Assembly (NCBI RefSeq): GCF_017377655.1
Contig: NZ_JAFREL010000044.1
Coordinates: forward strand, 1 to 55,656
Direction of reading: 5' to 3'
DNA length: 55,656 nucleotides
From: Candidatus Enterococcus ferrettii
GTDB lineage: Bacteria > Bacillota > Bacilli > Lactobacillales > Enterococcaceae
How positions within the stretch are numbered: position 1 is the stretch's first letter; every line of letters begins with the position of its first letter. A program made the position numbers and the translations under genes. The notes under the pieces were generated by a model. The model was not told the DNA's origin. It did not search any database and saw only the letters and a list, made by a program, of their open reading frames with translations. Of the stretch, positions 1 to 55,656 are shown piece after piece.

Positions 1-654
1 TTATCCATTCTAAACACACTAACCATCCTTGAAAAAGACGGCGTAAGACGCTTCACTGAACTGGTTCGTTACATTTATTTGCCGACTGAGCCAGTTTACG
101 ACAGTGAGCAGGAAACAAAAGTTGAAATTGAAGAAAAACCAGCTGGGGATATGATGAGTATTTTGCTGCCTCGAATTCAAGAAGCGCTAGACCACTTGCA
201 AAAGCTAGAAGCAGATAGTGCAGCGACTAACCCAGAATCCAGCTTCGATCTGGAAAATGATTTCTATACGAGCAAGACACCAGAAGAAGCTATGGAATAC
301 TTATTGGACGGCTTTACGCTGCCTCCTAAAGTGGACAACACCGAACTAGTGGATCGGATTATGGCGGCTTTTGTCCATGGGATTAAACTGAAGGATGCCC
401 AACCTGAATTCTTTGTGGATGATGAACCAGAGAATACACCTGATCCTGATTCCGGCAAAAAAGCAGGAACAGAAGAAGTCCCTGATAAGCAGAACAATAA
501 AAAATCCAAAAAGAAGAAGAACAAGAAGCAAAACTCCTATGAAAGTCCGGAAGCAATTCGCAAGAAAAAAGAGCAATGGGAACAGAAGCGGTTAAAAAGA
601 CGTCTGGACAAAAAAATGGGCAAGAGTAAGCGAAATAAGAAAAAGCGGAAATAA
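1..654 (+). CDS. Hypothetical protein, 3' part, Lys-rich C-terminus
   Basis: The frame is open from the first base of the window, so the gene starts upstream. A TTG at 79 is in frame, but nothing suggests it is the true start because sensible protein-like sequence precedes it. The visible 217 residues have an acidic middle (for example DDEPENTPDPD) and a strongly basic tail with Lys runs such as KKSKKKKNKK and KRNKKKRK. No membrane segment or enzyme motif is visible. A basic tail of this kind often contacts nucleic acid, but that is only inference. I do not recognise the family. It is on the same strand as the HAD and LacI genes but separated from them by a hairpin and about 240 bases. Confidence 0.6.
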   Translation, partial: LSILNTLTILEKDGVRRFTELVRYIYLPTEPVYDSEQETKVEIEEKPAGDMMSILLPRIQEALDHLQKLEADSAATNPESSFDLENDFYTSKTPEEAMEYLLDGFTLPPKVDNTELVDRIMAAFVHGIKLKDAQPEFFVDDEPENTPDPDSGKKAGTEEVPDKQNNKKSKKKKNKKQNSYESPEAIRKKKEQWEQKRLKRRLDKKMGKSKRNKKKRK

Positions 655-683
655 GCTGGGGTAGTGGTCTCTGTGAAGGAAAA

Positions 684-717
684 AGTCGCTAAGTACAGGC
701 TGGTGTGCTTAGCGACT
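684..717. terminator. Hairpin after the first gene
   Basis: Two perfect 10-base arms, AGTCGCTAAG and CTTAGCGACT, with a 14-base loop. A run of A precedes the left arm, so the T-run needed for intrinsic termination lies on the minus strand. On the plus strand only an A-rich stretch follows. It probably ends transcription between the upstream gene and the HAD/LacI pair, but efficiency on the plus strand is doubtful. Confidence 0.5.
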
Positions 718-834
718 CAAAAAATTATGTATTTTTCTAAGCTGCTGATTTAGAGATGGCTTTCATTCTTTGTTCTGTAGTGTTACGTTTCAGTCCGTCA
801 CCCTTCTATGCTAGTCTTCACTGTCAACAATTCC

Positions 835-863
835 TTGACCTGGGATGCGTTTCATAGGATATT
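835..863 (+). promoter_or_regulatory. Putative sigma-70-type promoter for the HAD-lacI pair
   Basis: TTGACC at 835-840 and GATATT at 858-863 are separated by 17 bases, about 30 bases before the HAD start codon. No clear LacI operator palindrome was found. Assigned by inspection only. Confidence 0.4.
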
Positions 864-895
864 CTATTTTATAGACCTTGAAGAGGAGTTGGAAA

Positions 896-1696
896 ATGAG
901 GATCAAAATGATTGCCGTAGATATGAATGGAACGTTTCTAAATGATCAAAAGACTTACAACCGCCAACGGTTATTTCGCCAAATGCAGGAAAAAGGCATT
1001 AAGTTTGTTGTCGCCAGCGGCAATCAATACGACCAATTAAAAAGCTTCTTTCCTGACAGCCACGAAAAAATGTCCTTTGTTGCTGAAAACGGTGCGAATA
1101 TTATTTTAGAGGGCGAACACTTTGATAATGCCCGTTTAGATATGGAGGTAGTTCTCGATGCGATGACAAAAATTGAGACTTTAGACCCGACAGCCATTGT
1201 ATTGTGTGGCAAAAAGAGTGCGTATGTTTCAGAGCAGCTGTCGGAGGATCGCTTTAAAAGTGTGCAGTTTTATTATCCTAGTATTAAGCGCTTGGAAAAC
1301 TTGGCGTAAATCCAGACGGAACAGGATGACATTTTCAAATTCGCCCTATCCTTCCCTAACATTAATGGTCCCAGGAAAGTGGCGGCGTTAACTGATCTCT
1401 TAGCAGGAGACCTAATCCCGGTTTCCAGTGGACACGGTGATATTGATTTAATTATTCCCGGCGTCCACAAAGCCTATGGGCTATCGAAGCTGTGCAAGGC
1501 GTGGGCTATTTCTTCTAGCGAACTAGCTGCCTTTGGCGATAGTGGAAATGATATCGAAATGCTGGAATATGCTGGCTTCAGTTTTGCCATGGAGAATGCT
1601 CAGCCAGCGGTTAAAAAAACCGCCGTAAAAGTTATCGGAACAAATAATCAAGAGAGTGTGTTTGATATAATTGAAGCACTACTACTAAAGGTGTGA
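896..1696 (+). pseudogene. Cof-type HAD-IIB phosphatase, interrupted by in-frame TAA
   Basis: ATG 896 follows the ribosome site GAGGAG at a good distance; an in-frame TTG 18 bases upstream is less likely. The product would be a ~266-residue sugar-phosphate-type HAD hydrolase. It has the N-terminal motif VDMNGTF, the ASGN motif II segment, and near the C-terminus AFGDSGNDIEML, the motif III/IV signature of the Cof family. A TAA at 1307-1309 interrupts it, yet the same frame continues with clear family sequence up to the real stop, so this is a single nonsense change and not a frameshift. Motif I reads DxN instead of DxD. The second half has an in-frame GTG near 1379 and might be made separately, but that piece lacks the nucleophile. 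Followed 6 bases later by a LacI regulator, so probably co-transcribed. Confidence 0.8.
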
Positions 1697-1702
1697 TATT
1701 TC

Positions 1703-2650
1703 ATGGCAAATATTCGTGATATTGCTAAGCTCGCCGGTGTCTCACTCTCAACGCTTTCGAGAGTAATTAATCAGGAAAAATATGTGTCTGATGAGAAGAG
1801 AAAACTAGTCCAAGAGGCCATCGAAAAAACAAGCTATACCAGAAACGGGAATGCCGTAAAATTAAGTACCGAAAAAAGCGGTATAATCGGTGTACAAATT
1901 CCCTATAATAATTCCTGCTACGACCAATTGATCGACAGTATTTTATTAGCAACCAAGGAAAAGAGCTATCAGGTACAACTATTGCCTACCTATTACGAAC
2001 AGGAAACGGAAAATTATTACTACTCTATGCTGGAGCAAAATTTAATTGATGGCTTAATCCTGACCTCGCGGACACCGCATCTGATTAATTGGCCCCGGCT
2101 ATTGGCAAAAGGCAAACTAGTTTCCACTGAAAAGTTAGAAACTACCGAAGTGCCTATGATCTATGCGGACCGGGAACAGGTTTACGACCAGCTGTTCTCG
2201 CAGCTACACGCTAAGAAAGTTAAGGACGTTGTATTTGTGGCTAAAAGAGACGCTGATCAAAGCATCGCTACTAGAAATAAAATGAAGGCCTTTGAGCACT
2301 ATTTCGGGAAAGCAGAAGAAGGGCAAAACTACTTTGTGGGGATCGATGACTACGAGAGCGGCTATGCTTGGGCAAAGAAGCAAGCAGCTGTTGGAAAAAT
2401 TCCAGCGTACGTGTATGCCAATGGGGACAGCACCGCTGCTGGAATCCTAGCCGCTTTTCAGGAGGCCGGCTTCCAGCTTAAAAAAGACTTTTGTCTGATT
2501 GGTGAAGGCCACTCCTCCTATAGTAAACTGCTGAATTTTTCTACTATCGATTTTTCTTCTCGAGAGATTAGCCAAGACTGTGTGGATTTTCTTTTATCTG
2601 ATCAGCAACAGATTTGCTGCAGGAAAGAAGCGAGGCTTATTCTTAGGTAA
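1703..2650 (+). CDS. LacI/GalR family transcriptional regulator
   Basis: ATG 1703 has AAAGGTG upstream. Residues 2-50 form the LacI-type helix-turn-helix (NIRDIAKLAGVSLSTLSRVI), followed by the hinge and a periplasmic-binding-protein-like sensor domain starting at about residue 60 (SGIIGVQIP). The conserved YANGDSTAAG segment of the C-terminal subdomain is present. At 315 residues it is slightly shorter than usual, and the last ~15 residues (QQQICCRKEARLILR) look unlike a family C-terminus, so a small frameshift near the end is possible. It probably represses its own operon and a sugar or nucleoside uptake operon in response to a ligand. The PTS genes at 27-31 kb would have been its neighbours before the accessory block was inserted, so they are candidate targets. 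Confidence 0.85.
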   Translation: MANIRDIAKLAGVSLSTLSRVINQEKYVSDEKRKLVQEAIEKTSYTRNGNAVKLSTEKSGIIGVQIPYNNSCYDQLIDSILLATKEKSYQVQLLPTYYEQETENYYYSMLEQNLIDGLILTSRTPHLINWPRLLAKGKLVSTEKLETTEVPMIYADREQVYDQLFSQLHAKKVKDVVFVAKRDADQSIATRNKMKAFEHYFGKAEEGQNYFVGIDDYESGYAWAKKQAAVGKIPAYVYANGDSTAAGILAAFQEAGFQLKKDFCLIGEGHSSYSKLLNFSTIDFSSREISQDCVDFLLSDQQQICCRKEARLILR

Positions 2651-2658
2651 GAAACTAG

Positions 2659-2681
2659 CAGCCTATGCTTGAGCATAGGCT
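2659..2681. repeat. Left copy of the 23-bp palindromic repeat
   Basis: A leading C followed by arms AGCCTATGCT and AGCATAGGCT with the two-base loop TG. The same 23 bases recur at 27187-27209. It lies just after the LacI stop codon and directly before the end of the first IS1182-like element. It fits a convergent-gene terminator that was duplicated when the element inserted. Confidence 0.8.
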
Positions 2682-2684
2682 TCC

Positions 2685-3835
2685 AGACTGTAGACAAATA
2701 AGAATCATGAAGCTCCTGATTCTTATTTATGTTACCTCCGAAAAAAATGCACAAAAAAATAAAAAGGCCTCTGACTTTCCCCTTAGCCAAGCGGTTGATT
2801 CCTTCAAATTCATCGCAGCAAACGTAAACTTCGCATGCCGGGCGACTTTTTCCAATCCATGGTACTTCATTCAACGCATCACATGCTTTTCTTTTGCATC
2901 GGCAAAGACCCGTTCAACGTTTTTTTTCCGACGACGATATAATTTTCTGTTTAATTCTGTATGCCGGAGATGTTCAGCTTTTTCAACATACGCTGCCCAA
3001 ACATGCCGATTGATTACTTTCTGATGTTTTTCGCTTTGGGTGCACTGAGTTAGTAACGGGCACAACATACACTTTTTCGGATCTGATTTATACTCACGAT
3101 ACCCTTTGCGATTAACGGTAGAGAAGGTCAATTCCTGGTTACCAGGACATAGATAACAATCATAATATTCATCATAGACATACAGTTTTAGGGGGGAGGA
3201 ATTCCTTTTTTCCTTTTGGTCTAGTATAGGGTAAAACTGGTCGTATATGTATCTGTGAAAAAAAGCGGGTAAACATTGGCGTTTTATAGGCAGCATCAGC
3301 TACCACCTGTTTTATTTTCAGGAAATCCTCGTTTAACTTTTTTACGAGTTGAACCGTAGCTTGGCTATCATGATATAACCACCACATCTAATACAAATCC
3401 ATGCTCATCACAAGCCGTATGTGCTGAGTAGGCAAATTGCTTTTCTCGTTCACCTTTCACGTAGTAGCCACTTTCAGGATCGGCTTTACTAATTTTTCTT
3501 TCTGACAGTCCCTGATCGGTCAACTCACTTCCCATGCCCCATATAAAAGGGCATTTGCCTTCTTTTTGGCGTTGTACATTAATCTCATCTTCTATAACTC
3601 ATCTTGAAAAGCCTTCGCTTCTATATAATTCATTTCCTTTGTAAATCGATGTTTGTTTGCATCGATCTTTCGAACTAAGTGATCTTGAAGAACTAACTCA
3701 TCCATGGTCGGCTTAGTAAACTGATTACATCCATTCATAAATTGGTTAGCCATCACAGCAATTACTTCTTGTATTCGATTTCTATTCTAGTAAAAAAACT
3801 GTAGACTCCATCTCTTTTAGGGACTTTGTCTACAG
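2685..3835 (-). mobile_element. Decayed IS1182-family insertion sequence, copy 1
   Basis: The ends carry inverted CTGTAGACAAA / TTTGTCTACAG sequences. The transposase is on the minus strand and broken. Fragments at 2871-3296 and 3172-3387 contain VVADAAYKTPM, the zinc-ribbon-like CYLCPGNQELTF and CMLCPLLTQC segments, and a basic RRRKKNVERVFADAKEKH C-terminus, all typical of IS1182 transposases. Stops and frameshifts lie at several points. Compared with copy 2 (25978-27185), the middle of the N-terminal half is missing: sequence equivalent to VRKIDA is joined directly to NKHRFTKEM. It cannot make an active transposase. Its outer (left) end adjoins the palindrome at 2659. Confidence 0.85.
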
Positions 3836-4051
3836 CTTGAGAAATTATTAGAAATCCCTGCTTAATCTATCATTAGAAATATCAAGGTATGCCTTGTTTT
3901 TAAACTTTGCAACAAAACATTAGGTATGATATGTTGATATATATTTTGTGCCTAAGCAAAAGCTTTAGACAAATAGATTGCCCTTTGACAATAAAGGCTT
4001 TAAAAATTTTGGACTAAAAATATTGATCTGCTTTATAAAGGATTGGAAACT

Positions 4052-5548
4052 ATGTTAAAGAATAAATTAGAGGACTTTTTAGACGTTTTATATGAATTCG
4101 ATGTCAAGAAAAAGCTTGTTATATTAAAGATTTTAGAGCAGAATAATTCATGGACTTCCCTTAGCGAATTAACATTAGCATCGAGCTATTCAAAATCCAC
4201 CGTTCTAAAATATTTGGTACAAATAAAGGAAGAAGCTGAAGATGAGACTTCATTTTCTCTTCTTACCGATGATCAGAATTGCTATTATTTGGAACTAAAG
4301 AACTCTTTTGATTTTGGACAGTATTATCGCGGGTTGATTTTTGAAATGTGGCCTACCCAATTGATTAATGATCTAATTACAAGTAATTCAATAAATAAAA
4401 TCCAGTTTATTACCAAACATTTCATTAGTGAATCTGCTTTTAAAAGTAAAATAAAGCAGATCAAAGTCATTTTATCTTTTTTCAGTTTAAAGCTATATGT
4501 ACACAATGGTATTTATTACTTAAGAGGAAATGAAGCCAATATTCGAAGACTTGCGACTGAATTCTATTGGGAATTCTTTAAAGGAGCCTCATGGCCATTT
4601 AAAGTCGTTGATGAAACTATTATTCTAGAGAAAGTGAATAGTATTGAAGATAAGACAGGGATTCCCTTCTCACTAATGGATCGAAAAAAGCTGCATTATC
4701 AGCTTGCCATTCTAGAGCTGCGTTATAAAAAAGGATTCTTCTTCAGATTAAGTCCCTTACTCTCAAGCTTTCTTCCGGTGTTAAGCAAGCTTCAATGGGA
4801 TTTACAATTTCCAATAAGCTTTTTTCCTAGTCGAGATGAACAAAACTACTTTTATTTTTGGTTATCGACAGAGTCAAAGTATTTTGATTATTTCAATGTA
4901 TCGCTGAATAACGAAGCATTTACACTGTTTAAAAAGGAACCTTTAATAACAGTTATCCTCAAGAACATTGACTACATGGATAATAAAATATTCTCTCTTT
5001 CTGCTGAAAAAAAAGAGTTCCTAAAGATCCAGCTGTTAAGTATCTTTATAAATATAACTCTTTTTGAGAATATCCAATCGATTAACCCTAATGAACTAAT
5101 TTATAAGGAGTCTTATACTTTAAAGACCCACCTCGATGAGCTACTGACTATTACTAATCAAGAAATTAAACTCACGGTTGATACAAAAAAATTTTTGTAT
5201 TACAGATATAGAAATATCTTATTATCAACATACTCGATTTCAATTTTTGAAAAAAACCTAATTGTATCTTTTTGTACAGATTTAGAACCTCTTATTGAGA
5301 AAAAACTGCTGAACATTTTGAACCTGTATTTTCAGGATATTTCTAATGTGTCCTTTATTTCTGGAGTAAAATTTACTGATGAGAATATCGATTTAGTTGT
5401 ACATACAGGGTTATCTTCTGAAGAGGTCTTAAAAAAGAACGTTAATGATAGCTTATACCTTGATACCAGGTATCTTTATAACCCTAACTTACCAAATCTG
5501 CTAAATATATTATCTAAACGGATAGATTTCATCAGAAACAAGCACTAA
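4052..5548 (+). CDS. Mga-like / PRD-type transcriptional regulator
   Basis: ATG 4052 has AAAGGA nine bases upstream and is preferred over the in-frame TTG at 4043. The ~498-residue soluble protein starts with two predicted DNA-binding helix regions (LVILKILEQNNSWTSLSELT, then SKSTVLKYLVQI) and continues as a long helical protein, the layout of the Mga/AtxA class. In that class the middle PRD-like domains are phosphorylated by PTS proteins to tune activation of surface-protein genes. No enzyme motif is seen. The gene stands alone, flanked by IS remnants. Its targets are unknown; the WxL loci further right are candidates by position and class only. Confidence 0.75.
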   Translation: MLKNKLEDFLDVLYEFDVKKKLVILKILEQNNSWTSLSELTLASSYSKSTVLKYLVQIKEEAEDETSFSLLTDDQNCYYLELKNSFDFGQYYRGLIFEMWPTQLINDLITSNSINKIQFITKHFISESAFKSKIKQIKVILSFFSLKLYVHNGIYYLRGNEANIRRLATEFYWEFFKGASWPFKVVDETIILEKVNSIEDKTGIPFSLMDRKKLHYQLAILELRYKKGFFFRLSPLLSSFLPVLSKLQWDLQFPISFFPSRDEQNYFYFWLSTESKYFDYFNVSLNNEAFTLFKKEPLITVILKNIDYMDNKIFSLSAEKKEFLKIQLLSIFINITLFENIQSINPNELIYKESYTLKTHLDELLTITNQEIKLTVDTKKFLYYRYRNILLSTYSISIFEKNLIVSFCTDLEPLIEKKLLNILNLYFQDISNVSFISGVKFTDENIDLVVHTGLSSEEVLKKNVNDSLYLDTRYLYNPNLPNLLNILSKRIDFIRNKH

Positions 5549-5580
5549 AAAATCATTTTTTTAAATCAGAAAAGTTTTTA

Positions 5581-5688
5581 TCCGGTAGCGTTGACTGTAT
5601 TGGAAATGGATCTAGGAGCACTTATGTGATTACCAGAGAAGGTATGGAATATTTAACTGATCCAAACTACGGACTCATTTCAGGTTGA
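5581..5688 (+). pseudogene. Short 3' gene remnant, family unknown
   Basis: A 35-codon stretch with no start ends in TGA and reads like real protein (STYVITREGMEYLTDPNYG). It has no upstream continuation and lies between the Mga-like gene and a hairpin-rich stretch, so it is probably the tail of a gene lost by rearrangement. The family is not recognised. Confidence 0.3.
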
Positions 5689-5783
5689 TAGGATGATTTA
5701 AGCATTGCCATCGCCTCCCGTGATACCTCAAGTATACCGTCAAAACAAAGGCTTGTCGCTAACAAACAGAAAATCTGCCTTGA

Positions 5784-5891
5784 GGCTGTGACATAAGTCT
5801 TAAAAAAATGCCGGTGAAATGACGATTATCGTTCATTTCACTGGCATTTTTGGGTAAAATAAAAGGGACTGTGACATAAAACATCACAGCC
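5784..5891. repeat. Small MITE-like element with two hairpins
   Basis: GGCTGTGA at 5784-5791 is inverted as TCACAGCC at 5884-5891. Between them lies a long hairpin (ATGCCGGTGAAATGA paired with its near-complement, 5804-5851) ending in a T-run, so it can act as a terminator. The right end itself folds into a second hairpin (5862-5895). It has no coding capacity. Confidence 0.4.
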
Positions 5892-6000
5892 TTTTCATAA
5901 CGAATAATCGGTGTAACTAAAGCAGCTCTTTACTCCGCTCGCGTATTCTTAAAGCAACTTGAGTAGCTGCCCGGCTTTAGAATTTTGAAAAGTTTTTTGT

Positions 6001-7132
6001 TTAACCATGCGCAGTCTGTTTTTCTGAGTATAAAGTATCTTTCGTCCAGGAAGCAGTGTGGCGCAAAATTGGAGTTAAATGAATTGGATACAAAATAGAC
6101 TTTTTTATACTGAAAGTGTTTATTCCGTATAGCAAGGACCAGTAGCATTTAGACATCCAAAAAGTTGATTTATGTGGATGTCTACGTTTAGACCATTTGC
6201 GTAGATTTTTCTCTGATGTCCGATACACATCATTAAACGCCTTGTTTGAACACATGGAAGAATGGTAGTTAGCCCAACCTCTAAGTATGAGGTTTAGGTT
6301 TTCTATTAGGCAGTCCTGAGAGTCTCCTGTTACAACAAAATCGTCTCCATATCTTACAAAGTTAACCTTATACTTATCGTATTTGACAGCGATTGTCCCC
6401 TTTGTGTTGGACCAATATGTAGTCTTTATCATTTTTTCTAAGCCATCTAAAGTAGCGTTCGTCTATACAGGAGAAATTCTTCCTCCTTGGGCGGTGCCAG
6501 ATTTTGGTAGGGAATAACTGTTTCTCTTCCATATAACCACTTTTCAAGAATTTATGGAGAATTGTCTTATCCATTGGAATATTTTCGGTGAGCCATTGAT
6601 GACTTATATTATCAAAACAACCTTTAATATCACCTTCTAATATCCATTGTGCGGAGGTTCTTCTGCATAAAATCTTGAAAAATTTCTCTCCAGCGTCTTT
6701 GAGGCTTTTGAATTTCCTAAATCCATAGGAGTTAATATCCGAAGTATATTCTGATAGGTTCTAAATCTAGAAGAAATAATGTTTGCATAGCTTTATCAAT
6801 CATATACGGTATTCTTAGCAGACGCTTTTCTTTTTTACCAAATTTAGTTATATAAATTCTTTTAACTAGTTTAGCTGAGTAGTGGTTTTGATTCAGTAGT
6901 CCAATGGCTTGGAAATTTTGAGATTCGCTTTTTAAGTGATTCCATCGATACCAGAAGTGCTTTTCCCTTGATTTAATATTACCTTTCTTATGGATAGGGC
7001 TTTTGCGTGAAATGAATGCGTAATTAGGAAATGGAGTCTTTTTACAATTCTCAGTTACAGTCGCTTCACGTAGTCCTTAGCTTGTTCCCAGCCAATGGTT
7101 TTCCATTTCTTGTTAACAGTAGAGTTTTGCAT
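6001..7132 (-). pseudogene. Decayed group II intron reverse transcriptase/maturase (LtrA-like)
   Basis: Read on the minus strand, ATG 7130-7132 starts MQNSTVNKKWKTIGWEQAK, typical of LtrA-type intron-encoded proteins. Reverse transcriptase pieces follow in several frames, including ILEGDIKGCFDNISH and the RYGDDFVV catalytic block (canonical YADD changed to YGDD), then the maturase segment LILRGWANYHS near the C-terminus. At least three frameshifts or stops separate the pieces, so no full protein can be made. A convincing domain V hairpin was not found downstream (below 6000), nor a 5' GUGYG end, so the ribozyme is probably lost as well. Confidence 0.85.
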
Positions 7133-7413
7133 GCTAGTTGTCCTCACTTTCGTATCGTTGAACTTTACTTGTTAGACGATATCAGCTGATTCATGCAATA
7201 TAATGCTTTTTGGGAGTCATCTACCTTTCAGTATTGGACAGATTTTGAATCCCTAATTCAGCGATTACAGAGGAAAACTTTTGACTAAGGTATTGTGTGA
7301 TCAGCTTGGGAAAACAGGTTATGCTTTTTACGAGGAAGTTGAACCGTTTGAGAGAAAGTTTTCTAACCAATTTGTGAAATAAAGGTACCTGATAGGAAGA
7401 GCCGACATTCAAA

Positions 7414-7459
7414 GCAGCCTACGATTGAGTAAAACCAATCATAGGCTGCCATTTTTATT
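7414..7459. terminator. Strong hairpin terminator
   Basis: Arms GCAGCCTACGATTG and CAATCATAGGCTGC with a short A-rich loop, followed by ATTTTTATTT on the plus strand. The outer bases resemble the palindrome at 2659 and 27187 (CAGCCTA), probably because both are terminators of similar composition. Confidence 0.7.
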
Positions 7460-7643
7460 TCATCATCCGATCCAGCAGCCAATCCACACCATAAGTACAC
7501 GTCTTCTGTGCTTCATTATTGCCGCAATGAACATTTATATCGCCCATATTTTCGATGTGATAATACCATGATTGCACAAAGCTTTGATAATCCAGAGGGA
7601 ATACGTGTCTCTTATGTAGGGTGTCGCTCAAGAAAAAAGGCAC
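7455..7643 (-). pseudogene. C-terminal gene fragment, family unknown
   Basis: A 62-codon frame on the minus strand ends exactly at the hairpin 7414-7459 and reads like a natural C-terminus (MGDINVHCGNNEAQ, then YGVDWLLDRMMK). No ribosome site or upstream continuation is visible, so it may be the tail of a lost gene. I do not recognise the family, and the stretch could be chance. Confidence 0.25.
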
Positions 7644-7696
7644 AGCGTCCTAAAGTTAAGCATCCCAAGTTCCACTGCTCTCTTTGTAAGTACTAA

Positions 7697-8157
7697 AATT
7701 TTCAACCGATAACTGATCAATTAATTCATGATCATCTACGTGGATAAGACTGATTAAAAACATAAACTAAAGGGATAAGAGCTGAAAATAAATTTTGGTA
7801 AGGAATAATCAAGACTCAAAAAAAAGTATATTTTTTTCGGAAAGATGGATAGATCATAAAGCTAAGTGAAGATGGTGACTGTCGAAGTAGAAACGTTTGA
7901 CGCAGTATTAGTAGGATTATCACCTAAAACGTCCGTAGTCTATTTGAGACTGTATTTTGCTTTCGCTAAATGAAAAGGGTTCGATACCAGAGCTCAACGT
8001 TCAGTTTCTTTACAAGTTTGTTTAGTAGATTCTGTGATGTAGCCAGATCTTTCTAGTAAAAAATTTATGATCACACCTTGAAAATTTAGAACTAAAAAAT
8101 AAGTAATCTAACCGACTGCTAACTAAACTGTTGCAAGTCCCGACAATTCGCCACCCA
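7697..8157. other. Non-coding or decayed stretch
   Basis: No frame with protein-like content or a ribosome site was found. The stretch is AT-rich and lies between two gene remnants and the reductase gene. No hairpin terminator for the reductase gene is obvious. Confidence 0.5.
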
Positions 8158-9105
8158 TTAACACTCTTGATCCAGAATCTTCTCAAATTCAGGAACAGAT
8201 ACACCAACTTGTTCAGCTGTTTCAATCATTGTTTTATACATAGCCATTGCCTCAGCACCAGCTTGATATTGTAAAGTTATAATTTTTGATACTTTATTTG
8301 TTAAAAATTGTAACCTCATTCCTAAAGTAATTATCGAAATTGGATACATAAATAATTTAAGGTCAGAATAGTTCTTAACATTTATTCCTCTCTTTTCACA
8401 TACTTTAATACTATCTTTAACCAATAAAACTGCTCTTCTTAAATTAGACCTATCACTGATAAATTTTTCCCCATCCCCTGCTGCTAAGACTGCGGAATTT
8501 AAAGAGCAGATCAAAGCATAGTGTGCCCAAAGCCAATGCAACATATTTTCTTCCACAATCACCTTACAACCTACAGAAGAAAACAGCTGAGCTCCGATTT
8601 CAAGAAACTTTTTGTTTGTTTCAGTAATTGCCCCTAATGTTATAGAATCACCGATAGCACCTTTCAAAATAAGGTCACTTTCTTCGTAGAAGAATCCACC
8701 CCCTGCATTGGGAAACGCACAGAGATATTTTTTGTCTCCTAAATACTCTTCAAGCTGCTCTTTTTCTCCCCAAAAATTATTAAACATTATGTGCAAAGCT
8801 GTGTTAAATCGGCCTTCTAAGTCTGATAAAACGCTTAATATTTGATGAGAATTTACACTTATTAGAACAATATCGAAGGATTCGTCTTCTAACTTATTAG
8901 TAATGGTAGGATAGTACATTTCATCCAAATTTTTACTATCCGCTGATTTTCGATTATTAAACAAACTGACTCTAAAACCATTATTGTATCTTTCAGCCTT
9001 TTGCTCATTTCTCATATAGTGGACCACATAATTATCCTTCTTTTTTGAAAATAAATTTCCAAATATCGATCCCAAAACACCGCATCCTATGATTAAAACT
9101 CTCAT
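8158..9105 (-). CDS. Ketopantoate reductase (PanE/ApbA)-like NAD(P)-dependent reductase
   Basis: ATG 9105 is preceded by GAGAGGA. The 315-residue protein opens with a Rossmann dinucleotide-binding motif (RVLIIGCGVLGSIFG). A segment FDIVLISVNSHQ at the end of the NAD(P) domain and a helical C-terminal domain follow, the layout of the 2-dehydropantoate 2-reductase family. The typical family residues after the hinge are only loosely kept, so it is more likely a divergent member acting on another 2-oxo acid than the pantothenate enzyme itself. The upstream region from 9129 is nearly identical to that of the regulator gene at 10927-11631. No pathway partner is adjacent. Confidence 0.7.
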   Translation of the reverse strand: MRVLIIGCGVLGSIFGNLFSKKKDNYVVHYMRNEQKAERYNNGFRVSLFNNRKSADSKNLDEMYYPTITNKLEDESFDIVLISVNSHQILSVLSDLEGRFNTALHIMFNNFWGEKEQLEEYLGDKKYLCAFPNAGGGFFYEESDLILKGAIGDSITLGAITETNKKFLEIGAQLFSSVGCKVIVEENMLHWLWAHYALICSLNSAVLAAGDGEKFISDRSNLRRAVLLVKDSIKVCEKRGINVKNYSDLKLFMYPISIITLGMRLQFLTNKVSKIITLQYQAGAEAMAMYKTMIETAEQVGVSVPEFEKILDQEC

Positions 9106-9128
9106 TTGAAATTATCCTCTCTTTTTCT

Positions 9129-9399
9129 GGTAATTCAAAATCTATCTAACAAAATACTTCTAAAACTTGATACAACAGGGATTCAAGCATGTTTTTAGCT
9201 GTCCCCCCTAAGCCAAACTAAATCTTGTTATATTAGGTGGCGAAGCGAGCATTTTATAATGAGCATCATTGAGCTACAGTGCCTGTTCTGACGCAATTAT
9301 TTGCTGAACTTTTAATGTCTGAATCCTCAATGATGGAGGCTCGTTGTCAAGTGCACCGGTTATTGCATCAAAAGTTTTTCACAGATTCTTTTGAGTTAC
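9129..9399. repeat. Direct repeat, copy A: duplicated ~270-bp upstream module
   Basis: This stretch matches 11655-11930 over its whole length with scattered substitutions and one short gap. Shared blocks include TCTATCTAACAAAA, CAAGCATGTTTTTAGCTGTC and GTGCACCGGTTATTGCATCA. It begins 24 bases before the reductase start codon on the minus strand. A TTGAAT...TTTAGAA pair in minus orientation is kept in both copies and may be a promoter. No gene is evident inside. Confidence 0.8.
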
Positions 9400-10325
9400 C
9401 CTTTTTCTTGGATGAAAATAGCAAGATTATCAATCAAATGCTAATAAAGGACAACTATTGAACTAGTAAAATTACCCTCTTTATCCAGAATTTCCACTAA
9501 AAAAATGTTAACAAAGCGTTCTCTTCTCGCATGTAAGTCTATGCCACTTGCACTCTCCCTGAAAGGTAATTTTGTTTATTGATCATTTCAATAATTTTAC
9601 TAGCAACTGTAAAAAATACATTGAAATCCTACTAGTTAAAAACCAAATAATTTATTTATTTTAGATAATAAAACTTGTTAAATATTAGTAGATTCATTTT
9701 AATGATTATAAGTCTATTAAATGGAAGATTCAAACGATAATCTCCAATATTAGTTGGGGGATTAAACTAATTATTATAAGTACTAACATCCAATAAATAG
9801 GATTGATCCTTATATAGCTTGTCATAATCAAGTACAAAAATTAAATACTTAGTTGCAGTACTCTCCTTCCCGGCATCACCTGCGACCGTATCAACTTCCA
9901 ACATGTTTTCACTCATCATTTTGCATATAGATTTTAACTGTCATAAGGATAGCTCCATATTCAAACTTACTAAATTTTGATGCTTGATCTTCATTTAGTA
10001 CGAAGGATGTACTAGGAAATACAGTAAACGAACATGGCTGCTGTACTATGATTATGGACAAAATAAATTATAAAAAGTTTTTTTAGGACAATTAAAAACT
10101 TACCTATAAAAGTCAAAAAGCATCTTTCCTTCAGCTGAATCTCTGCTAAAAGCACTGTATCTCGTTATGATGGATGTCATAAAAAATGACTCTAATGTCC
10201 ATTTTCAGGGTTAAATTCTGCCAAGGTTTATCATATTTTTTTGAAAATAGAGTGCTCAAGTATCTTTAACGTAAAAAGAATTTACATAAAAATACTTTAC
10301 AGTCCCGAAAATGTTTTTATTCAAT
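9400..10325. other. Decayed region with scattered gene fragments
   Basis: No intact gene. On the minus strand, short protein-like pieces occur near 9780-10040 (for example MSENMLEVDTVAGDAG and KYLIFVLDYDKLYKD) with stops and frame changes between them, suggesting one or two degraded genes. The family cannot be named. Confidence 0.4.
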
Positions 10326-10573
10326 TTAGTGACGATCCTCGTAATCGATCATCTCCATATTGATAAATTCAGAAATCATTTTTCGATAAACCTTTCGACC
10401 ATGTCTGGTTTGCCATCTTCTTTCATAGTAAGAACCCGAACTTTTTCTATAATTTCCTCGATTCTATATGGTGCTTTTATAACATCCACAGTTGTTTTAA
10501 ATCTGGAAGCTTATTTTACATGACCTTCACGTTCACACGTCGATTGAACAAATTTCGAGTCTAACCGATCCAT
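10326..10573 (-). pseudogene. Small decayed gene, family unknown
   Basis: ATG 10573 has AAGGGA upstream. The frame starts MDRLDSKFVQSTCERE and meets TAA at 10511-10513 after 20 codons, but continues in the same frame with IEEIIEKVRVLTMKEDGK until a second stop near 10380. From there a frame change leads to ISEFINMEMIDYEDRH. Joined, it would make an ~85-residue, partly helical protein. The coherent composition on both sides of the breaks points to a recently inactivated small gene. Function unknown. Confidence 0.35.
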
Positions 10574-10926
10574 ATTTTCCCTTATTTAAAAAATATTATC
10601 ACAATACATTGTATTTTTCCTCCTTAGTTTTGAATTTAACCAACATAATAATTCAAAATTAGGGATCAAACTAAGTACAAAATTCGCCAAGCGGCAATAA
10701 CTTGAAATAATACAAACATTGACAGCCTTGTTACTCATTGTAAAAAGGATTTTGTCATCTACTCGTTCGATTCTCTTATCTTAAGTAAAAATTCATTAAC
10801 TAGATGTTCGAATCCTCTTATGTTCTAGAGCAATAGTCTAATTCCATTGAAATTATTTCTCCACAAAATACAGATTGAACATGAATTGACTTTAATAAGT
10901 AACATGTTTAAGTGTAACTGTACTCT

Positions 10927-11631
10927 TTAACCTCTTAATAATAGTTCCTTAATCAGGCTCGCATAATTCTTTGGTACTAAATACCCACTTCCCCAATGGG
11001 TCTCGATGACGTCTCCAGAAACTGCTAGGCTATTTAATTTCCTTTTGATCTTAGAAATTAGAAAAGACAGTTGACTTTTATTCGACTCACTTTCCTCACC
11101 CCATACTTGTTGGCATAATTGTTGTCGTGACCAGACTTGATTCGGTGTTGCTAGCATAAGTTCTATTAGTTTCCTTTCATTTTTTGAGAAGCGAATGCTT
11201 TTTACTGCTGCTTGTTGATAGCTAGCTCCCTGCCCTGCTTCAAACAAGGTTTCCTTGGGTAATTCAATTGAAATGACTGTTTCCCGTAAACATTCTAAAC
11301 TATGATTCATCGGCAGCCAGTCGGTCACCCCTCGTTCTTCCCAATTCTTCCGCTCTTCTGTAGTAGGTAAATTATCGACTACTCGAATAACGGGCATATC
11401 ATGATCTTGTAGCGTAGGCAACAAGTGCCCCAGTTCAATATCTCCAACGGTTTCACTGATAAGCACTCTAGAAAAGTAAAACAATAAACGAGTCCGTTGT
11501 TGGTTTTCTCGGTTACACATCACAGGTAATAGTTCTGACGTACTAAATACTTCCTGATTAAATTCTTGAAGCCGCTGCTGCAAAGGAACTTCGTGTAGAA
11601 TACTTTTTGTTAGTAATAGAATGGGTTTCAT
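10927..11631 (-). CDS. Winged-helix (OmpR/PhoB-type) transcriptional regulator near the WxL locus
   Basis: ATG 11631 has the ribosome site TTGGAGGAAA; an in-frame ATG 33 bases upstream lies across the repeat boundary and is rejected. The ~234-residue protein has an N-terminal half that resembles a degenerate receiver domain (KPILLLTKSIL, then DMPVIRVVDNLP) without a clear phospho-acceptor Asp. A C-terminal winged-helix DNA-binding domain (residues ~135-225) includes LIELMLATPNQVWSRQQLC and THWGSGYLVP. No histidine kinase gene is nearby, so it is an orphan. Regulators of this build are common beside WxL gene sets and the next genes on the strand are such a set, so it probably controls them. 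Its promoter region is the repeated module starting at 11655. Confidence 0.75.
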   Translation of the reverse strand: MKPILLLTKSILHEVPLQQRLQEFNQEVFSTSELLPVMCNRENQQRTRLLFYFSRVLISETVGDIELGHLLPTLQDHDMPVIRVVDNLPTTEERKNWEERGVTDWLPMNHSLECLRETVISIELPKETLFEAGQGASYQQAAVKSIRFSKNERKLIELMLATPNQVWSRQQLCQQVWGEESESNKSQLSFLISKIKRKLNSLAVSGDVIETHWGSGYLVPKNYASLIKELLLRG

Positions 11632-11654
11632 ATTATTTCCTCCAAAGTTCAATG

Positions 11655-11930
11655 GGTAATTCAAAATCTATCTAACAAAACACTTCTAAAATTTGATACC
11701 ACAAGGATTCAAGCATGTTTTTAGCTGTCCCCTCTAAGCCGAACTAACTCTTGTTATCTTAGGTGGCGAAGCGAACACTTTACAATGAGCATCCTTGAGC
11801 TACAGTGCCTGTTCTGACGCAATTATTTGCTGAACTTTTAATGTCAAAACCCTTAATAAATGATGGAGGTTCGTTGTCAAGTGCACCGGTTATTGCATCA
11901 GAAGTTTTTCATAGATTATTTTGAGTTACC
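11655..11930. repeat. Direct repeat, copy B: duplicated ~270-bp upstream module
   Basis: Second copy of the module at 9129-9399. It also starts 24 bases before its gene's start codon (ATG 11631), so both genes have the same upstream DNA fused to different ribosome sites. Copy B has a few extra bases near 11850 relative to copy A. Confidence 0.8.
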
Positions 11931-12112
11931 GTTCAATGATTAAATTAAGCAGACGATGTACCTTGTTGCATGGAGAAGTTCGTTTTTTACTATTTAAATT
12001 CGTCTAGCTTCTCTAAGATCCCTTGTATGGGAAACTGCTGCTCCTTCAATATAACAACTTCGTAGTTCGTAAATTTACTACCTTGTTACCTATAAAAAAG
12101 AACTCATCTTAC

Positions 12113-12346
12113 CTAGCTGATTCTTTCCAACAACTGTAGTTGCGTCTGAATATCATAATAAAGATAGATCGACAAAATGATACTTAGTACCGAAATAAAA
12201 AACAAAGAGAAATTAATCCATAAAGAAGTTTTCGGCTCTTTCATTTTTTTTATAAATTCCATGTCTTTGAAAAAAAAGACAAAGAAGCCAATTAATGCGA
12301 CCCCAGCTATAACTGCCAGAAGGATCATCCAACTGTATCGTTCCAT
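12113..12346 (-). CDS. Small two-helix membrane protein of the WxL locus
   Basis: 77 residues with two strong hydrophobic segments (MILLAVIAGVALIGFFVFF at about 7-25, and NFSLFFISVLSIILSIYLYY at about 45-64) joined by a short Lys-rich loop. ATG 12346 has GAGGTGA upstream. It follows the large WxL gene by 62 bases on the same strand and is probably the last gene of that operon. Small membrane proteins occur in this position in other WxL loci, but their role is unknown. A short 3' coding remnant (ending ILEKLDEFK, about 12003-12095) lies just downstream. Confidence 0.6.
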   Translation of the reverse strand: MERYSWMILLAVIAGVALIGFFVFFFKDMEFIKKMKEPKTSLWINFSLFFISVLSIILSIYLYYDIQTQLQLLERIS

Positions 12347-12408
12347 TCCTTTCTCACCTCATTCTCTAAATAAAGGGAAGAGAAACAGTCTCTCCCCATC
12401 TTTTACTT

Positions 12409-15400
12409 CTATAGGGTAACATCCATTGTCCAAGTAACCTTTCCTTCATAAAGCTTTCCTGATTCCGACAGACCACCCGGAATAGTAAGTTTCACTGACT
12501 GGAAGTCCATTAGGTTTCTATAGGTCCCTTGACTTGCGGAAGTATCCAAACTTTTCCAAAGTAGAACGGACGCGTCATTATCCATTAGGACTACTTCTGA
12601 TTCGTCGGGGGCAATTCCTAGGAAGTGCGCGCCATTCGTTACGTCGGTCCAGTTTACATCGTCTGTCGTCTGTTGCAGTTTCTTGTCAAAGGTTATCGCT
12701 GCCCCAGTCAGTTCTGAACCACCACCCTCTGTTTTTAAGGGACTCATTTTCGCTGACAATGACCAGTTTGTGTCAATTCCAACATTTTCAACTAACAGTG
12801 CAGGATCCTCTGGCGACTGCACTGAATCTTGATAAAGTCCCACTTGACTGTTCGTCTCTTTTACTTCTTGCACACCAAAATTAAAACTTGGGGCTTGAGA
12901 TAAAAATAAGCCTGCCGTTCGGTTCCTGGTGGTAAAATGGACATTTTCTCCAGAATATTCAGAAGCTCCACCTTGATTCACCACGCGATAGCGTACATAG
13001 TATTTTTGATTAGCTTTCAATCCATTTAACTTAAAACGGATAGACTTCGTTTCTTCTGTAATCGTGAACGACTCTAACCTAGGTGAGCTGGTTTCTGATA
13101 CCTCTGTCCAGTCTGTATCACCTTCTTTTTTCAGCAGTACCTGTACCTGATTGGGATGTGCTGCCGGTTGTGCCTCGTGATCACCAGCTGCTTGGTATCC
13201 TGCTGTAAATTCAGCGGTTGCATTCGTATTAGTGGTCGGTGTATTTAAAGTCGGACTGCTTAATTCGTTAATTGTGTTTTTGGTGTAAAAGTACCTCGGT
13301 TGATCACTCCCCCTTGTACGATCGACTCCCTCATAATCATATAAGGTGACCCAACCTTCGTAGCGTGTACCCGGGGTTAAACCGGTAACCGTTGCAGAAG
13401 TATATTCTCCGTTGGTACTGGTTTGATGCCACAAGTTCGTCATTCTAGTTGTCCAATCATTCTCATCTGGCCCGTTTGTATAAGACATGGTATGGATAGC
13501 ACCATCGTCAGAGTTTTGGGAGATGTCTCCAGTATAGTGCCCTTTCTTCATTCTAATCGTTGTTGCCGTGGCCGTTGATTGGTCAAAGACAGGTGGGGCA
13601 ACAACTAATTCTATTCCTTTGGTAGTGAAGGATCTAGGAGTTGAGAATTCCGACCATTTTGTACTTGCATTCAACACTTTGTAACGCACTTGATAGGTTG
13701 TTTTATCAGTCAGTTTGGATAAGTTAAATCGAACATGTTTACTCGCCGTATCCACTACTGGTGTATCCACCGCAGGTGTCGTCAATTGATCTACCGGACG
13801 CCAGACACCATCCGGTCCTGCGACTTCCACTTTCACTCCATTTATTGCGAAAGGATGAGCCGCCGTTTGACCTGGTTTTCCACCAGCAGAATATTCTGCA
13901 CTAAATGACACCGTCGCATTGGTGCTGGTTGTCGGTGGGGTATCCTGGTTTGGTACAGCTGGTTGATTGACAGCATTCGCCGTATAAAACTTACTTTCGC
14001 TTTCAATAGGCTCCAAGTATTGTCCATCATAATCTGTAAAATTGATCCATCCTCTATATTCCGTTCCCGGATCCAGTCCGGTCACCGTGTGTGCGCTATA
14101 AGTCCCGCCAGTTCCGGTGGTATGTTGTACCCCTCCATGTGCGGTCCAATCACTAGTAGTAGGTCCCAACCACCAAGATTCAGTAAACACTGTTCCATCA
14201 TTTGGGGTCTGAGAAATATCTCCTGAATAGCTTCCGCCGTTCATGACTATGCTGGTTGCGGTCGCGGTCGATTGATTAAAGACCGGCTTTGATACAGATA
14301 AAGCAATTCCTTTTGTAGTAAATGCTTTGGATCCTGAATATTCTGACCATCGGGTACTGGCATTTTTCACGCGATACCTGACATAATAGGTTGTTTTTGT
14401 ATTTAATTTAGATAAATTAAAATTCACCCGCTTATTCGCTGTATCTACTACTGGAGTATCAACTGCTGGCGTGGTGGATTGGTTCACGGTCTGCCAATTC
14501 CAATTATCAGTACTCACCTGTACCTCAACACCCCCATAGGCATTCGGATGAGCCGGGGTCTGCCCATACCGCTCGCCACCGTTGTACCGTCCACTGACTG
14601 CAGCAGTCGCATTTGTACTAGTGGTTGGTGTATTAAGCGTGGCATAGTCCGGTGGATTAACGGTGTTCACCGTGTAGAATGTGCCCGCGTCCGAGAGTTG
14701 ATAACCACCAGTGTAATTCTTTAATTGTAGCCACCCCCTATACCTTGTACCAGGATCTAAGCCTCTAGCTGTGTACTCACTATAGGTTCCACCCGTTCCT
14801 GTGGTATGTTGTACTCCTCCATGCCCGGTCCAATCAGAGGAACCATTATTATTGAAAGATTCCGTAAATAGATAACCATCATTTGGGGTCTGAGAAATAT
14901 CTCCTGAATAGCTTCCACCATTCATTTTAATATTGTCTATCCCAGCAAAGGATTGATCAAAAGTGGGGGCTCCAAAGGATAGAGGAGTGGTTCCTTCCGT
15001 CTTAAACTGAAATGGAACTCGAGTCTTGCGTGGATCTTCAGCCATGTTTACAAAACAAGTAAATGGTAACAGGTTGTCATTCCTCATGTCGCTTGAGCTC
15101 GCTCTCCCAACATCCCCGAAATAGGGCCATGCATAGTACGTTTGATTTGGCTCTAACCCTTCAAGTGGCAAGGACGCCCAAAAACGGCTTTCAGTTGAAT
15201 ATGGTAAGTATACTTTACTTATACTTTTTCTAGGAGAATCCAGTATACGCTGGCATTCCGATGCAGCGAGGAAGGTAGAACTAGGGTTCGCATCTCGTAT
15301 ATTTGACATGAAATCCCGATCTGTACTATAAATTATATATAAATTCCTCTGGCACCAATACTTTGTTATTCCATAGTCTGCTAGCGATTCGAAGTTTATA

Positions 15401-16227
15401 TATGCTCTGTTCTTTGTAATGTTGTTGATGATAACTCTCGACGAATGACCACCCTCTCCATAGTATATAACATCAGCCACAGCCCGTGTAAGCACCCGTT
15501 CACGAGCCCCTTGTTTGAATTCTTCTCGACTAGGCATCTGAGGTGCTTCCTTTAAAGGGGGTTCTATGGTCTCACTTGTTTTCGTCTCCTCCTCGATATC
15601 GCCTAACAGGTACTGGGCTTTATGGACTCGGATTATTGTTTTTTCATTCTCTTCTATCGTCGCCACTTGATAATCGACAATCAATCGATACTCCAGCTTT
15701 TCTGTGGCGGATTGCTCCCCTAAAAACTGAAACTCCAGTGGTCCCTGTTGGAGCTGCTTCGGTTCTTCTGTAACCTCCGAGAGGGTATCAATGGTTGCCC
15801 ATTCCTTCTCACCTTTTTTTAGTTGCAGAGCTAGATTACTTATGGTGGTCTCTGATTGTTTTCCTTCGGATTGCTCACTGCCTGCATGGATGGATCCTTT
15901 GAACATGAAGGATTCTGCTAACTCCTTTTCATCCAACTTTATCCATGGCTGTTTGTCGGTGCCAGCTTCTTCATTCAGTGATCGTTCGTCATACGCAGAC
16001 TCGATCACTTCTTCTTGAGGAGCCTCCGTCTCTTCTTCACTGGAGGACGCCGCTGAAGTTTCTTCCGGAATGGATGAGCTGGGAACCGACGAGTTCGTCC
16101 GTGTTTCAGAGGTGCTTGAAGTCGAAGCCATGCTCTCTTCCGTTGTTAGGGCCAGGACGGGAGAAGTTAAGCTGTTAATCAAAAGGAGCCCTAGGCTGAA
16201 TGAAACAACGATTGTTCGTTTAGTCAT
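12409..16227 (-). CDS. Large WxL-domain surface adhesin with three long repeats
   Basis: 1272 residues. ATG 16227 has an AAGGGGGAA ribosome site inside the end of the previous gene. A signal peptide (residues 1-27) precedes a Ser/Thr/Glu-rich linker (to about 95) and an extracellular region. About residues 415-1100 are made of three copies of a ~228-residue unit, each with two fibronectin-III-like beta modules (marks: GDISQTPNDG, TGLDPGTEYRGW, TTYYVRYRVKNAS). The C-terminal ~170 residues are a WxL domain, with NWSLSAKM as the first WxL motif and VTWTMDVTL at the end. WxL domains bind peptidoglycan non-covalently, so the protein is displayed on the wall. The best matching DNA of units 1 and 2 lies around 14880 and 14197, which suggests recent duplication. 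Expressed with the LPxTG and WxIP genes upstream. Confidence 0.9.
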   Translation of the reverse strand: MTKRTIVVSFSLGLLLINSLTSPVLALTTEESMASTSSTSETRTNSSVPSSSIPEETSAASSSEEETEAPQEEVIESAYDERSLNEEAGTDKQPWIKLDEKELAESFMFKGSIHAGSEQSEGKQSETTISNLALQLKKGEKEWATIDTLSEVTEEPKQLQQGPLEFQFLGEQSATEKLEYRLIVDYQVATIEENEKTIIRVHKAQYLLGDIEEETKTSETIEPPLKEAPQMPSREEFKQGARERVLTRAVADVIYYGEGGHSSRVIINNITKNRAYINFESLADYGITKYWCQRNLYIIYSTDRDFMSNIRDANPSSTFLAASECQRILDSPRKSISKVYLPYSTESRFWASLPLEGLEPNQTYYAWPYFGDVGRASSSDMRNDNLLPFTCFVNMAEDPRKTRVPFQFKTEGTTPLSFGAPTFDQSFAGIDNIKMNGGSYSGDISQTPNDGYLFTESFNNNGSSDWTGHGGVQHTTGTGGTYSEYTARGLDPGTRYRGWLQLKNYTGGYQLSDAGTFYTVNTVNPPDYATLNTPTTSTNATAAVSGRYNGGERYGQTPAHPNAYGGVEVQVSTDNWNWQTVNQSTTPAVDTPVVDTANKRVNFNLSKLNTKTTYYVRYRVKNASTRWSEYSGSKAFTTKGIALSVSKPVFNQSTATATSIVMNGGSYSGDISQTPNDGTVFTESWWLGPTTSDWTAHGGVQHTTGTGGTYSAHTVTGLDPGTEYRGWINFTDYDGQYLEPIESESKFYTANAVNQPAVPNQDTPPTTSTNATVSFSAEYSAGGKPGQTAAHPFAINGVKVEVAGPDGVWRPVDQLTTPAVDTPVVDTASKHVRFNLSKLTDKTTYQVRYKVLNASTKWSEFSTPRSFTTKGIELVVAPPVFDQSTATATTIRMKKGHYTGDISQNSDDGAIHTMSYTNGPDENDWTTRMTNLWHQTSTNGEYTSATVTGLTPGTRYEGWVTLYDYEGVDRTRGSDQPRYFYTKNTINELSSPTLNTPTTNTNATAEFTAGYQAAGDHEAQPAAHPNQVQVLLKKEGDTDWTEVSETSSPRLESFTITEETKSIRFKLNGLKANQKYYVRYRVVNQGGASEYSGENVHFTTRNRTAGLFLSQAPSFNFGVQEVKETNSQVGLYQDSVQSPEDPALLVENVGIDTNWSLSAKMSPLKTEGGGSELTGAAITFDKKLQQTTDDVNWTDVTNGAHFLGIAPDESEVVLMDNDASVLLWKSLDTSASQGTYRNLMDFQSVKLTIPGGLSESGKLYEGKVTWTMDVTL

Positions 16228-16579
16228 ACGTCTTCTTCCCCCTTTTCCTTCCTACGTAATAAAAAAGAATCCATGCAAAAAGAGCTAGCCAGCCAATCAA
16301 TGTGATGACCACGCTCTGTTGTTCTCCTGTGGCAGGTAAGCGTTTGGACGACGAAGTGCTCAAAGACTCACTTGGATTCGTTGTTCTTGTCGGTTGCTTC
16401 ATTATGATTGGAACAGGTTTCTTTGCTCCTCCTGACGGAGGAGGTTTTTGTATTTCATTGAAAGTTATCTGCAGAGTTGTTTGTTTACTCTCCGCAAGCG
16501 TTTGAGGCGGTCTTAGAAATACTAATCCAGCGATAAGACCTAGTGTTCCTAATCGTCTGAAAAACTTATTTCCGGTCAT
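16220..16579 (-). CDS. Small LPxTG-anchored protein of WxL locus 1
   Basis: 119 residues with an N-terminal signal segment (LGTLGLIAGLVFLRPPQTLA), a short extracellular part, and a C-terminal sorting signal RLPATGEQQ followed by a hydrophobic helix and RKRGKK. Sortase A would cleave at LPATG and link it to peptidoglycan. It lies between the WxIP gene and the large WxL gene and overlaps the latter by 8 bases, so the two are probably translationally coupled. A short LPxTG protein in every WxL locus may serve as a wall-linked anchor for the complex; this is inference. Confidence 0.85.
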   Translation of the reverse strand: MTGNKFFRRLGTLGLIAGLVFLRPPQTLAESKQTTLQITFNEIQKPPPSGGAKKPVPIIMKQPTRTTNPSESLSTSSSKRLPATGEQQSVVITLIGWLALFAWILFYYVGRKRGKKTYD

Positions 16580-16603
16580 TCTATACCACCATCCTTTCTT
16601 TTA

Positions 16604-17701
16604 CTAATTATTTCGATTGATCCATTTTTTTCTTCTGAGATAAAGCATCCCGAGATTTCCAATCGTTAAAAAGGCCAATACAACCACCACTAGAGGTATC
16701 CATTGCGGATAGGTTAAGGTATATGAAGCTTCTTCATTCAACTTTTTGGCTTCTTTTTCTCCAATAGTAAATTCTTTTTCCCAATCCCAGGTGTTCTCTC
16801 CCGAGCTTGCTTGAACCTTTAGACAATAGGTTCCCGGCTTAATAGGATCAATTCCCCAGTTCACGGCAAAATCAAATTGAGAATTAGGTGCCATTCGCAT
16901 ACCAGTGGCTTCTCTCTGTCTTAAAACAGCGGTTTCGCCTTTTTTACGTAACGTTGCTTTCACCGTTAACTCTTTTAAAACCTTTGCTTCTGGATTTTGT
17001 AGCCGTGCTTGGATGACTCGTTTACCTTGATGAATCTCCGGACGCACATTTACTAAGTTTAGAGATCCCCCATCGTCAAAGGTATCTGCACTTTCTGTCA
17101 CAAGTAATCCGATTCGATAACCAAATGAAGAGCGAAGTCCTTCCTTCTCTTCTTTCGACTCCGCGTTCATGACACAGACAGCACCGCCTTTCACTCCCTC
17201 GAAGGACACTTCTGGAGGGGTAACTTTAATCGTTACCTCCTTCGATTCATAGTTTTCTACGGTCACTTCTTTTTCAGAGACTTCTGTTATTTCTTCTAGT
17301 GACTGTACTAACGTTTTATCCCGAGTGTAATTTGTACTATCGTAATCAATCGCACCATTCTGATTGGTATATGCGTCTTTCACATAAATGATGACTTTTG
17401 CCGGCTGCTTATTGGTACTCCGAATTCTGAGTGTTAATTCCTGAGGTTCACTTGGCTTGGTTCGAATATAATAATAGCCCTTCGACTCATCTACCTGTGT
17501 ACCAGGTAAGACCGGTTCGACAGTGAACCCCACATCGTTTTCAACGGACTTTGTCTCATCTGTAGGATCAGTAACTACCTGCTCTTCTTGTCCAAAAGCC
17601 GGACACGAGAAAAACAGCAACGATATAAAAAAAAGAAAAAAAGCAGGCAGACCTTTAACCCACCTGTAACTGTCTCTAAAAGATTTCAAGCAAATGTTCA
17701 T
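16604..17701 (-). CDS. WxL-interacting protein (DUF916-DUF3324)
   Basis: 365 residues. ATG 17701 has AAGGAG six bases upstream. A signal peptide ends near residue 37 (PAFGQ). A DUF916 domain (about 50-165) has the typical VEPVLPGTQVD and YTNQNGAIDYDS segments, and a DUF3324 domain (about 175-310) has the GGAVCVMNA and RMAPNSQFDFAVNW segments. One membrane helix (PLVVVVLAFLTIGNLGMLYL) and a basic tail complete it. Members of this family are membrane-anchored partners of WxL proteins; the first domain binds peptidoglycan and the second has been linked to host-factor binding. It is placed directly after the short WxL gene, separated by a hairpin. Confidence 0.9.
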   Translation of the reverse strand: MNICLKSFRDSYRWVKGLPAFFLFFISLLFFSCPAFGQEEQVVTDPTDETKSVENDVGFTVEPVLPGTQVDESKGYYYIRTKPSEPQELTLRIRSTNKQPAKVIIYVKDAYTNQNGAIDYDSTNYTRDKTLVQSLEEITEVSEKEVTVENYESKEVTIKVTPPEVSFEGVKGGAVCVMNAESKEEKEGLRSSFGYRIGLLVTESADTFDDGGSLNLVNVRPEIHQGKRVIQARLQNPEAKVLKELTVKATLRKKGETAVLRQREATGMRMAPNSQFDFAVNWGIDPIKPGTYCLKVQASSGENTWDWEKEFTIGEKEAKKLNEEASYTLTYPQWIPLVVVVLAFLTIGNLGMLYLRRKKWINRNN

Positions 17702-17717
17702 ACATACTCCTTAAATG

Positions 17718-17754
17718 AAGAAAGAGAAGAGAACAATGGTCTCTTCTCTTTCTT
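17718..17754 (-). terminator. Hairpin between short WxL gene and WxIP gene
   Basis: A 15-base arm pair AAGAAAGAGAAGAGA / TCTCTTCTCTTTCTT with a 7-base loop. No T-run follows; the WxIP ribosome site comes directly after on the minus strand. It may reduce transcription into the rest of the operon or protect the upstream WxL mRNA, giving more WxL protein than partner. Confidence 0.55.
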
Positions 17755-17771
17755 GTCAATAGTTTCTACAA

Positions 17772-18434
17772 TTAGAAAGAATCACTTAGTGCCCATGTGA
17801 TCTCTCCAGTGTACGTTTGACCGGCCGCTGAAGCAGTTGCTGAATCTGCTAGATTCAAGGTCATAGAAGAAATTGGCAAGGCATACCCATGGTCGGCAAG
17901 CCCAGCGTTAGTTTTTACGATATCTTTAGAGGTACCATCTAATGATAAAGCAACACTTCCAGCGACAACGTTCGCTGAATCAACCGTAATGTTTGCTGCA
18001 TCTGTTGTCACATTCGTAGATGTTGGTTCAGAAGGAGCAGCCCAGTCTTTTACCGTTCCAACTGCCACGTCGATTGTACCTGAGTCGATTACTTGTGTAG
18101 GAGAAGCTACATTGGCTAAATTTGACGCACTGGCACTTAATGTCCATTCATTCCCTGAATCGCGCCCATCATATAAAGCGACATATTTATTGGTCGTATT
18201 CACTTGTTGAGCTACCGCATTCCCCGCGACATGAGTCGCTCCAAAGTCAACTAAATCAGGCACAAATCTTAATTGAAGTGCATCAGGATCAGGTTCTGTG
18301 ATGTGCCCATCTGCCTGGAACTGAACTTTTACCGGTGTATCTAGTGCAAAAGCTTGAATACTACCTAGCCCAACCCCTCCTAATACTGCTAAACTAGCTA
18401 AACTTACGACTGCTTTTCCTTTTAAAGCTTTCAT
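17772..18434 (-). CDS. Short WxL-domain cell-surface protein
   Basis: 220 residues, ATG 18434 with AAGGAGAG upstream. The signal peptide ends near AFA (residue 30). The rest is a single WxL domain: LQLRFVPDLVDFG opening strand, first motif EWTLSASAS, and the closing YTGEITWALSDSF. It should be secreted and attach non-covalently to peptidoglycan. It is the first gene of WxL locus 1. Downstream are its WxIP partner, the LPxTG protein and the large adhesin. Confidence 0.9.
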   Translation of the reverse strand: MKALKGKAVVSLASLAVLGGVGLGSIQAFALDTPVKVQFQADGHITEPDPDALQLRFVPDLVDFGATHVAGNAVAQQVNTTNKYVALYDGRDSGNEWTLSASASNLANVASPTQVIDSGTIDVAVGTVKDWAAPSEPTSTNVTTDAANITVDSANVVAGSVALSLDGTSKDIVKTNAGLADHGYALPISSMTLNLADSATASAAGQTYTGEITWALSDSF

Positions 18435-18823
18435 TTCTTTTCTCTCCTTTTTCTTTTAGATATCTATGTTTCAGTACCCAAATTAGCAGATACGCAAACA
18501 ACTTAAGTTTTGCACACAAAGATGGTAAAATAGGGAAAGAAACAAAGAATACTATCCTGTTTTATTTAAAAACAAGCAAATGTGATTTTTCTTAGAAGAA
18601 TGCACTATTTGATATGTAAGTGACGACGAATGACGGCGAATAGCATATAACAACAATTATTTTACACACCGTGTTGTCTTTCTCACCTCTGTTTATTTCC
18701 ATAAACACAATAAAAAAGTGGGCAAATGTTAATTACTAAAGTAAACGTTTTCTGAAAAAAAAGAAAAAAAGGCCTCCCAAAAAAGGACTTCTTTTTTTTT
18801 GAAAACGGTTTTCTATTAAATTA
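18435..18823. other. Intergenic region between WxL locus 1 and the recombinase gene
   Basis: Contains the ribosome site and presumably the promoter of the short WxL gene. Near 18750-18800 an A/T-rich imperfect hairpin around GGCCTCCC could end the recombinase transcript. GAAAACGGTTTTC at about 18801 is palindromic and resembles a CcpA site, but it lies at the 3' side of the recombinase gene. No inverted-repeat pair that could mark an invertible promoter was found by eye. Confidence 0.45.
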
Positions 18824-19933
18824 TTAGGCTATCGAGTGCTCTAAACGCTCAATAATTATAAACCGTTGTTCCAGCATAGCATCTATATAAACATCTAATG
18901 TCATTTTCGTCGAAGCATGGCCTAATAACGCACTCACAGAGGCAATATCCCCATTCGCTTCAATGCAGCGTGTCGCAAACGTATGACGCAATTGATGAAA
19001 ATGGATACCTTCTAGACCAGCCATCGTTCTTACTTGATGGAAATGGTAAGTCAACAGACGCGGTTCACACGGTTTTCCTTGTGTATGCATGACAAATGGG
19101 CCTTTAGCTCTTTTGCGCTGCGTTCTCAGCTTGCTCAACAACAACTTAGTCAAGGGAACTACTCGGACGGAAGCCTCTGTTTTAGTATCCGAATAACACA
19201 ACTGAGTCTTCTGTTCTTTAAGCGATACACTAATTCGCTGATAAGTATGATCCACTCGGACTATTCCTTGTTCAAAATCGATGTTTTCCCAACGTAAAGC
19301 CGCAATCTCACCAATTCTTAAACCTGCATACAAGGCAAGAAGCACGGGTAATTCACTCTTCGAATCGAGAGTCTTTGAGGTACGTTCTAATTGTCGCTGT
19401 TCAGATAAGGTCAGTGCTTTTACACGAGTACGTTTGACGCGAGGCAATTGAATAGTGTCACAAGGATTGTTTTTTAATAGCCCTTGTTTCACCGCTTCTT
19501 TTAAGCATTGACTCACCATACGAAACAAGACTTGAATTGTACTCGGTGCTAAATTTTGTTTCCTCCATTGTGTAATCAGTTGTTGGATATTGGAAGTTTC
19601 CAGTCCATTTAGTGGGTGAAAACCAATAATTGGATACACATACTTTGCTAGTTTATGGGTATAACTTGCATGGGTCGAGGGCCTAATAGTCTCTTGAATG
19701 AGCGAAAGCCACGAGCGTGACCAATCGATAACAGGTATTGCACTGCGTCCGTTCATTTCACTGATCGTTTGGTACTTCACTTTAAGGGCATAAAGCTTTT
19801 GCCGGACATCCTGGTAACTCTGGCTATAGACATATCCATATTTTATTCGTCCAGTTTCCTTTCTTCCTTTTTCGTAGCGTCCTTCCCAACGCCCATCTTT
19901 ACGTTTATAAATATTTTCTCCACGACGACTCAT
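18824..19933 (-). CDS. Tyrosine recombinase / site-specific integrase
   Basis: 369 residues, ATG 19933 with AAGGAG. The N-terminal arm-binding region is of AP2-like type (MSRRGENIYKRKDGRWEGR), followed by a SAM-like core-binding domain (about 70-165) and a catalytic domain. The catalytic set is complete: Arg in LRIGEIAAL (about 205), HQLRHTFATR (His and Arg about 313-316), His in LLGHAS (about 339), Tyr in TLDVYID (about 348). No excisionase gene, phage gene or tRNA gene lies next to it. It sits between two WxL gene sets, so it may have brought one of them in, or it may act on local DNA such as an invertible promoter. Neither is shown by the sequence. Confidence 0.9.
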   Translation of the reverse strand: MSRRGENIYKRKDGRWEGRYEKGRKETGRIKYGYVYSQSYQDVRQKLYALKVKYQTISEMNGRSAIPVIDWSRSWLSLIQETIRPSTHASYTHKLAKYVYPIIGFHPLNGLETSNIQQLITQWRKQNLAPSTIQVLFRMVSQCLKEAVKQGLLKNNPCDTIQLPRVKRTRVKALTLSEQRQLERTSKTLDSKSELPVLLALYAGLRIGEIAALRWENIDFEQGIVRVDHTYQRISVSLKEQKTQLCYSDTKTEASVRVVPLTKLLLSKLRTQRKRAKGPFVMHTQGKPCEPRLLTYHFHQVRTMAGLEGIHFHQLRHTFATRCIEANGDIASVSALLGHASTKMTLDVYIDAMLEQRFIIIERLEHSIA

Positions 19934-20192
19934 AAATAGACCACTCCTTAAAGTTAAAATATTGACGGCTCAACAGACGGCGATTACTTTACGTGATAAA
20001 ACAAAAATAATCACTGAATGTGTACAAATATCTAGAAAAAATGTGAAATAAGATGAATAAAATTAATTTTGACTTAAAAAACAGTTGAAATAGGAACGAA
20101 AGAAAGCTATACTCAGTATGTAAATGATTGTTAGAAGCAATTCAATCAGTAAAAATACTGACACTTTCCTGTTTTTAAATAGAACAAGACAA

Positions 20193-20230
20193 AAACCATT
20201 AAGCTCGAGATCTAGCTTAACGGTTTTTTT
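20193..20230. terminator. Bidirectional hairpin terminator
   Basis: Arms AACCATTAAGCT and AGCTTAACGGTT around CGAGATCT, with A-run before and T-run after, so it works in both directions. It separates the recombinase region from WxL locus 2, which ends at 20363. Confidence 0.75.
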
Positions 20231-20362
20231 TACGGGGATATTTATAGTCATAACGCTTTCATAAGTTTTTAGTAACTAGTTTTTAAAAGCATACTTTTAT
20301 GTCTCAAAAAGGCGGCGTATTTCGTCCGCCTTATATACTATTTAGTTCTGTAGTAATACTCA

Positions 20363-21385
20363 TCATGCTTTGCTTTTATTGGATTTTTTTAACTTCCAAA
20401 ATATCAGCAGGAGAATAACTATCACGATCAAAATTATGATTAAAATTTTCATATTCAAAAGATCTGTTTTATCGATAACTACTTCGTTCACTTCATCGGC
20501 CTCTTTGGAGGTGATGGCAAAATGCTTATCAAACATCCATTGATTGCTCTTTTTATCATTAATTGTTAGCTTCATTCGATAGTCACCAGGAATCAGCTTT
20601 TCTCCATCCCAATCAATCGCAAATTTATACAAAGAGTTTGGCGCCATCTGCAGTTCTTTATAAGATTTCGTTTTTACTATTTTCCCGCTTTTGTCATCTT
20701 TTATTTCGACTTTATAGTCTAATTTTCCGTAAGATTCCATTTGAGGATTCAAAAGCTCTACAACGACACTTGTTTTTCCAAATGATACTGCTGGTGTGAT
20801 CTTCTTCAATTGAACCTCACGTTTAAGTTCATCATCATGCTCGGTCAATCTTAGTCCAAGAATATAGCCATATTGGTTTGAGATTCCTGTTTGCTCTTCC
20901 GATACTTTTGTTACTTTTATTCCTGACAAGATTTCTCCTTTAAAGGCTTCAGCTGGCATCGAGATTTGAATAGGGATCTTTTTAATACTTTGCTTTGGAA
21001 CGGTAACTTCTTTCGTACAGCTTGCGATCTTGTCTATCTTAAATTTATCTTTCAGGTTATAGGTTTTATTGTCCTCTGAGTAGTCAATAAACCCCTGATT
21101 ATTCGTATATGCTTGATTCAATTCAATTTTAAATTTCAAGTCTTTTGGTGACGTATTTGCTATAACAAACTCGATTGTTTGCTTCTGTCCCGGGATCATG
21201 CGTAAGTTAAAAAAGGAGTCTTTGTCGCCGATTTGATTTTCTGGCAGAACAGCATAAATATGGTATCCAACATCGTTCTGAGCGGAATCACTTGTTTGTT
21301 CCGCATGAGCGTGAGGTGCGACTATAACGGATAGAAAACAAATAAAAATCAGTGATAAAACGGACGTAACTGTTTTTTGTTTCAT
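20363..21385 (-). CDS. WxL-interacting protein (DUF916-DUF3324), locus 2
   Basis: The start chosen is ATG 21385 (MKQKTVTSVL), which opens a proper signal peptide; in-frame codons up to 34 residues earlier lack this. About 340 residues. DUF916 (NDVGYHIYAVLPENQ, then YTNNQGFIDYSE) spans about 30-140 and DUF3324 (FKGEILSGIKV, then MAPNSLYKFAIDW) about 150-280. One membrane helix (ILIIILIVIVILLLIFW) and a Lys-rich tail end it. It is the last gene of WxL locus 2 and a paralogue of 16604-17701. The two differ clearly in sequence, so this is not a recent duplication. Confidence 0.9.
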   Translation of the reverse strand: MKQKTVTSVLSLIFICFLSVIVAPHAHAEQTSDSAQNDVGYHIYAVLPENQIGDKDSFFNLRMIPGQKQTIEFVIANTSPKDLKFKIELNQAYTNNQGFIDYSEDNKTYNLKDKFKIDKIASCTKEVTVPKQSIKKIPIQISMPAEAFKGEILSGIKVTKVSEEQTGISNQYGYILGLRLTEHDDELKREVQLKKITPAVSFGKTSVVVELLNPQMESYGKLDYKVEIKDDKSGKIVKTKSYKELQMAPNSLYKFAIDWDGEKLIPGDYRMKLTINDKKSNQWMFDKHFAITSKEADEVNEVVIDKTDLLNMKILIIILIVIVILLLIFWKLKKSNKSKA

Positions 21386-21417
21386 TGATATACCTACTTT
21401 AAAATTATAATATAAAG

Positions 21418-21443
21418 AAAAGCTGCGAAACATCGCAGCTTTA
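21418..21443 (-). terminator. Hairpin between short WxL gene and WxIP gene, locus 2
   Basis: Arms AAAGCTGCGA and TCGCAGCTTT with loop AACA, starting at the WxL stop codon and followed on the minus strand by a T-rich stretch. It resembles a partial terminator placed as in locus 1, again between the WxL gene and its partner. Confidence 0.65.
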
Positions 21444-22037
21444 TTTTGCATCAGGAGTATTGTATAGCTGATAAGTAATTGTGCCACTTAACTTATCGTT
21501 TGCTTTAAGTTCGCGGTTTGTATCAGTAAATTTGATATCCACACTGGTTACAGCAGTTTCAATCAAACCAGTATTGTTCTCTGCTGTTTTATCAGCCTCA
21601 GCTTTTGCGACAATCCCGGTTGCTCCAGTCCCCACAAGTTCTGTATCATTAATTTTAAAATTATTTACAGGTAGCTTAGACGTTTTCCCTTCTAATGCTA
21701 AGTTGTTGTCTGTTACTTGTGCTTTCACTGACCAGTCACGTTGAATTCTGTCATTGAAGACATCAATTGAATCATCAAGTGTTGCACTTGTTTCAACTTG
21801 TTGTCCTTGCAATTTCGTTGAAAAGTCATAAGCTTCAGGAACTTTTTCCAATGTTAAATATTTTTGATCTGGATCTGTTGGATCAAGTGGATCAGTTGTA
21901 TCATCATTATCCTTGATCTCAATGTTTGCTGGTGTTTCCTTCGTTTGATTTACCACCTCGTCTGCACTAGCAACCGAACTAAAAGATAATCCTAATAAAA
22001 TCGTGCTCACAACTGAAATCCATACCTTTTTTTTCAT
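21441..22037 (-). CDS. Short WxL-domain cell-surface protein, locus 2
   Basis: 198 residues with signal peptide ending ASA (about residue 25), a Thr/Asp/Pro linker (DDTTDPLDPTDPD), and a WxL-type domain. The first motif is RDWSVKAQV. The closing motif reads GTITYQLYNT, with Tyr in place of Trp, so it is a diverged member. It should still be a secreted peptidoglycan-binding protein. It lies between the LPxTG gene and the WxIP gene of the same locus. Confidence 0.85.
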   Translation of the reverse strand: MKKKVWISVVSTILLGLSFSSVASADEVVNQTKETPANIEIKDNDDTTDPLDPTDPDQKYLTLEKVPEAYDFSTKLQGQQVETSATLDDSIDVFNDRIQRDWSVKAQVTDNNLALEGKTSKLPVNNFKINDTELVGTGATGIVAKAEADKTAENNTGLIETAVTSVDIKFTDTNRELKANDKLSGTITYQLYNTPDAK

Positions 22038-22244
22038 TTTTTACACTCTCCATTTTCTAATTTTTTGTTTCATCTAATGTGCGTACCTCAATAAGTTGGT
22101 GCACGTACATTTATAGAACCGTCAATTAAAATATTGATATAAGAAAGCCTGCTTTTCTTATCTAGAATCCATAGATTGAATTTTCCAAACATTTTTTCTC
22201 CTTTCCATTTCTCCGACTTTTATATTGCCCATAAACTTGCAGCT

Positions 22245-22577
22245 TTAATCCTTAAAGTCAGCTCTCATCTTATATCTCCTGTTTACAATGATGAGTATTG
22301 CGAGAACCATCACTATTCCGATAGAAGCTAGCGGCGATTTCTTTTCACCGGTTAGTGGAAGGCTCTTCGTTTCTTCTACGTTCTTGATAGTTTGATCGTT
22401 TCCAGCTGAAGGACTATTTTTATCTGTCTTTTTGTCACTATCAACTGTCTTAGCCTCATCAATTTTAATGATTATCTTTGAATGATTAGAAGCCTCCACT
22501 GCACGTCCACTGAGTCCAACACAAAGCGTTAAGGTCAGCATCGTAAAAAGAATTACACTTAACAACTTTTTGATCAT
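22245..22577 (-). CDS. Small LPxTG-anchored protein, locus 2
   Basis: 110 residues, ATG 22577 with GAGGAAA. A signal segment (LSVILFTMLTLTLCVGLSG) is followed by a Lys/Asp-rich stretch and the sorting signal SLPLTGEKK, then a hydrophobic helix and basic tail. It begins 17 bases after the large adhesin stop codon, so the genes are co-transcribed. The counterpart in locus 1 is at 16220-16579; both are almost entirely signal, linker and anchor. Confidence 0.85.
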   Translation of the reverse strand: MIKKLLSVILFTMLTLTLCVGLSGRAVEASNHSKIIIKIDEAKTVDSDKKTDKNSPSAGNDQTIKNVEETKSLPLTGEKKSPLASIGIVMVLAILIIVNRRYKMRADFKD

Positions 22578-22594
22578 ATTGGTTTCCTCTCAAA

Positions 22595-25342
22595 TTATTC
22601 TGGTTCATATGTTTGGTTTAACGTCCACTGTATTTTAATTGCAGCCTCATATTTTCCAATTGAAAGATACTTATCACTTTTTAATAGCACTCCCGCGTCA
22701 TTGCCTAAATGCATTTGATTTGCGAACCCATTTTGAACAGAAGCCAGTTTGTCCATAATTTTGAGTCCTGATGAAGGAGCTGATTCTGGAATTGAGGTGC
22801 TTGTTCCTGCGCTGTCTTTCCAGATCATATCTACATCAGAAAATGGTGCGGAACCGTCTGATTTAATAATTGAAACTGATACATACCAATCATTTGCAGG
22901 TGCCTCTCGGCTGTCTAATACCTCTAGGTCAAGATTGTTTCCCTCATCCCTTTTCATGACACCTTTTGTTTCTCCGATTGTCCTATTCGTCCAATTCAAT
23001 TTAGTTGGGGCCTTAGATAGTTGAACTGAGCCCAGTACATTTAAAACAAACGAAAGCTGATTTGGAGCATTCGTCGAACCATTCTCTGTGAGCTGTAAAA
23101 CGAACGTGTTGCTTCCATACTTTATTAGTGAGGTTGGAATCGTCATAGTTTTTTCCTTAGTATCTGTTGTGGCTGCTCCATTATTAAGCGTCCCTTGTTC
23201 GATAATTCCGTCTGACTTTATTAGCGTATAGTTCAGTGTCGAATTAGCTGTTCCTCCTCTGTAATAAAATGGCAGAGCATATCCTCCCTCACTGAGTGCG
23301 GAACGATCGATTGTTTTTTCCAATGTTGTTAATTCTTCTTTATTCGACCAAGATACATTCAAAGAAGGACTTATATTTTTAAGCCAGAAATAAGTGGGAC
23401 TTCCTGTTAAGTAGTCATACGATCCTGCCGCGGGATTAATCGTTATCAAACTAGCTGAAAATGAATCCTTTATATCGGAAGAAATATCGTCTTTGGACTT
23501 TATCGTCGATTCAATCTCAACCACGTCCCCTTGTTTGATTTCCTTTGGAATGTACAAACTAAATCTCCCATTGACATTCGTTGTTGGGACAAAAGAGCCG
23601 ATACTTTCATCATTCACCTTGACCGTGGATTCTTTAAGTGTGCTCATATCAACTTGATCAGGGCTTACCTCTCCTTCGTACAAAAGGTAGGGACTTGTAT
23701 AGTCCAATTGTTTCACTGTCGCTACCGTTTCAAATCGAACAGAATCCCCTTTTTTAGCATATTTCTGTTTACTATCATCATCTTCACTTACACTTATGTT
23801 TTGCCCGGTAGAATCGTAAATTTGATTTTTCGCTTCATAATCTAATGGGACAGGAACATCCGCGAAGACCATTTTTACCGCACCTTCACTCGCTCCATTT
23901 GCTGCCGTAAATCCCCAGTAAGATTTAGAATCGTTAGCACTGAGTTTTAATTCAGAGGAAAGATCACTCCAAGGAACACTTGTGACATTTGTTTGATTGC
24001 CAGTAACTGGATTTCTTAAATAATACTGGAAAGTTTTAGTAGGGAAATCAAAACTAAAATTAAACTCATACCAAGTTCCATCCTGAACATTTGATCCGAT
24101 AGAGTTATTCAAATATCTCAGTGCATAATGATTTGTCTTCGCTGCTCTGCCAGAACCAATCAGTGGAAACCAATCATTTTCATCACTAATCACCCCTAAC
24201 ATACTCTTAGAGATTGGACCATATGTTTTTTCTAAATTGCCAGGAAAAGCAAATGCCATATGAGGACTAACGTTTTCTCGTGGAAGCTGACTTGGAGTAA
24301 CATCATAAGAATAAGGAAAACGCTGGTTCCCATTTGTATACATATCAAACTCAACCGTAAATGAGTTGCCGATTGCATCCGCGTTCGGGTATTTTCGAAC
24401 CCCCCACACTGTAGTGGCGCTGCTGGAACCATAAGCCCCTAAATTTTGTCCATCCTTTCCTTGATCCCTTGCTTTTGTCAGAGCCTGCGTTTTTTGCGGA
24501 TCATTATGAATAGTAAAGGTAAATCCGTCAGCTTGCGCGGTTCCGAAATTAACATACATCCTGCCTTTAAAGGACTTTGAAAAATCCAAACGATTATTCT
24601 CTAATGACCACATAGCTACCCAATTGTTTTTCCCTTGAACGGTTATTTCATGGTACGGCATTCCGTTATTAATCGTTCCACTAGGCATAATCGGTTTAAC
24701 ATTAAACCCTATTCCACCAACTGGACTGTCAAATAAACCATTAATCAACTGACCGCCCTCCGGTATTTCTGGACTCCCCTTACCAAGATCACCTGCTCTT
24801 GGTTCCATTGCTTCGTTTGACGAATTGTCTTGAGAGATTTCGTCAGACGAGTTGTCACTAGAAGACGAAGTGGTTTGTTCAGTTGACTGTTCTTCGGAGG
24901 TATTACTTGATTGCTCGCTTTGTAAATCATTCGTTTGTGCAACTTCTTCTGTAGAAGGAATCGTGTTGGATGAATCCAGCCTAAATTTTTTCCCACCCTT
25001 AAAATACGAAATATACTCCACACAAGTTGAAGTGACTTCTTCGTCAAATTTCAAAGTCAGATTTTTTTGTTCGTCTAGGTCTAATTGTTCAATTTCATTT
25101 CTCTTGTCCGCTAATTTCTCTTTCGCCTCTGCTGTCAAACCGACCTGTATCATGCTGATAGCATCACCAGCTTTTAGTAATTTAACTACCTGTGATGTAG
25201 AACTCTCCTCTTCCACCATGACTTGGATATCATCATTTCTTAGCTCATACTTAATATTTTCCGCATAAATCGTTTTTTGCGGAAAAATAAAACCAACAGT
25301 TGCTACTGAAGCGAAAAAAAAGATTGCTAACAGTTTCCTCAC
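22595..25342 (-). CDS. Large WxL surface protein with lectin-like domain
   Basis: 915 residues. GTG 25342 follows AAGGGGG at a good distance; the ATG two bases upstream is out of frame and stops at once. A signal peptide (1-28) is followed by a Ser/Glu/Asn-rich linker (about 130-185). A region from about 190 to 500 resembles L-type lectin-like domains of bacterial adhesins (GFTFTIHNDPQ, SFTVEFDMYTNG, TWYEFNFSFDF), then come beta-rich modules. The C-terminus is a WxL domain (NDWYVSVSI as a diverged first motif, closing IKIQWTLNQTYEPE). It is probably a wall-attached adhesin that binds glycans. First gene of WxL locus 2, whose order (large adhesin, LPxTG, short WxL, WxIP) differs from locus 1. 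Confidence 0.9.
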   Translation of the reverse strand: MRKLLAIFFFASVATVGFIFPQKTIYAENIKYELRNDDIQVMVEEESSTSQVVKLLKAGDAISMIQVGLTAEAKEKLADKRNEIEQLDLDEQKNLTLKFDEEVTSTCVEYISYFKGGKKFRLDSSNTIPSTEEVAQTNDLQSEQSSNTSEEQSTEQTTSSSSDNSSDEISQDNSSNEAMEPRAGDLGKGSPEIPEGGQLINGLFDSPVGGIGFNVKPIMPSGTINNGMPYHEITVQGKNNWVAMWSLENNRLDFSKSFKGRMYVNFGTAQADGFTFTIHNDPQKTQALTKARDQGKDGQNLGAYGSSSATTVWGVRKYPNADAIGNSFTVEFDMYTNGNQRFPYSYDVTPSQLPRENVSPHMAFAFPGNLEKTYGPISKSMLGVISDENDWFPLIGSGRAAKTNHYALRYLNNSIGSNVQDGTWYEFNFSFDFPTKTFQYYLRNPVTGNQTNVTSVPWSDLSSELKLSANDSKSYWGFTAANGASEGAVKMVFADVPVPLDYEAKNQIYDSTGQNISVSEDDDSKQKYAKKGDSVRFETVATVKQLDYTSPYLLYEGEVSPDQVDMSTLKESTVKVNDESIGSFVPTTNVNGRFSLYIPKEIKQGDVVEIESTIKSKDDISSDIKDSFSASLITINPAAGSYDYLTGSPTYFWLKNISPSLNVSWSNKEELTTLEKTIDRSALSEGGYALPFYYRGGTANSTLNYTLIKSDGIIEQGTLNNGAATTDTKEKTMTIPTSLIKYGSNTFVLQLTENGSTNAPNQLSFVLNVLGSVQLSKAPTKLNWTNRTIGETKGVMKRDEGNNLDLEVLDSREAPANDWYVSVSIIKSDGSAPFSDVDMIWKDSAGTSTSIPESAPSSGLKIMDKLASVQNGFANQMHLGNDAGVLLKSDKYLSIGKYEAAIKIQWTLNQTYEPE

Positions 25343-25542
25343 ATAAAATCCCCCTTAAATAGGAATGATTAACACGTTTAATGATACTCTATTGATTTAA
25401 TAAATAGAGACAATTTATTTTATGAAATTCAAAAAAAAAAGAACTGTCTTTAAATTAGATTCTGTTACAAAGATTTTTAATAAGTTATTTTCAAGGTGAA
25501 GCAGCTTTTAAATAACATTTAGAGGGATTAGGATGTATTAAT

Positions 25543-25977
25543 TTAAAAGAATACAATTTTAGAAAGACGTGATTGTCGTAGCCATTGCCTGCTATCTTCT
25601 TTATAATCTCAGCTATCGAGAAGTTCAAGAAATTCTATATAATCGTGGCATTAACGTTTGACATACATCTATACACCGCTAGATACAATAATACGGCTAA
25701 ATTCTCTTTCAAATTTGGAAAAAGAAAAATCGACAATCTTTTTATTAGTTTAAGGTGGATAAAACCTATATTAAAATCAAAGGAAAATGTCATTATTTAT
25801 ACCGTGCGATTGACACAGACGGACTGAATTTAGATATTTTTCTAAGTAAAAAACGAGATACGGAAACTACGTATGTATTTTTGAAACGATTAAAGAAACA
25901 ATTATGAGAACCAAAGGTTCTAGCAACCGATAAAGCGTCTTCAAGAAAATACAAAAATCTGACTTATAGATGTTCAG
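25543..25977 (+). mobile_element. Decayed IS6-family transposase remnant
   Basis: Plus-strand fragments in different frames match the N-terminal half of IS6/IS1216-type transposases: CYLLYNLSYREVQEILYNRG, then KVDKTYIKIKGKCHYLYRAI with DTDGLNLDIFL and YVFLKRLKKQL, then EPKVLATDKASS. A stop and frame changes separate the pieces, and the C-terminal half is missing. The remnant abuts the truncated IS1182 copy at about 25977, so one element cut into the other. Confidence 0.8.
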
Positions 25978-27185
25978 CCTCTTCAACATACGTTGCCCAA
26001 ACATGTCGATTGATTACTTTCTGATGTTTTGCACTCATTTAGTAACAGGCACAACATACACTTTTTCGGATCTGATTTGTACTTGCGATACTCTTTGCAA
26101 TTAACGGTAGAAAAGGTCAATTCTTGGTTGCCGGGACATAGATAACAATCATAATATTCATCATTGACATACAGTTTTAAGGAGAGAAATTCCTCTTTTC
26201 CTTTTGATCTTGTATAGGATAATACTGGTCGTACATGGGTCTGTGAAGAAAAACGGGTGAGCATTGGCGTTTTATAGGCAGCATCAGCTACCACATGTTT
26301 CATTTCAAGAAAGCCTCGTTTAACTTTTTTGACCAGTTGAACCGCAGCTTGGCTATCATGAATGTTTCCGGATGTAACCACCACATCTAATACAAATCCA
26401 TGCTCATCACAAGCCGTATGCGTAGGGTAGGCAAAGTGCTTTTCTCGTTCGCCTTTCACGTTGTAGCCACTTTCTGGATCGGCATTACTAATTCCCTGAT
26501 CGGTCAACTCACTTCCCATGTCCCATATAAAAGGGCGTTTGCCTTCTTTTTGGCGTTGTACATTAATCTCATCTTCTAACTCATCTTGAAAAGCCTTCGC
26601 TTCTATATAAGTCATTTCCTTTGTAAATCGATGTTTATTTGCATTGGCTTTAATATGTGTAGAATCCATATAAATAGTCTCATCTGTTACGAAACCAGCC
26701 TTAACGGCTTGTTACAAAATATAGGAAAAGCTTTCTTCAAAAATTGTTGTCTGAGCAAAACGTCGAACATAATTCTTACCGAAGGTAGAGAAATACGGGA
26801 TATGATCCATAGATCCTAAGCCTAAAAACCAGCGATAGGCCATATTCGTCTCGACTTCTTTGATTGCTTGCCTCATTGAACGAATACCAAAAAGGTATTG
26901 GATGAACACTGATTTGATCAGAATAATTAGGTCGTTTCTTGGACATCCTAAAGTAGAATAGGTTAGTTCAACAATTGGATAAATAAGACTAAAATCAATT
27001 GCTGCATCGATCTTTCGAACCAAATGATTTTGAGGAACTAACTCATCCTTGGTCAGCATAGTAAACTGATTACGTCCATTCACAAATTGTTTAGACATCA
27101 TGGCAATCACTTCTTGTATTCGCTTTCTATTCTAATAAAAAAAACTGTAGACTTCATCTCTTTTGAGGACTTTGTCTACAGTCTG
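25978..27185 (-). mobile_element. Decayed IS1182-family insertion sequence, copy 2
   Basis: Its right end carries TTTGTCTACAG next to the palindrome at 27187. The minus-strand transposase is in two pieces. 26712-27110 (MSKQFVNGRNQFTMLTKDEL, FGIRSMRQAIKEVETNMAYR) is the N-terminal dimer/DNA-binding part. 25983-26669 starts MDSTHIKANANKHRFTKEM and holds GNIHDSQAAVQLV and VADAAYKTPM of the DDE domain and the Cys motifs CYLCPG and CMLC. The 3' end of the gene and the left terminus of the element are missing where the IS6 remnant begins. Same orientation as copy 1 at 2685-3835. Confidence 0.85.
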
Positions 27186-27186
27186 A

Positions 27187-27209
27187 CAGCCTATGCTTGA
27201 GCATAGGCT
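27187..27209. repeat. Right copy of the 23-bp palindromic repeat
   Basis: Identical to 2659-2681, directly beyond the end of IS1182 copy 2. The broken macro-domain gene ends 14 bases further on, so here the palindrome would be the terminator of the minus-strand operon. Confidence 0.8.
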
Positions 27210-27222
27210 GCTTTCTTCATTT

Positions 27223-27603
27223 CTATTCCTTTAATTTCTCAAAAATCGTCAGCCAGCTTTCGCGAATCACGACAATATTCACCTGCAGGTCTTCATTTTC
27301 CTTGCGAGAAGCTACCTCATAAAGAATTCGTGCTGCTTCCTCGCCATGATTCCCGTCGCGATAAATGGGGCCAACTGTATGAATCACGTATTAGGCATTC
27401 AGCTTGTAGCCTGGAGTAATCACAGCTGTCCCTGTAGGCGTTCCGCCGATCTGAGTCATCGCCTTACCCAACTCTGGACCTGCTGCACGATTGATTGCGC
27501 CATCCACTCCACCGCCAGGAATCAGCTGAGCATTTGCCGCATTTACGATTGCATCCACATGGAAATCTAGTTTGGTAATGTCTCCCAGGATAAGTTGAAT
27601 CAT
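27223..27603 (-). pseudogene. Macro-domain protein, broken by TAA and internal deletion
   Basis: ATG 27603 has AAAGGAG. The start [20 protein letters not shown] and [20 protein letters not shown] are the hallmark ADP-ribose-binding motifs of macro domains (YmdB type). A TAA at 27391-27393 replaces the codon before YVIHTVGPIYRDG, which continues in the same frame. Shortly after NHGEEAA the frame jumps to a sequence equivalent to the last helix. The usual AFPxISTGVYGYP block, about 40 residues, is absent, so there is also an in-frame deletion. Intact relatives remove ADP-ribose from proteins or hydrolyse O-acetyl-ADP-ribose. It is the last gene after the ADP-ribosylglycohydrolase, which fits a shared ADP-ribose theme. 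Confidence 0.85.
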
Positions 27604-27735
27604 GAACTTGTCTCCTTTCAATAACTGCCTTGTTTTTTCTTTTATAATACTCGCATTAGTAGTTAATTGCTATTGGTTTAGTCAATGAAAAAGCGGTCCA
27701 CAGCTCACTCGTGCGGACCGCTATAAAGTGTTTTT

Positions 27736-28719
27736 CTACCTAACAAACGGCAAAAGCTCGTCAGTCAGCTGTTCAAAATCCAGCTCATTAACCTCTTCGA
27801 TTTGACGGATCATTTCTTTCGGTAAATCTGGCTGCATGCCGCCGCAAATTGCAGCACTGATAGCGCCAATGGTATCCGTATCCCAGCCGACTGAAGCACT
27901 TAATTGTGCTGCCTTCAATGGATTACCAGCTGCTAACTCAACGATTGCAAAAGTGCTGGGGATCGTCTCGATCGTTTCCATTCCGGTCCCAATTTCTTCG
28001 TACAAGCGTTGCAGAATGATCGATTCATCGGATTCTTCTTGCAGAATTTTTCGAGCCTGCTTCATGCGGAAGGCCAGGGAAGCGGCTGGAAAATCATGAC
28101 CATACTCTTTGGCAGCATCGATTGCGGCAAAAGCAAGCTGCCAAATTGCTTCGATCGATTGACCGCCACGAACAGTATAGCTTACTGCGGCCGCGACAGC
28201 GCTGGCACCTGCAATAGCAATTTTTGTGTTGTGGGTTGGCAGACAGATTTCAGCGACATTTTTTATCAGCTCGGGAAGCTTGCGGTAATCACTGATTAAA
28301 CCGATAGGGGCAATCTTCATAGAGGCGCCATTGGTTGTACCAGTTACTCCCGTTTCTTCAATAGGCACCCCCTGAGCAATTTTGTCCAGAGCCTTCAAGG
28401 TCGACGGTCCGGAAACAAAAGCTGAGACAGGTGAGTTATCATTCCATTCCCGCAATTCTGCCACATAGTCGGCCACCTGAATGCGGCCTTTGTTCTTCTT
28501 AATCATCGATAGAATCATCAGGACATTGATGGTATCATCCGTGATTGCTCCAGCTGCCAGTTTACGGCCAAAGACATCATTTTCGTTGGAGGCAACTAGC
28601 TCTGTGACACCATTAGGAAATTGTTGGCGAATTTTTTGCTGTGACCAGCACTCGGTGGGCATGCCCAATGCATCCCCTAAAGCACCGCCGGCTAATACGC
28701 CCCATATTTTTTCTCGCAT
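27736..28719 (-). CDS. ADP-ribosylglycohydrolase family protein
   Basis: 327 residues. ATG 28719 lies directly after the PTS stop codon, with the ribosome site GGAGGT inside the PTS gene, so translation is probably coupled. The family motifs are all present: GALGDALGMPTE near the N-terminus, ITDDT at about 59-63 (metal-binding Asp pair), TTNGASMKIAP, and GWDTDTIGAISAA at about 277-289 (second metal-binding Asp pair). Such enzymes use two Mg2+ ions to cleave N- or O-glycosidic bonds of ADP-ribose; distant members next to sugar transporters are suspected to cleave ribosides. Being coupled to a PTS permease and followed by a macro gene, this one may cleave an imported phospho-riboside or reverse an ADP-ribose mark. 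The substrate cannot be told from sequence. Confidence 0.88.
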   Translation of the reverse strand: MREKIWGVLAGGALGDALGMPTECWSQQKIRQQFPNGVTELVASNENDVFGRKLAAGAITDDTINVLMILSMIKKNKGRIQVADYVAELREWNDNSPVSAFVSGPSTLKALDKIAQGVPIEETGVTGTTNGASMKIAPIGLISDYRKLPELIKNVAEICLPTHNTKIAIAGASAVAAAVSYTVRGGQSIEAIWQLAFAAIDAAKEYGHDFPAASLAFRMKQARKILQEESDESIILQRLYEEIGTGMETIETIPSTFAIVELAAGNPLKAAQLSASVGWDTDTIGAISAAICGGMQPDLPKEMIRQIEEVNELDFEQLTDELLPFVR

Positions 28720-30648
28720 TTAATTTACCTCCGCTAAGTTGTTGAATTCCATTTGATTGTTAAAAGGAATCACCGTCAAAATTTTCTCTCCAGCTTTGAT
28801 GTTGCCAGCCTGTTCACTCATTACATCTAAAAACTGATCGGTATTCGTTACAGCAATCAGCGATTCTACCGAATAACCAGCTGCTTGGACTTTTTCTAAA
28901 TCTACCTCAAGAATTTTTTCACCTTGAACGACGGTTTGACCTTTCTTCACTAGTGGTTTAAAGCCTTCCCCTTCTAATTCGACGGTATCAATTCCAATAT
29001 GAATTAAGATTTCGATTCCCGTATCGCTGACGATTCCGATTGCGTGTCCGCTGGGAAAAACAGTTTCGATCGTACCATTTACTGGTGAGATGATTTCGCC
29101 ATTTTTCGGCACAATTACGATGCCATTGCCTAAGGCTTTTGAAGCAAACGTTTCGTCAGCGGAGCTTTCGATAGGTTTTAATTCACCAGTGACTGGAGCC
29201 ACGATTACTTCCGTTTTTACTAATTCCTTCTTCGGCTCATCCACCACATCATCTTCTTTTTTGAAGGTCGTGTAGGTTAACACAAAGGCCACTACTGAAG
29301 TCGCAATCGTTGCGATAATTGCCATAATCAAGCCATTCATGCTGCCAGTTTCAGGATTAATAAAAGCAGCAAACCCTAAAATACCAAAGGACATTGCATA
29401 CATTTTCGTAGCGGAAAAAGCCAAAATCAAGGAACCTACTGCCCCACCGATCATTGAAAAGGCAAAGCGTTTCTTCACTGGCAGACTGAATCCATAAATA
29501 GCCGGCTCAATAATACAAAATAGACCCGATACCATCGCTGGGATTGCTAAGGCTTTTTGATCCTTCGAGCGTGTTCGCAGGAACACCGCCAGCACCACAG
29601 CTGTTTGCGCAAAGTTGGCAGTAAAGGACATTGGGAAAATGTAGTCCACTCCTGATTGTGCCAGGTTGGTAATCCCAATCGCTGAAATTGGCCAGTGCAA
29701 ACCGAAGATGACTAACGGTTGATACAGTAATGCAACGACCAAGGAAGTCACGATTGGTGAGATGTCATACAAGCCTGACACTCCAGCACTGATTAATGAG
29801 CTAAGTACATTGGTAATTGGTCCAACAATTAAAATTGCTAAAGGAACAGTAATTAAAATCGTCAAAAAAGAATTCACATTGTGAGCAATTACAGCGGGCA
29901 CAACCTTCTTTAACCATTTTTCCACCTTTGATCCAACATAGACGATGAAGATAATCGGAATGACAGTATATTGATAGCCAGTAGCCGGGAACAGAATCGG
30001 AATACCAAAAAAGGTATTATAAACCGGTGTTTGGAACAACGTACCCTCAAACAGCGTATACAAAACATTGCCATCCGATAAGCCGGTCATCAATTCTGGA
30101 ATAATCAATGTCGCCCCCAGCATCATGCCGACAAAGGGATTCATTTTGAACGCCTTGGCACTGGTATAGCCTAAGGTAACTGGTAAAAAGTAGAACACTG
30201 CTTGCCCCATCGCATGCAAAATGATGTAGGCACCATCGGTTACAGACAATACCTGAGCAGCCGTCAGCAAAGCCAAAATCCCCTGCAGCAAACCAGAAGC
30301 AGTCAAAATGCCCAGAACCGGTGTGATCACTTTGGTAATCGTATCAACTAAAGTACTAAGCATCCCTTTCTTTTCTTCTGCCACCGCAGCTGTTGCATTG
30401 CCATTCAAATTCTCCTGAACCACCTGAAAAACTTCTGCCACATGCGTTCCAATGACGACTTGGAAACGCCCGCTGGCAAATTGTGCACTCATCACATCCG
30501 GTGATTGAACGATTTCTTCCTTTTTGACCAGCGAATCATCCTTCAAGGTAAAACGCAGTCGAGTCATACAGTGCGTCACACTTAGTACGTTATCCTTACC
30601 TCCTACATTTTTCAAAATGAACGTTACCAGCTCTTGATACTTTTCCAT
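28720..30648 (-). CDS. PTS beta-glucoside-type transporter EIIBCA
   Basis: 642 residues with domain order IIB-IIC-IIA, as in BglF/BglP. IIB (1-90) has the phosphorylatable Cys27 in SVTHCMTRLRF. IIC (about 100-460) has about ten membrane segments and GLHWPISAIG. IIA (about 490-630) has its active His near residue 550 in ILIHIGIDTVEL. It takes up and phosphorylates a sugar, usually a beta-glucoside or related sugar. It is preceded by a RAT/terminator and a LicT-like gene, so it is induced by its substrate. It runs directly into the ADP-ribosylglycohydrolase gene in place of the phospho-beta-glucosidase that often follows, which makes the substrate uncertain. Confidence 0.93.
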   Translation of the reverse strand: MEKYQELVTFILKNVGGKDNVLSVTHCMTRLRFTLKDDSLVKKEEIVQSPDVMSAQFASGRFQVVIGTHVAEVFQVVQENLNGNATAAVAEEKKGMLSTLVDTITKVITPVLGILTASGLLQGILALLTAAQVLSVTDGAYIILHAMGQAVFYFLPVTLGYTSAKAFKMNPFVGMMLGATLIIPELMTGLSDGNVLYTLFEGTLFQTPVYNTFFGIPILFPATGYQYTVIPIIFIVYVGSKVEKWLKKVVPAVIAHNVNSFLTILITVPLAILIVGPITNVLSSLISAGVSGLYDISPIVTSLVVALLYQPLVIFGLHWPISAIGITNLAQSGVDYIFPMSFTANFAQTAVVLAVFLRTRSKDQKALAIPAMVSGLFCIIEPAIYGFSLPVKKRFAFSMIGGAVGSLILAFSATKMYAMSFGILGFAAFINPETGSMNGLIMAIIATIATSVVAFVLTYTTFKKEDDVVDEPKKELVKTEVIVAPVTGELKPIESSADETFASKALGNGIVIVPKNGEIISPVNGTIETVFPSGHAIGIVSDTGIEILIHIGIDTVELEGEGFKPLVKKGQTVVQGEKILEVDLEKVQAAGYSVESLIAVTNTDQFLDVMSEQAGNIKAGEKILTVIPFNNQMEFNNLAEVN

Positions 30649-30674
30649 CCTGCCTCTTCCTTTCTTTTTTGGGT

Positions 30675-30732
30675 ATCAAAAAAGGCAGCACTCAAACAAG
30701 AGACTCTGTACATCTCTTGCTTGGGTGTTGCC
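30675..30732 (-). terminator. Leader terminator before the PTS gene
   Basis: Long hairpin: GGCAACACCCAAGC pairs with its near-complement ending GTGCTGCC, with further paired bases (AAGAGA/TCTCTT), followed on the minus strand by TTTTTTG. Its left arm overlaps the RAT sequence, as required for antitermination control. Confidence 0.85.
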
Positions 30733-30753
30733 TGCTTTATCAGTTACAATCCC
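30721..30753 (-). promoter_or_regulatory. RAT ribonucleic antiterminator (LicT/BglG-type)
   Basis: On the minus strand GGGATTGTAACTGATAAAG, then CAGGCAACACCC, closely matches the LicT/SacT-class RAT consensus. It overlaps the 5' arm of the terminator hairpin. Binding of the active antiterminator protein here would let transcription pass into the PTS gene. Confidence 0.85.
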
Positions 30754-30755
30754 GT

Positions 30756-31586
30756 TTATTTAATTAGCCGTTGGACATGTAGAATTAAATACATTTCTTC
30801 CTCCGGGTAGATCTGACAATGTAATTTATCCTGCAGATAGCTCTTAATAATCCCGACGCTCTCTGTAGCCTTCGGATAAAACTGCACCACCTGATCGAAC
30901 ATCTCGGGTACCGCTTCTCGTCTTGGTTCATTTATTATGACACGTTGGATGAAGAATTTCAAGTGGGTCACAAAGCGAATATAATTCAAAGAATCCATAT
31001 CCAGCTGAATGCCTAAGCAATCCTCCACGATCAAAACAATTTTTTGCAGCGTCTCAGCCGTCAATAAAGTCTGAGTCGTATCATTCCCTAATCCACCATT
31101 GATAAAGTGCAGCGCAATAAAACCAACCTCGTCTTCATTCAGCTCAATGCCTTCATAATAAGCAATGGTTTCCAGTGCCTGCAATCCCGCTGCGTACTCT
31201 TTCGGATAAAATTTCTTGATCTCCAGCAGCAGTGCATTGCGAATGGTCTCTCCCTTACGGAAGCGATTAACCGCATAATTAATGTGATCCGCCAAACCGA
31301 TGTAGGTATTGCCGTCGAAATTCTTCTTCAACTCAACTTCAGCATTCTTGATAATCACCGTAACCATCTCTAATCGGTTCACCGGAACCTCTTCAATTAG
31401 CTGAACAAAGCGATCCGTCACATTCGGAGAATCCACTACAAAGGTCTTTTCAATCTTATCCTTTTGGACGGTTTCACCCACCTTTTTCCGAAAAGCAATT
31501 CCTCGTCCAATTAGAATACGTTCTAACCCTTTGGTATCAATTACCAACACGACATTGTTGTTAAAAATCTTTTTTATTCTAAGCAA
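30756..31586 (-). CDS. BglG/LicT-family transcriptional antiterminator
   Basis: 276 residues, TTG 31586 as start codon with a weak GATGGTGA upstream. Residues 1-58 form the CAT RNA-binding domain (KIFNNNVVLVIDTKG, then LIGRGIAFRKKVGE). Two PRD domains follow (about 65-170 and 170-276), with conserved His residues in LADHINYAVNR, FIALHFING, VTHLKFFI and LILHVQRLIK. In this family the PTS permease phosphorylates PRD1 to switch the protein off when sugar is absent, and HPr phosphorylates PRD2. The RAT lies 3 bases after the stop codon. A TTGACA-like box (minus strand, 31646-31651) may be its promoter. Confidence 0.92.
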   Translation of the reverse strand: MLRIKKIFNNNVVLVIDTKGLERILIGRGIAFRKKVGETVQKDKIEKTFVVDSPNVTDRFVQLIEEVPVNRLEMVTVIIKNAEVELKKNFDGNTYIGLADHINYAVNRFRKGETIRNALLLEIKKFYPKEYAAGLQALETIAYYEGIELNEDEVGFIALHFINGGLGNDTTQTLLTAETLQKIVLIVEDCLGIQLDMDSLNYIRFVTHLKFFIQRVIINEPRREAVPEMFDQVVQFYPKATESVGIIKSYLQDKLHCQIYPEEEMYLILHVQRLIK

Positions 31587-31738
31587 CTCACATCACCATC
31601 CCCAGGTCACGCTTTCATAGGTTATGCTACAGGTTATTTTATTTTTGTCAAGAAAGCGGGAAGACACCTAAACGGATGTGTACTCTTTTTTTGAATAGGA
31701 TGAATCAAGCTAGAACGTGTTCGCAAAGCAGTCTCACT

Positions 31739-32941
31739 TTAGAATTCCGGTGATTGCTGCCGTTCTCTCAGTTCCGCCCAAGCATCCTCAATCAGCTGCG
31801 AATCTAACAGGCAGTCAATAGCACAATAAGCCAACAGCTTGCTTGAAAAAATGCCCACATATTCAGAGCGTTTGGAGATAGCCAGTTGCTTGAACTGTTC
31901 CGTATGGTTGGAAATTTTTTCCTCGGTTAATAAAGAAATGTATGGATTCAATCCAGGAACAATCCGCTGAACATTGCCAAAGTCTGTGGCACCATTATCA
32001 GCTGGTGCTCCAGCCATCACCGGTTCACCTAGCAGAGCCATATTTTGCTTGCCGACTTTTTCGAGAACGTCATTGTCTATTCTTCCTAAATAACCGGGCA
32101 TTTCATTAATGCTGCAGGTGCAGCCAGTAGCAATGGCCGCTCCCTCCGCACAGCGCTTAATTTTTTCAACAGCGTTTGTCAGTGCTAAGGAACCAAAGCT
32201 GGTAATCAAACATTTTGCAGTTGTTTGTTCAGGAATCAAGCATTCTGAGATTCCACCCTCCTGCAGAAAGTAGCTGACTCCGATTTCTTTTGGCAGCTGC
32301 TGCCGTACTAACCCAATCGCAGTAAAAAATAAGGTCATGGCATCTAGTGCATTAATTCCGTCCTCGGGATGAGCTTCCGCATGGGCTGTTTTCCCTGTGA
32401 AGGTGACGTCCAATTCGAATTCAGACTTACACTTACCGGCAATTCTTGAAACCCCAGAGGTCGGATGCATTAACAAGGCAATAGCGACATCATCAAACAC
32501 GCCATGGGCAATGTGGATGATTTTTCCTCCACCTGATTCTTCAGCTGGGCAGCCCACCAAGCGCAGGGTTCCTTCAAGCTCGTGCTTTTCCATTACTTCT
32601 TTTACTGCTAGTGCAGAGCCGATTGAGGAGACCGCAATTAAGTTGTGCCCACAGGCATGCCCAATCGGCAATGCATCGTATTCGCCGCAAATCGCAATGA
32701 CTGGTTCCTTCACACCTGTTGGACAGCACTCTGCAACAAAGGAAGTTTCCATCTCCGAAACACCTTTTTCGATCTTACTAAAGCCATGCTTTGCCAAAAA
32801 ATCCGTTAATACCTTTTGGGCCTTGAATTCTGTAAAAGCTAGTTCAGGATTCTCGTGAATGTAACGGCTAATCGCTAACAGCTCTTCCTCCGCCTGTTCA
32901 ATAACCTGCTCGGCTTCTTTCTTGATTGTTACAGCCTCCAT
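31739..32941 (-). CDS. M20 family amidohydrolase/peptidase
   Basis: 400 residues, ATG 32941 with GGGAGAG. It has the M20D-type metal and catalytic motifs: CGEYDALPIGHACGHNL (metal-binding His, Asp context) at about 85-100, and CPAEESGGGK (catalytic Glu). The dimerisation segment carries HAEAHPEDGINALDA. Relatives remove acyl groups from amino acids or cleave aminobenzoyl-glutamate or dipeptides in the cytoplasm. It follows the mannose-family IID gene by 16 bases, so it should share the sigma-54 promoter at 35514. This suggests the PTS imports an N-acylated sugar or sugar-amino acid that this enzyme then deacylates; that is inference. Confidence 0.87.
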   Translation of the reverse strand: MEAVTIKKEAEQVIEQAEEELLAISRYIHENPELAFTEFKAQKVLTDFLAKHGFSKIEKGVSEMETSFVAECCPTGVKEPVIAICGEYDALPIGHACGHNLIAVSSIGSALAVKEVMEKHELEGTLRLVGCPAEESGGGKIIHIAHGVFDDVAIALLMHPTSGVSRIAGKCKSEFELDVTFTGKTAHAEAHPEDGINALDAMTLFFTAIGLVRQQLPKEIGVSYFLQEGGISECLIPEQTTAKCLITSFGSLALTNAVEKIKRCAEGAAIATGCTCSINEMPGYLGRIDNDVLEKVGKQNMALLGEPVMAGAPADNGATDFGNVQRIVPGLNPYISLLTEEKISNHTEQFKQLAISKRSEYVGIFSSKLLAYCAIDCLLDSQLIEDAWAELRERQQSPEF

Positions 32942-32957
32942 CGCTTTCTCTCCCTTT

Positions 32958-33773
32958 TTATAAGATGTTGAAATAGGATCCGATTAGTGAAAAAATCAGA
33001 ATTGCGACCACAATCGCAATGTAATTGTCTTTTTTCTTCAAATAGAAATACACTGAAAAGATTGCCAGTAAAGGCAGCAGGCCTGGAACAATCTCATCCA
33101 AAACGTTTTGGATCACAATCGGATCCGTATTCTTCACCTTGATTTCAGTGATGATCTCAAAGGTAATGTAGCTTGCTGACAAAGCCCCCATCATAAATAA
33201 TCCCATAGCTGAAGAAGCATCAATCAACTGATTAATCAGTCCATCCTTCAACACTTTATTAATTGATTTCGTTCCCAGGTTATAGCCTAAGCTGAATAGA
33301 CGGTTACAGATCAGGTAGCCGGCAATTGGGAATAAGAATACAATTACCCCACTTAACACATTTCCCTGAAGCGCCAAGGTTAAAGCCATTGAAAGAACGA
33401 CCGTTTTCAACGTACCCCAAATCAGAGTATCGCCAATTCCAGCAATCGGTCCCATTAAACCAGTCTTCAAGCTGGTAATGGTTTCACTAGGAATAGTCAC
33501 ACCGTTGGCCTTTTGTTCCTCCATTGAGATAATTACGCCTAAAATCATTCCGCCAAACGTCGCTTCTGTATTGAAAAATTGCAGATGCCGCTCGATTGCC
33601 TCCACCTGTTCATCTCTTTCCGGATATAATTTTTCAATGCAATAGCTGATACTAGAAGCAAAAGGCACGGCCTGCATACGTTCATAGTTGCTGCCCAGCT
33701 CCGCAAAGGTATAGTAGCGGAAAAAGCTTTTATTCAAATCTTGTTTAGTCAGTTTAATCTCTTTTTTATCCAT
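32958..33773 (-). CDS. PTS mannose/fructose/sorbose-family IID component
   Basis: 271 residues, starting MDKKEIKLTKQDLNKSFFRY, a standard IID N-terminus. The segments MQAVPFASSISYCIEKLYPE, FFNTEATFGGMILGV, MGPIAGIGDTLIWGT and a C-terminal membrane helix are diagnostic. Together with IIC it forms the membrane channel. The gap to IIC is 9 bases. Confidence 0.95.
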   Translation of the reverse strand: MDKKEIKLTKQDLNKSFFRYYTFAELGSNYERMQAVPFASSISYCIEKLYPERDEQVEAIERHLQFFNTEATFGGMILGVIISMEEQKANGVTIPSETITSLKTGLMGPIAGIGDTLIWGTLKTVVLSMALTLALQGNVLSGVIVFLFPIAGYLICNRLFSLGYNLGTKSINKVLKDGLINQLIDASSAMGLFMMGALSASYITFEIITEIKVKNTDPIVIQNVLDEIVPGLLPLLAIFSVYFYLKKKDNYIAIVVAILIFSLIGSYFNIL

Positions 33774-33782
33774 GTTGTCCTC

Positions 33783-34547
33783 CTAAGATTCATTCGCCAC
33801 CGTTTCGTTTTTGTTGGTATTTAAGAAAATGAAAATCGCGACACACGCACCAAAGATAGACGCACCCATTGCATTCAGTTCAAAGTACTGTACCAAAAAG
33901 AAAGCAATGAAAAATAATGGCATATATTTACGTTTCATAATAACGGAAATAGCAATTGCAAACCCTAAGGCCGGCAAAATCCCCCCAGCGACTTCCATCC
34001 CATGCATAACCCATTCTGGAATGGCTGTAATAATTTTTCCAATGATCGTTGGTCCAGTTGCTACAGCCAGCAGCACAATCGGGAAGGAGAGCAAAAAGGC
34101 GACGGCCACTGGGAAAATCAGTTGATATTTTCGAACCATTTGTGCTGGATTTTTCTCAATCATGTCATCCAGCTTGTGAATACCAAAAATATTGATGGTT
34201 TTCTTCACTTCATACAACAAACCGCCGATAACTCCAAAAGGAATACCAATGGCCACAGCAGCACCAGGCTCTAGTCCATTTTGAATCGCGATAGGGATCG
34301 CAATCAATGCCGCCAATCCGCCATCTGCAGGTACAATGCCCCCTGGATAAATCATACCGATATACATCAGCTGGATTTGCGCCCCAATCAGCAATCCTTT
34401 GCTAGTATCTCCCATGATAAAACCTACAATAATTCCAGAAAGAATCGGTGTCGTAATAATTTCTGAGAAGGTGTAGCCTAATTCTGAAAATGCTAAAAAT
34501 TGTAAAGTTGCACAAACTAAGGCAACGAAAATAATCTTATCCATCAC
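33783..34547 (-). CDS. PTS mannose/fructose/sorbose-family IIC component
   Basis: 254 residues, strongly hydrophobic with about eight membrane segments and the conserved GAQIQLMYIGMIYPGG and PADGGLAALIAIP segments of the family. It forms the sugar channel with IID. The gene follows IIB after 12 bases. Confidence 0.95.
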   Translation of the reverse strand: MMDKIIFVALVCATLQFLAFSELGYTFSEIITTPILSGIIVGFIMGDTSKGLLIGAQIQLMYIGMIYPGGIVPADGGLAALIAIPIAIQNGLEPGAAVAIGIPFGVIGGLLYEVKKTINIFGIHKLDDMIEKNPAQMVRKYQLIFPVAVAFLLSFPIVLLAVATGPTIIGKIITAIPEWVMHGMEVAGGILPALGFAIAISVIMKRKYMPLFFIAFFLVQYFELNAMGASIFGACVAIFIFLNTNKNETVANES

Positions 34548-34559
34548 TCATCCTCCTGT

Positions 34560-35048
34560 TTAACTGTAGAATTTTTCTAAGGCTTTTTCTAACGACATCG
34601 TTGGCTCTGAAGGCAAGACATTCAGGTAGATAACCAGCTCTCTTTTCTTTAATTCTTCTAAAACAGCGACATCCTCCTTGCTAAAGGAAATGCCTGGTAA
34701 GATGGTTGTGCCTCCTCGTTTGCCCCCTAATCCGCCAATTTGAATTTCTTTTAGTGGAAATCCCAGCTTCGCTAACTCCAAGGCTGTCCCAACATCTTTT
34801 AGCAGCAGCAATACATTTCCCTCACCCAGTGTCCCATCCGCTTGTTTTTGACAAATTTCGTTTACCCCATAAATATCGACCTTGATGCCAGCTGGTGCAG
34901 CCATTTCATAAACCTCGGCTAAAAAATCATTGCTAGCCAGCTCGTCATTTACAATAATGATTCGATTAATCATCATTTGCTTTACCCATTTGGTAACGAC
35001 TTGTCCATGTATTAAACGGTAATCCATTCTAATTAGCTTGATATCCAT
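34560..35048 (-). CDS. PTS mannose/fructose/sorbose-family IIB component
   Basis: 162 residues, soluble. The phosphorylated His is in MDYRLIHGQVVTKWV (about residue 15). The central NEICQKQADGTLGEGNVL segment and C-terminal strand order match IIB of this family. It passes phosphate from IIA to the incoming sugar. ATG start. Confidence 0.95.
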   Translation of the reverse strand: MDIKLIRMDYRLIHGQVVTKWVKQMMINRIIIVNDELASNDFLAEVYEMAAPAGIKVDIYGVNEICQKQADGTLGEGNVLLLLKDVGTALELAKLGFPLKEIQIGGLGGKRGGTTILPGISFSKEDVAVLEELKKRELVIYLNVLPSEPTMSLEKALEKFYS

Positions 35049-35076
35049 TTCAACTTTCCCCCTTTTTAACAGCTTC

Positions 35077-35478
35077 CTACCTTCTCAACAGCTTTTCCTG
35101 CAGTACACAAAAATTTTGTTCATAATTTGTTTTACAGATCGCCGAAAGCTCCGCTTCCTCCATTCCTTGTCCTCGAGCCTCCAATAATGTAATCAACAAT
35201 GGAATATTCGCACCAGTAAATCCTATGCAACCATACTTTTTGATTAAAACACTAGAAACATTTGCGGGTGTCCCACCATACAAATCCGCTAAAAAAATGA
35301 CTGGCCCGTCTACCTCCTTTAATTGCTGTTCAATTGTATCCAGATAGTCTTCTGGAGCCACCTCCTTCAATAAAGGGAACGTTTTTATCTTTTCGATTTT
35401 TCCATAAATCATCTCTGTACTCTCTACAATTGCTTCACATAACCGTCCATGACTGACGACAAAAATCCAACTATCCAA
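35077..35478 (-). CDS. PTS mannose/fructose/sorbose-family IIA component
   Basis: 133 residues. Start codon is TTG 35478 with AAAGGAG eight bases upstream. The active His is residue 10 in WIFVVSHGRLCEAIVES, and LADLYGGTPANVSS is a typical IIA segment. First gene of the operon, 36 bases after the sigma-54 promoter. IIA accepts phosphate from HPr and also controls LevR. Confidence 0.94.
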   Translation of the reverse strand: MDSWIFVVSHGRLCEAIVESTEMIYGKIEKIKTFPLLKEVAPEDYLDTIEQQLKEVDGPVIFLADLYGGTPANVSSVLIKKYGCIGFTGANIPLLITLLEARGQGMEEAELSAICKTNYEQNFCVLQEKLLRR

Positions 35479-35513
35479 CTCGTTCGCTCCTTTCCTCTCT
35501 CTACTTTTATATA

Positions 35514-35530
35514 AGCAAGCGCTGTGCCAA
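35514..35530 (-). promoter_or_regulatory. Sigma-54 promoter (-24/-12) of the mannose-family PTS operon
   Basis: On the minus strand TTGGCAC, five bases AGCGC, then TTGCT. This matches the RpoN consensus TGGCAC-N5-TTGCW exactly. It lies just upstream of the IIA gene and downstream of the levR terminator, as expected for a LevR-activated PTS operon. Confidence 0.93.
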
Positions 35531-35536
35531 AAAAAG

Positions 35537-35569
35537 AAAAGGCTTTTCCCCTTTAGGAAAAGCCTTTTC
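35537..35569. terminator. Terminator after levR-like gene
   Basis: Arms AAAAGGCTTTTCC and GGAAAAGCCTTTT around CCTTTA. The A and T runs make it work in both directions. It insulates the sigma-54 promoter from the activator gene. Confidence 0.85.
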
Positions 35570-35604
35570 TAAAACACACTAGTTATATCGCTTCTTTTTC
35601 TGTG

Positions 35605-38424
35605 TCAATCTGTGTCAAAAATTCCCATGATCAAACGAACCTCGGCTTCGGGAATCTGAAGAGGAAAAGCGTCTTCGATCAGCTGCAATGCTTGCTTTAC
35701 TCGGTGGAACAGCTCTGAGCTTAATTCTTCTGAAGACGTTGCTTCAACAAAGGAGAAGGGCTCATTCAAAATCAACCGTTCAATCATACAGCTTGTATGC
35801 AAAATGAAATTGATTTTTTTGTGACTTTCCAGCTCAGTCGGCACAAGATCCTTCAGCAGTTCAAAAACACTGCATAGTACATCATAGGCCTTTTGCGGGT
35901 CTAAAAAATCCAGATAATCCGTTAAGAAATCGCGGACCATATAATTGGGAAGCTCTCTCTTGGGTTCCGAAACATGCGATTTATTTACAATAGCTTCCAG
36001 CCTTGAGAAGCCATTGCCGATAATCAATTCATCTACTGGAATATACGGTACATCTGGTAAAGCCAAATCAACCGTCCCCACTACTGCCAGCACTTCACTT
36101 GAGTATTCCGTTTCATGTTCCTCAGCCTTGATTCGATTATCGTGAGAAATCACTTGAATCCCCAGATAATTATTCTTCAACAAATAGTCTTCAATAATTT
36201 TGCAGATCCGCTTTGCGGTGCCTACTCCACTGATACAAGTAGTTACAATCTTGGTTCTTTTCTCATGGAAAAGCTCCTCTTCTGTTTCGCTGCCAACAGA
36301 TTCGCCAACGAAGGGAAGAAAGCGACTAACACTATTTTTTAGTGCTGCTACATCTACTGGATTAACCGCACTTTTTCTGGCTGCTTCTAAAATTAACGGT
36401 GTGCCATAAATCTCAATACACTTTGTCGGAATACTGGTCGCTCGGGTAATCATCTTAGGAAAAGCCAGCAAGGAGCCCATGTCCGCAAAAATCAAAATTC
36501 CCTTACCTTCATTGATCTCCTTAGCTTTACTAACCACCTTTTCAAAAAATGATTTAACCGATTCGTTTAGATCCATGTCCATTCCATGAACATAATCAAT
36601 GTTCAGCAGCTGATTAACCGTCTGTGTCATGTATTTGGCCGTTCCATTCCCATGACATAAAATCAGAATCGCGACTTTTCCATTGAGTCGTTTTTCTTCA
36701 TAATCACTTGCTAGAAAAGCTGTCAAAAAAATCATTTCCTCTTCGGGAATTTTGACCGACAAATACTCCTCCAGCATTTCCTTGACCATCGTCGCAGTTG
36801 CATAGATTTGAGGGTCTTGACTTAAAATTTCTCGCAATTCAGCAGGAGCCGTGTCCAAGCTGGTACCGTTAGACACACGCTCTAACAATGAACTAATGTG
36901 CAGCGTTAGCGAGACATAGACTTTGCGATCAAATTCCTTGCCTAACCGATTTTCTGCTGCTTTTAGGGCATGGTACACTGCGTGAAAAATTTTTTTACTA
37001 ACCAATTTATATAATTCATCATTGCCAATATCGATTTCATTCAACTGGTATTTCTCATTTAAAAATTCCGCATAATCGTCAATAAACAACGTAATCTCTT
37101 CGATTGTTCGCTGTCGATCCTTTTTCTTATCCTCACTTTTCAGATATAAATTTTTCATCTGTTGATACAAATGCTGATTGACAGAGTAGTCTTGAAGCTT
37201 ATTCCTGCTATTTTTGCCTGAAAAAATAAAATAATCCGAGGAATGATCCCGAAAAATCGCATGCAGCGGCTCCCGATAATCCTTGTGATCAAGTGTACCT
37301 TCTTGAATATATTGGGGAATGTCAGAAAACTCTACTTCCAAATGTTTTCTGTCTTGAATGGAATAGTCTAGATAAGCACGGGCACACATTAGCTGAATAT
37401 CAGCCTTCAGCTGGCCAACATTGCCCTTTGCTTCATATAATAAAAGTCCTTGAATAACATCCTTTGCTACATAGATGTCCTTTTCTAAAACCTTCGATTC
37501 AGAATTGAAAAACGCTTTGATTAACTGGAACTTTTCTTTGATTGACCGCTCCTTTAATGCAGGAAGATGGATCGAGAGGGGAATTCGTCGTAAAAATGTT
37601 CGAAGCAGCGTAGACTCGGTGTCCTCAGTCGTTGCACAAATAATCCTGACTGCGGCCTTAATTGGCGGGCTGGTATCGCCTAACCGATTGTAAACACCCT
37701 TATCCAGCAGCGTGAAAAGAATTTCTTGTCCCTGCGGCGGTAAGCGATGTACCTCATCTAAAAACAAAACTCCGCCGCTTGCTTTATCGATAATTCCCGC
37801 TTTATCCTCCTGTGCTCCAGTATATGCTCCTTTGACATAACCAAACAATTGACCCAGCAGCAGCTGAGGATTATCTGAGTATTCAGCACAGTTGAAGGTA
37901 ACAAATGAGGCCTTTCTGTTAATCATTTTGTGCTCAACTGCGTATGTATAGGTGGCCTCTGCAAAGCTGGATTTCCCCGATCCACTAGGTCCTGACAACA
38001 AAATATGTAATCCGTTTGGCGGATAAATAATCCCAGCCTGTGCTTGCTTTATCGGTAAAGAGAGACTGCGATCATTGCCAATCATTCGAGAAAAGGTCAT
38101 GTATTTTTTTTCAAGTTCTGATTCAGTCTGTGTCGAGACTGTTAAATTTAAACTGCTCAGCTGGTGATCAATAACTTGATCCTCTCCATACAATGCTTGC
38201 AATTGTTTTACGGTAAAATAGCGCACGGGTCGTCCTTTGATTTTGATTACCGTTTTCTCACTGACTAAGCTATTCAAATCACGACTCGTATTACTCCGAT
38301 CAACCGAGGCTTGTTCCGCAATCTCTGTTGTTTCATAGCCGGAAAAACCCTGTTCGATGTCAGTTAGGGTCACAGTCTCACACATTTTAGATAAAGTAAA
38401 AAATATTTTATTCTTCCTATTCAT
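35605..38424 (-). CDS. levR: LevR-type sigma-54-dependent PTS operon activator
   Basis: 939 residues. An N-terminal winged-helix region (about 1-75) precedes a sigma-54 AAA+ domain (about 105-345) with Walker A SGPSGSGKSS near 142, GAYTGA (sigma-54 contact loop, Phe changed to Tyr) near 195, and Walker B GGVLFLDEVHRL near 215. Then come a PRD, an EIIA-man-like domain (ILILCHGNGTAKY, about 585), an EIIB-like domain with TTCISGVGTAKRI (about 730), and a second PRD at the C-terminus. This is the full LevR architecture. PTS phosphorylation of the regulatory domains adjusts its activity. Its target is almost certainly the sigma-54 promoter at 35514. The symbol refers to the family; the inducing sugar is unknown. 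Confidence 0.93.
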   Translation of the reverse strand: MNRKNKIFFTLSKMCETVTLTDIEQGFSGYETTEIAEQASVDRSNTSRDLNSLVSEKTVIKIKGRPVRYFTVKQLQALYGEDQVIDHQLSSLNLTVSTQTESELEKKYMTFSRMIGNDRSLSLPIKQAQAGIIYPPNGLHILLSGPSGSGKSSFAEATYTYAVEHKMINRKASFVTFNCAEYSDNPQLLLGQLFGYVKGAYTGAQEDKAGIIDKASGGVLFLDEVHRLPPQGQEILFTLLDKGVYNRLGDTSPPIKAAVRIICATTEDTESTLLRTFLRRIPLSIHLPALKERSIKEKFQLIKAFFNSESKVLEKDIYVAKDVIQGLLLYEAKGNVGQLKADIQLMCARAYLDYSIQDRKHLEVEFSDIPQYIQEGTLDHKDYREPLHAIFRDHSSDYFIFSGKNSRNKLQDYSVNQHLYQQMKNLYLKSEDKKKDRQRTIEEITLFIDDYAEFLNEKYQLNEIDIGNDELYKLVSKKIFHAVYHALKAAENRLGKEFDRKVYVSLTLHISSLLERVSNGTSLDTAPAELREILSQDPQIYATATMVKEMLEEYLSVKIPEEEMIFLTAFLASDYEEKRLNGKVAILILCHGNGTAKYMTQTVNQLLNIDYVHGMDMDLNESVKSFFEKVVSKAKEINEGKGILIFADMGSLLAFPKMITRATSIPTKCIEIYGTPLILEAARKSAVNPVDVAALKNSVSRFLPFVGESVGSETEEELFHEKRTKIVTTCISGVGTAKRICKIIEDYLLKNNYLGIQVISHDNRIKAEEHETEYSSEVLAVVGTVDLALPDVPYIPVDELIIGNGFSRLEAIVNKSHVSEPKRELPNYMVRDFLTDYLDFLDPQKAYDVLCSVFELLKDLVPTELESHKKINFILHTSCMIERLILNEPFSFVEATSSEELSSELFHRVKQALQLIEDAFPLQIPEAEVRLIMGIFDTD

Positions 38425-38907
38425 TTTATTCCCCTCCCCTTCTATTTATTTTACATAACATTGAATCGTTTAGCTATAGACGCAGGCGACTTTAGCTAAA
38501 CCTTCTTTTTGAACACTTAACAGATCTTTGGCTTACTGACTATCATGACAACCATCCGATTCATTTTTATAAATAGACGCGCTTTTCATTATTGAAAAAA
38601 ATTTGTTCACTCAAATGAACGTTCTTGAGTATGGCCCACGAAAGATTTTCTTCTCCGTTTGGAAACACACAAAGTTGTTTTCAATGTATTTTGTTATTTC
38701 TTTGTTATTTTCAACATTATTTTCTGTTGCCTTCACGGAAAAAAGCTGTTAAAATAAACTCCGGCTATTCTCATAATATACTCATAAAATTATTTGCTTT
38801 ATTTAATAGCCAAAATAAACTATCCCCATAGGACTGACTTCACTAGAACAGGTACTGAATTATTGGTAGCTTGTGTAGTCTGGCTTATTCAAAAGGAGAA
38901 GATACAA
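38425..38907. other. Divergent intergenic region, levR / MucBP adhesin
   Basis: Holds the promoters of two divergent genes. The stretch 38560-38900 is AT-rich with no clear gene. An in-frame extension of the adhesin gene upstream to 38794 lacks a ribosome site and is not supported. Confidence 0.5.
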
Positions 38908-41217
38908 ATGAAGTGTATATTTATAAAGAGGAAATACCTTATTATCACGATTTTTCTACTTGCTTTAAGCTTAATAAACACCCTCTCAGCACATGCAGAT
39001 GGATGGAAATACTATTATATTGGTGATACTGAGCTTTCCACTGGATCAAACCAGCGCAGAAATGGCTGGCATACAGCTCTATATGAGTTTGATACTGTCC
39101 AGGTATTTGCTTATTTGAATAATCCTAAGAAAACAGCAATTACCAATCCACAACCTGGAGAAGACTATCCGCTGATTGCCTTTACCTTTGCTGGTGCCGG
39201 TTATACTCCCATGGAAGCTGACTTCAGCTATACTACGAGTAAAGATATCCTGCTCGACAATTCTTTGATCGGTCACGTGTACACGACCTATTCCAATCTC
39301 GGCTTCACACAAATAGCTAAATTTGATAGCCCCAACGCAGAGTTAGTACGAACTTACGAAAACATCACTATCGAGTCAAGTGTTTCTTACTACCTGCAAT
39401 TTGGAAGCGTAGATTTAACTAAAAGACCGCAAATAACTGTACTAAGGACTGCTACCCTAAATGGTCACGAATATACTTTGTATAACGCTGGTACTCCTTA
39501 TCTTCATTCAGATCTATCTACCTACGATATGACTGGTTATGTGCTTGGCGGTCCGATCACATGGCCTAGCGACGGTATGTACGGTCTTACCCGAGTGACC
39601 GAACCCGGTATTCCTAATAATGGTGTTTATATTAAAGACTCTGCTGTGATTAGTAGTAAAAAGACAAAAGCACCCGCAGGTCCGGTTACTGTACGTTATC
39701 TTGATGAAAATCAACAACCCATCCATGACGAAAAAAAAGTTTATGGCCTAGTTGGAAATCCTTACGATGCTTCAACTGATGAATACAAATTAACGATTGA
39801 CGGGTATTCTTTAGATGAGAGCAAGCTGCCTGCAAATGCCTTAGGAACATTCACTTCCAACGGACAAATTGTTACCTATAATTATACAAAAAATAAGGCT
39901 GCAGCTAAGGATGTCACTATTCGTTATGTCGATCAGGAAGGGAATCAAATTCATGATCCGCAAACAATCAGCGGTTTCGTTGGGGACAGCTACGATGCTT
40001 CCGGCGATGTATACAAATTAGCTATCGATGGGTACACACTGGACGAGACTAAGCTGCCAGAGAATATCAGCGGAGCCCTCTCCGACCAAGATCAAACTGT
40101 TACCTTTGTCTACGCTAAAAACCAAGTGAAGGCTAAAGATGTCACTGTTCGTTATGTCGATCAACAAGGTAAGCAACTTCACGATCCACAAACAATCAGC
40201 GGTTTTGTCGGGGACAGCTACGATGCTTCCAGCGATGAATATAAATTAGCTATTGATGGGTATGCATTGGATGAAACTAAGCTGCCAGAGAACATTAACG
40301 GAGTCCTTTCCGACCAAGATCAGACTGTTACCTTTGTCTACACTAAAAATCAAGTGAAGGCTAAAGATGTCACTGTTCGTTATGCCGATCAACAAGGTAA
40401 GCAACTTCACGATCCACAAACAATCAGCGGTTTTGTCGGCAATAGCTATGATGCTTCTTCTGAGAAATACAAATTAGCCATCAGCGGTTATTCACTGGAT
40501 GAGAAAAAACTACCACAAAATATCAAGGGTACTTTCTCTGATAAAGAGCAATCTGTCACCTTTGTCTACGCTAAAAACCAAGCAAAGGCTAAAGATATCA
40601 CTGTTCATTACGTCGATTCAAAAGGCAAACAAATTCACGATCCACAAACGATCAGTGGTTCTATCGGGGATAGCTATGATGCTTCTGTGGACAAGTACAA
40701 ATTAGCCATTACCGGTTATTCATTAGATGAGAAAAAACTGCCACAAAATATCAAAGGATTCTTTTCGGATAAAGAACAGTCCGTTACCTTTGTCTACAAA
40801 AAAATAGATGATCCAGTTCCAGCTAAAAAAGGGACTGTAATTGCTCAATATATCGATGAAACAGGTACGCCACTCATTCCAGAGGAAGCTCAACGTGGAT
40901 CGCTAGGCGAAAAGTATACTACTAAAGCAAAAAGTATTGATGGTTACGAGCTAATCCAAAGCAAGCTTCCCGAAAATGCTGACGGCTTCTTTACTGAAAA
41001 GCCGATTGCAGTCACTTACGTCTATACCAAGCAGCAAAAACCAGTAATCACTGACAAAACTACCCACACTCCTACTGGTAAAGAAACACTGTCCACTTAT
41101 TCAAATACACTGCTCCCAAAAACTGGTGAGAATAAATCCATTGTTCTTACTTTGTTAGGATTAGTAATTTTGATTTTTGCAGGTGTGTTTATTTATAGAA
41201 AAAAGAATAATCAGTAA
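38908..41217 (+). CDS. MucBP-repeat LPxTG surface protein
   Basis: Start ATG 38908 with AAAGGAG ten bases upstream; this opens a proper signal peptide (KYLIITIFLLALSLINTLSA, cleaved near ADG). About 769 residues. The N-terminal ~230 residues form a non-repeated domain. Next come six MucBP-type repeats of about 76 residues, each with YVDxxG, a GDSYDAS-like turn and VTFVYxKN at its end. The C-terminus has the sorting signal LLPKTGENK, a hydrophobic helix and RKKNNQ. Sortase would attach it to the wall. MucBP repeats bind mucin or other glycans in related species. The gene stands alone with its own terminator; the Mga-like regulator downstream may control it. Confidence 0.93.
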   Translation: MKCIFIKRKYLIITIFLLALSLINTLSAHADGWKYYYIGDTELSTGSNQRRNGWHTALYEFDTVQVFAYLNNPKKTAITNPQPGEDYPLIAFTFAGAGYTPMEADFSYTTSKDILLDNSLIGHVYTTYSNLGFTQIAKFDSPNAELVRTYENITIESSVSYYLQFGSVDLTKRPQITVLRTATLNGHEYTLYNAGTPYLHSDLSTYDMTGYVLGGPITWPSDGMYGLTRVTEPGIPNNGVYIKDSAVISSKKTKAPAGPVTVRYLDENQQPIHDEKKVYGLVGNPYDASTDEYKLTIDGYSLDESKLPANALGTFTSNGQIVTYNYTKNKAAAKDVTIRYVDQEGNQIHDPQTISGFVGDSYDASGDVYKLAIDGYTLDETKLPENISGALSDQDQTVTFVYAKNQVKAKDVTVRYVDQQGKQLHDPQTISGFVGDSYDASSDEYKLAIDGYALDETKLPENINGVLSDQDQTVTFVYTKNQVKAKDVTVRYADQQGKQLHDPQTISGFVGNSYDASSEKYKLAISGYSLDEKKLPQNIKGTFSDKEQSVTFVYAKNQAKAKDITVHYVDSKGKQIHDPQTISGSIGDSYDASVDKYKLAITGYSLDEKKLPQNIKGFFSDKEQSVTFVYKKIDDPVPAKKGTVIAQYIDETGTPLIPEEAQRGSLGEKYTTKAKSIDGYELIQSKLPENADGFFTEKPIAVTYVYTKQQKPVITDKTTHTPTGKETLSTYSNTLLPKTGENKSIVLTLLGLVILIFAGVFIYRKKNNQ
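39674..41030 (+). repeat. Six tandem 228-bp repeats inside the MucBP gene
   Basis: Units start near 39674, 39904, 40132, 40360, 40588 and 40828. Units 2-4 are the most alike (for example units 3 and 4 share the stretch around AAGCAACTTCACGATCC), while 1 and 6 are diverged. The exact 228-base spacing allows unit gain or loss by recombination. Confidence 0.85.
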
Positions 41218-41220
41218 CTT

Positions 41221-41264
41221 AAAAAACAACCTAGCCCCCTCTTGGAAGATGGCTAGGTTGTTTT
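41221..41264 (+). terminator. Terminator of the MucBP gene
   Basis: Arms AAAACAACCTAGCC and GGCTAGGTTGTTTT directly after the stop codon, with a T-run at the end of the right arm. Confidence 0.85.
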
Positions 41265-41354
41265 GCCCTTATCATAAATTGCACTAAACTATGTTGTTGA
41301 AAATTGACCCTTCTCCGGTTTATTCGTATGCTTATATCAGAAGGATGTGTTTTC

Positions 41355-42788
41355 ATGTATTCATTACTGAAAAAAATTATCACTGAAAAAGATATCCACC
41401 GACAGGTTTCCTTATTGGAGCAGCTCCTCAATCATCCCAACATCACGGCAAAGGAGCTTTCTCAGAAAATCCATACCACCCAACGGACAATTTTCTCCGA
41501 TCTGCAGCTTATTCGTGACCAGCTGCCGCCTGGCTGGCAAATTGATTCTAGCAGTCAAGGTATCCAGCTGATTAATGAGGAACAACAGCTGGCCAATGAC
41601 TTATGGTCGTTATTTCTCCCGCAATCGGTCAGTGTTCAGTTTATTAAGTCCCTATTTTTCACCAAAGAATTGGCTACAGCCAGATTCCTACAGGAAAATG
41701 GTCTTTCACTGGAAACCTTAAAACGGCATACGGCAAAGATTAATCAGCATCTGAAGCCCTATCATATTCAAATCAAACTAACAGCTAAAACTGCTCAGCT
41801 GCTAGGCAATGAAAGTGCCATTCGCATCTTTTTCCATCGCCTGCTGACGCCCTTTACGCATAACAACTATTTCTTTGAAGACTATGCGATTCACGAAGAA
41901 CACTATTCGCACTATTTGAAGCAGCTTACGCAGTCGCCCTTAGCGGTAGAAACCGAGCAAATTTTTGGCACCTGCTGGTTTTTTATTAACACTATTCGCA
42001 TTAAAATTAATTGTCGAATGGACGATTTTACCTTCAATGAAAATGATCCTTTGTATCAGCTTTATCAGATGTCCCTGACTGAGTTGTATCAAAAAGAAGG
42101 GGTCTATTTAAAAGAAGAAGAAAGCTTTTTTGCCTTTTTCTGTTTCCTGGAAAGCTGGAATTACAACAATTCCTTTGGTGAAGCAATTGACTTGGCCCAG
42201 CATTATCCGACGTTAGCTGCTGTCGCTAATCAATTGACGGAACAGGTTGCCAACCAAACTCGAATTTCCCTGCAGCAATCACAGCTGGCGGAAAATCTTT
42301 TGCTGCTCTTGTTAAAATACAATGAATCCACCTGGCTGTCAGAACAATTCCAATTGGAATACCAGGAACTGCTGACAGAGCGAAAAGACGATGATCGCTA
42401 CCGGAGTGACGAGGAGCTTTTGCCGATTCTTCAACCCGTCCTGCAGTTGGATAATCCGGTTTATTTACTAAACTTGATCTCGCTTCTGGAGCAGCAAGCC
42501 TTGTTTGCCCTTCAGCCACAAATTATGACCGTTTATTTTATTTTTCAAGGCGAACCAGCCTGGAAGGTTTTTCTCCAGCAGGAATTAACTGACCTGTTGG
42601 GCCGCCGGGTTCATTTGCAAAATCTTGAAGCCTTGCAGGTGCAGAATACTGCCTTCGAACCGCAGGATATCATTGTTTCCAATATTCCTTTGGAAGCTAT
42701 GCCGGTGCCCGTTGTTTATATCTCGACGATTCCCACAAAAAATGAGCTGCGGCAATTAACCGAGCTCACTTTAGAACACTATCTATAA
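41355..42788 (+). CDS. Mga-like transcriptional regulator
   Basis: ATG 41355 (MYSLLKKIITEKDI) has AGAAGGA upstream and is preferred to in-frame codons from 41304. About 477 residues, soluble. The N-terminal helix-turn-helix includes HPNITAKELSQKIHTTQRTI and FSDLQLIRDQLP, followed by long helical regulatory domains as in Mga/AtxA-type regulators. The last ~100 residues (VYFIFQGEPAWKVFLQQEL, IIVSNIPL) resemble an EIIB-like fold. It probably activates surface-protein genes; the MucBP gene just upstream is the nearest candidate. Its stop codon abuts the stop codon of the convergent ATPase gene. Confidence 0.8.
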   Translation: MYSLLKKIITEKDIHRQVSLLEQLLNHPNITAKELSQKIHTTQRTIFSDLQLIRDQLPPGWQIDSSSQGIQLINEEQQLANDLWSLFLPQSVSVQFIKSLFFTKELATARFLQENGLSLETLKRHTAKINQHLKPYHIQIKLTAKTAQLLGNESAIRIFFHRLLTPFTHNNYFFEDYAIHEEHYSHYLKQLTQSPLAVETEQIFGTCWFFINTIRIKINCRMDDFTFNENDPLYQLYQMSLTELYQKEGVYLKEEESFFAFFCFLESWNYNNSFGEAIDLAQHYPTLAAVANQLTEQVANQTRISLQQSQLAENLLLLLLKYNESTWLSEQFQLEYQELLTERKDDDRYRSDEELLPILQPVLQLDNPVYLLNLISLLEQQALFALQPQIMTVYFIFQGEPAWKVFLQQELTDLLGRRVHLQNLEALQVQNTAFEPQDIIVSNIPLEAMPVPVVYISTIPTKNELRQLTELTLEHYL

Positions 42789-45344
42789 TCAGCTAAGATC
42801 ACTGGAGGTTTGGCTCTGACTGCGGATAATTCGTTTAGTCAGGCCTTTTTCCACTTCAACAATCAGGAACAGCAGCGCTGCATTGGCAAAAATAATTAAC
42901 TGCTGTGTGCCGCTTAAAGTAGTCGTTCCAACCCATTGCTGCATAATTGGCAGAAATAATACGGCCGATTGCAGGACTGTTAAGATGCCCAATGAAATAA
43001 ACAATGGCCGATTCTGGAACAAGCCTTTATTGATTGAAGGATTGGTCAATTCCCGACAATTAATCATGTAAACTGCTTGGGCCAACACAATATTTTGCAG
43101 GAGAATCGTCTGTTGTAATGCTTGCCCTTCAAATCGCATCGCCAAGAAGTAAGCTGGCAGCATGATCAACAGCGAAACATAAATAACTCTAAACAAGCTG
43201 TAACCAGTTAAGATTCCTTCACTGGCATCCCTTGGCGGCTGGTTCATACTATCCTTGCCCGCCTTTTCGAAGCCTAGAGCATAGGAAAGCGTAATAGTTG
43301 TGACCATGTTTACCCACAAAATTTGAATGGGAGTTAATGGCAAAGGCCGGTTCATCAATAGAGCAAAGATGACTATCAATCCCTGTGCTAAAGCTGTCGG
43401 CAGAAAGAAATTAATCGTTTTCTTCAGATTGTCAAAAATCTTCCGGCCTTCCTTGACGGCTTTAGCAATGGTATGGAAATTATCATCCGCTAAGACCATA
43501 TCTGCCGCCTGCTTGCTGACCTCGCTGCCCTTAATGCCCATTGCAATACCAATATCGGCTTTCTTCAGCGCCGGCGCGTCATTCACACCGTCACCAGTCA
43601 TCCCAACAACTTCACCGTTGTCCTGCAGAGCACTAACAATTCTTAGCTTGTGCTCTGGTGTTGTTCGAGCGAAGACATCCACCTTTTGAACCTTTTTTGC
43701 CAATTCCTTATCACTCAAAAGATCGATTTCAATTCCCTCTAAAACTGTATCGGTATGCTTCAATCCGATTTCTTTCCCAATGACTTTAGCAGTATCCTTG
43801 TGATCTCCCGTAATCATCTTCACAGCAATACCAGCGGTTTGACATTCTTTTACTGCTTGAATTGCACTAGCTTTTGGCGGATCAATGATTCCGGCTAAGC
43901 CGGCAAAGCTTAGGTCCGTCAAGGCTTCATGTGTCAGTTCCTGTTTTTCTGACACCTGTTTAAAAGCAAAGCCCAAAACCCGTTGTCCTTGTTGCGCAAA
44001 TTGCGAAGCCTTCTTCTGCCATTTTTGTCTTTCTTCTGTCGTTAAATTCGCCTTATCTAGTAAAACCTCCGGCGCTCCTTTGACAAACATCACTGACTGA
44101 TCGCCTTCTGAATGAAGCGTCGCCATATATTTATAGCTGGAACTAAAAGGAATTTTACTTTTGACTGTCTTCAATGCTGCTGTCTGATCTTGGTCTTCCA
44201 CGTAATGTAATAAAGCCAGCTCAGTCGGATTTCCTTTTAATTCTTCAACTGTTTGATTATCCGTCAGCTTTAGTTCTTGGCAATTATTCATGATTTCCAC
44301 TACTCTTGCCTGCTCATGAGTGGCTACATTTACCACAGTCATTTCATTTTTAGTCAGGGTTCCAGTTTTATCTGAACAAATTACCGTCATAGAACCCAAT
44401 GTTTCTACGGATGGCATACTCTTAATAATCGCGTTTTCCTCAGACATTTCCTTAACACCCATCGACAAAATCATCGTCAATACGGCTGGTAATCCCTCAG
44501 GAATCATTGCCACAATCAATGCGATCATCGCCGAGAACATCAACTGCCACTCCATCCCATAACGGAAGGTGGTAAAAAACAGCAGGAAGATAATCAGCAC
44601 AATAATCCCCCGAAAAATCTGCCGGTTCAATTGATGGATCTTCTTCACTAGCGGTGTCGTTTGCTGCTGAACGGACTGCAAGGCCTGATTGATTTTCCCA
44701 ATCTCCGTCGCATCTCCCGTCTCAACCACAACCCCAAAAGCCGAACCCGTTTGAACCATTGTTCCTGAAAAAGCCATATTCTTCTGGTCCCCAGCGGGCG
44801 CGTCATCTGACAACAGGGCTGTATTTTTCTCAGCCGCTTCTGACTCACCCGTTAGGATCGACTCTTCAATCAGCAAATCATGAACTTCAATCAAGCGAAG
44901 ATCCGCCGGTACCACATCACCAGCCTTCAATGCCACAATATCTCCTTGAACCAGCTCCTCAGTTGCAACCGTCTGTTTGGTTCCATCAATCAGGACCACC
45001 GCTTCTTGGCCCATCATCTGCTTCAAGCCATCCAGCGATTCCTCCGCCTTACGTTCCTGCCAGTATCCGACAAAGCCATTCACGATAACAACTAGAAAAA
45101 TAATTCCGCCTTCGACATACTCACCGGTCACAAATTTCAATATTGCCGCTGCCAATAAGACCAGCATCAATAAATCTGTAAAATGCTTCAAAAACTTTTG
45201 CCACGGCTTCAGCTGCTGACGCTCCTGCATTTTGTTATAGCCATGTTCTTCCAGCCGCTGACTTCTTTCCTCTGGAGATAATCCAGCTATCGTTGTATTT
45301 ATTTGTTTCATGATGTCTGTACTTTTTACTTGATACCACTTCAT
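42789..45344 (-). CDS. Calcium-transporting P-type ATPase (P2A, LMCA1-like)
   Basis: 851 residues, ATG 45344 with AGAGGGGG. All P-type motifs are present: ILTGES (actuator), PEGLPAVLTM in membrane helix 4 (the Ca2+ ATPase signature), the phosphorylation site CSDKTGTLTKNE, MITGDHKDTA, and MTGDGVNDAPALKKADIGIA. Ten membrane helices are likely. The N-terminal helix-rich cation-ATPase domain (LSPEERSQRLEEHGYN) is typical. It exports Ca2+ using ATP. The length and single-subunit build match SERCA/PMR1-like bacterial pumps. Monocistronic, convergent with the Mga-like gene. Confidence 0.95.
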   Translation of the reverse strand: MKWYQVKSTDIMKQINTTIAGLSPEERSQRLEEHGYNKMQERQQLKPWQKFLKHFTDLLMLVLLAAAILKFVTGEYVEGGIIFLVVIVNGFVGYWQERKAEESLDGLKQMMGQEAVVLIDGTKQTVATEELVQGDIVALKAGDVVPADLRLIEVHDLLIEESILTGESEAAEKNTALLSDDAPAGDQKNMAFSGTMVQTGSAFGVVVETGDATEIGKINQALQSVQQQTTPLVKKIHQLNRQIFRGIIVLIIFLLFFTTFRYGMEWQLMFSAMIALIVAMIPEGLPAVLTMILSMGVKEMSEENAIIKSMPSVETLGSMTVICSDKTGTLTKNEMTVVNVATHEQARVVEIMNNCQELKLTDNQTVEELKGNPTELALLHYVEDQDQTAALKTVKSKIPFSSSYKYMATLHSEGDQSVMFVKGAPEVLLDKANLTTEERQKWQKKASQFAQQGQRVLGFAFKQVSEKQELTHEALTDLSFAGLAGIIDPPKASAIQAVKECQTAGIAVKMITGDHKDTAKVIGKEIGLKHTDTVLEGIEIDLLSDKELAKKVQKVDVFARTTPEHKLRIVSALQDNGEVVGMTGDGVNDAPALKKADIGIAMGIKGSEVSKQAADMVLADDNFHTIAKAVKEGRKIFDNLKKTINFFLPTALAQGLIVIFALLMNRPLPLTPIQILWVNMVTTITLSYALGFEKAGKDSMNQPPRDASEGILTGYSLFRVIYVSLLIMLPAYFLAMRFEGQALQQTILLQNIVLAQAVYMINCRELTNPSINKGLFQNRPLFISLGILTVLQSAVLFLPIMQQWVGTTTLSGTQQLIIFANAALLFLIVEVEKGLTKRIIRSQSQTSSDLS

Positions 45345-45692
45345 GAGACATGCCCCCTCTTTTGTTGATAATCTAAGTATAGGGGCAATTGACGCCTGAT
45401 AATGGTCGATAATTTCAGACGACTGTGAAAAAAGTGGAGATTTCTATTAATTTGTTTTAAGAACAACATTCAAGATAAGAAATACGCGCTTTCAAGATTT
45501 TTTTTCACCTATCAATACAGTACTCTACAATATTATTGGAATGAGAATTAAAGAAGAAACACAATGAAATAAGGGGAGTTACTGTTCCCTTCACTTATTT
45601 GTCGTTGCAAAAAAATATACTACTTAATCTTTGCGTTAAACAAATACCGCAGAAGATTGTCGTTAGCCGCAACTTATGTAGGAGGAATTGTC
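45345..45692. other. Intergenic region upstream of the ATPase gene and small membrane gene
   Basis: Carries the ATPase promoter region and a hairpin near 45572-45605 (AAATAAG ... CTTATTT with GGGA/TCCC). No gene is supported here. Confidence 0.45.
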
Positions 45693-45878
45693 CTGAAAAG
45701 AACTTTTAAACACGTATTATTTAGTCTACTTATCTTTGCTCTGTTCATTTTGTTAACAAGTTTCTGGGAAAACTCTTTTACTCTAAAAAACTATCTAAAA
45801 ACGATTATTCTGTTCGCTCTTTTTTATGGAGGAACTATGGGTAGCTTTTTTTGGTACGAGAATAATGAGAGGAAGTAA
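45693..45878 (+). CDS. Small two-helix membrane protein
   Basis: 61 residues with two hydrophobic segments (HVLFSLLIFALFILLTSF and TIILFALFYGGTMGSFFW). The best ribosome site, GGAGGA at 45679-45684, points to CTG 45693 as start codon (reading KRTFKHVLF afterwards); the in-frame TTG at 45657 lacks one. CTG is rare as a start, so the gene may have lost an ATG. The stop codon overlaps the next start (TAATG), which indicates coupling. Function unknown. Confidence 0.5.
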   Translation: MKRTFKHVLFSLLIFALFILLTSFWENSFTLKNYLKTIILFALFYGGTMGSFFWYENNERK

Positions 45879-46150
45879 TGAAGGACAACTCAAAGCTACA
45901 GTCCGCTAATACTGAGTGCAATTACTCCATTTTGATCTTGCAAACAAAAAAGACACTTTCCAGTGCCTTTAACCTTCCATATAAACGAATTGATAGTTTA
46001 AGAATCTCGTTATATGTCTGTATGTATTTCGAGGTCATAACTAAATATGATCTTATTCATTTACTGACATTGATTACAAATCCTAAAAAAATTTTACCTC
46101 TATTCATCGATCTAGCCAAAAATAGAGTCTCTCTCTCAATGGATAACTAG
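45878..46150 (+). CDS. Small protein of unknown function
   Basis: 90 residues, ATG 45878 overlapping the previous stop, with AGAGGAAG upstream. Mixed composition, with a slightly hydrophobic YDLIHLLTLITNPKKILPLF near the C-terminus. I do not recognise it. The tight overlap supports it as a real gene paired with the small membrane protein. Convergent with the gene at 46164. Confidence 0.45.
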   Translation: MKDNSKLQSANTECNYSILILQTKKTLSSAFNLPYKRIDSLRISLYVCMYFEVITKYDLIHLLTLITNPKKILPLFIDLAKNRVSLSMDN

Positions 46151-46163
46151 CACTATCCGTTTC

Positions 46164-46652
46164 TTAGCTTAACTCTTCATAAAACCACAAATCATCTGTA
46201 AACGTCTCATCATCGATGATCTTTTCTTGAAAATAACTCTCGCGCATGAACGTTTTGATATTACGATCTTTGCAAAATGAATACTCCCGATCTAACTTTA
46301 TCCAAAATTGCTCTGGGCCTGTTCTATCCCAAAAACCATTGTAGTAATTTTCATCGTAAAAAATGATAATTTGTGAATTCCAATAATAAGGTACTGATAT
46401 TACAGCTACAACTTTACAGAAAGGTAAATCATCTGGCTTTTGAAGAATAAATCTTTCAGTAGTACCTATCCAAGCTCTACAAAATTCTGTTTTTACTTTT
46501 TCTCTTGTTTTTTGACTGTCAATAAAACTACTACTTGGTACATGAAAATGCTGATATTTGCAATCTGTTTCAAGAAATGGGGTGAAGTCATCAATATGTT
46601 TAAGCAACATTTCTAGTTTGCGTCTTTGCCCTCGTTGCTTCTTTTTGTCCAA
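46164..46652 (-). CDS. DUF3916-like protein
   Basis: 162 residues, TTG 46652 as start with GAGGGG upstream. Basic N-terminus (KKKQRGQRRKLEMLL), then HFHVPSSSFIDSQKT, RAWIGTTERFI, and a charged aromatic C-terminus (DRTGPEQFWIKLDREYSF). This pattern resembles the DUF3916 family, small cytoplasmic proteins often found in accessory regions of Firmicutes, some next to toxin or immunity genes. No toxin gene is adjacent. Function unknown. Confidence 0.55.
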   Translation of the reverse strand: MDKKKQRGQRRKLEMLLKHIDDFTPFLETDCKYQHFHVPSSSFIDSQKTREKVKTEFCRAWIGTTERFILQKPDDLPFCKVVAVISVPYYWNSQIIIFYDENYYNGFWDRTGPEQFWIKLDREYSFCKDRNIKTFMRESYFQEKIIDDETFTDDLWFYEELS

Positions 46653-46988
46653 TACTGTTCCCCTCTTATTCTGCCTTCTATTTCTCTATCTAATGAAAAG
46701 CATTCTTCCGTAATTTTCCTTCCTACAGCCTTTACTGACTTTGTTAATCCAAATAAATAATCCCTACAACTCTCATGCAACCAAAATATTCATTCACTCT
46801 TTACGAAAACAAACGTATATTTTTACAATATTGATAACTTGGATACGTTAAATGTCCTTCAGTCCAAAAATTCAACTATGAATTCGAATCCCATAGAGGT
46901 CCTATTTTTATCAACATGAAATCTTTTATACAGCTTGCAACACAAAAAATTCTAATCTGATTGGAGAAGCCAGCACTCTTGCTAAAGG
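46653..46988. other. Intergenic, nothing recognised
   Basis: AT-rich, with no frame, hairpin or repeat of note. It includes the leader of the DUF3916-like gene. Confidence 0.5.
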
Positions 46989-47438
46989 TTAGTTTTCCGA
47001 TTGATTTGCTAAATTGTTTGCATATCGTCCCCAAACATTCAGATATTCGCTTGTCTCGCCAGACTCTCTTCTATTAAAAAAGAAAGTGAAAACTTTTCCC
47101 ACTGTTCCAAGATATTTTTGGGTCCTAATGATTTCACAAGTATTATCCGTGATAGGTTTAACTTGGCAAGTTAGCAAAGATCTTAAAACAAAGAATTTTG
47201 CATGAATTTCAACTGTAAGATTATCAGAGTCAATTTTGAAAAGTTGGCTATCCATGACTATGCCTTCTTTTGTTTGTACTCTATAATCCCTTCCTTCAAC
47301 AAAAAAATTTTTATCATCATCATAAATTACAGCTTTATTTGTACTAAGACTAGACAACCACGTATTCATTTCTTTTAATGCTTCCCAGGCTGTTTGAGGT
47401 GATACTCCAATGGTTAAATGTTCTATATATTTACTCAT
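46989..47438 (-). CDS. SRPBCC (START/polyketide cyclase-like) domain protein
   Basis: 149 residues, ATG 47438 with TAGGAGA. The start IEHLTIGVSPQTAWEALKEM and later strands (VEIHAKFFVLRSLLTCQVK, then EIIRTQKYLGTVGKVFTFFF) fit the helix-grip fold with a hydrophobic ligand pocket. The final helix carries YLNVWGRYANNL. Ligand unknown. Monocistronic. Confidence 0.65.
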   Translation of the reverse strand: MSKYIEHLTIGVSPQTAWEALKEMNTWLSSLSTNKAVIYDDDKNFFVEGRDYRVQTKEGIVMDSQLFKIDSDNLTVEIHAKFFVLRSLLTCQVKPITDNTCEIIRTQKYLGTVGKVFTFFFNRRESGETSEYLNVWGRYANNLANQSEN

Positions 47439-47792
47439 TATTTGACTCTCCTAAAACTTTTTTACCCATTCATCTAAAACTTCATTGTATCAAATAATTT
47501 AGTATGCAAAAAAGCTCATTATCGCGATAGGCTGAAATGTGCAATTGAACTCTGATTAACATTTAGCTATTGTATGGTATTTTCCCCTGAGAAATTTACT
47601 GAATTTCAAGTCATTTGCCTCAATAGCTATTATTCTTTGTTAATCAAATAAATAAGATATACTATTATCTTGATTCCTAAATTATCTCTAACATTTAGTC
47701 GCTGTAAACACCATGTTTTCTTTTTAATGAACGACATTATAATGAGTCAAAATTATACCCATCTCTTCTCTTTCGAATTATGGTATCCAAAA
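47439..47792. other. Intergenic, nothing recognised
   Basis: AT-rich. Short frames here have no ribosome site and overlap the next gene antisense. Confidence 0.5.
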
Positions 47793-48341
47793 CTAATTTC
47801 GCTCATAAACAATGGCTTTATCGAATCCGAAAATTCTTCTATCCTCTTTGAATATTTCTTCTTTAATTACTAAACTTTTACTAGAAATCTTCTGTGTTAA
47901 AAAGAAACGATTGCTTGCCGTAATCATACTTTCTGATTTTCCAATATAAGCATCATCAATTTTTTCATAAACAATGGGTACAAACTTTTCTGAAACTGAT
48001 AATTCATTGTAAGCAATGAACTCTATATCGTCGAATTTCTTATTATCGTATTTTTTCGGGATGGTTACTGCACTTAACTTCACCCTTTGTTCCTCGTTAA
48101 AACTAAATAGAAATATATCAGTTTTGAAACGTTCTCTATTATTTAAAGTATAGTAGCTTTCTTCGTGCAGAAATACTCCTTCAAAATTTTTAGGAATACC
48201 CTCAATCTTTGGAGTTAGTATATGGTTTCGATGGACAGCATACGGAAATTTCTCTTTTTGATCTTCTGACAACTGCTCAAATTGCTTTTTGTTGGAAAAA
48301 TCACCGGTTAAATAAGACACAACTTCTTCTAAATCGTTCAT
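47793..48341 (-). CDS. CpcT/CpeT-like protein
   Basis: 182 residues. The opening LEEVVSYLTGDFSNKKQFEQ and the segments YAVHRNHILTPKI, FEGVFLHEESYYT and RFKTDIFLFSF resemble the CpcT/CpeT fold. In cyanobacteria that fold attaches bilins to phycobiliproteins, but it also occurs in non-photosynthetic bacteria, where its role is unknown. The bilin-lyase job is excluded here because no phycobiliprotein would be present. No operon partner. Confidence 0.45.
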   Translation of the reverse strand: MNDLEEVVSYLTGDFSNKKQFEQLSEDQKEKFPYAVHRNHILTPKIEGIPKNFEGVFLHEESYYTLNNRERFKTDIFLFSFNEEQRVKLSAVTIPKKYDNKKFDDIEFIAYNELSVSEKFVPIVYEKIDDAYIGKSESMITASNRFFLTQKISSKSLVIKEEIFKEDRRIFGFDKAIVYERN

Positions 48342-48649
48342 ACTTTGCGCCAGCTTTCAGCTTTATTTTAGTTACTTGTAAAGTTTACCACTAGGAATTC
48401 AGAATTCAACTGAACTTCTTAAAAATACTGATTTTTTCAACTTGAAAGTTATAACAGCAGAGATCTTAAACTAGTGCTCGCTTTACGAAAGAACGCATGT
48501 CTATATGATTAGATTAATCTTGGGAAGTTGATCACGGCAATTGATTATAAGAAAGAAACCTGGTTTATAACTTCTATTTACACCATCCAAATTTTCATAG
48601 AATTACGATCCATCAATTGTGACGTATACATGCAAATCTATTATTTTAG
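48342..48649. other. Intergenic, nothing recognised
   Basis: No coding frame continues upstream from the integrase remnant at 48650, so the deletion or recombination joint lies within this stretch. Confidence 0.45.
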
Positions 48650-48844
48650 TCAGGATCATCCGTTAAGGATGTTCAGGAAAAACTAGGTCATGCTGACATT
48701 CAAACGACATACAATATTTACACTCATGTGACTGAAACCAAAGGTAAAAAATCTCTGGATGATTTCGCCAATTTTCTAAAGCGATACAACCTTTATGCAA
48801 CCTATTTACTCTATAAAGACAAAAAAGACGCTTTCTCGAAATGA
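48650..48844 (+). pseudogene. Integrase C-terminal remnant
   Basis: A 64-codon stretch with no start reads SSVKDVQEKLGHADIQTT, then IYTHVTETKGKKSLDDF, ending at TGA 48842. This is the last part of a phage/ICE tyrosine integrase, with the catalytic His (LGHAD) and Tyr (NIYTHV) kept but everything upstream lost. It marks the edge of a former mobile element. Confidence 0.8.
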
Positions 48845-48855
48845 GTAAGCGTCTT
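48825..48855 (+). terminator. Hairpin at the integrase end
   Basis: Arms AAGACGCTT and AAGCGTCTT around a 13-base loop that contains the integrase stop codon. An A-run precedes it, so it could also act on the minus strand. Confidence 0.55.
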
Positions 48856-49131
48856 GAAACGTTGATATGATAATGTTCTTAACGTTTTGAGAATTGGCTC
48901 GCTTTGCGGGCTTTTTTCAAACCTGGTTCAATTGCTCGAATTTTAAATAAGCTTCAAAAACCTTTAATATCAATGACTTTTAGCTATTTAAACAGCAAAA
49001 ATTTTGTTGACTTTTAAAATATTTGAAAGTACAGGTGTCAATTAATTATTCGCGAGCCGATTCAATACTAACCTAATATAAACAAATATAATTTAACTAA
49101 AATAGAAATATATCCACATGCTATTAAATAT

Positions 49132-52100
49132 TTATCTGTCTCGATTTCCTTCATACATTTCTGAAATATGAATTTTGTAATTTGTAGCATCTTTTTCAAC
49201 TAGAAACCATTTTTCAATAAACTGTGAACCGATTGATTCACTTCCCCACGATCTCCAAAACAATTGTTGCTTAGTTTTATTCATATATTCAGTAATTTTT
49301 ACTTGACCAAACCACAGAGAATGTTCATATCCATAGACAATTCCATCAAAAGCGACTATTTCATCATTATCATCTTTCCAAACTCCATCATTAATTGACG
49401 TCAAAGAAAAATAATCTACTAAATTTTTTGAAGGAAGATATAAACTCACTCCATCATCAAGTGAAAAATCATCGTTACTTTCCCACAAATACTCATAAAC
49501 AGCATACTCTTTATGTTCTCCATCTTCATCATCATATAAATTTTCGAAATAATCATACGCTGGACTCCAATATAATTCATGCAAAAAAATATTTACGTTG
49601 CTGGGCGCTGAAACCCCTTGTCCATAATTCTTAATATTGTCTTCAATTATCTTATCTTTAACACTCTCTTTTGAGAAGAACGCTACTCCTACCACAGAAC
49701 TAGCAGATTTCAATTCTCGTAAATCTTCTTCATTATTATAGCGGAAATATAGATTTATATATTTTTTCCCATTGCACTCACATTCAATAAACTCTTTATT
49801 CACATTAAAGATGTTGGGCTCTGTTAATGAAGGTGGCTGAGAATAACTAAGTAGCTTTCCTTTAGGATCAGGTAACTCGGTATTATAAGTTGGATCAATA
49901 TTTTTCATATAATCTTCAAATGGCCCCTGAAAGTACCGCTGATTCACTTTTTTTATTTCTATAATATGATCCTCAGCATTCATTTCTTCTGTTACGTTTT
50001 GTGCCTCCTCTTCCCCATCATCGCTATCCCAATCAAACGATGTCAGAGAACTCATGAGTCGATCATAATATTGCTCTTGATATACTTGATACTCTGCATC
50101 ATAAAAAATTTTTTCTTCATATATCTGAAAATTATCTGCTAGTTTAGCTAACACTTCATAATAAGCAATCCATTGATACTTCTTTCCTATTCTTTCAATA
50201 CTATGATTATGTCGATCATAATTTGAAGCTTGGGTGTTATCAAAATACGCATGTAACTTAGGGGAAAAGCCAATTTCGAAAACTCTTTTAAAAGCAATAT
50301 TACTTAAGTCCTGATCGTTAAATTGGTTATTCCATGGAGATACTCTTGAACCAAAAATATATCTACCAAAATCACCATAAGCGCCAGTCCCGCGCCCGTA
50401 CTCTGTAGTCATTGAACTTCTAATTCTATAAACAGAATTCCCCTCATCTTTTCCAATACTTTCATATTTCTTAACACAAGAATCTACGTCATCATTGGAG
50501 AACTGAAAATCATACCAACATGATCTGTAAGGCGGTGATATTAATTTTCGATCAATATATTTACATAAACCTTTAGATAAAGCAAATTCTATTGATTGTC
50601 TTGCATAATCTCGCAATAATACATTCGGAATTACCTCATCTTGATGAAATATTGTATCGTAAATAAATTTCGCTGTAGATTCTATAACTTGGTAATCCTC
50701 AATTTTCACAATAGCTCCAAAAACAGCTGCATACAGACGTTCCCTTATATATAAATCCGAGACATCTTTGAAAGACTTAAGGATGTCCTTTATTAAATCA
50801 GGTTTCTTTATTAAAATTAATGAGATAACTTTAGTTGCATTATCCCTTACCTCACCATTCACAGATGAAAGAAGCCATATGAGTTGCTTCAATGTTAAAT
50901 TTAATTGACTAGATGAATATACTGTGTAATTTCGCTTAATCCTATTAATAAACTGCAATGCGAATGAATAGTAACGGTTTGAAATTCTAGTTGTCCAAAC
51001 ATAGTCTCTCAAATCATTAGGCAAAGGTAAAAGAAAAGCTGTCAGCCATTCTGAATTAAACGGACTTTCTAAATCTACTGCAAGTAAAAATTGTTTATTC
51101 AAGAAATCCATCATCAAATTATCATTATTAAATATATTTCTTAAAACATCTTTGATTGATTCTGAATTCAAAGAGGCTGTCCGCCACGGTACGCTCTCGA
51201 TAAAAGCTCTCTCTAAATCATAAAAATCATCTTTATCCTCAATAAAATCAGTGATTTCCGCATTCTTACTATTTGGAAGCATAAAGAAAAGTATTTCCAC
51301 AATTCCATACTCATTATTAGCTAATAGCAAATCTTGTATCACTGTTCCAAAAGCTTCTACATTCTGATCAAATTTCGAAATAATGTCATTTGCAATAAAG
51401 AAATCCCGAATTTTCTCATAAGTAAAATGAATTTTTTCCTCTCCATCAAAGCTCGTAAACTTACTAAATAGATTTTCTTTAATCAATTCATCGAGATATT
51501 GTCTACTCGTTGTTATATCATAATCAAGTTTTCTTGAAATTTCATTCTTAACTTCCCGATAATTCAAGAAATTGCTGTGAGTGTTTAGCATCTCATGAGA
51601 AATATATTCAATCATTGATTGCAAGTATTTCCCATCGTAATTTAGCCTATGCTCAGTACTTATTTCTTTCTCTATATGCTTTATATATTGAGCAATCAAG
51701 CTTTCCCATGTCAATTTTTTCTTCGATGAATTAGGCATCAGAGATGAAATTGCAGCAAGTTTTAAAAATAAGGGACTTGAGAATTCTGGATATATTTTCA
51801 AAAGTTCGCCTCTATCCAATCCAAAATATCTTTCAAATTTCTCTATTTCATGGTCTTCCGCTGTTGTAATCCCATCATGATTATAAATTTGAAAATCATT
51901 TTGCTCAGTAAAATTCTCCGGAAGAATACTTTTAACATAGGTTGATCTAATTGAAAAAACTATACCAATATTTTTATATTTAGAAATCTTACTAGTCATT
52001 ATCTGCAACTGTGTTTGCCAAAACCTATTTAGACCTGTCTCATTCAGTGCATCAATCATGATGCAACCCCTTTTACCACGTTTTTCAGAGAACCTGTCAA

Positions 52101-53220
52101 ACTGATATAAAAATTCTTCCACTGAAATTGTATAACCAAAATTCTCTACAATCTGTTGTAATGGATCTTTAGTAGGTAGAAATTGCTGTCCCAAAGTAAA
52201 AATGATCGGATGGCCTAGTTGCTCCATCTTCTCGACATTATCAGCTAAAAGATGGGACTTCCCGATTGCAGCATCACCGGTGATTATTAAAAACGGATGA
52301 TTCCATAGTTTCATTTTTGTCTCAGCAACAAAATCTTCAAAATCACTAAGAGCTCTTTTAGTATCATAAAAATAATGTTTTTGAATATCCGTTAGTTCCT
52401 TTTGAACATCACTATTTTTCACGAAAAATGTAGCAACCTTATCAACATTCTGTTCAATTAAATCAGTGCTTACTATTTCAGATGTTTCTATTTTTACTAC
52501 CTCTTCGCATTCTTTTTCACAACCACTTTGACTTTTATACTTATCAAATTGATTAATAATTTCATTATAGAAACTTATCAACTTTGTCTGGAAAGTTCTA
52601 GTCTGAAATAATGCTTCAAAAGGTTCGTTTCCAATTGTTGCAATATTAATTTCAGGTGAATATCGTTCTCCCAGACTTATTATTGAAGTTTGATTATTGT
52701 TATATAGAAGTTGACTTGTAAACTTAAAATTATCATTTGACGGCTTGGTTAGTTGCTCTTCCAAAAGAGTGTTAATCGCAGGTAATAAAACATCTTTAAT
52801 CTCAGCGGTTAACAAGATATTTTCTAGTCCTAAAATGCGCTCTCTTTCTGAAATAAGATGTGCGCTTAATCGACTAAAATAATCCTCAATAATTACTTTA
52901 TCGGTAAAAGGACTTACTCCTTGAGAAATTCGCTTTGCATTAATTTTATTAATTACATCACTAACAATTTTATCTAAAGTGGCAGAATCTTGCTCTTGTC
53001 CAAAAATAAATATCTTAGAAAAATAACTCGATACAAGTGGACTTTCACAAAGATACTTTTCAAAAGTATTCGTATCTAATTCTGTATTATTAAAGTTTTC
53101 ATCAAAAGATTGAATATTTGCTTTTAAATCACTTAATATTCTTGTCTCTCTTTTTTTATCTTTAAAACTCGTTAATACTTCACTAAAAGCGAAGTCAAAT
53201 AATTTTTCTAGTATTAACAT
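49132..53220 (-). CDS. STAND/NACHT-like P-loop ATPase, candidate antiviral sensor
   Basis: About 1362 residues. ATG 53220 follows a strong GGGGGG site; an in-frame ATG 27 bases upstream lacks one. TATAAT is present about 45 bases before the start. An N-terminal region (1-290) is helical, with no recognised catalytic motif. Then comes a STAND-type NTPase: Walker A TGDAAIGKSHLL near 315, Walker B CIMIDALNETG near 385, VFSIRSTYVK as sensor segment, followed by winged-helix-like HFTYEKIRDFFIA. Residues ~620-900 are helical and HEAT-like, and the rest (900-1362) is mixed, acidic and beta-rich. This three-part build (effector, switch, long sensor) matches Avs-like phage-sensing proteins. No partner gene is adjacent and the effector activity is unknown. 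Confidence 0.75.
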   Translation of the reverse strand: MLILEKLFDFAFSEVLTSFKDKKRETRILSDLKANIQSFDENFNNTELDTNTFEKYLCESPLVSSYFSKIFIFGQEQDSATLDKIVSDVINKINAKRISQGVSPFTDKVIIEDYFSRLSAHLISERERILGLENILLTAEIKDVLLPAINTLLEEQLTKPSNDNFKFTSQLLYNNNQTSIISLGERYSPEINIATIGNEPFEALFQTRTFQTKLISFYNEIINQFDKYKSQSGCEKECEEVVKIETSEIVSTDLIEQNVDKVATFFVKNSDVQKELTDIQKHYFYDTKRALSDFEDFVAETKMKLWNHPFLIITGDAAIGKSHLLADNVEKMEQLGHPIIFTLGQQFLPTKDPLQQIVENFGYTISVEEFLYQFDRFSEKRGKRGCIMIDALNETGLNRFWQTQLQIMTSKISKYKNIGIVFSIRSTYVKSILPENFTEQNDFQIYNHDGITTAEDHEIEKFERYFGLDRGELLKIYPEFSSPLFLKLAAISSLMPNSSKKKLTWESLIAQYIKHIEKEISTEHRLNYDGKYLQSMIEYISHEMLNTHSNFLNYREVKNEISRKLDYDITTSRQYLDELIKENLFSKFTSFDGEEKIHFTYEKIRDFFIANDIISKFDQNVEAFGTVIQDLLLANNEYGIVEILFFMLPNSKNAEITDFIEDKDDFYDLERAFIESVPWRTASLNSESIKDVLRNIFNNDNLMMDFLNKQFLLAVDLESPFNSEWLTAFLLPLPNDLRDYVWTTRISNRYYSFALQFINRIKRNYTVYSSSQLNLTLKQLIWLLSSVNGEVRDNATKVISLILIKKPDLIKDILKSFKDVSDLYIRERLYAAVFGAIVKIEDYQVIESTAKFIYDTIFHQDEVIPNVLLRDYARQSIEFALSKGLCKYIDRKLISPPYRSCWYDFQFSNDDVDSCVKKYESIGKDEGNSVYRIRSSMTTEYGRGTGAYGDFGRYIFGSRVSPWNNQFNDQDLSNIAFKRVFEIGFSPKLHAYFDNTQASNYDRHNHSIERIGKKYQWIAYYEVLAKLADNFQIYEEKIFYDAEYQVYQEQYYDRLMSSLTSFDWDSDDGEEEAQNVTEEMNAEDHIIEIKKVNQRYFQGPFEDYMKNIDPTYNTELPDPKGKLLSYSQPPSLTEPNIFNVNKEFIECECNGKKYINLYFRYNNEEDLRELKSASSVVGVAFFSKESVKDKIIEDNIKNYGQGVSAPSNVNIFLHELYWSPAYDYFENLYDDEDGEHKEYAVYEYLWESNDDFSLDDGVSLYLPSKNLVDYFSLTSINDGVWKDDNDEIVAFDGIVYGYEHSLWFGQVKITEYMNKTKQQLFWRSWGSESIGSQFIEKWFLVEKDATNYKIHISEMYEGNRDR

Positions 53221-53309
53221 GTATACCCCCCGAACGCTCTTTAGCAAAATAATTATATCACATGAAATATTACCAATAAAAATAAGTCATAACTAGGCAC
53301 AGAATATAC

Positions 53310-53350
53310 AAAAGCCATGTAGAGATTGATCCCCACATGGCTTTTCTTTT
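53310..53350 (-). terminator. Terminator after the lipoprotein gene
   Basis: AGCCATGTGGGG and a near-complement ending ACATGGCT, followed on the minus strand by TTTTG. It separates the lipoprotein transcript from the ATPase gene. Confidence 0.8.
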
Positions 53351-53356
53351 ATGAGA

Positions 53357-54607
53357 TTATTTTTTACGTGGTTCAAACGCAACATACATTATACGAGTAG
53401 CATGCCCATAATTTCCTGTTGTTCCACCTAAATTTTCAATCGTTATCGTGGCACCAATATCTACTTGTTTTTGCGTGGCATCCGTATACTTTAAATCGTC
53501 ACCGTATCGTTGGGCATACTCATGATGAATAATTGCATTTTCCCATTGATAATCCGAAGTATTCTTTATTGTAACGCTCTCAATCTCACCAGCGGCATTA
53601 TTATTTGTTTTGAGTTCATAATCACTATCCAACGCTTGGTACCAGTCACCTGTATTAATCTCTTTCCCACGGTATATAATAGCTGTCTTATCAGCATTAA
53701 TTTCTGGATCACTATAAATTGAAGGATCATCCCCCACATTTAAAGAAAAAGTAAATTCTTTTTCTTCCCCTTTATCAATATGATAAATTGCATACCGTGT
53801 ATCTTCTCCAAGCGCTGTCAGGTCGTACTTTCCAAGAATAGAAGACTGATTAACAATTGAATTGAACTCTTCATTAGTGGTCTCATCTTCTCCATAACCA
53901 TTTGTTTCGTGTCTCTTCATAGTGCCATAAATTGTTACTGAGTCAATGAAATAATCAGAGTTATTCTTTACTCTCAAACTCATTTTTCCGTTTTCAGGAT
54001 CATATTTCACATCAGAAAAAGCAACCTCGCTTACTTCATCTATGTCAGCTGTTTCTGCTTCTTCATTAGAACTGCTTTCACTAGCACTAGCTTCAACTGG
54101 AGCAGGTGTATCAAAAATTTGATGCCATGTTTTTTGTCCTAGAAAAATTTCTTGATATTTTTTTCCTTCACTAGTATCAGCTTTATAAAATTTTACTTTA
54201 TTCTTTTCTCCAACTGTTAAAACACCCTCTTTAGATGTAAATTTAATTCCCTTCATGCTGCTTATATCCAATCCGCCAGCAAGATAGTTGTCTAGCCCGG
54301 TATCTAAAGTTGTTGATTCCTCTGCTAGCTTACTATTCATAATATCCCCATCAACATCAAGAGTCCCTGTGTTGTGCCCATTACCATACATACCGATCTC
54401 CGTTATGTCATATTTTTTATTCGATTTATCTACTCGCTTAACTATCACTTGATGTAAAATATTATCATTTCCTGACATATCAGCATGTGACTTGTCATTT
54501 TGAACATAAAAATAAGTACCAGATAAGTCTGCTTGATTATTTCCACAACCGGCTAATAGAATAAGTCCAAATAAAGCAGCGCCTACTATTGTTAACATTT
54601 TCCTCAA
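53357..54607 (-). CDS. Predicted lipoprotein of unknown function
   Basis: TTG 54607 is chosen (eight bases after AGGAG); codons just upstream overlap the ribosome site. The start MRKMLTIVGAALFG and the lipobox LLAGC define a lipoprotein signal, so it is anchored on the outer face of the membrane. After a first beta-rich domain (to about 170) comes a Ser/Glu/Ala linker (EASASESSSNEEAETAD). A second domain follows with VAFSDVKYDPENGKMSL and VKNNSDYFIDSVTIYG, a pattern of extracellular beta-sandwich folds. Not recognised further. It lies in an operon with the membrane protein upstream, 46 bases apart. Confidence 0.7.
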   Translation of the reverse strand: MRKMLTIVGAALFGLILLAGCGNNQADLSGTYFYVQNDKSHADMSGNDNILHQVIVKRVDKSNKKYDITEIGMYGNGHNTGTLDVDGDIMNSKLAEESTTLDTGLDNYLAGGLDISSMKGIKFTSKEGVLTVGEKNKVKFYKADTSEGKKYQEIFLGQKTWHQIFDTPAPVEASASESSSNEEAETADIDEVSEVAFSDVKYDPENGKMSLRVKNNSDYFIDSVTIYGTMKRHETNGYGEDETTNEEFNSIVNQSSILGKYDLTALGEDTRYAIYHIDKGEEKEFTFSLNVGDDPSIYSDPEINADKTAIIYRGKEINTGDWYQALDSDYELKTNNNAAGEIESVTIKNTSDYQWENAIIHHEYAQRYGDDLKYTDATQKQVDIGATITIENLGGTTGNYGHATRIMYVAFEPRKK

Positions 54608-54653
54608 ATTTTCCAACTCCTAAAAATTTATTTTTCATAATCTTTCCGTAAGC

Positions 54654-55142
54654 TTAGTTCCAAACATCATTTTTACCCGTATCGACGAAGAGAATCTTAT
54701 TATGCTTAACCGCTTTTCGCCATGTTTTAATACCGCTAAACGGTGCTATAAATGCTATCCAAATTTGAATGACGATATTTTGAACTACCATTTTCCAGAT
54801 TAAACTCCAAATTGAGCCAAAGTAAATAATATTTCTAGAAAATGTATCAATCACTCCGTTTTGATAACTCCAGTAGGCATAATGCCAAAAAGTAAACGCA
54901 ACTACAGCCCAAATTAACGGTACTATGCTAGTTGTACTAAATAGACTGTTATCCTCCGTTGACTGCATATATCGAAGCACTATGAATAGCAATAAGCAGC
55001 CAATGAATCGTCTTATATTGTATTGCTTGCGATATTCATCAGACAGGTGATCTTTAATAGAAGCATAAGTGCCTTTTGCCTTACCAACATAGTCTTTCTC
55101 TTCCTTATCAATAACCTCAATCTTTCCCTTTTGTTCATTCAT
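54654..55142 (-). CDS. Predicted membrane protein of unknown function
   Basis: 162 residues with a charged N-terminus (EKDYVGKAKGTYASIKDHLS), three membrane segments (RRFIGCLLLFIVLRYM, SIVPLIWAVVAFTFWHYAYW, WKMVVQNIVIQIWIAFIAPF) and a short basic end. ATG 55142 has AAAGGAGAG. First gene of the pair with the lipoprotein. Divergent from the Xre regulator. Confidence 0.65.
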   Translation of the reverse strand: MNEQKGKIEVIDKEEKDYVGKAKGTYASIKDHLSDEYRKQYNIRRFIGCLLLFIVLRYMQSTEDNSLFSTTSIVPLIWAVVAFTFWHYAYWSYQNGVIDTFSRNIIYFGSIWSLIWKMVVQNIVIQIWIAFIAPFSGIKTWRKAVKHNKILFVDTGKNDVWN

Positions 55143-55230
55143 TCGTATCTCTCCTTTTCTTTAGGTTCCTCCAGGTGATTTTAGATACCTAGTTAGTATT
55201 TAGTTTATCACTTTTTCTTAAAAAATAGTA

Positions 55231-55281
55231 ACTATAATACCTTTATAGTATTGTGGATAACCCTGCGTTGAATACAATATC
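55231..55281 (+). promoter_or_regulatory. Promoter and possible operator of the Xre gene
   Basis: ACTATAA at 55231-55237 is inverted as TTATAGT at 55243-55249 (5-base spacer). TTGTGG at 55251-55256 and ACAATA at about 55274-55279 form a promoter with 17-base spacing. The inverted repeat overlaps the region just upstream of the -35 box and lies between two divergent genes, fitting an Xre operator. The -10 box is very close to the start codon. Confidence 0.5.
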
Positions 55282-55287
55282 ATTATT

Positions 55288-55599
55288 ATGGATATAAAAT
55301 ATTTTAGCGACAAACTCAAAGCAGTAAGAAAATCAAAGAAAATGACTCAAAGTGACTTAGCTGAAAAAATAGGAGTTTCAAAATGGGCTATCACCTCTTA
55401 TGAACAAGCTCGAACTTATCCTAGTGTTGAGACTCTAATGAAGATTTGCGAAGCTTTAAACACATCTTCAGACTATTTATTGGGTATATCTGATAATTTA
55501 CCAACAAAATTAAGTTTGGTTGGATTATCAGAAGAAGAAGTTCGTCTACTTTTGCAATTCCTAAATTTGGTAGAGCAAAATAGAAACTCTAAAAAATGA
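55288..55599 (+). CDS. Xre-family (Cro/CI-type) transcriptional regulator
   Basis: 103 residues. Helix-turn-helix at residues 5-60 (LKAVRKSKKMTQSDLAEKIG, then WAITSYEQARTYPSVETLM and SSDYLLGISD). A short C-terminal helix (LSEEEVRLLLQFLNLVEQN) may dimerise. No ribosome site precedes ATG 55288, and the -10 box is only about 10 bases away, so the mRNA may be nearly leaderless. It probably represses itself and the divergent membrane/lipoprotein pair. Confidence 0.85.
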   Translation: MDIKYFSDKLKAVRKSKKMTQSDLAEKIGVSKWAITSYEQARTYPSVETLMKICEALNTSSDYLLGISDNLPTKLSLVGLSEEEVRLLLQFLNLVEQNRNSKK

Positions 55600-55656
55600 G
55601 AAATCATAAGATACAAAATATGAAAAGCCACCTCCGTTTTGCTATGCTACCCCTAA

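Follow-up and report, generated by a model that had tools for sequence, protein, structure and literature searches.

The window analysed here, a whole 55,656-nucleotide stretch of Candidatus Enterococcus ferrettii (contig NZ_JAFREL010000044.1), carries an avs2-like STAND NTPase gene on its minus strand (49132..53220), identified as an open reading frame (ORF) with profile and PDB sequence matches. The ORF begins with ATG and comprises 1362 codons, in keeping with the protein of about 1360 residues described in an earlier note on this DNA; an alternative TTG start extends the reading to 53247. All parts of the protein lie on the minus strand. A helical N-terminal domain of no known family, the putative effector (residues 1-165; 52726..53220), is followed by a linker common to other Avs2-like proteins (residues 166-290; 52351..52725), which includes GERYSPE at residues 184-190. 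The translation then shows a Walker A motif (GDAAIGKS, residues 315-322; 52255..52278) and a Walker B motif (IDALNE, residues 389-394; 52039..52056). In a structural model with a mean pLDDT of 89.2 the C-terminal half consists of helices and then a strand-rich end: a mostly helical part (residues 600-1032; 50125..51423) precedes a strand-rich part (residues 1033-1362; 49135..50124). The STAND switch and the helical, then beta-rich C-terminal part that the earlier note had read from the sequence are both borne out.

Profile and sequence matches place the STAND core as Avs2-like (AVAST type 2). The PADLOC Avs2 family PDLC02164 covers residues 163-965 of the 1362-residue protein (634.5 bits, 1.2e-190) and all six PADLOC families with E<=1 are Avs2; that listing (E<=1) contains no Avs3 profile. 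At E<=10 the Avs2 structure 9o4e_A (4.6e-82) is the only PDB entry matched by sequence. With a 100-sequence profile, built from the C-terminal part of the window protein and 99 relatives, this match reaches 4.2e-270 and two more, both weak, appear (6.8e-05 and 0.0055). Because the NCBIfam Avs2 model NF041813 scores 581.9 bits, below its equivalog cutoff of 1000, the protein is filed here as Avs2-like and not as an NCBI equivalog. Pfam NACHT is absent from the matches listed for the protein, and NPHP3_N (16 of 24.8 bits) and AAA_22 (15.2 of 27) fall below their gathering scores.

The C-terminal sensor is also Avs2-like and not a new sensor type, because homologues named Avs2 align along the C-terminal half: two NCBI-named Avs2 proteins (P0127 and P0131) show 31-32% identity across 91-99% of residues 940-1362. 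The single PDB match to the C-terminal model at E<=0.001 is Avs3 with the PhiV-1 terminase (8dgc), a match that is weak by TM-score (0.32; identity 11-12%). The proposal of an undescribed antiviral sensor that fits no named type is therefore retained only in part. An antiviral STAND protein is supported by the strong Avs2 profile matches, the Avs3-like sensor model and a probable mobile island (see below), but the undescribed type of sensor is not, the NTPase core and the C-terminal sensor both being Avs2-like. On this reading the protein belongs to a known family of antiviral STAND proteins; its sensor is familiar, and its putative effector cassette has no name. As a separate observation, in the 152.8-kb record of Staphylococcus phage UPMK_1 (MG543995.1) a stretch annotated as hypothetical (102928-104856) codes for a sequence that matches part of residues 600-1282 at 33% identity.

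Characterised Avs proteins suggest by analogy that the C-terminal half binds a conserved phage protein, and we lean towards the large terminase subunit as the most likely one. A defence STAND protein that senses a non-terminase trigger, for example another phage protein, is a substantial possibility, if short of an even chance. Ksap1, too, elicits a response from an Avs2-family protein of Klebsiella, according to PMC12724215 and PMC12931631, and the Avs3 match is weak by the measure given above; that top structural match of the sensor is, however, to an Avs3 bound to terminase.

The N-terminal domain presents a different picture. Residues 1-290 are modelled as entirely helical, at a pLDDT of only 75.9, and no family in Pfam, PADLOC or NCBIfam matches the domain above cutoff (the window protein, together with 15 diverse members for Pfam and PADLOC); no nuclease family does so on residues 1-165. 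Each match among the 15 members came from one member only, the top E values being 0.0015 (Pfam) and 0.0026 (PADLOC). The window protein itself has Pfam matches far below cutoff to DUF5920 and to the endoribonuclease YicC-like_C (residues 81-126). The helical model, of pLDDT 76, gave no usable PDB fold match, either for or against the membrane-acting four-helix bundles of the HeLo/MLKL/CC type. No description of the domain was found in the literature searched, which lacks most subscription papers. Searching the N-terminal region in Pfam, PADLOC, NCBIfam and the PDB thus supports the earlier note, which saw no recognised nuclease, TIR or protease motif there and an effector that matches nothing it could name, although the fold comparison itself weighs neither way.

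Over 70 aligned rows the near-invariant positions of the domain are I36, F39, D49, F53, F71, N94, Y114, L118, L122 and R126 (D49 in 68/70, N94 in 65/70, Y114 in 68/70 and R126 in 64/70). HEPN RNases have a conserved RxxxxH motif; in these 70 rows H is not one of the most frequent residues at positions +4 to +6 from R126. The near-invariant D49, N94, Y114 and R126, the sub-cutoff YicC-like_C match and the nuclease effector activity described for Avs1-4 (PMC12931631) would all suit an unrecognised enzyme, such as a nuclease or RNase. We nevertheless regard this as improbable, given the lack of any enzyme family above cutoff, the restriction of each Pfam match to one of the 15 members and the missing HEPN-type motif after R126.

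A role of the N-terminal domain at the membrane is possible. In 58 of 80 proteins carrying the domain, the first 43 residues reach a mean hydropathy of at least 1.0 over 19 residues, and in 14 of 80 at least 1.6; at 1.0 the corresponding figures are 14/80 for residues 46-88 and 3/55 for the first 43 residues of relatives with other N-termini. A count that skips the first residues is weaker, with 28/80 at 1.0 or above against 14/80 for the next stretch and 15.8% for shuffles (a control that belongs to this count and not to the one from residue 1). The window protein peaks at 1.16. Its second segment has a net charge of 0; this segment is positive in 57 of the 80 proteins.

The relatives indicate that the N-terminus is a variable slot. 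The profile of the N-terminal domain matches 80 of 144 collected proteins, a proportion that is not a natural frequency since the window protein was the query for the collection; the NCBI-named Avs2 proteins P0127 and P0131 give no match. The same core carries three other types of N-terminus: SMEK (n=27, all Pfam PF21941), trypsin-like (n=10, five by Pfam PF13365 and five by eye) and a WQAKYF-type (n=18, grouped by eye), which includes the N-termini of P0127 and P0131 and which we take to be nuclease-like. On a FastTree phylogeny of the core (135 rows) the four N-terminus labels require 10 changes compared with a mean of 50.7 after shuffling, exact change counts being soft owing to a long-branch warning; the helical label changes three times, each change forced by starred branches. 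Nine of the 144 proteins (P0033, P0045, P0065, P0109, P0114, P0119, P0141, P0142 and P0143), which have no assigned N-terminus type and are mostly short or N-terminally incomplete, were removed before the tree and the hydropathy counts. In P0116 the helical domain (without its first residues) occurs on a branch of the core tree whose other members are nuclease-like, which makes this protein a candidate for a recent effector swap.

A related N-terminal domain is also found outside this core. It opens a 799-aa NACHT protein (locus L009; Pfam NACHT 3.5e-09), where the domain match is weaker (2.2e-10), and, with a stronger match (5.2e-26), a 1462-aa protein whose NTPase is of another kind (locus L011), in which GKAGRGKS was noted by eye and which has a weak PADLOC PDC-M54A match (9e-11). 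A shorter, 778-aa relative of the latter is present at locus L008. These comparisons of sequence identify the domain as an exchangeable module that is also fused to two other NTPase types. In both of the last two genomes the gene combining the helical domain with the other NTPase type (L008:8839-11175 and L011:8853-13241) lies close to a gene whose product reads like RlmH, the protein encoded where SCC elements attach in staphylococci. Defence systems, AVAST among them, have acquired protease-nuclease pairs repeatedly according to PMC12799240, which fits exchangeable N-termini.

The setting of the gene is probably that of a mobile element. The earlier note placed it in an AT-rich region adjoining an integrase remnant, and both features are present: GC content is 30-35% over 46-55 kb compared with approximately 40-46% for most of 27-45 kb (the window has other AT-rich parts, such as 4-11 kb), and a C-terminal remnant of a tyrosine integrase is found at 48665..48808 on the plus strand (PF00589, 21.8 bits, E 1.8e-4, below the 27.1 cutoff). 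This remnant, probably from an earlier insertion, lies just outside the probable island edge, a displaced 3' end of the ribosomal protein S9 gene, rpsI (48879..48928, minus; matching rpsI of a same-genus genome at 100% across 50 bp). With the two side by side (48665-48928), the 3' end of rpsI seems to have served here repeatedly as an integration site. Another contig (C148) carries the genome's own rpsI, whose 3' end differs from the displaced copy. There, a complete 431-aa tyrosine integrase (PF00589, 1.2e-15) stops 22 bp from rpsI. Ahead of the integrase, this stretch (L038:1-6620) also holds a sigma-like gene, a P-loop ATPase gene that matches FtsK/HerA weakly, a RepB-like replication gene and an HTH gene just below cutoff, and it probably forms the second half of the island; related DNA occurs in 164 plasmid records, mainly of Enterococcus (79) and Staphylococcus (47). 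A 16-nt inverted repeat seen by eye near the ends of C148 and the window contig (C97) suggests that the two adjoin; their ends share no exact overlap of 12-200 bases, and the adjacency is an inference. As the avs2-like gene is 203 bp from the displaced rpsI end and a complete integrase abuts the real rpsI, the gene is probably cargo at the far edge of an element integrated at rpsI.

Two observations may touch on the same site. In a Fundicoccus ignavus contig (L001) rpsI was located by eye at 4103-4495 and, 5.5 kb downstream (9971-10456), there is a 161-aa remnant with 89% identity to the window protein, possibly what decay has left of a copy at this site. For a DUF3916 gene of the window (46164-46652), a same-genus genome (L034) holds a stretch of 78% identity some 3.7 kb away from its rpsI, which makes the gene another possible cargo of the rpsI site.

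On its upstream side the gene is separated by a terminator-like hairpin (53310..53345, minus; consensus match only) from a lipoprotein-like ORF of 419 aa (53357..54616, minus; by eye), a probable island gene with no Pfam match above cutoff. Beyond it are a 162-aa ORF (54654..55142, minus), whose DNA matches, at 75% identity, part of a locus from the same genus (L035) where an integrase and a Rep gene are also present, and an HTH_3 (Cro/CI-type) repressor-like gene found with Pfam (55288..55599, plus). Of the window neighbours scanned, only the HTH gene gave defence matches, of which there were many. A relative at locus L018 lies near resolvase and type I restriction-modification genes; at L010 and L019 the neighbour scan covered one gene each. 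BLASTP of ORFs (1e-5) identified no partner gene shared by the window and loci L010, L018 and L019. The hairpin and the absence of a BLASTP-related neighbour common to the four loci favour a stand-alone gene, in agreement with the single-gene unit proposed earlier, and this speaks against an obligatory partner effector nearby. Under a rival view the N-terminal domain is no effector itself; it serves as an adaptor or for oligomerisation and brings in an effector protein encoded elsewhere. For other STAND systems, adaptor domains have been proposed to recruit in trans (PMC10907252), and such a role would account for a domain with no recognised catalytic motif and no family above cutoff. Against it stand the lack of a common neighbour and the position of the domain, in the slot where relatives have proteases or nuclease-like domains, and we consider it unlikely.

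For the gene, a match at 1e-50 occurs in 1/105 same-family genomes, its own, and at 1e-60 in 7/395 genomes of an order-wide sample (own included). The N-terminal domain was found in 5/398 genomes of the class sample (own included) and in 1/398 of the phylum sample, again its own, and thus not beyond Bacilli (up to nine candidate places scored per genome). STAND proteins include regulators, but a non-defence transcription regulator was rejected as very improbable: Avs2 profiles dominate, no DNA-binding family is listed for the protein, and it occurs in one of the 105 family genomes on a probable mobile island.

Taken together, sequence and models show that the NTPase core is of Avs2 type, that the C-terminal half resembles Avs2 and Avs3, and that the helical N-terminal domain is a unit of its own in a swappable slot. 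We favour, with moderate confidence, an Avs2-like antiphage receptor, probably carried as cargo of an integrative element at rpsI. The best reading is an abortive-infection receptor, probably triggered by terminase, with an unnamed, exchangeable and possibly membrane-acting helical effector. On the model for characterised Avs proteins (PMC12724215 and PMC12931631), the NTPase is likely to oligomerise once the phage protein is bound; clustering would bring the N-terminal domains together, rendering them active and toxic, and the infected cell would stop growing or die. A tentative suggestion is that the domain works at the membrane, by way of its hydrophobic first helix. A further reading, less likely than not, makes it a membrane-permeabilising effector: once a phage triggers assembly of the Avs2-like core, hydrophobic N-terminal helices would be driven into the membrane. 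Such a cassette, present in Bacilli on three NTPase classes, would be to bacteria what CC-NLR resistosomes are to plants and HeLo NLRs to fungi. An unnamed cassette that does not look like a nuclease, frequent among the Avs2-like relatives collected here, would widen what triggered bacterial NLR-like proteins do.

Among known systems, Avs2 (NF041813, PDB 9o4e) has a homologous NTPase core and C-terminal half in a single large gene, as here, whereas the window protein scores below the NCBI equivalog cutoff and has an N-terminal domain that goes undetected in P0127 and P0131. Avs3 with the PhiV-1 terminase provides the top structural match of the C-terminal half, but the PADLOC Avs3 match is absent and both TM-score and identity are low. 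The relatives with SMEK (PF21941) or trypsin (PF13365) domains share the core and, in those compared, the C-terminal half, but carry a different N-terminal module in the slot occupied here by the helical domain.
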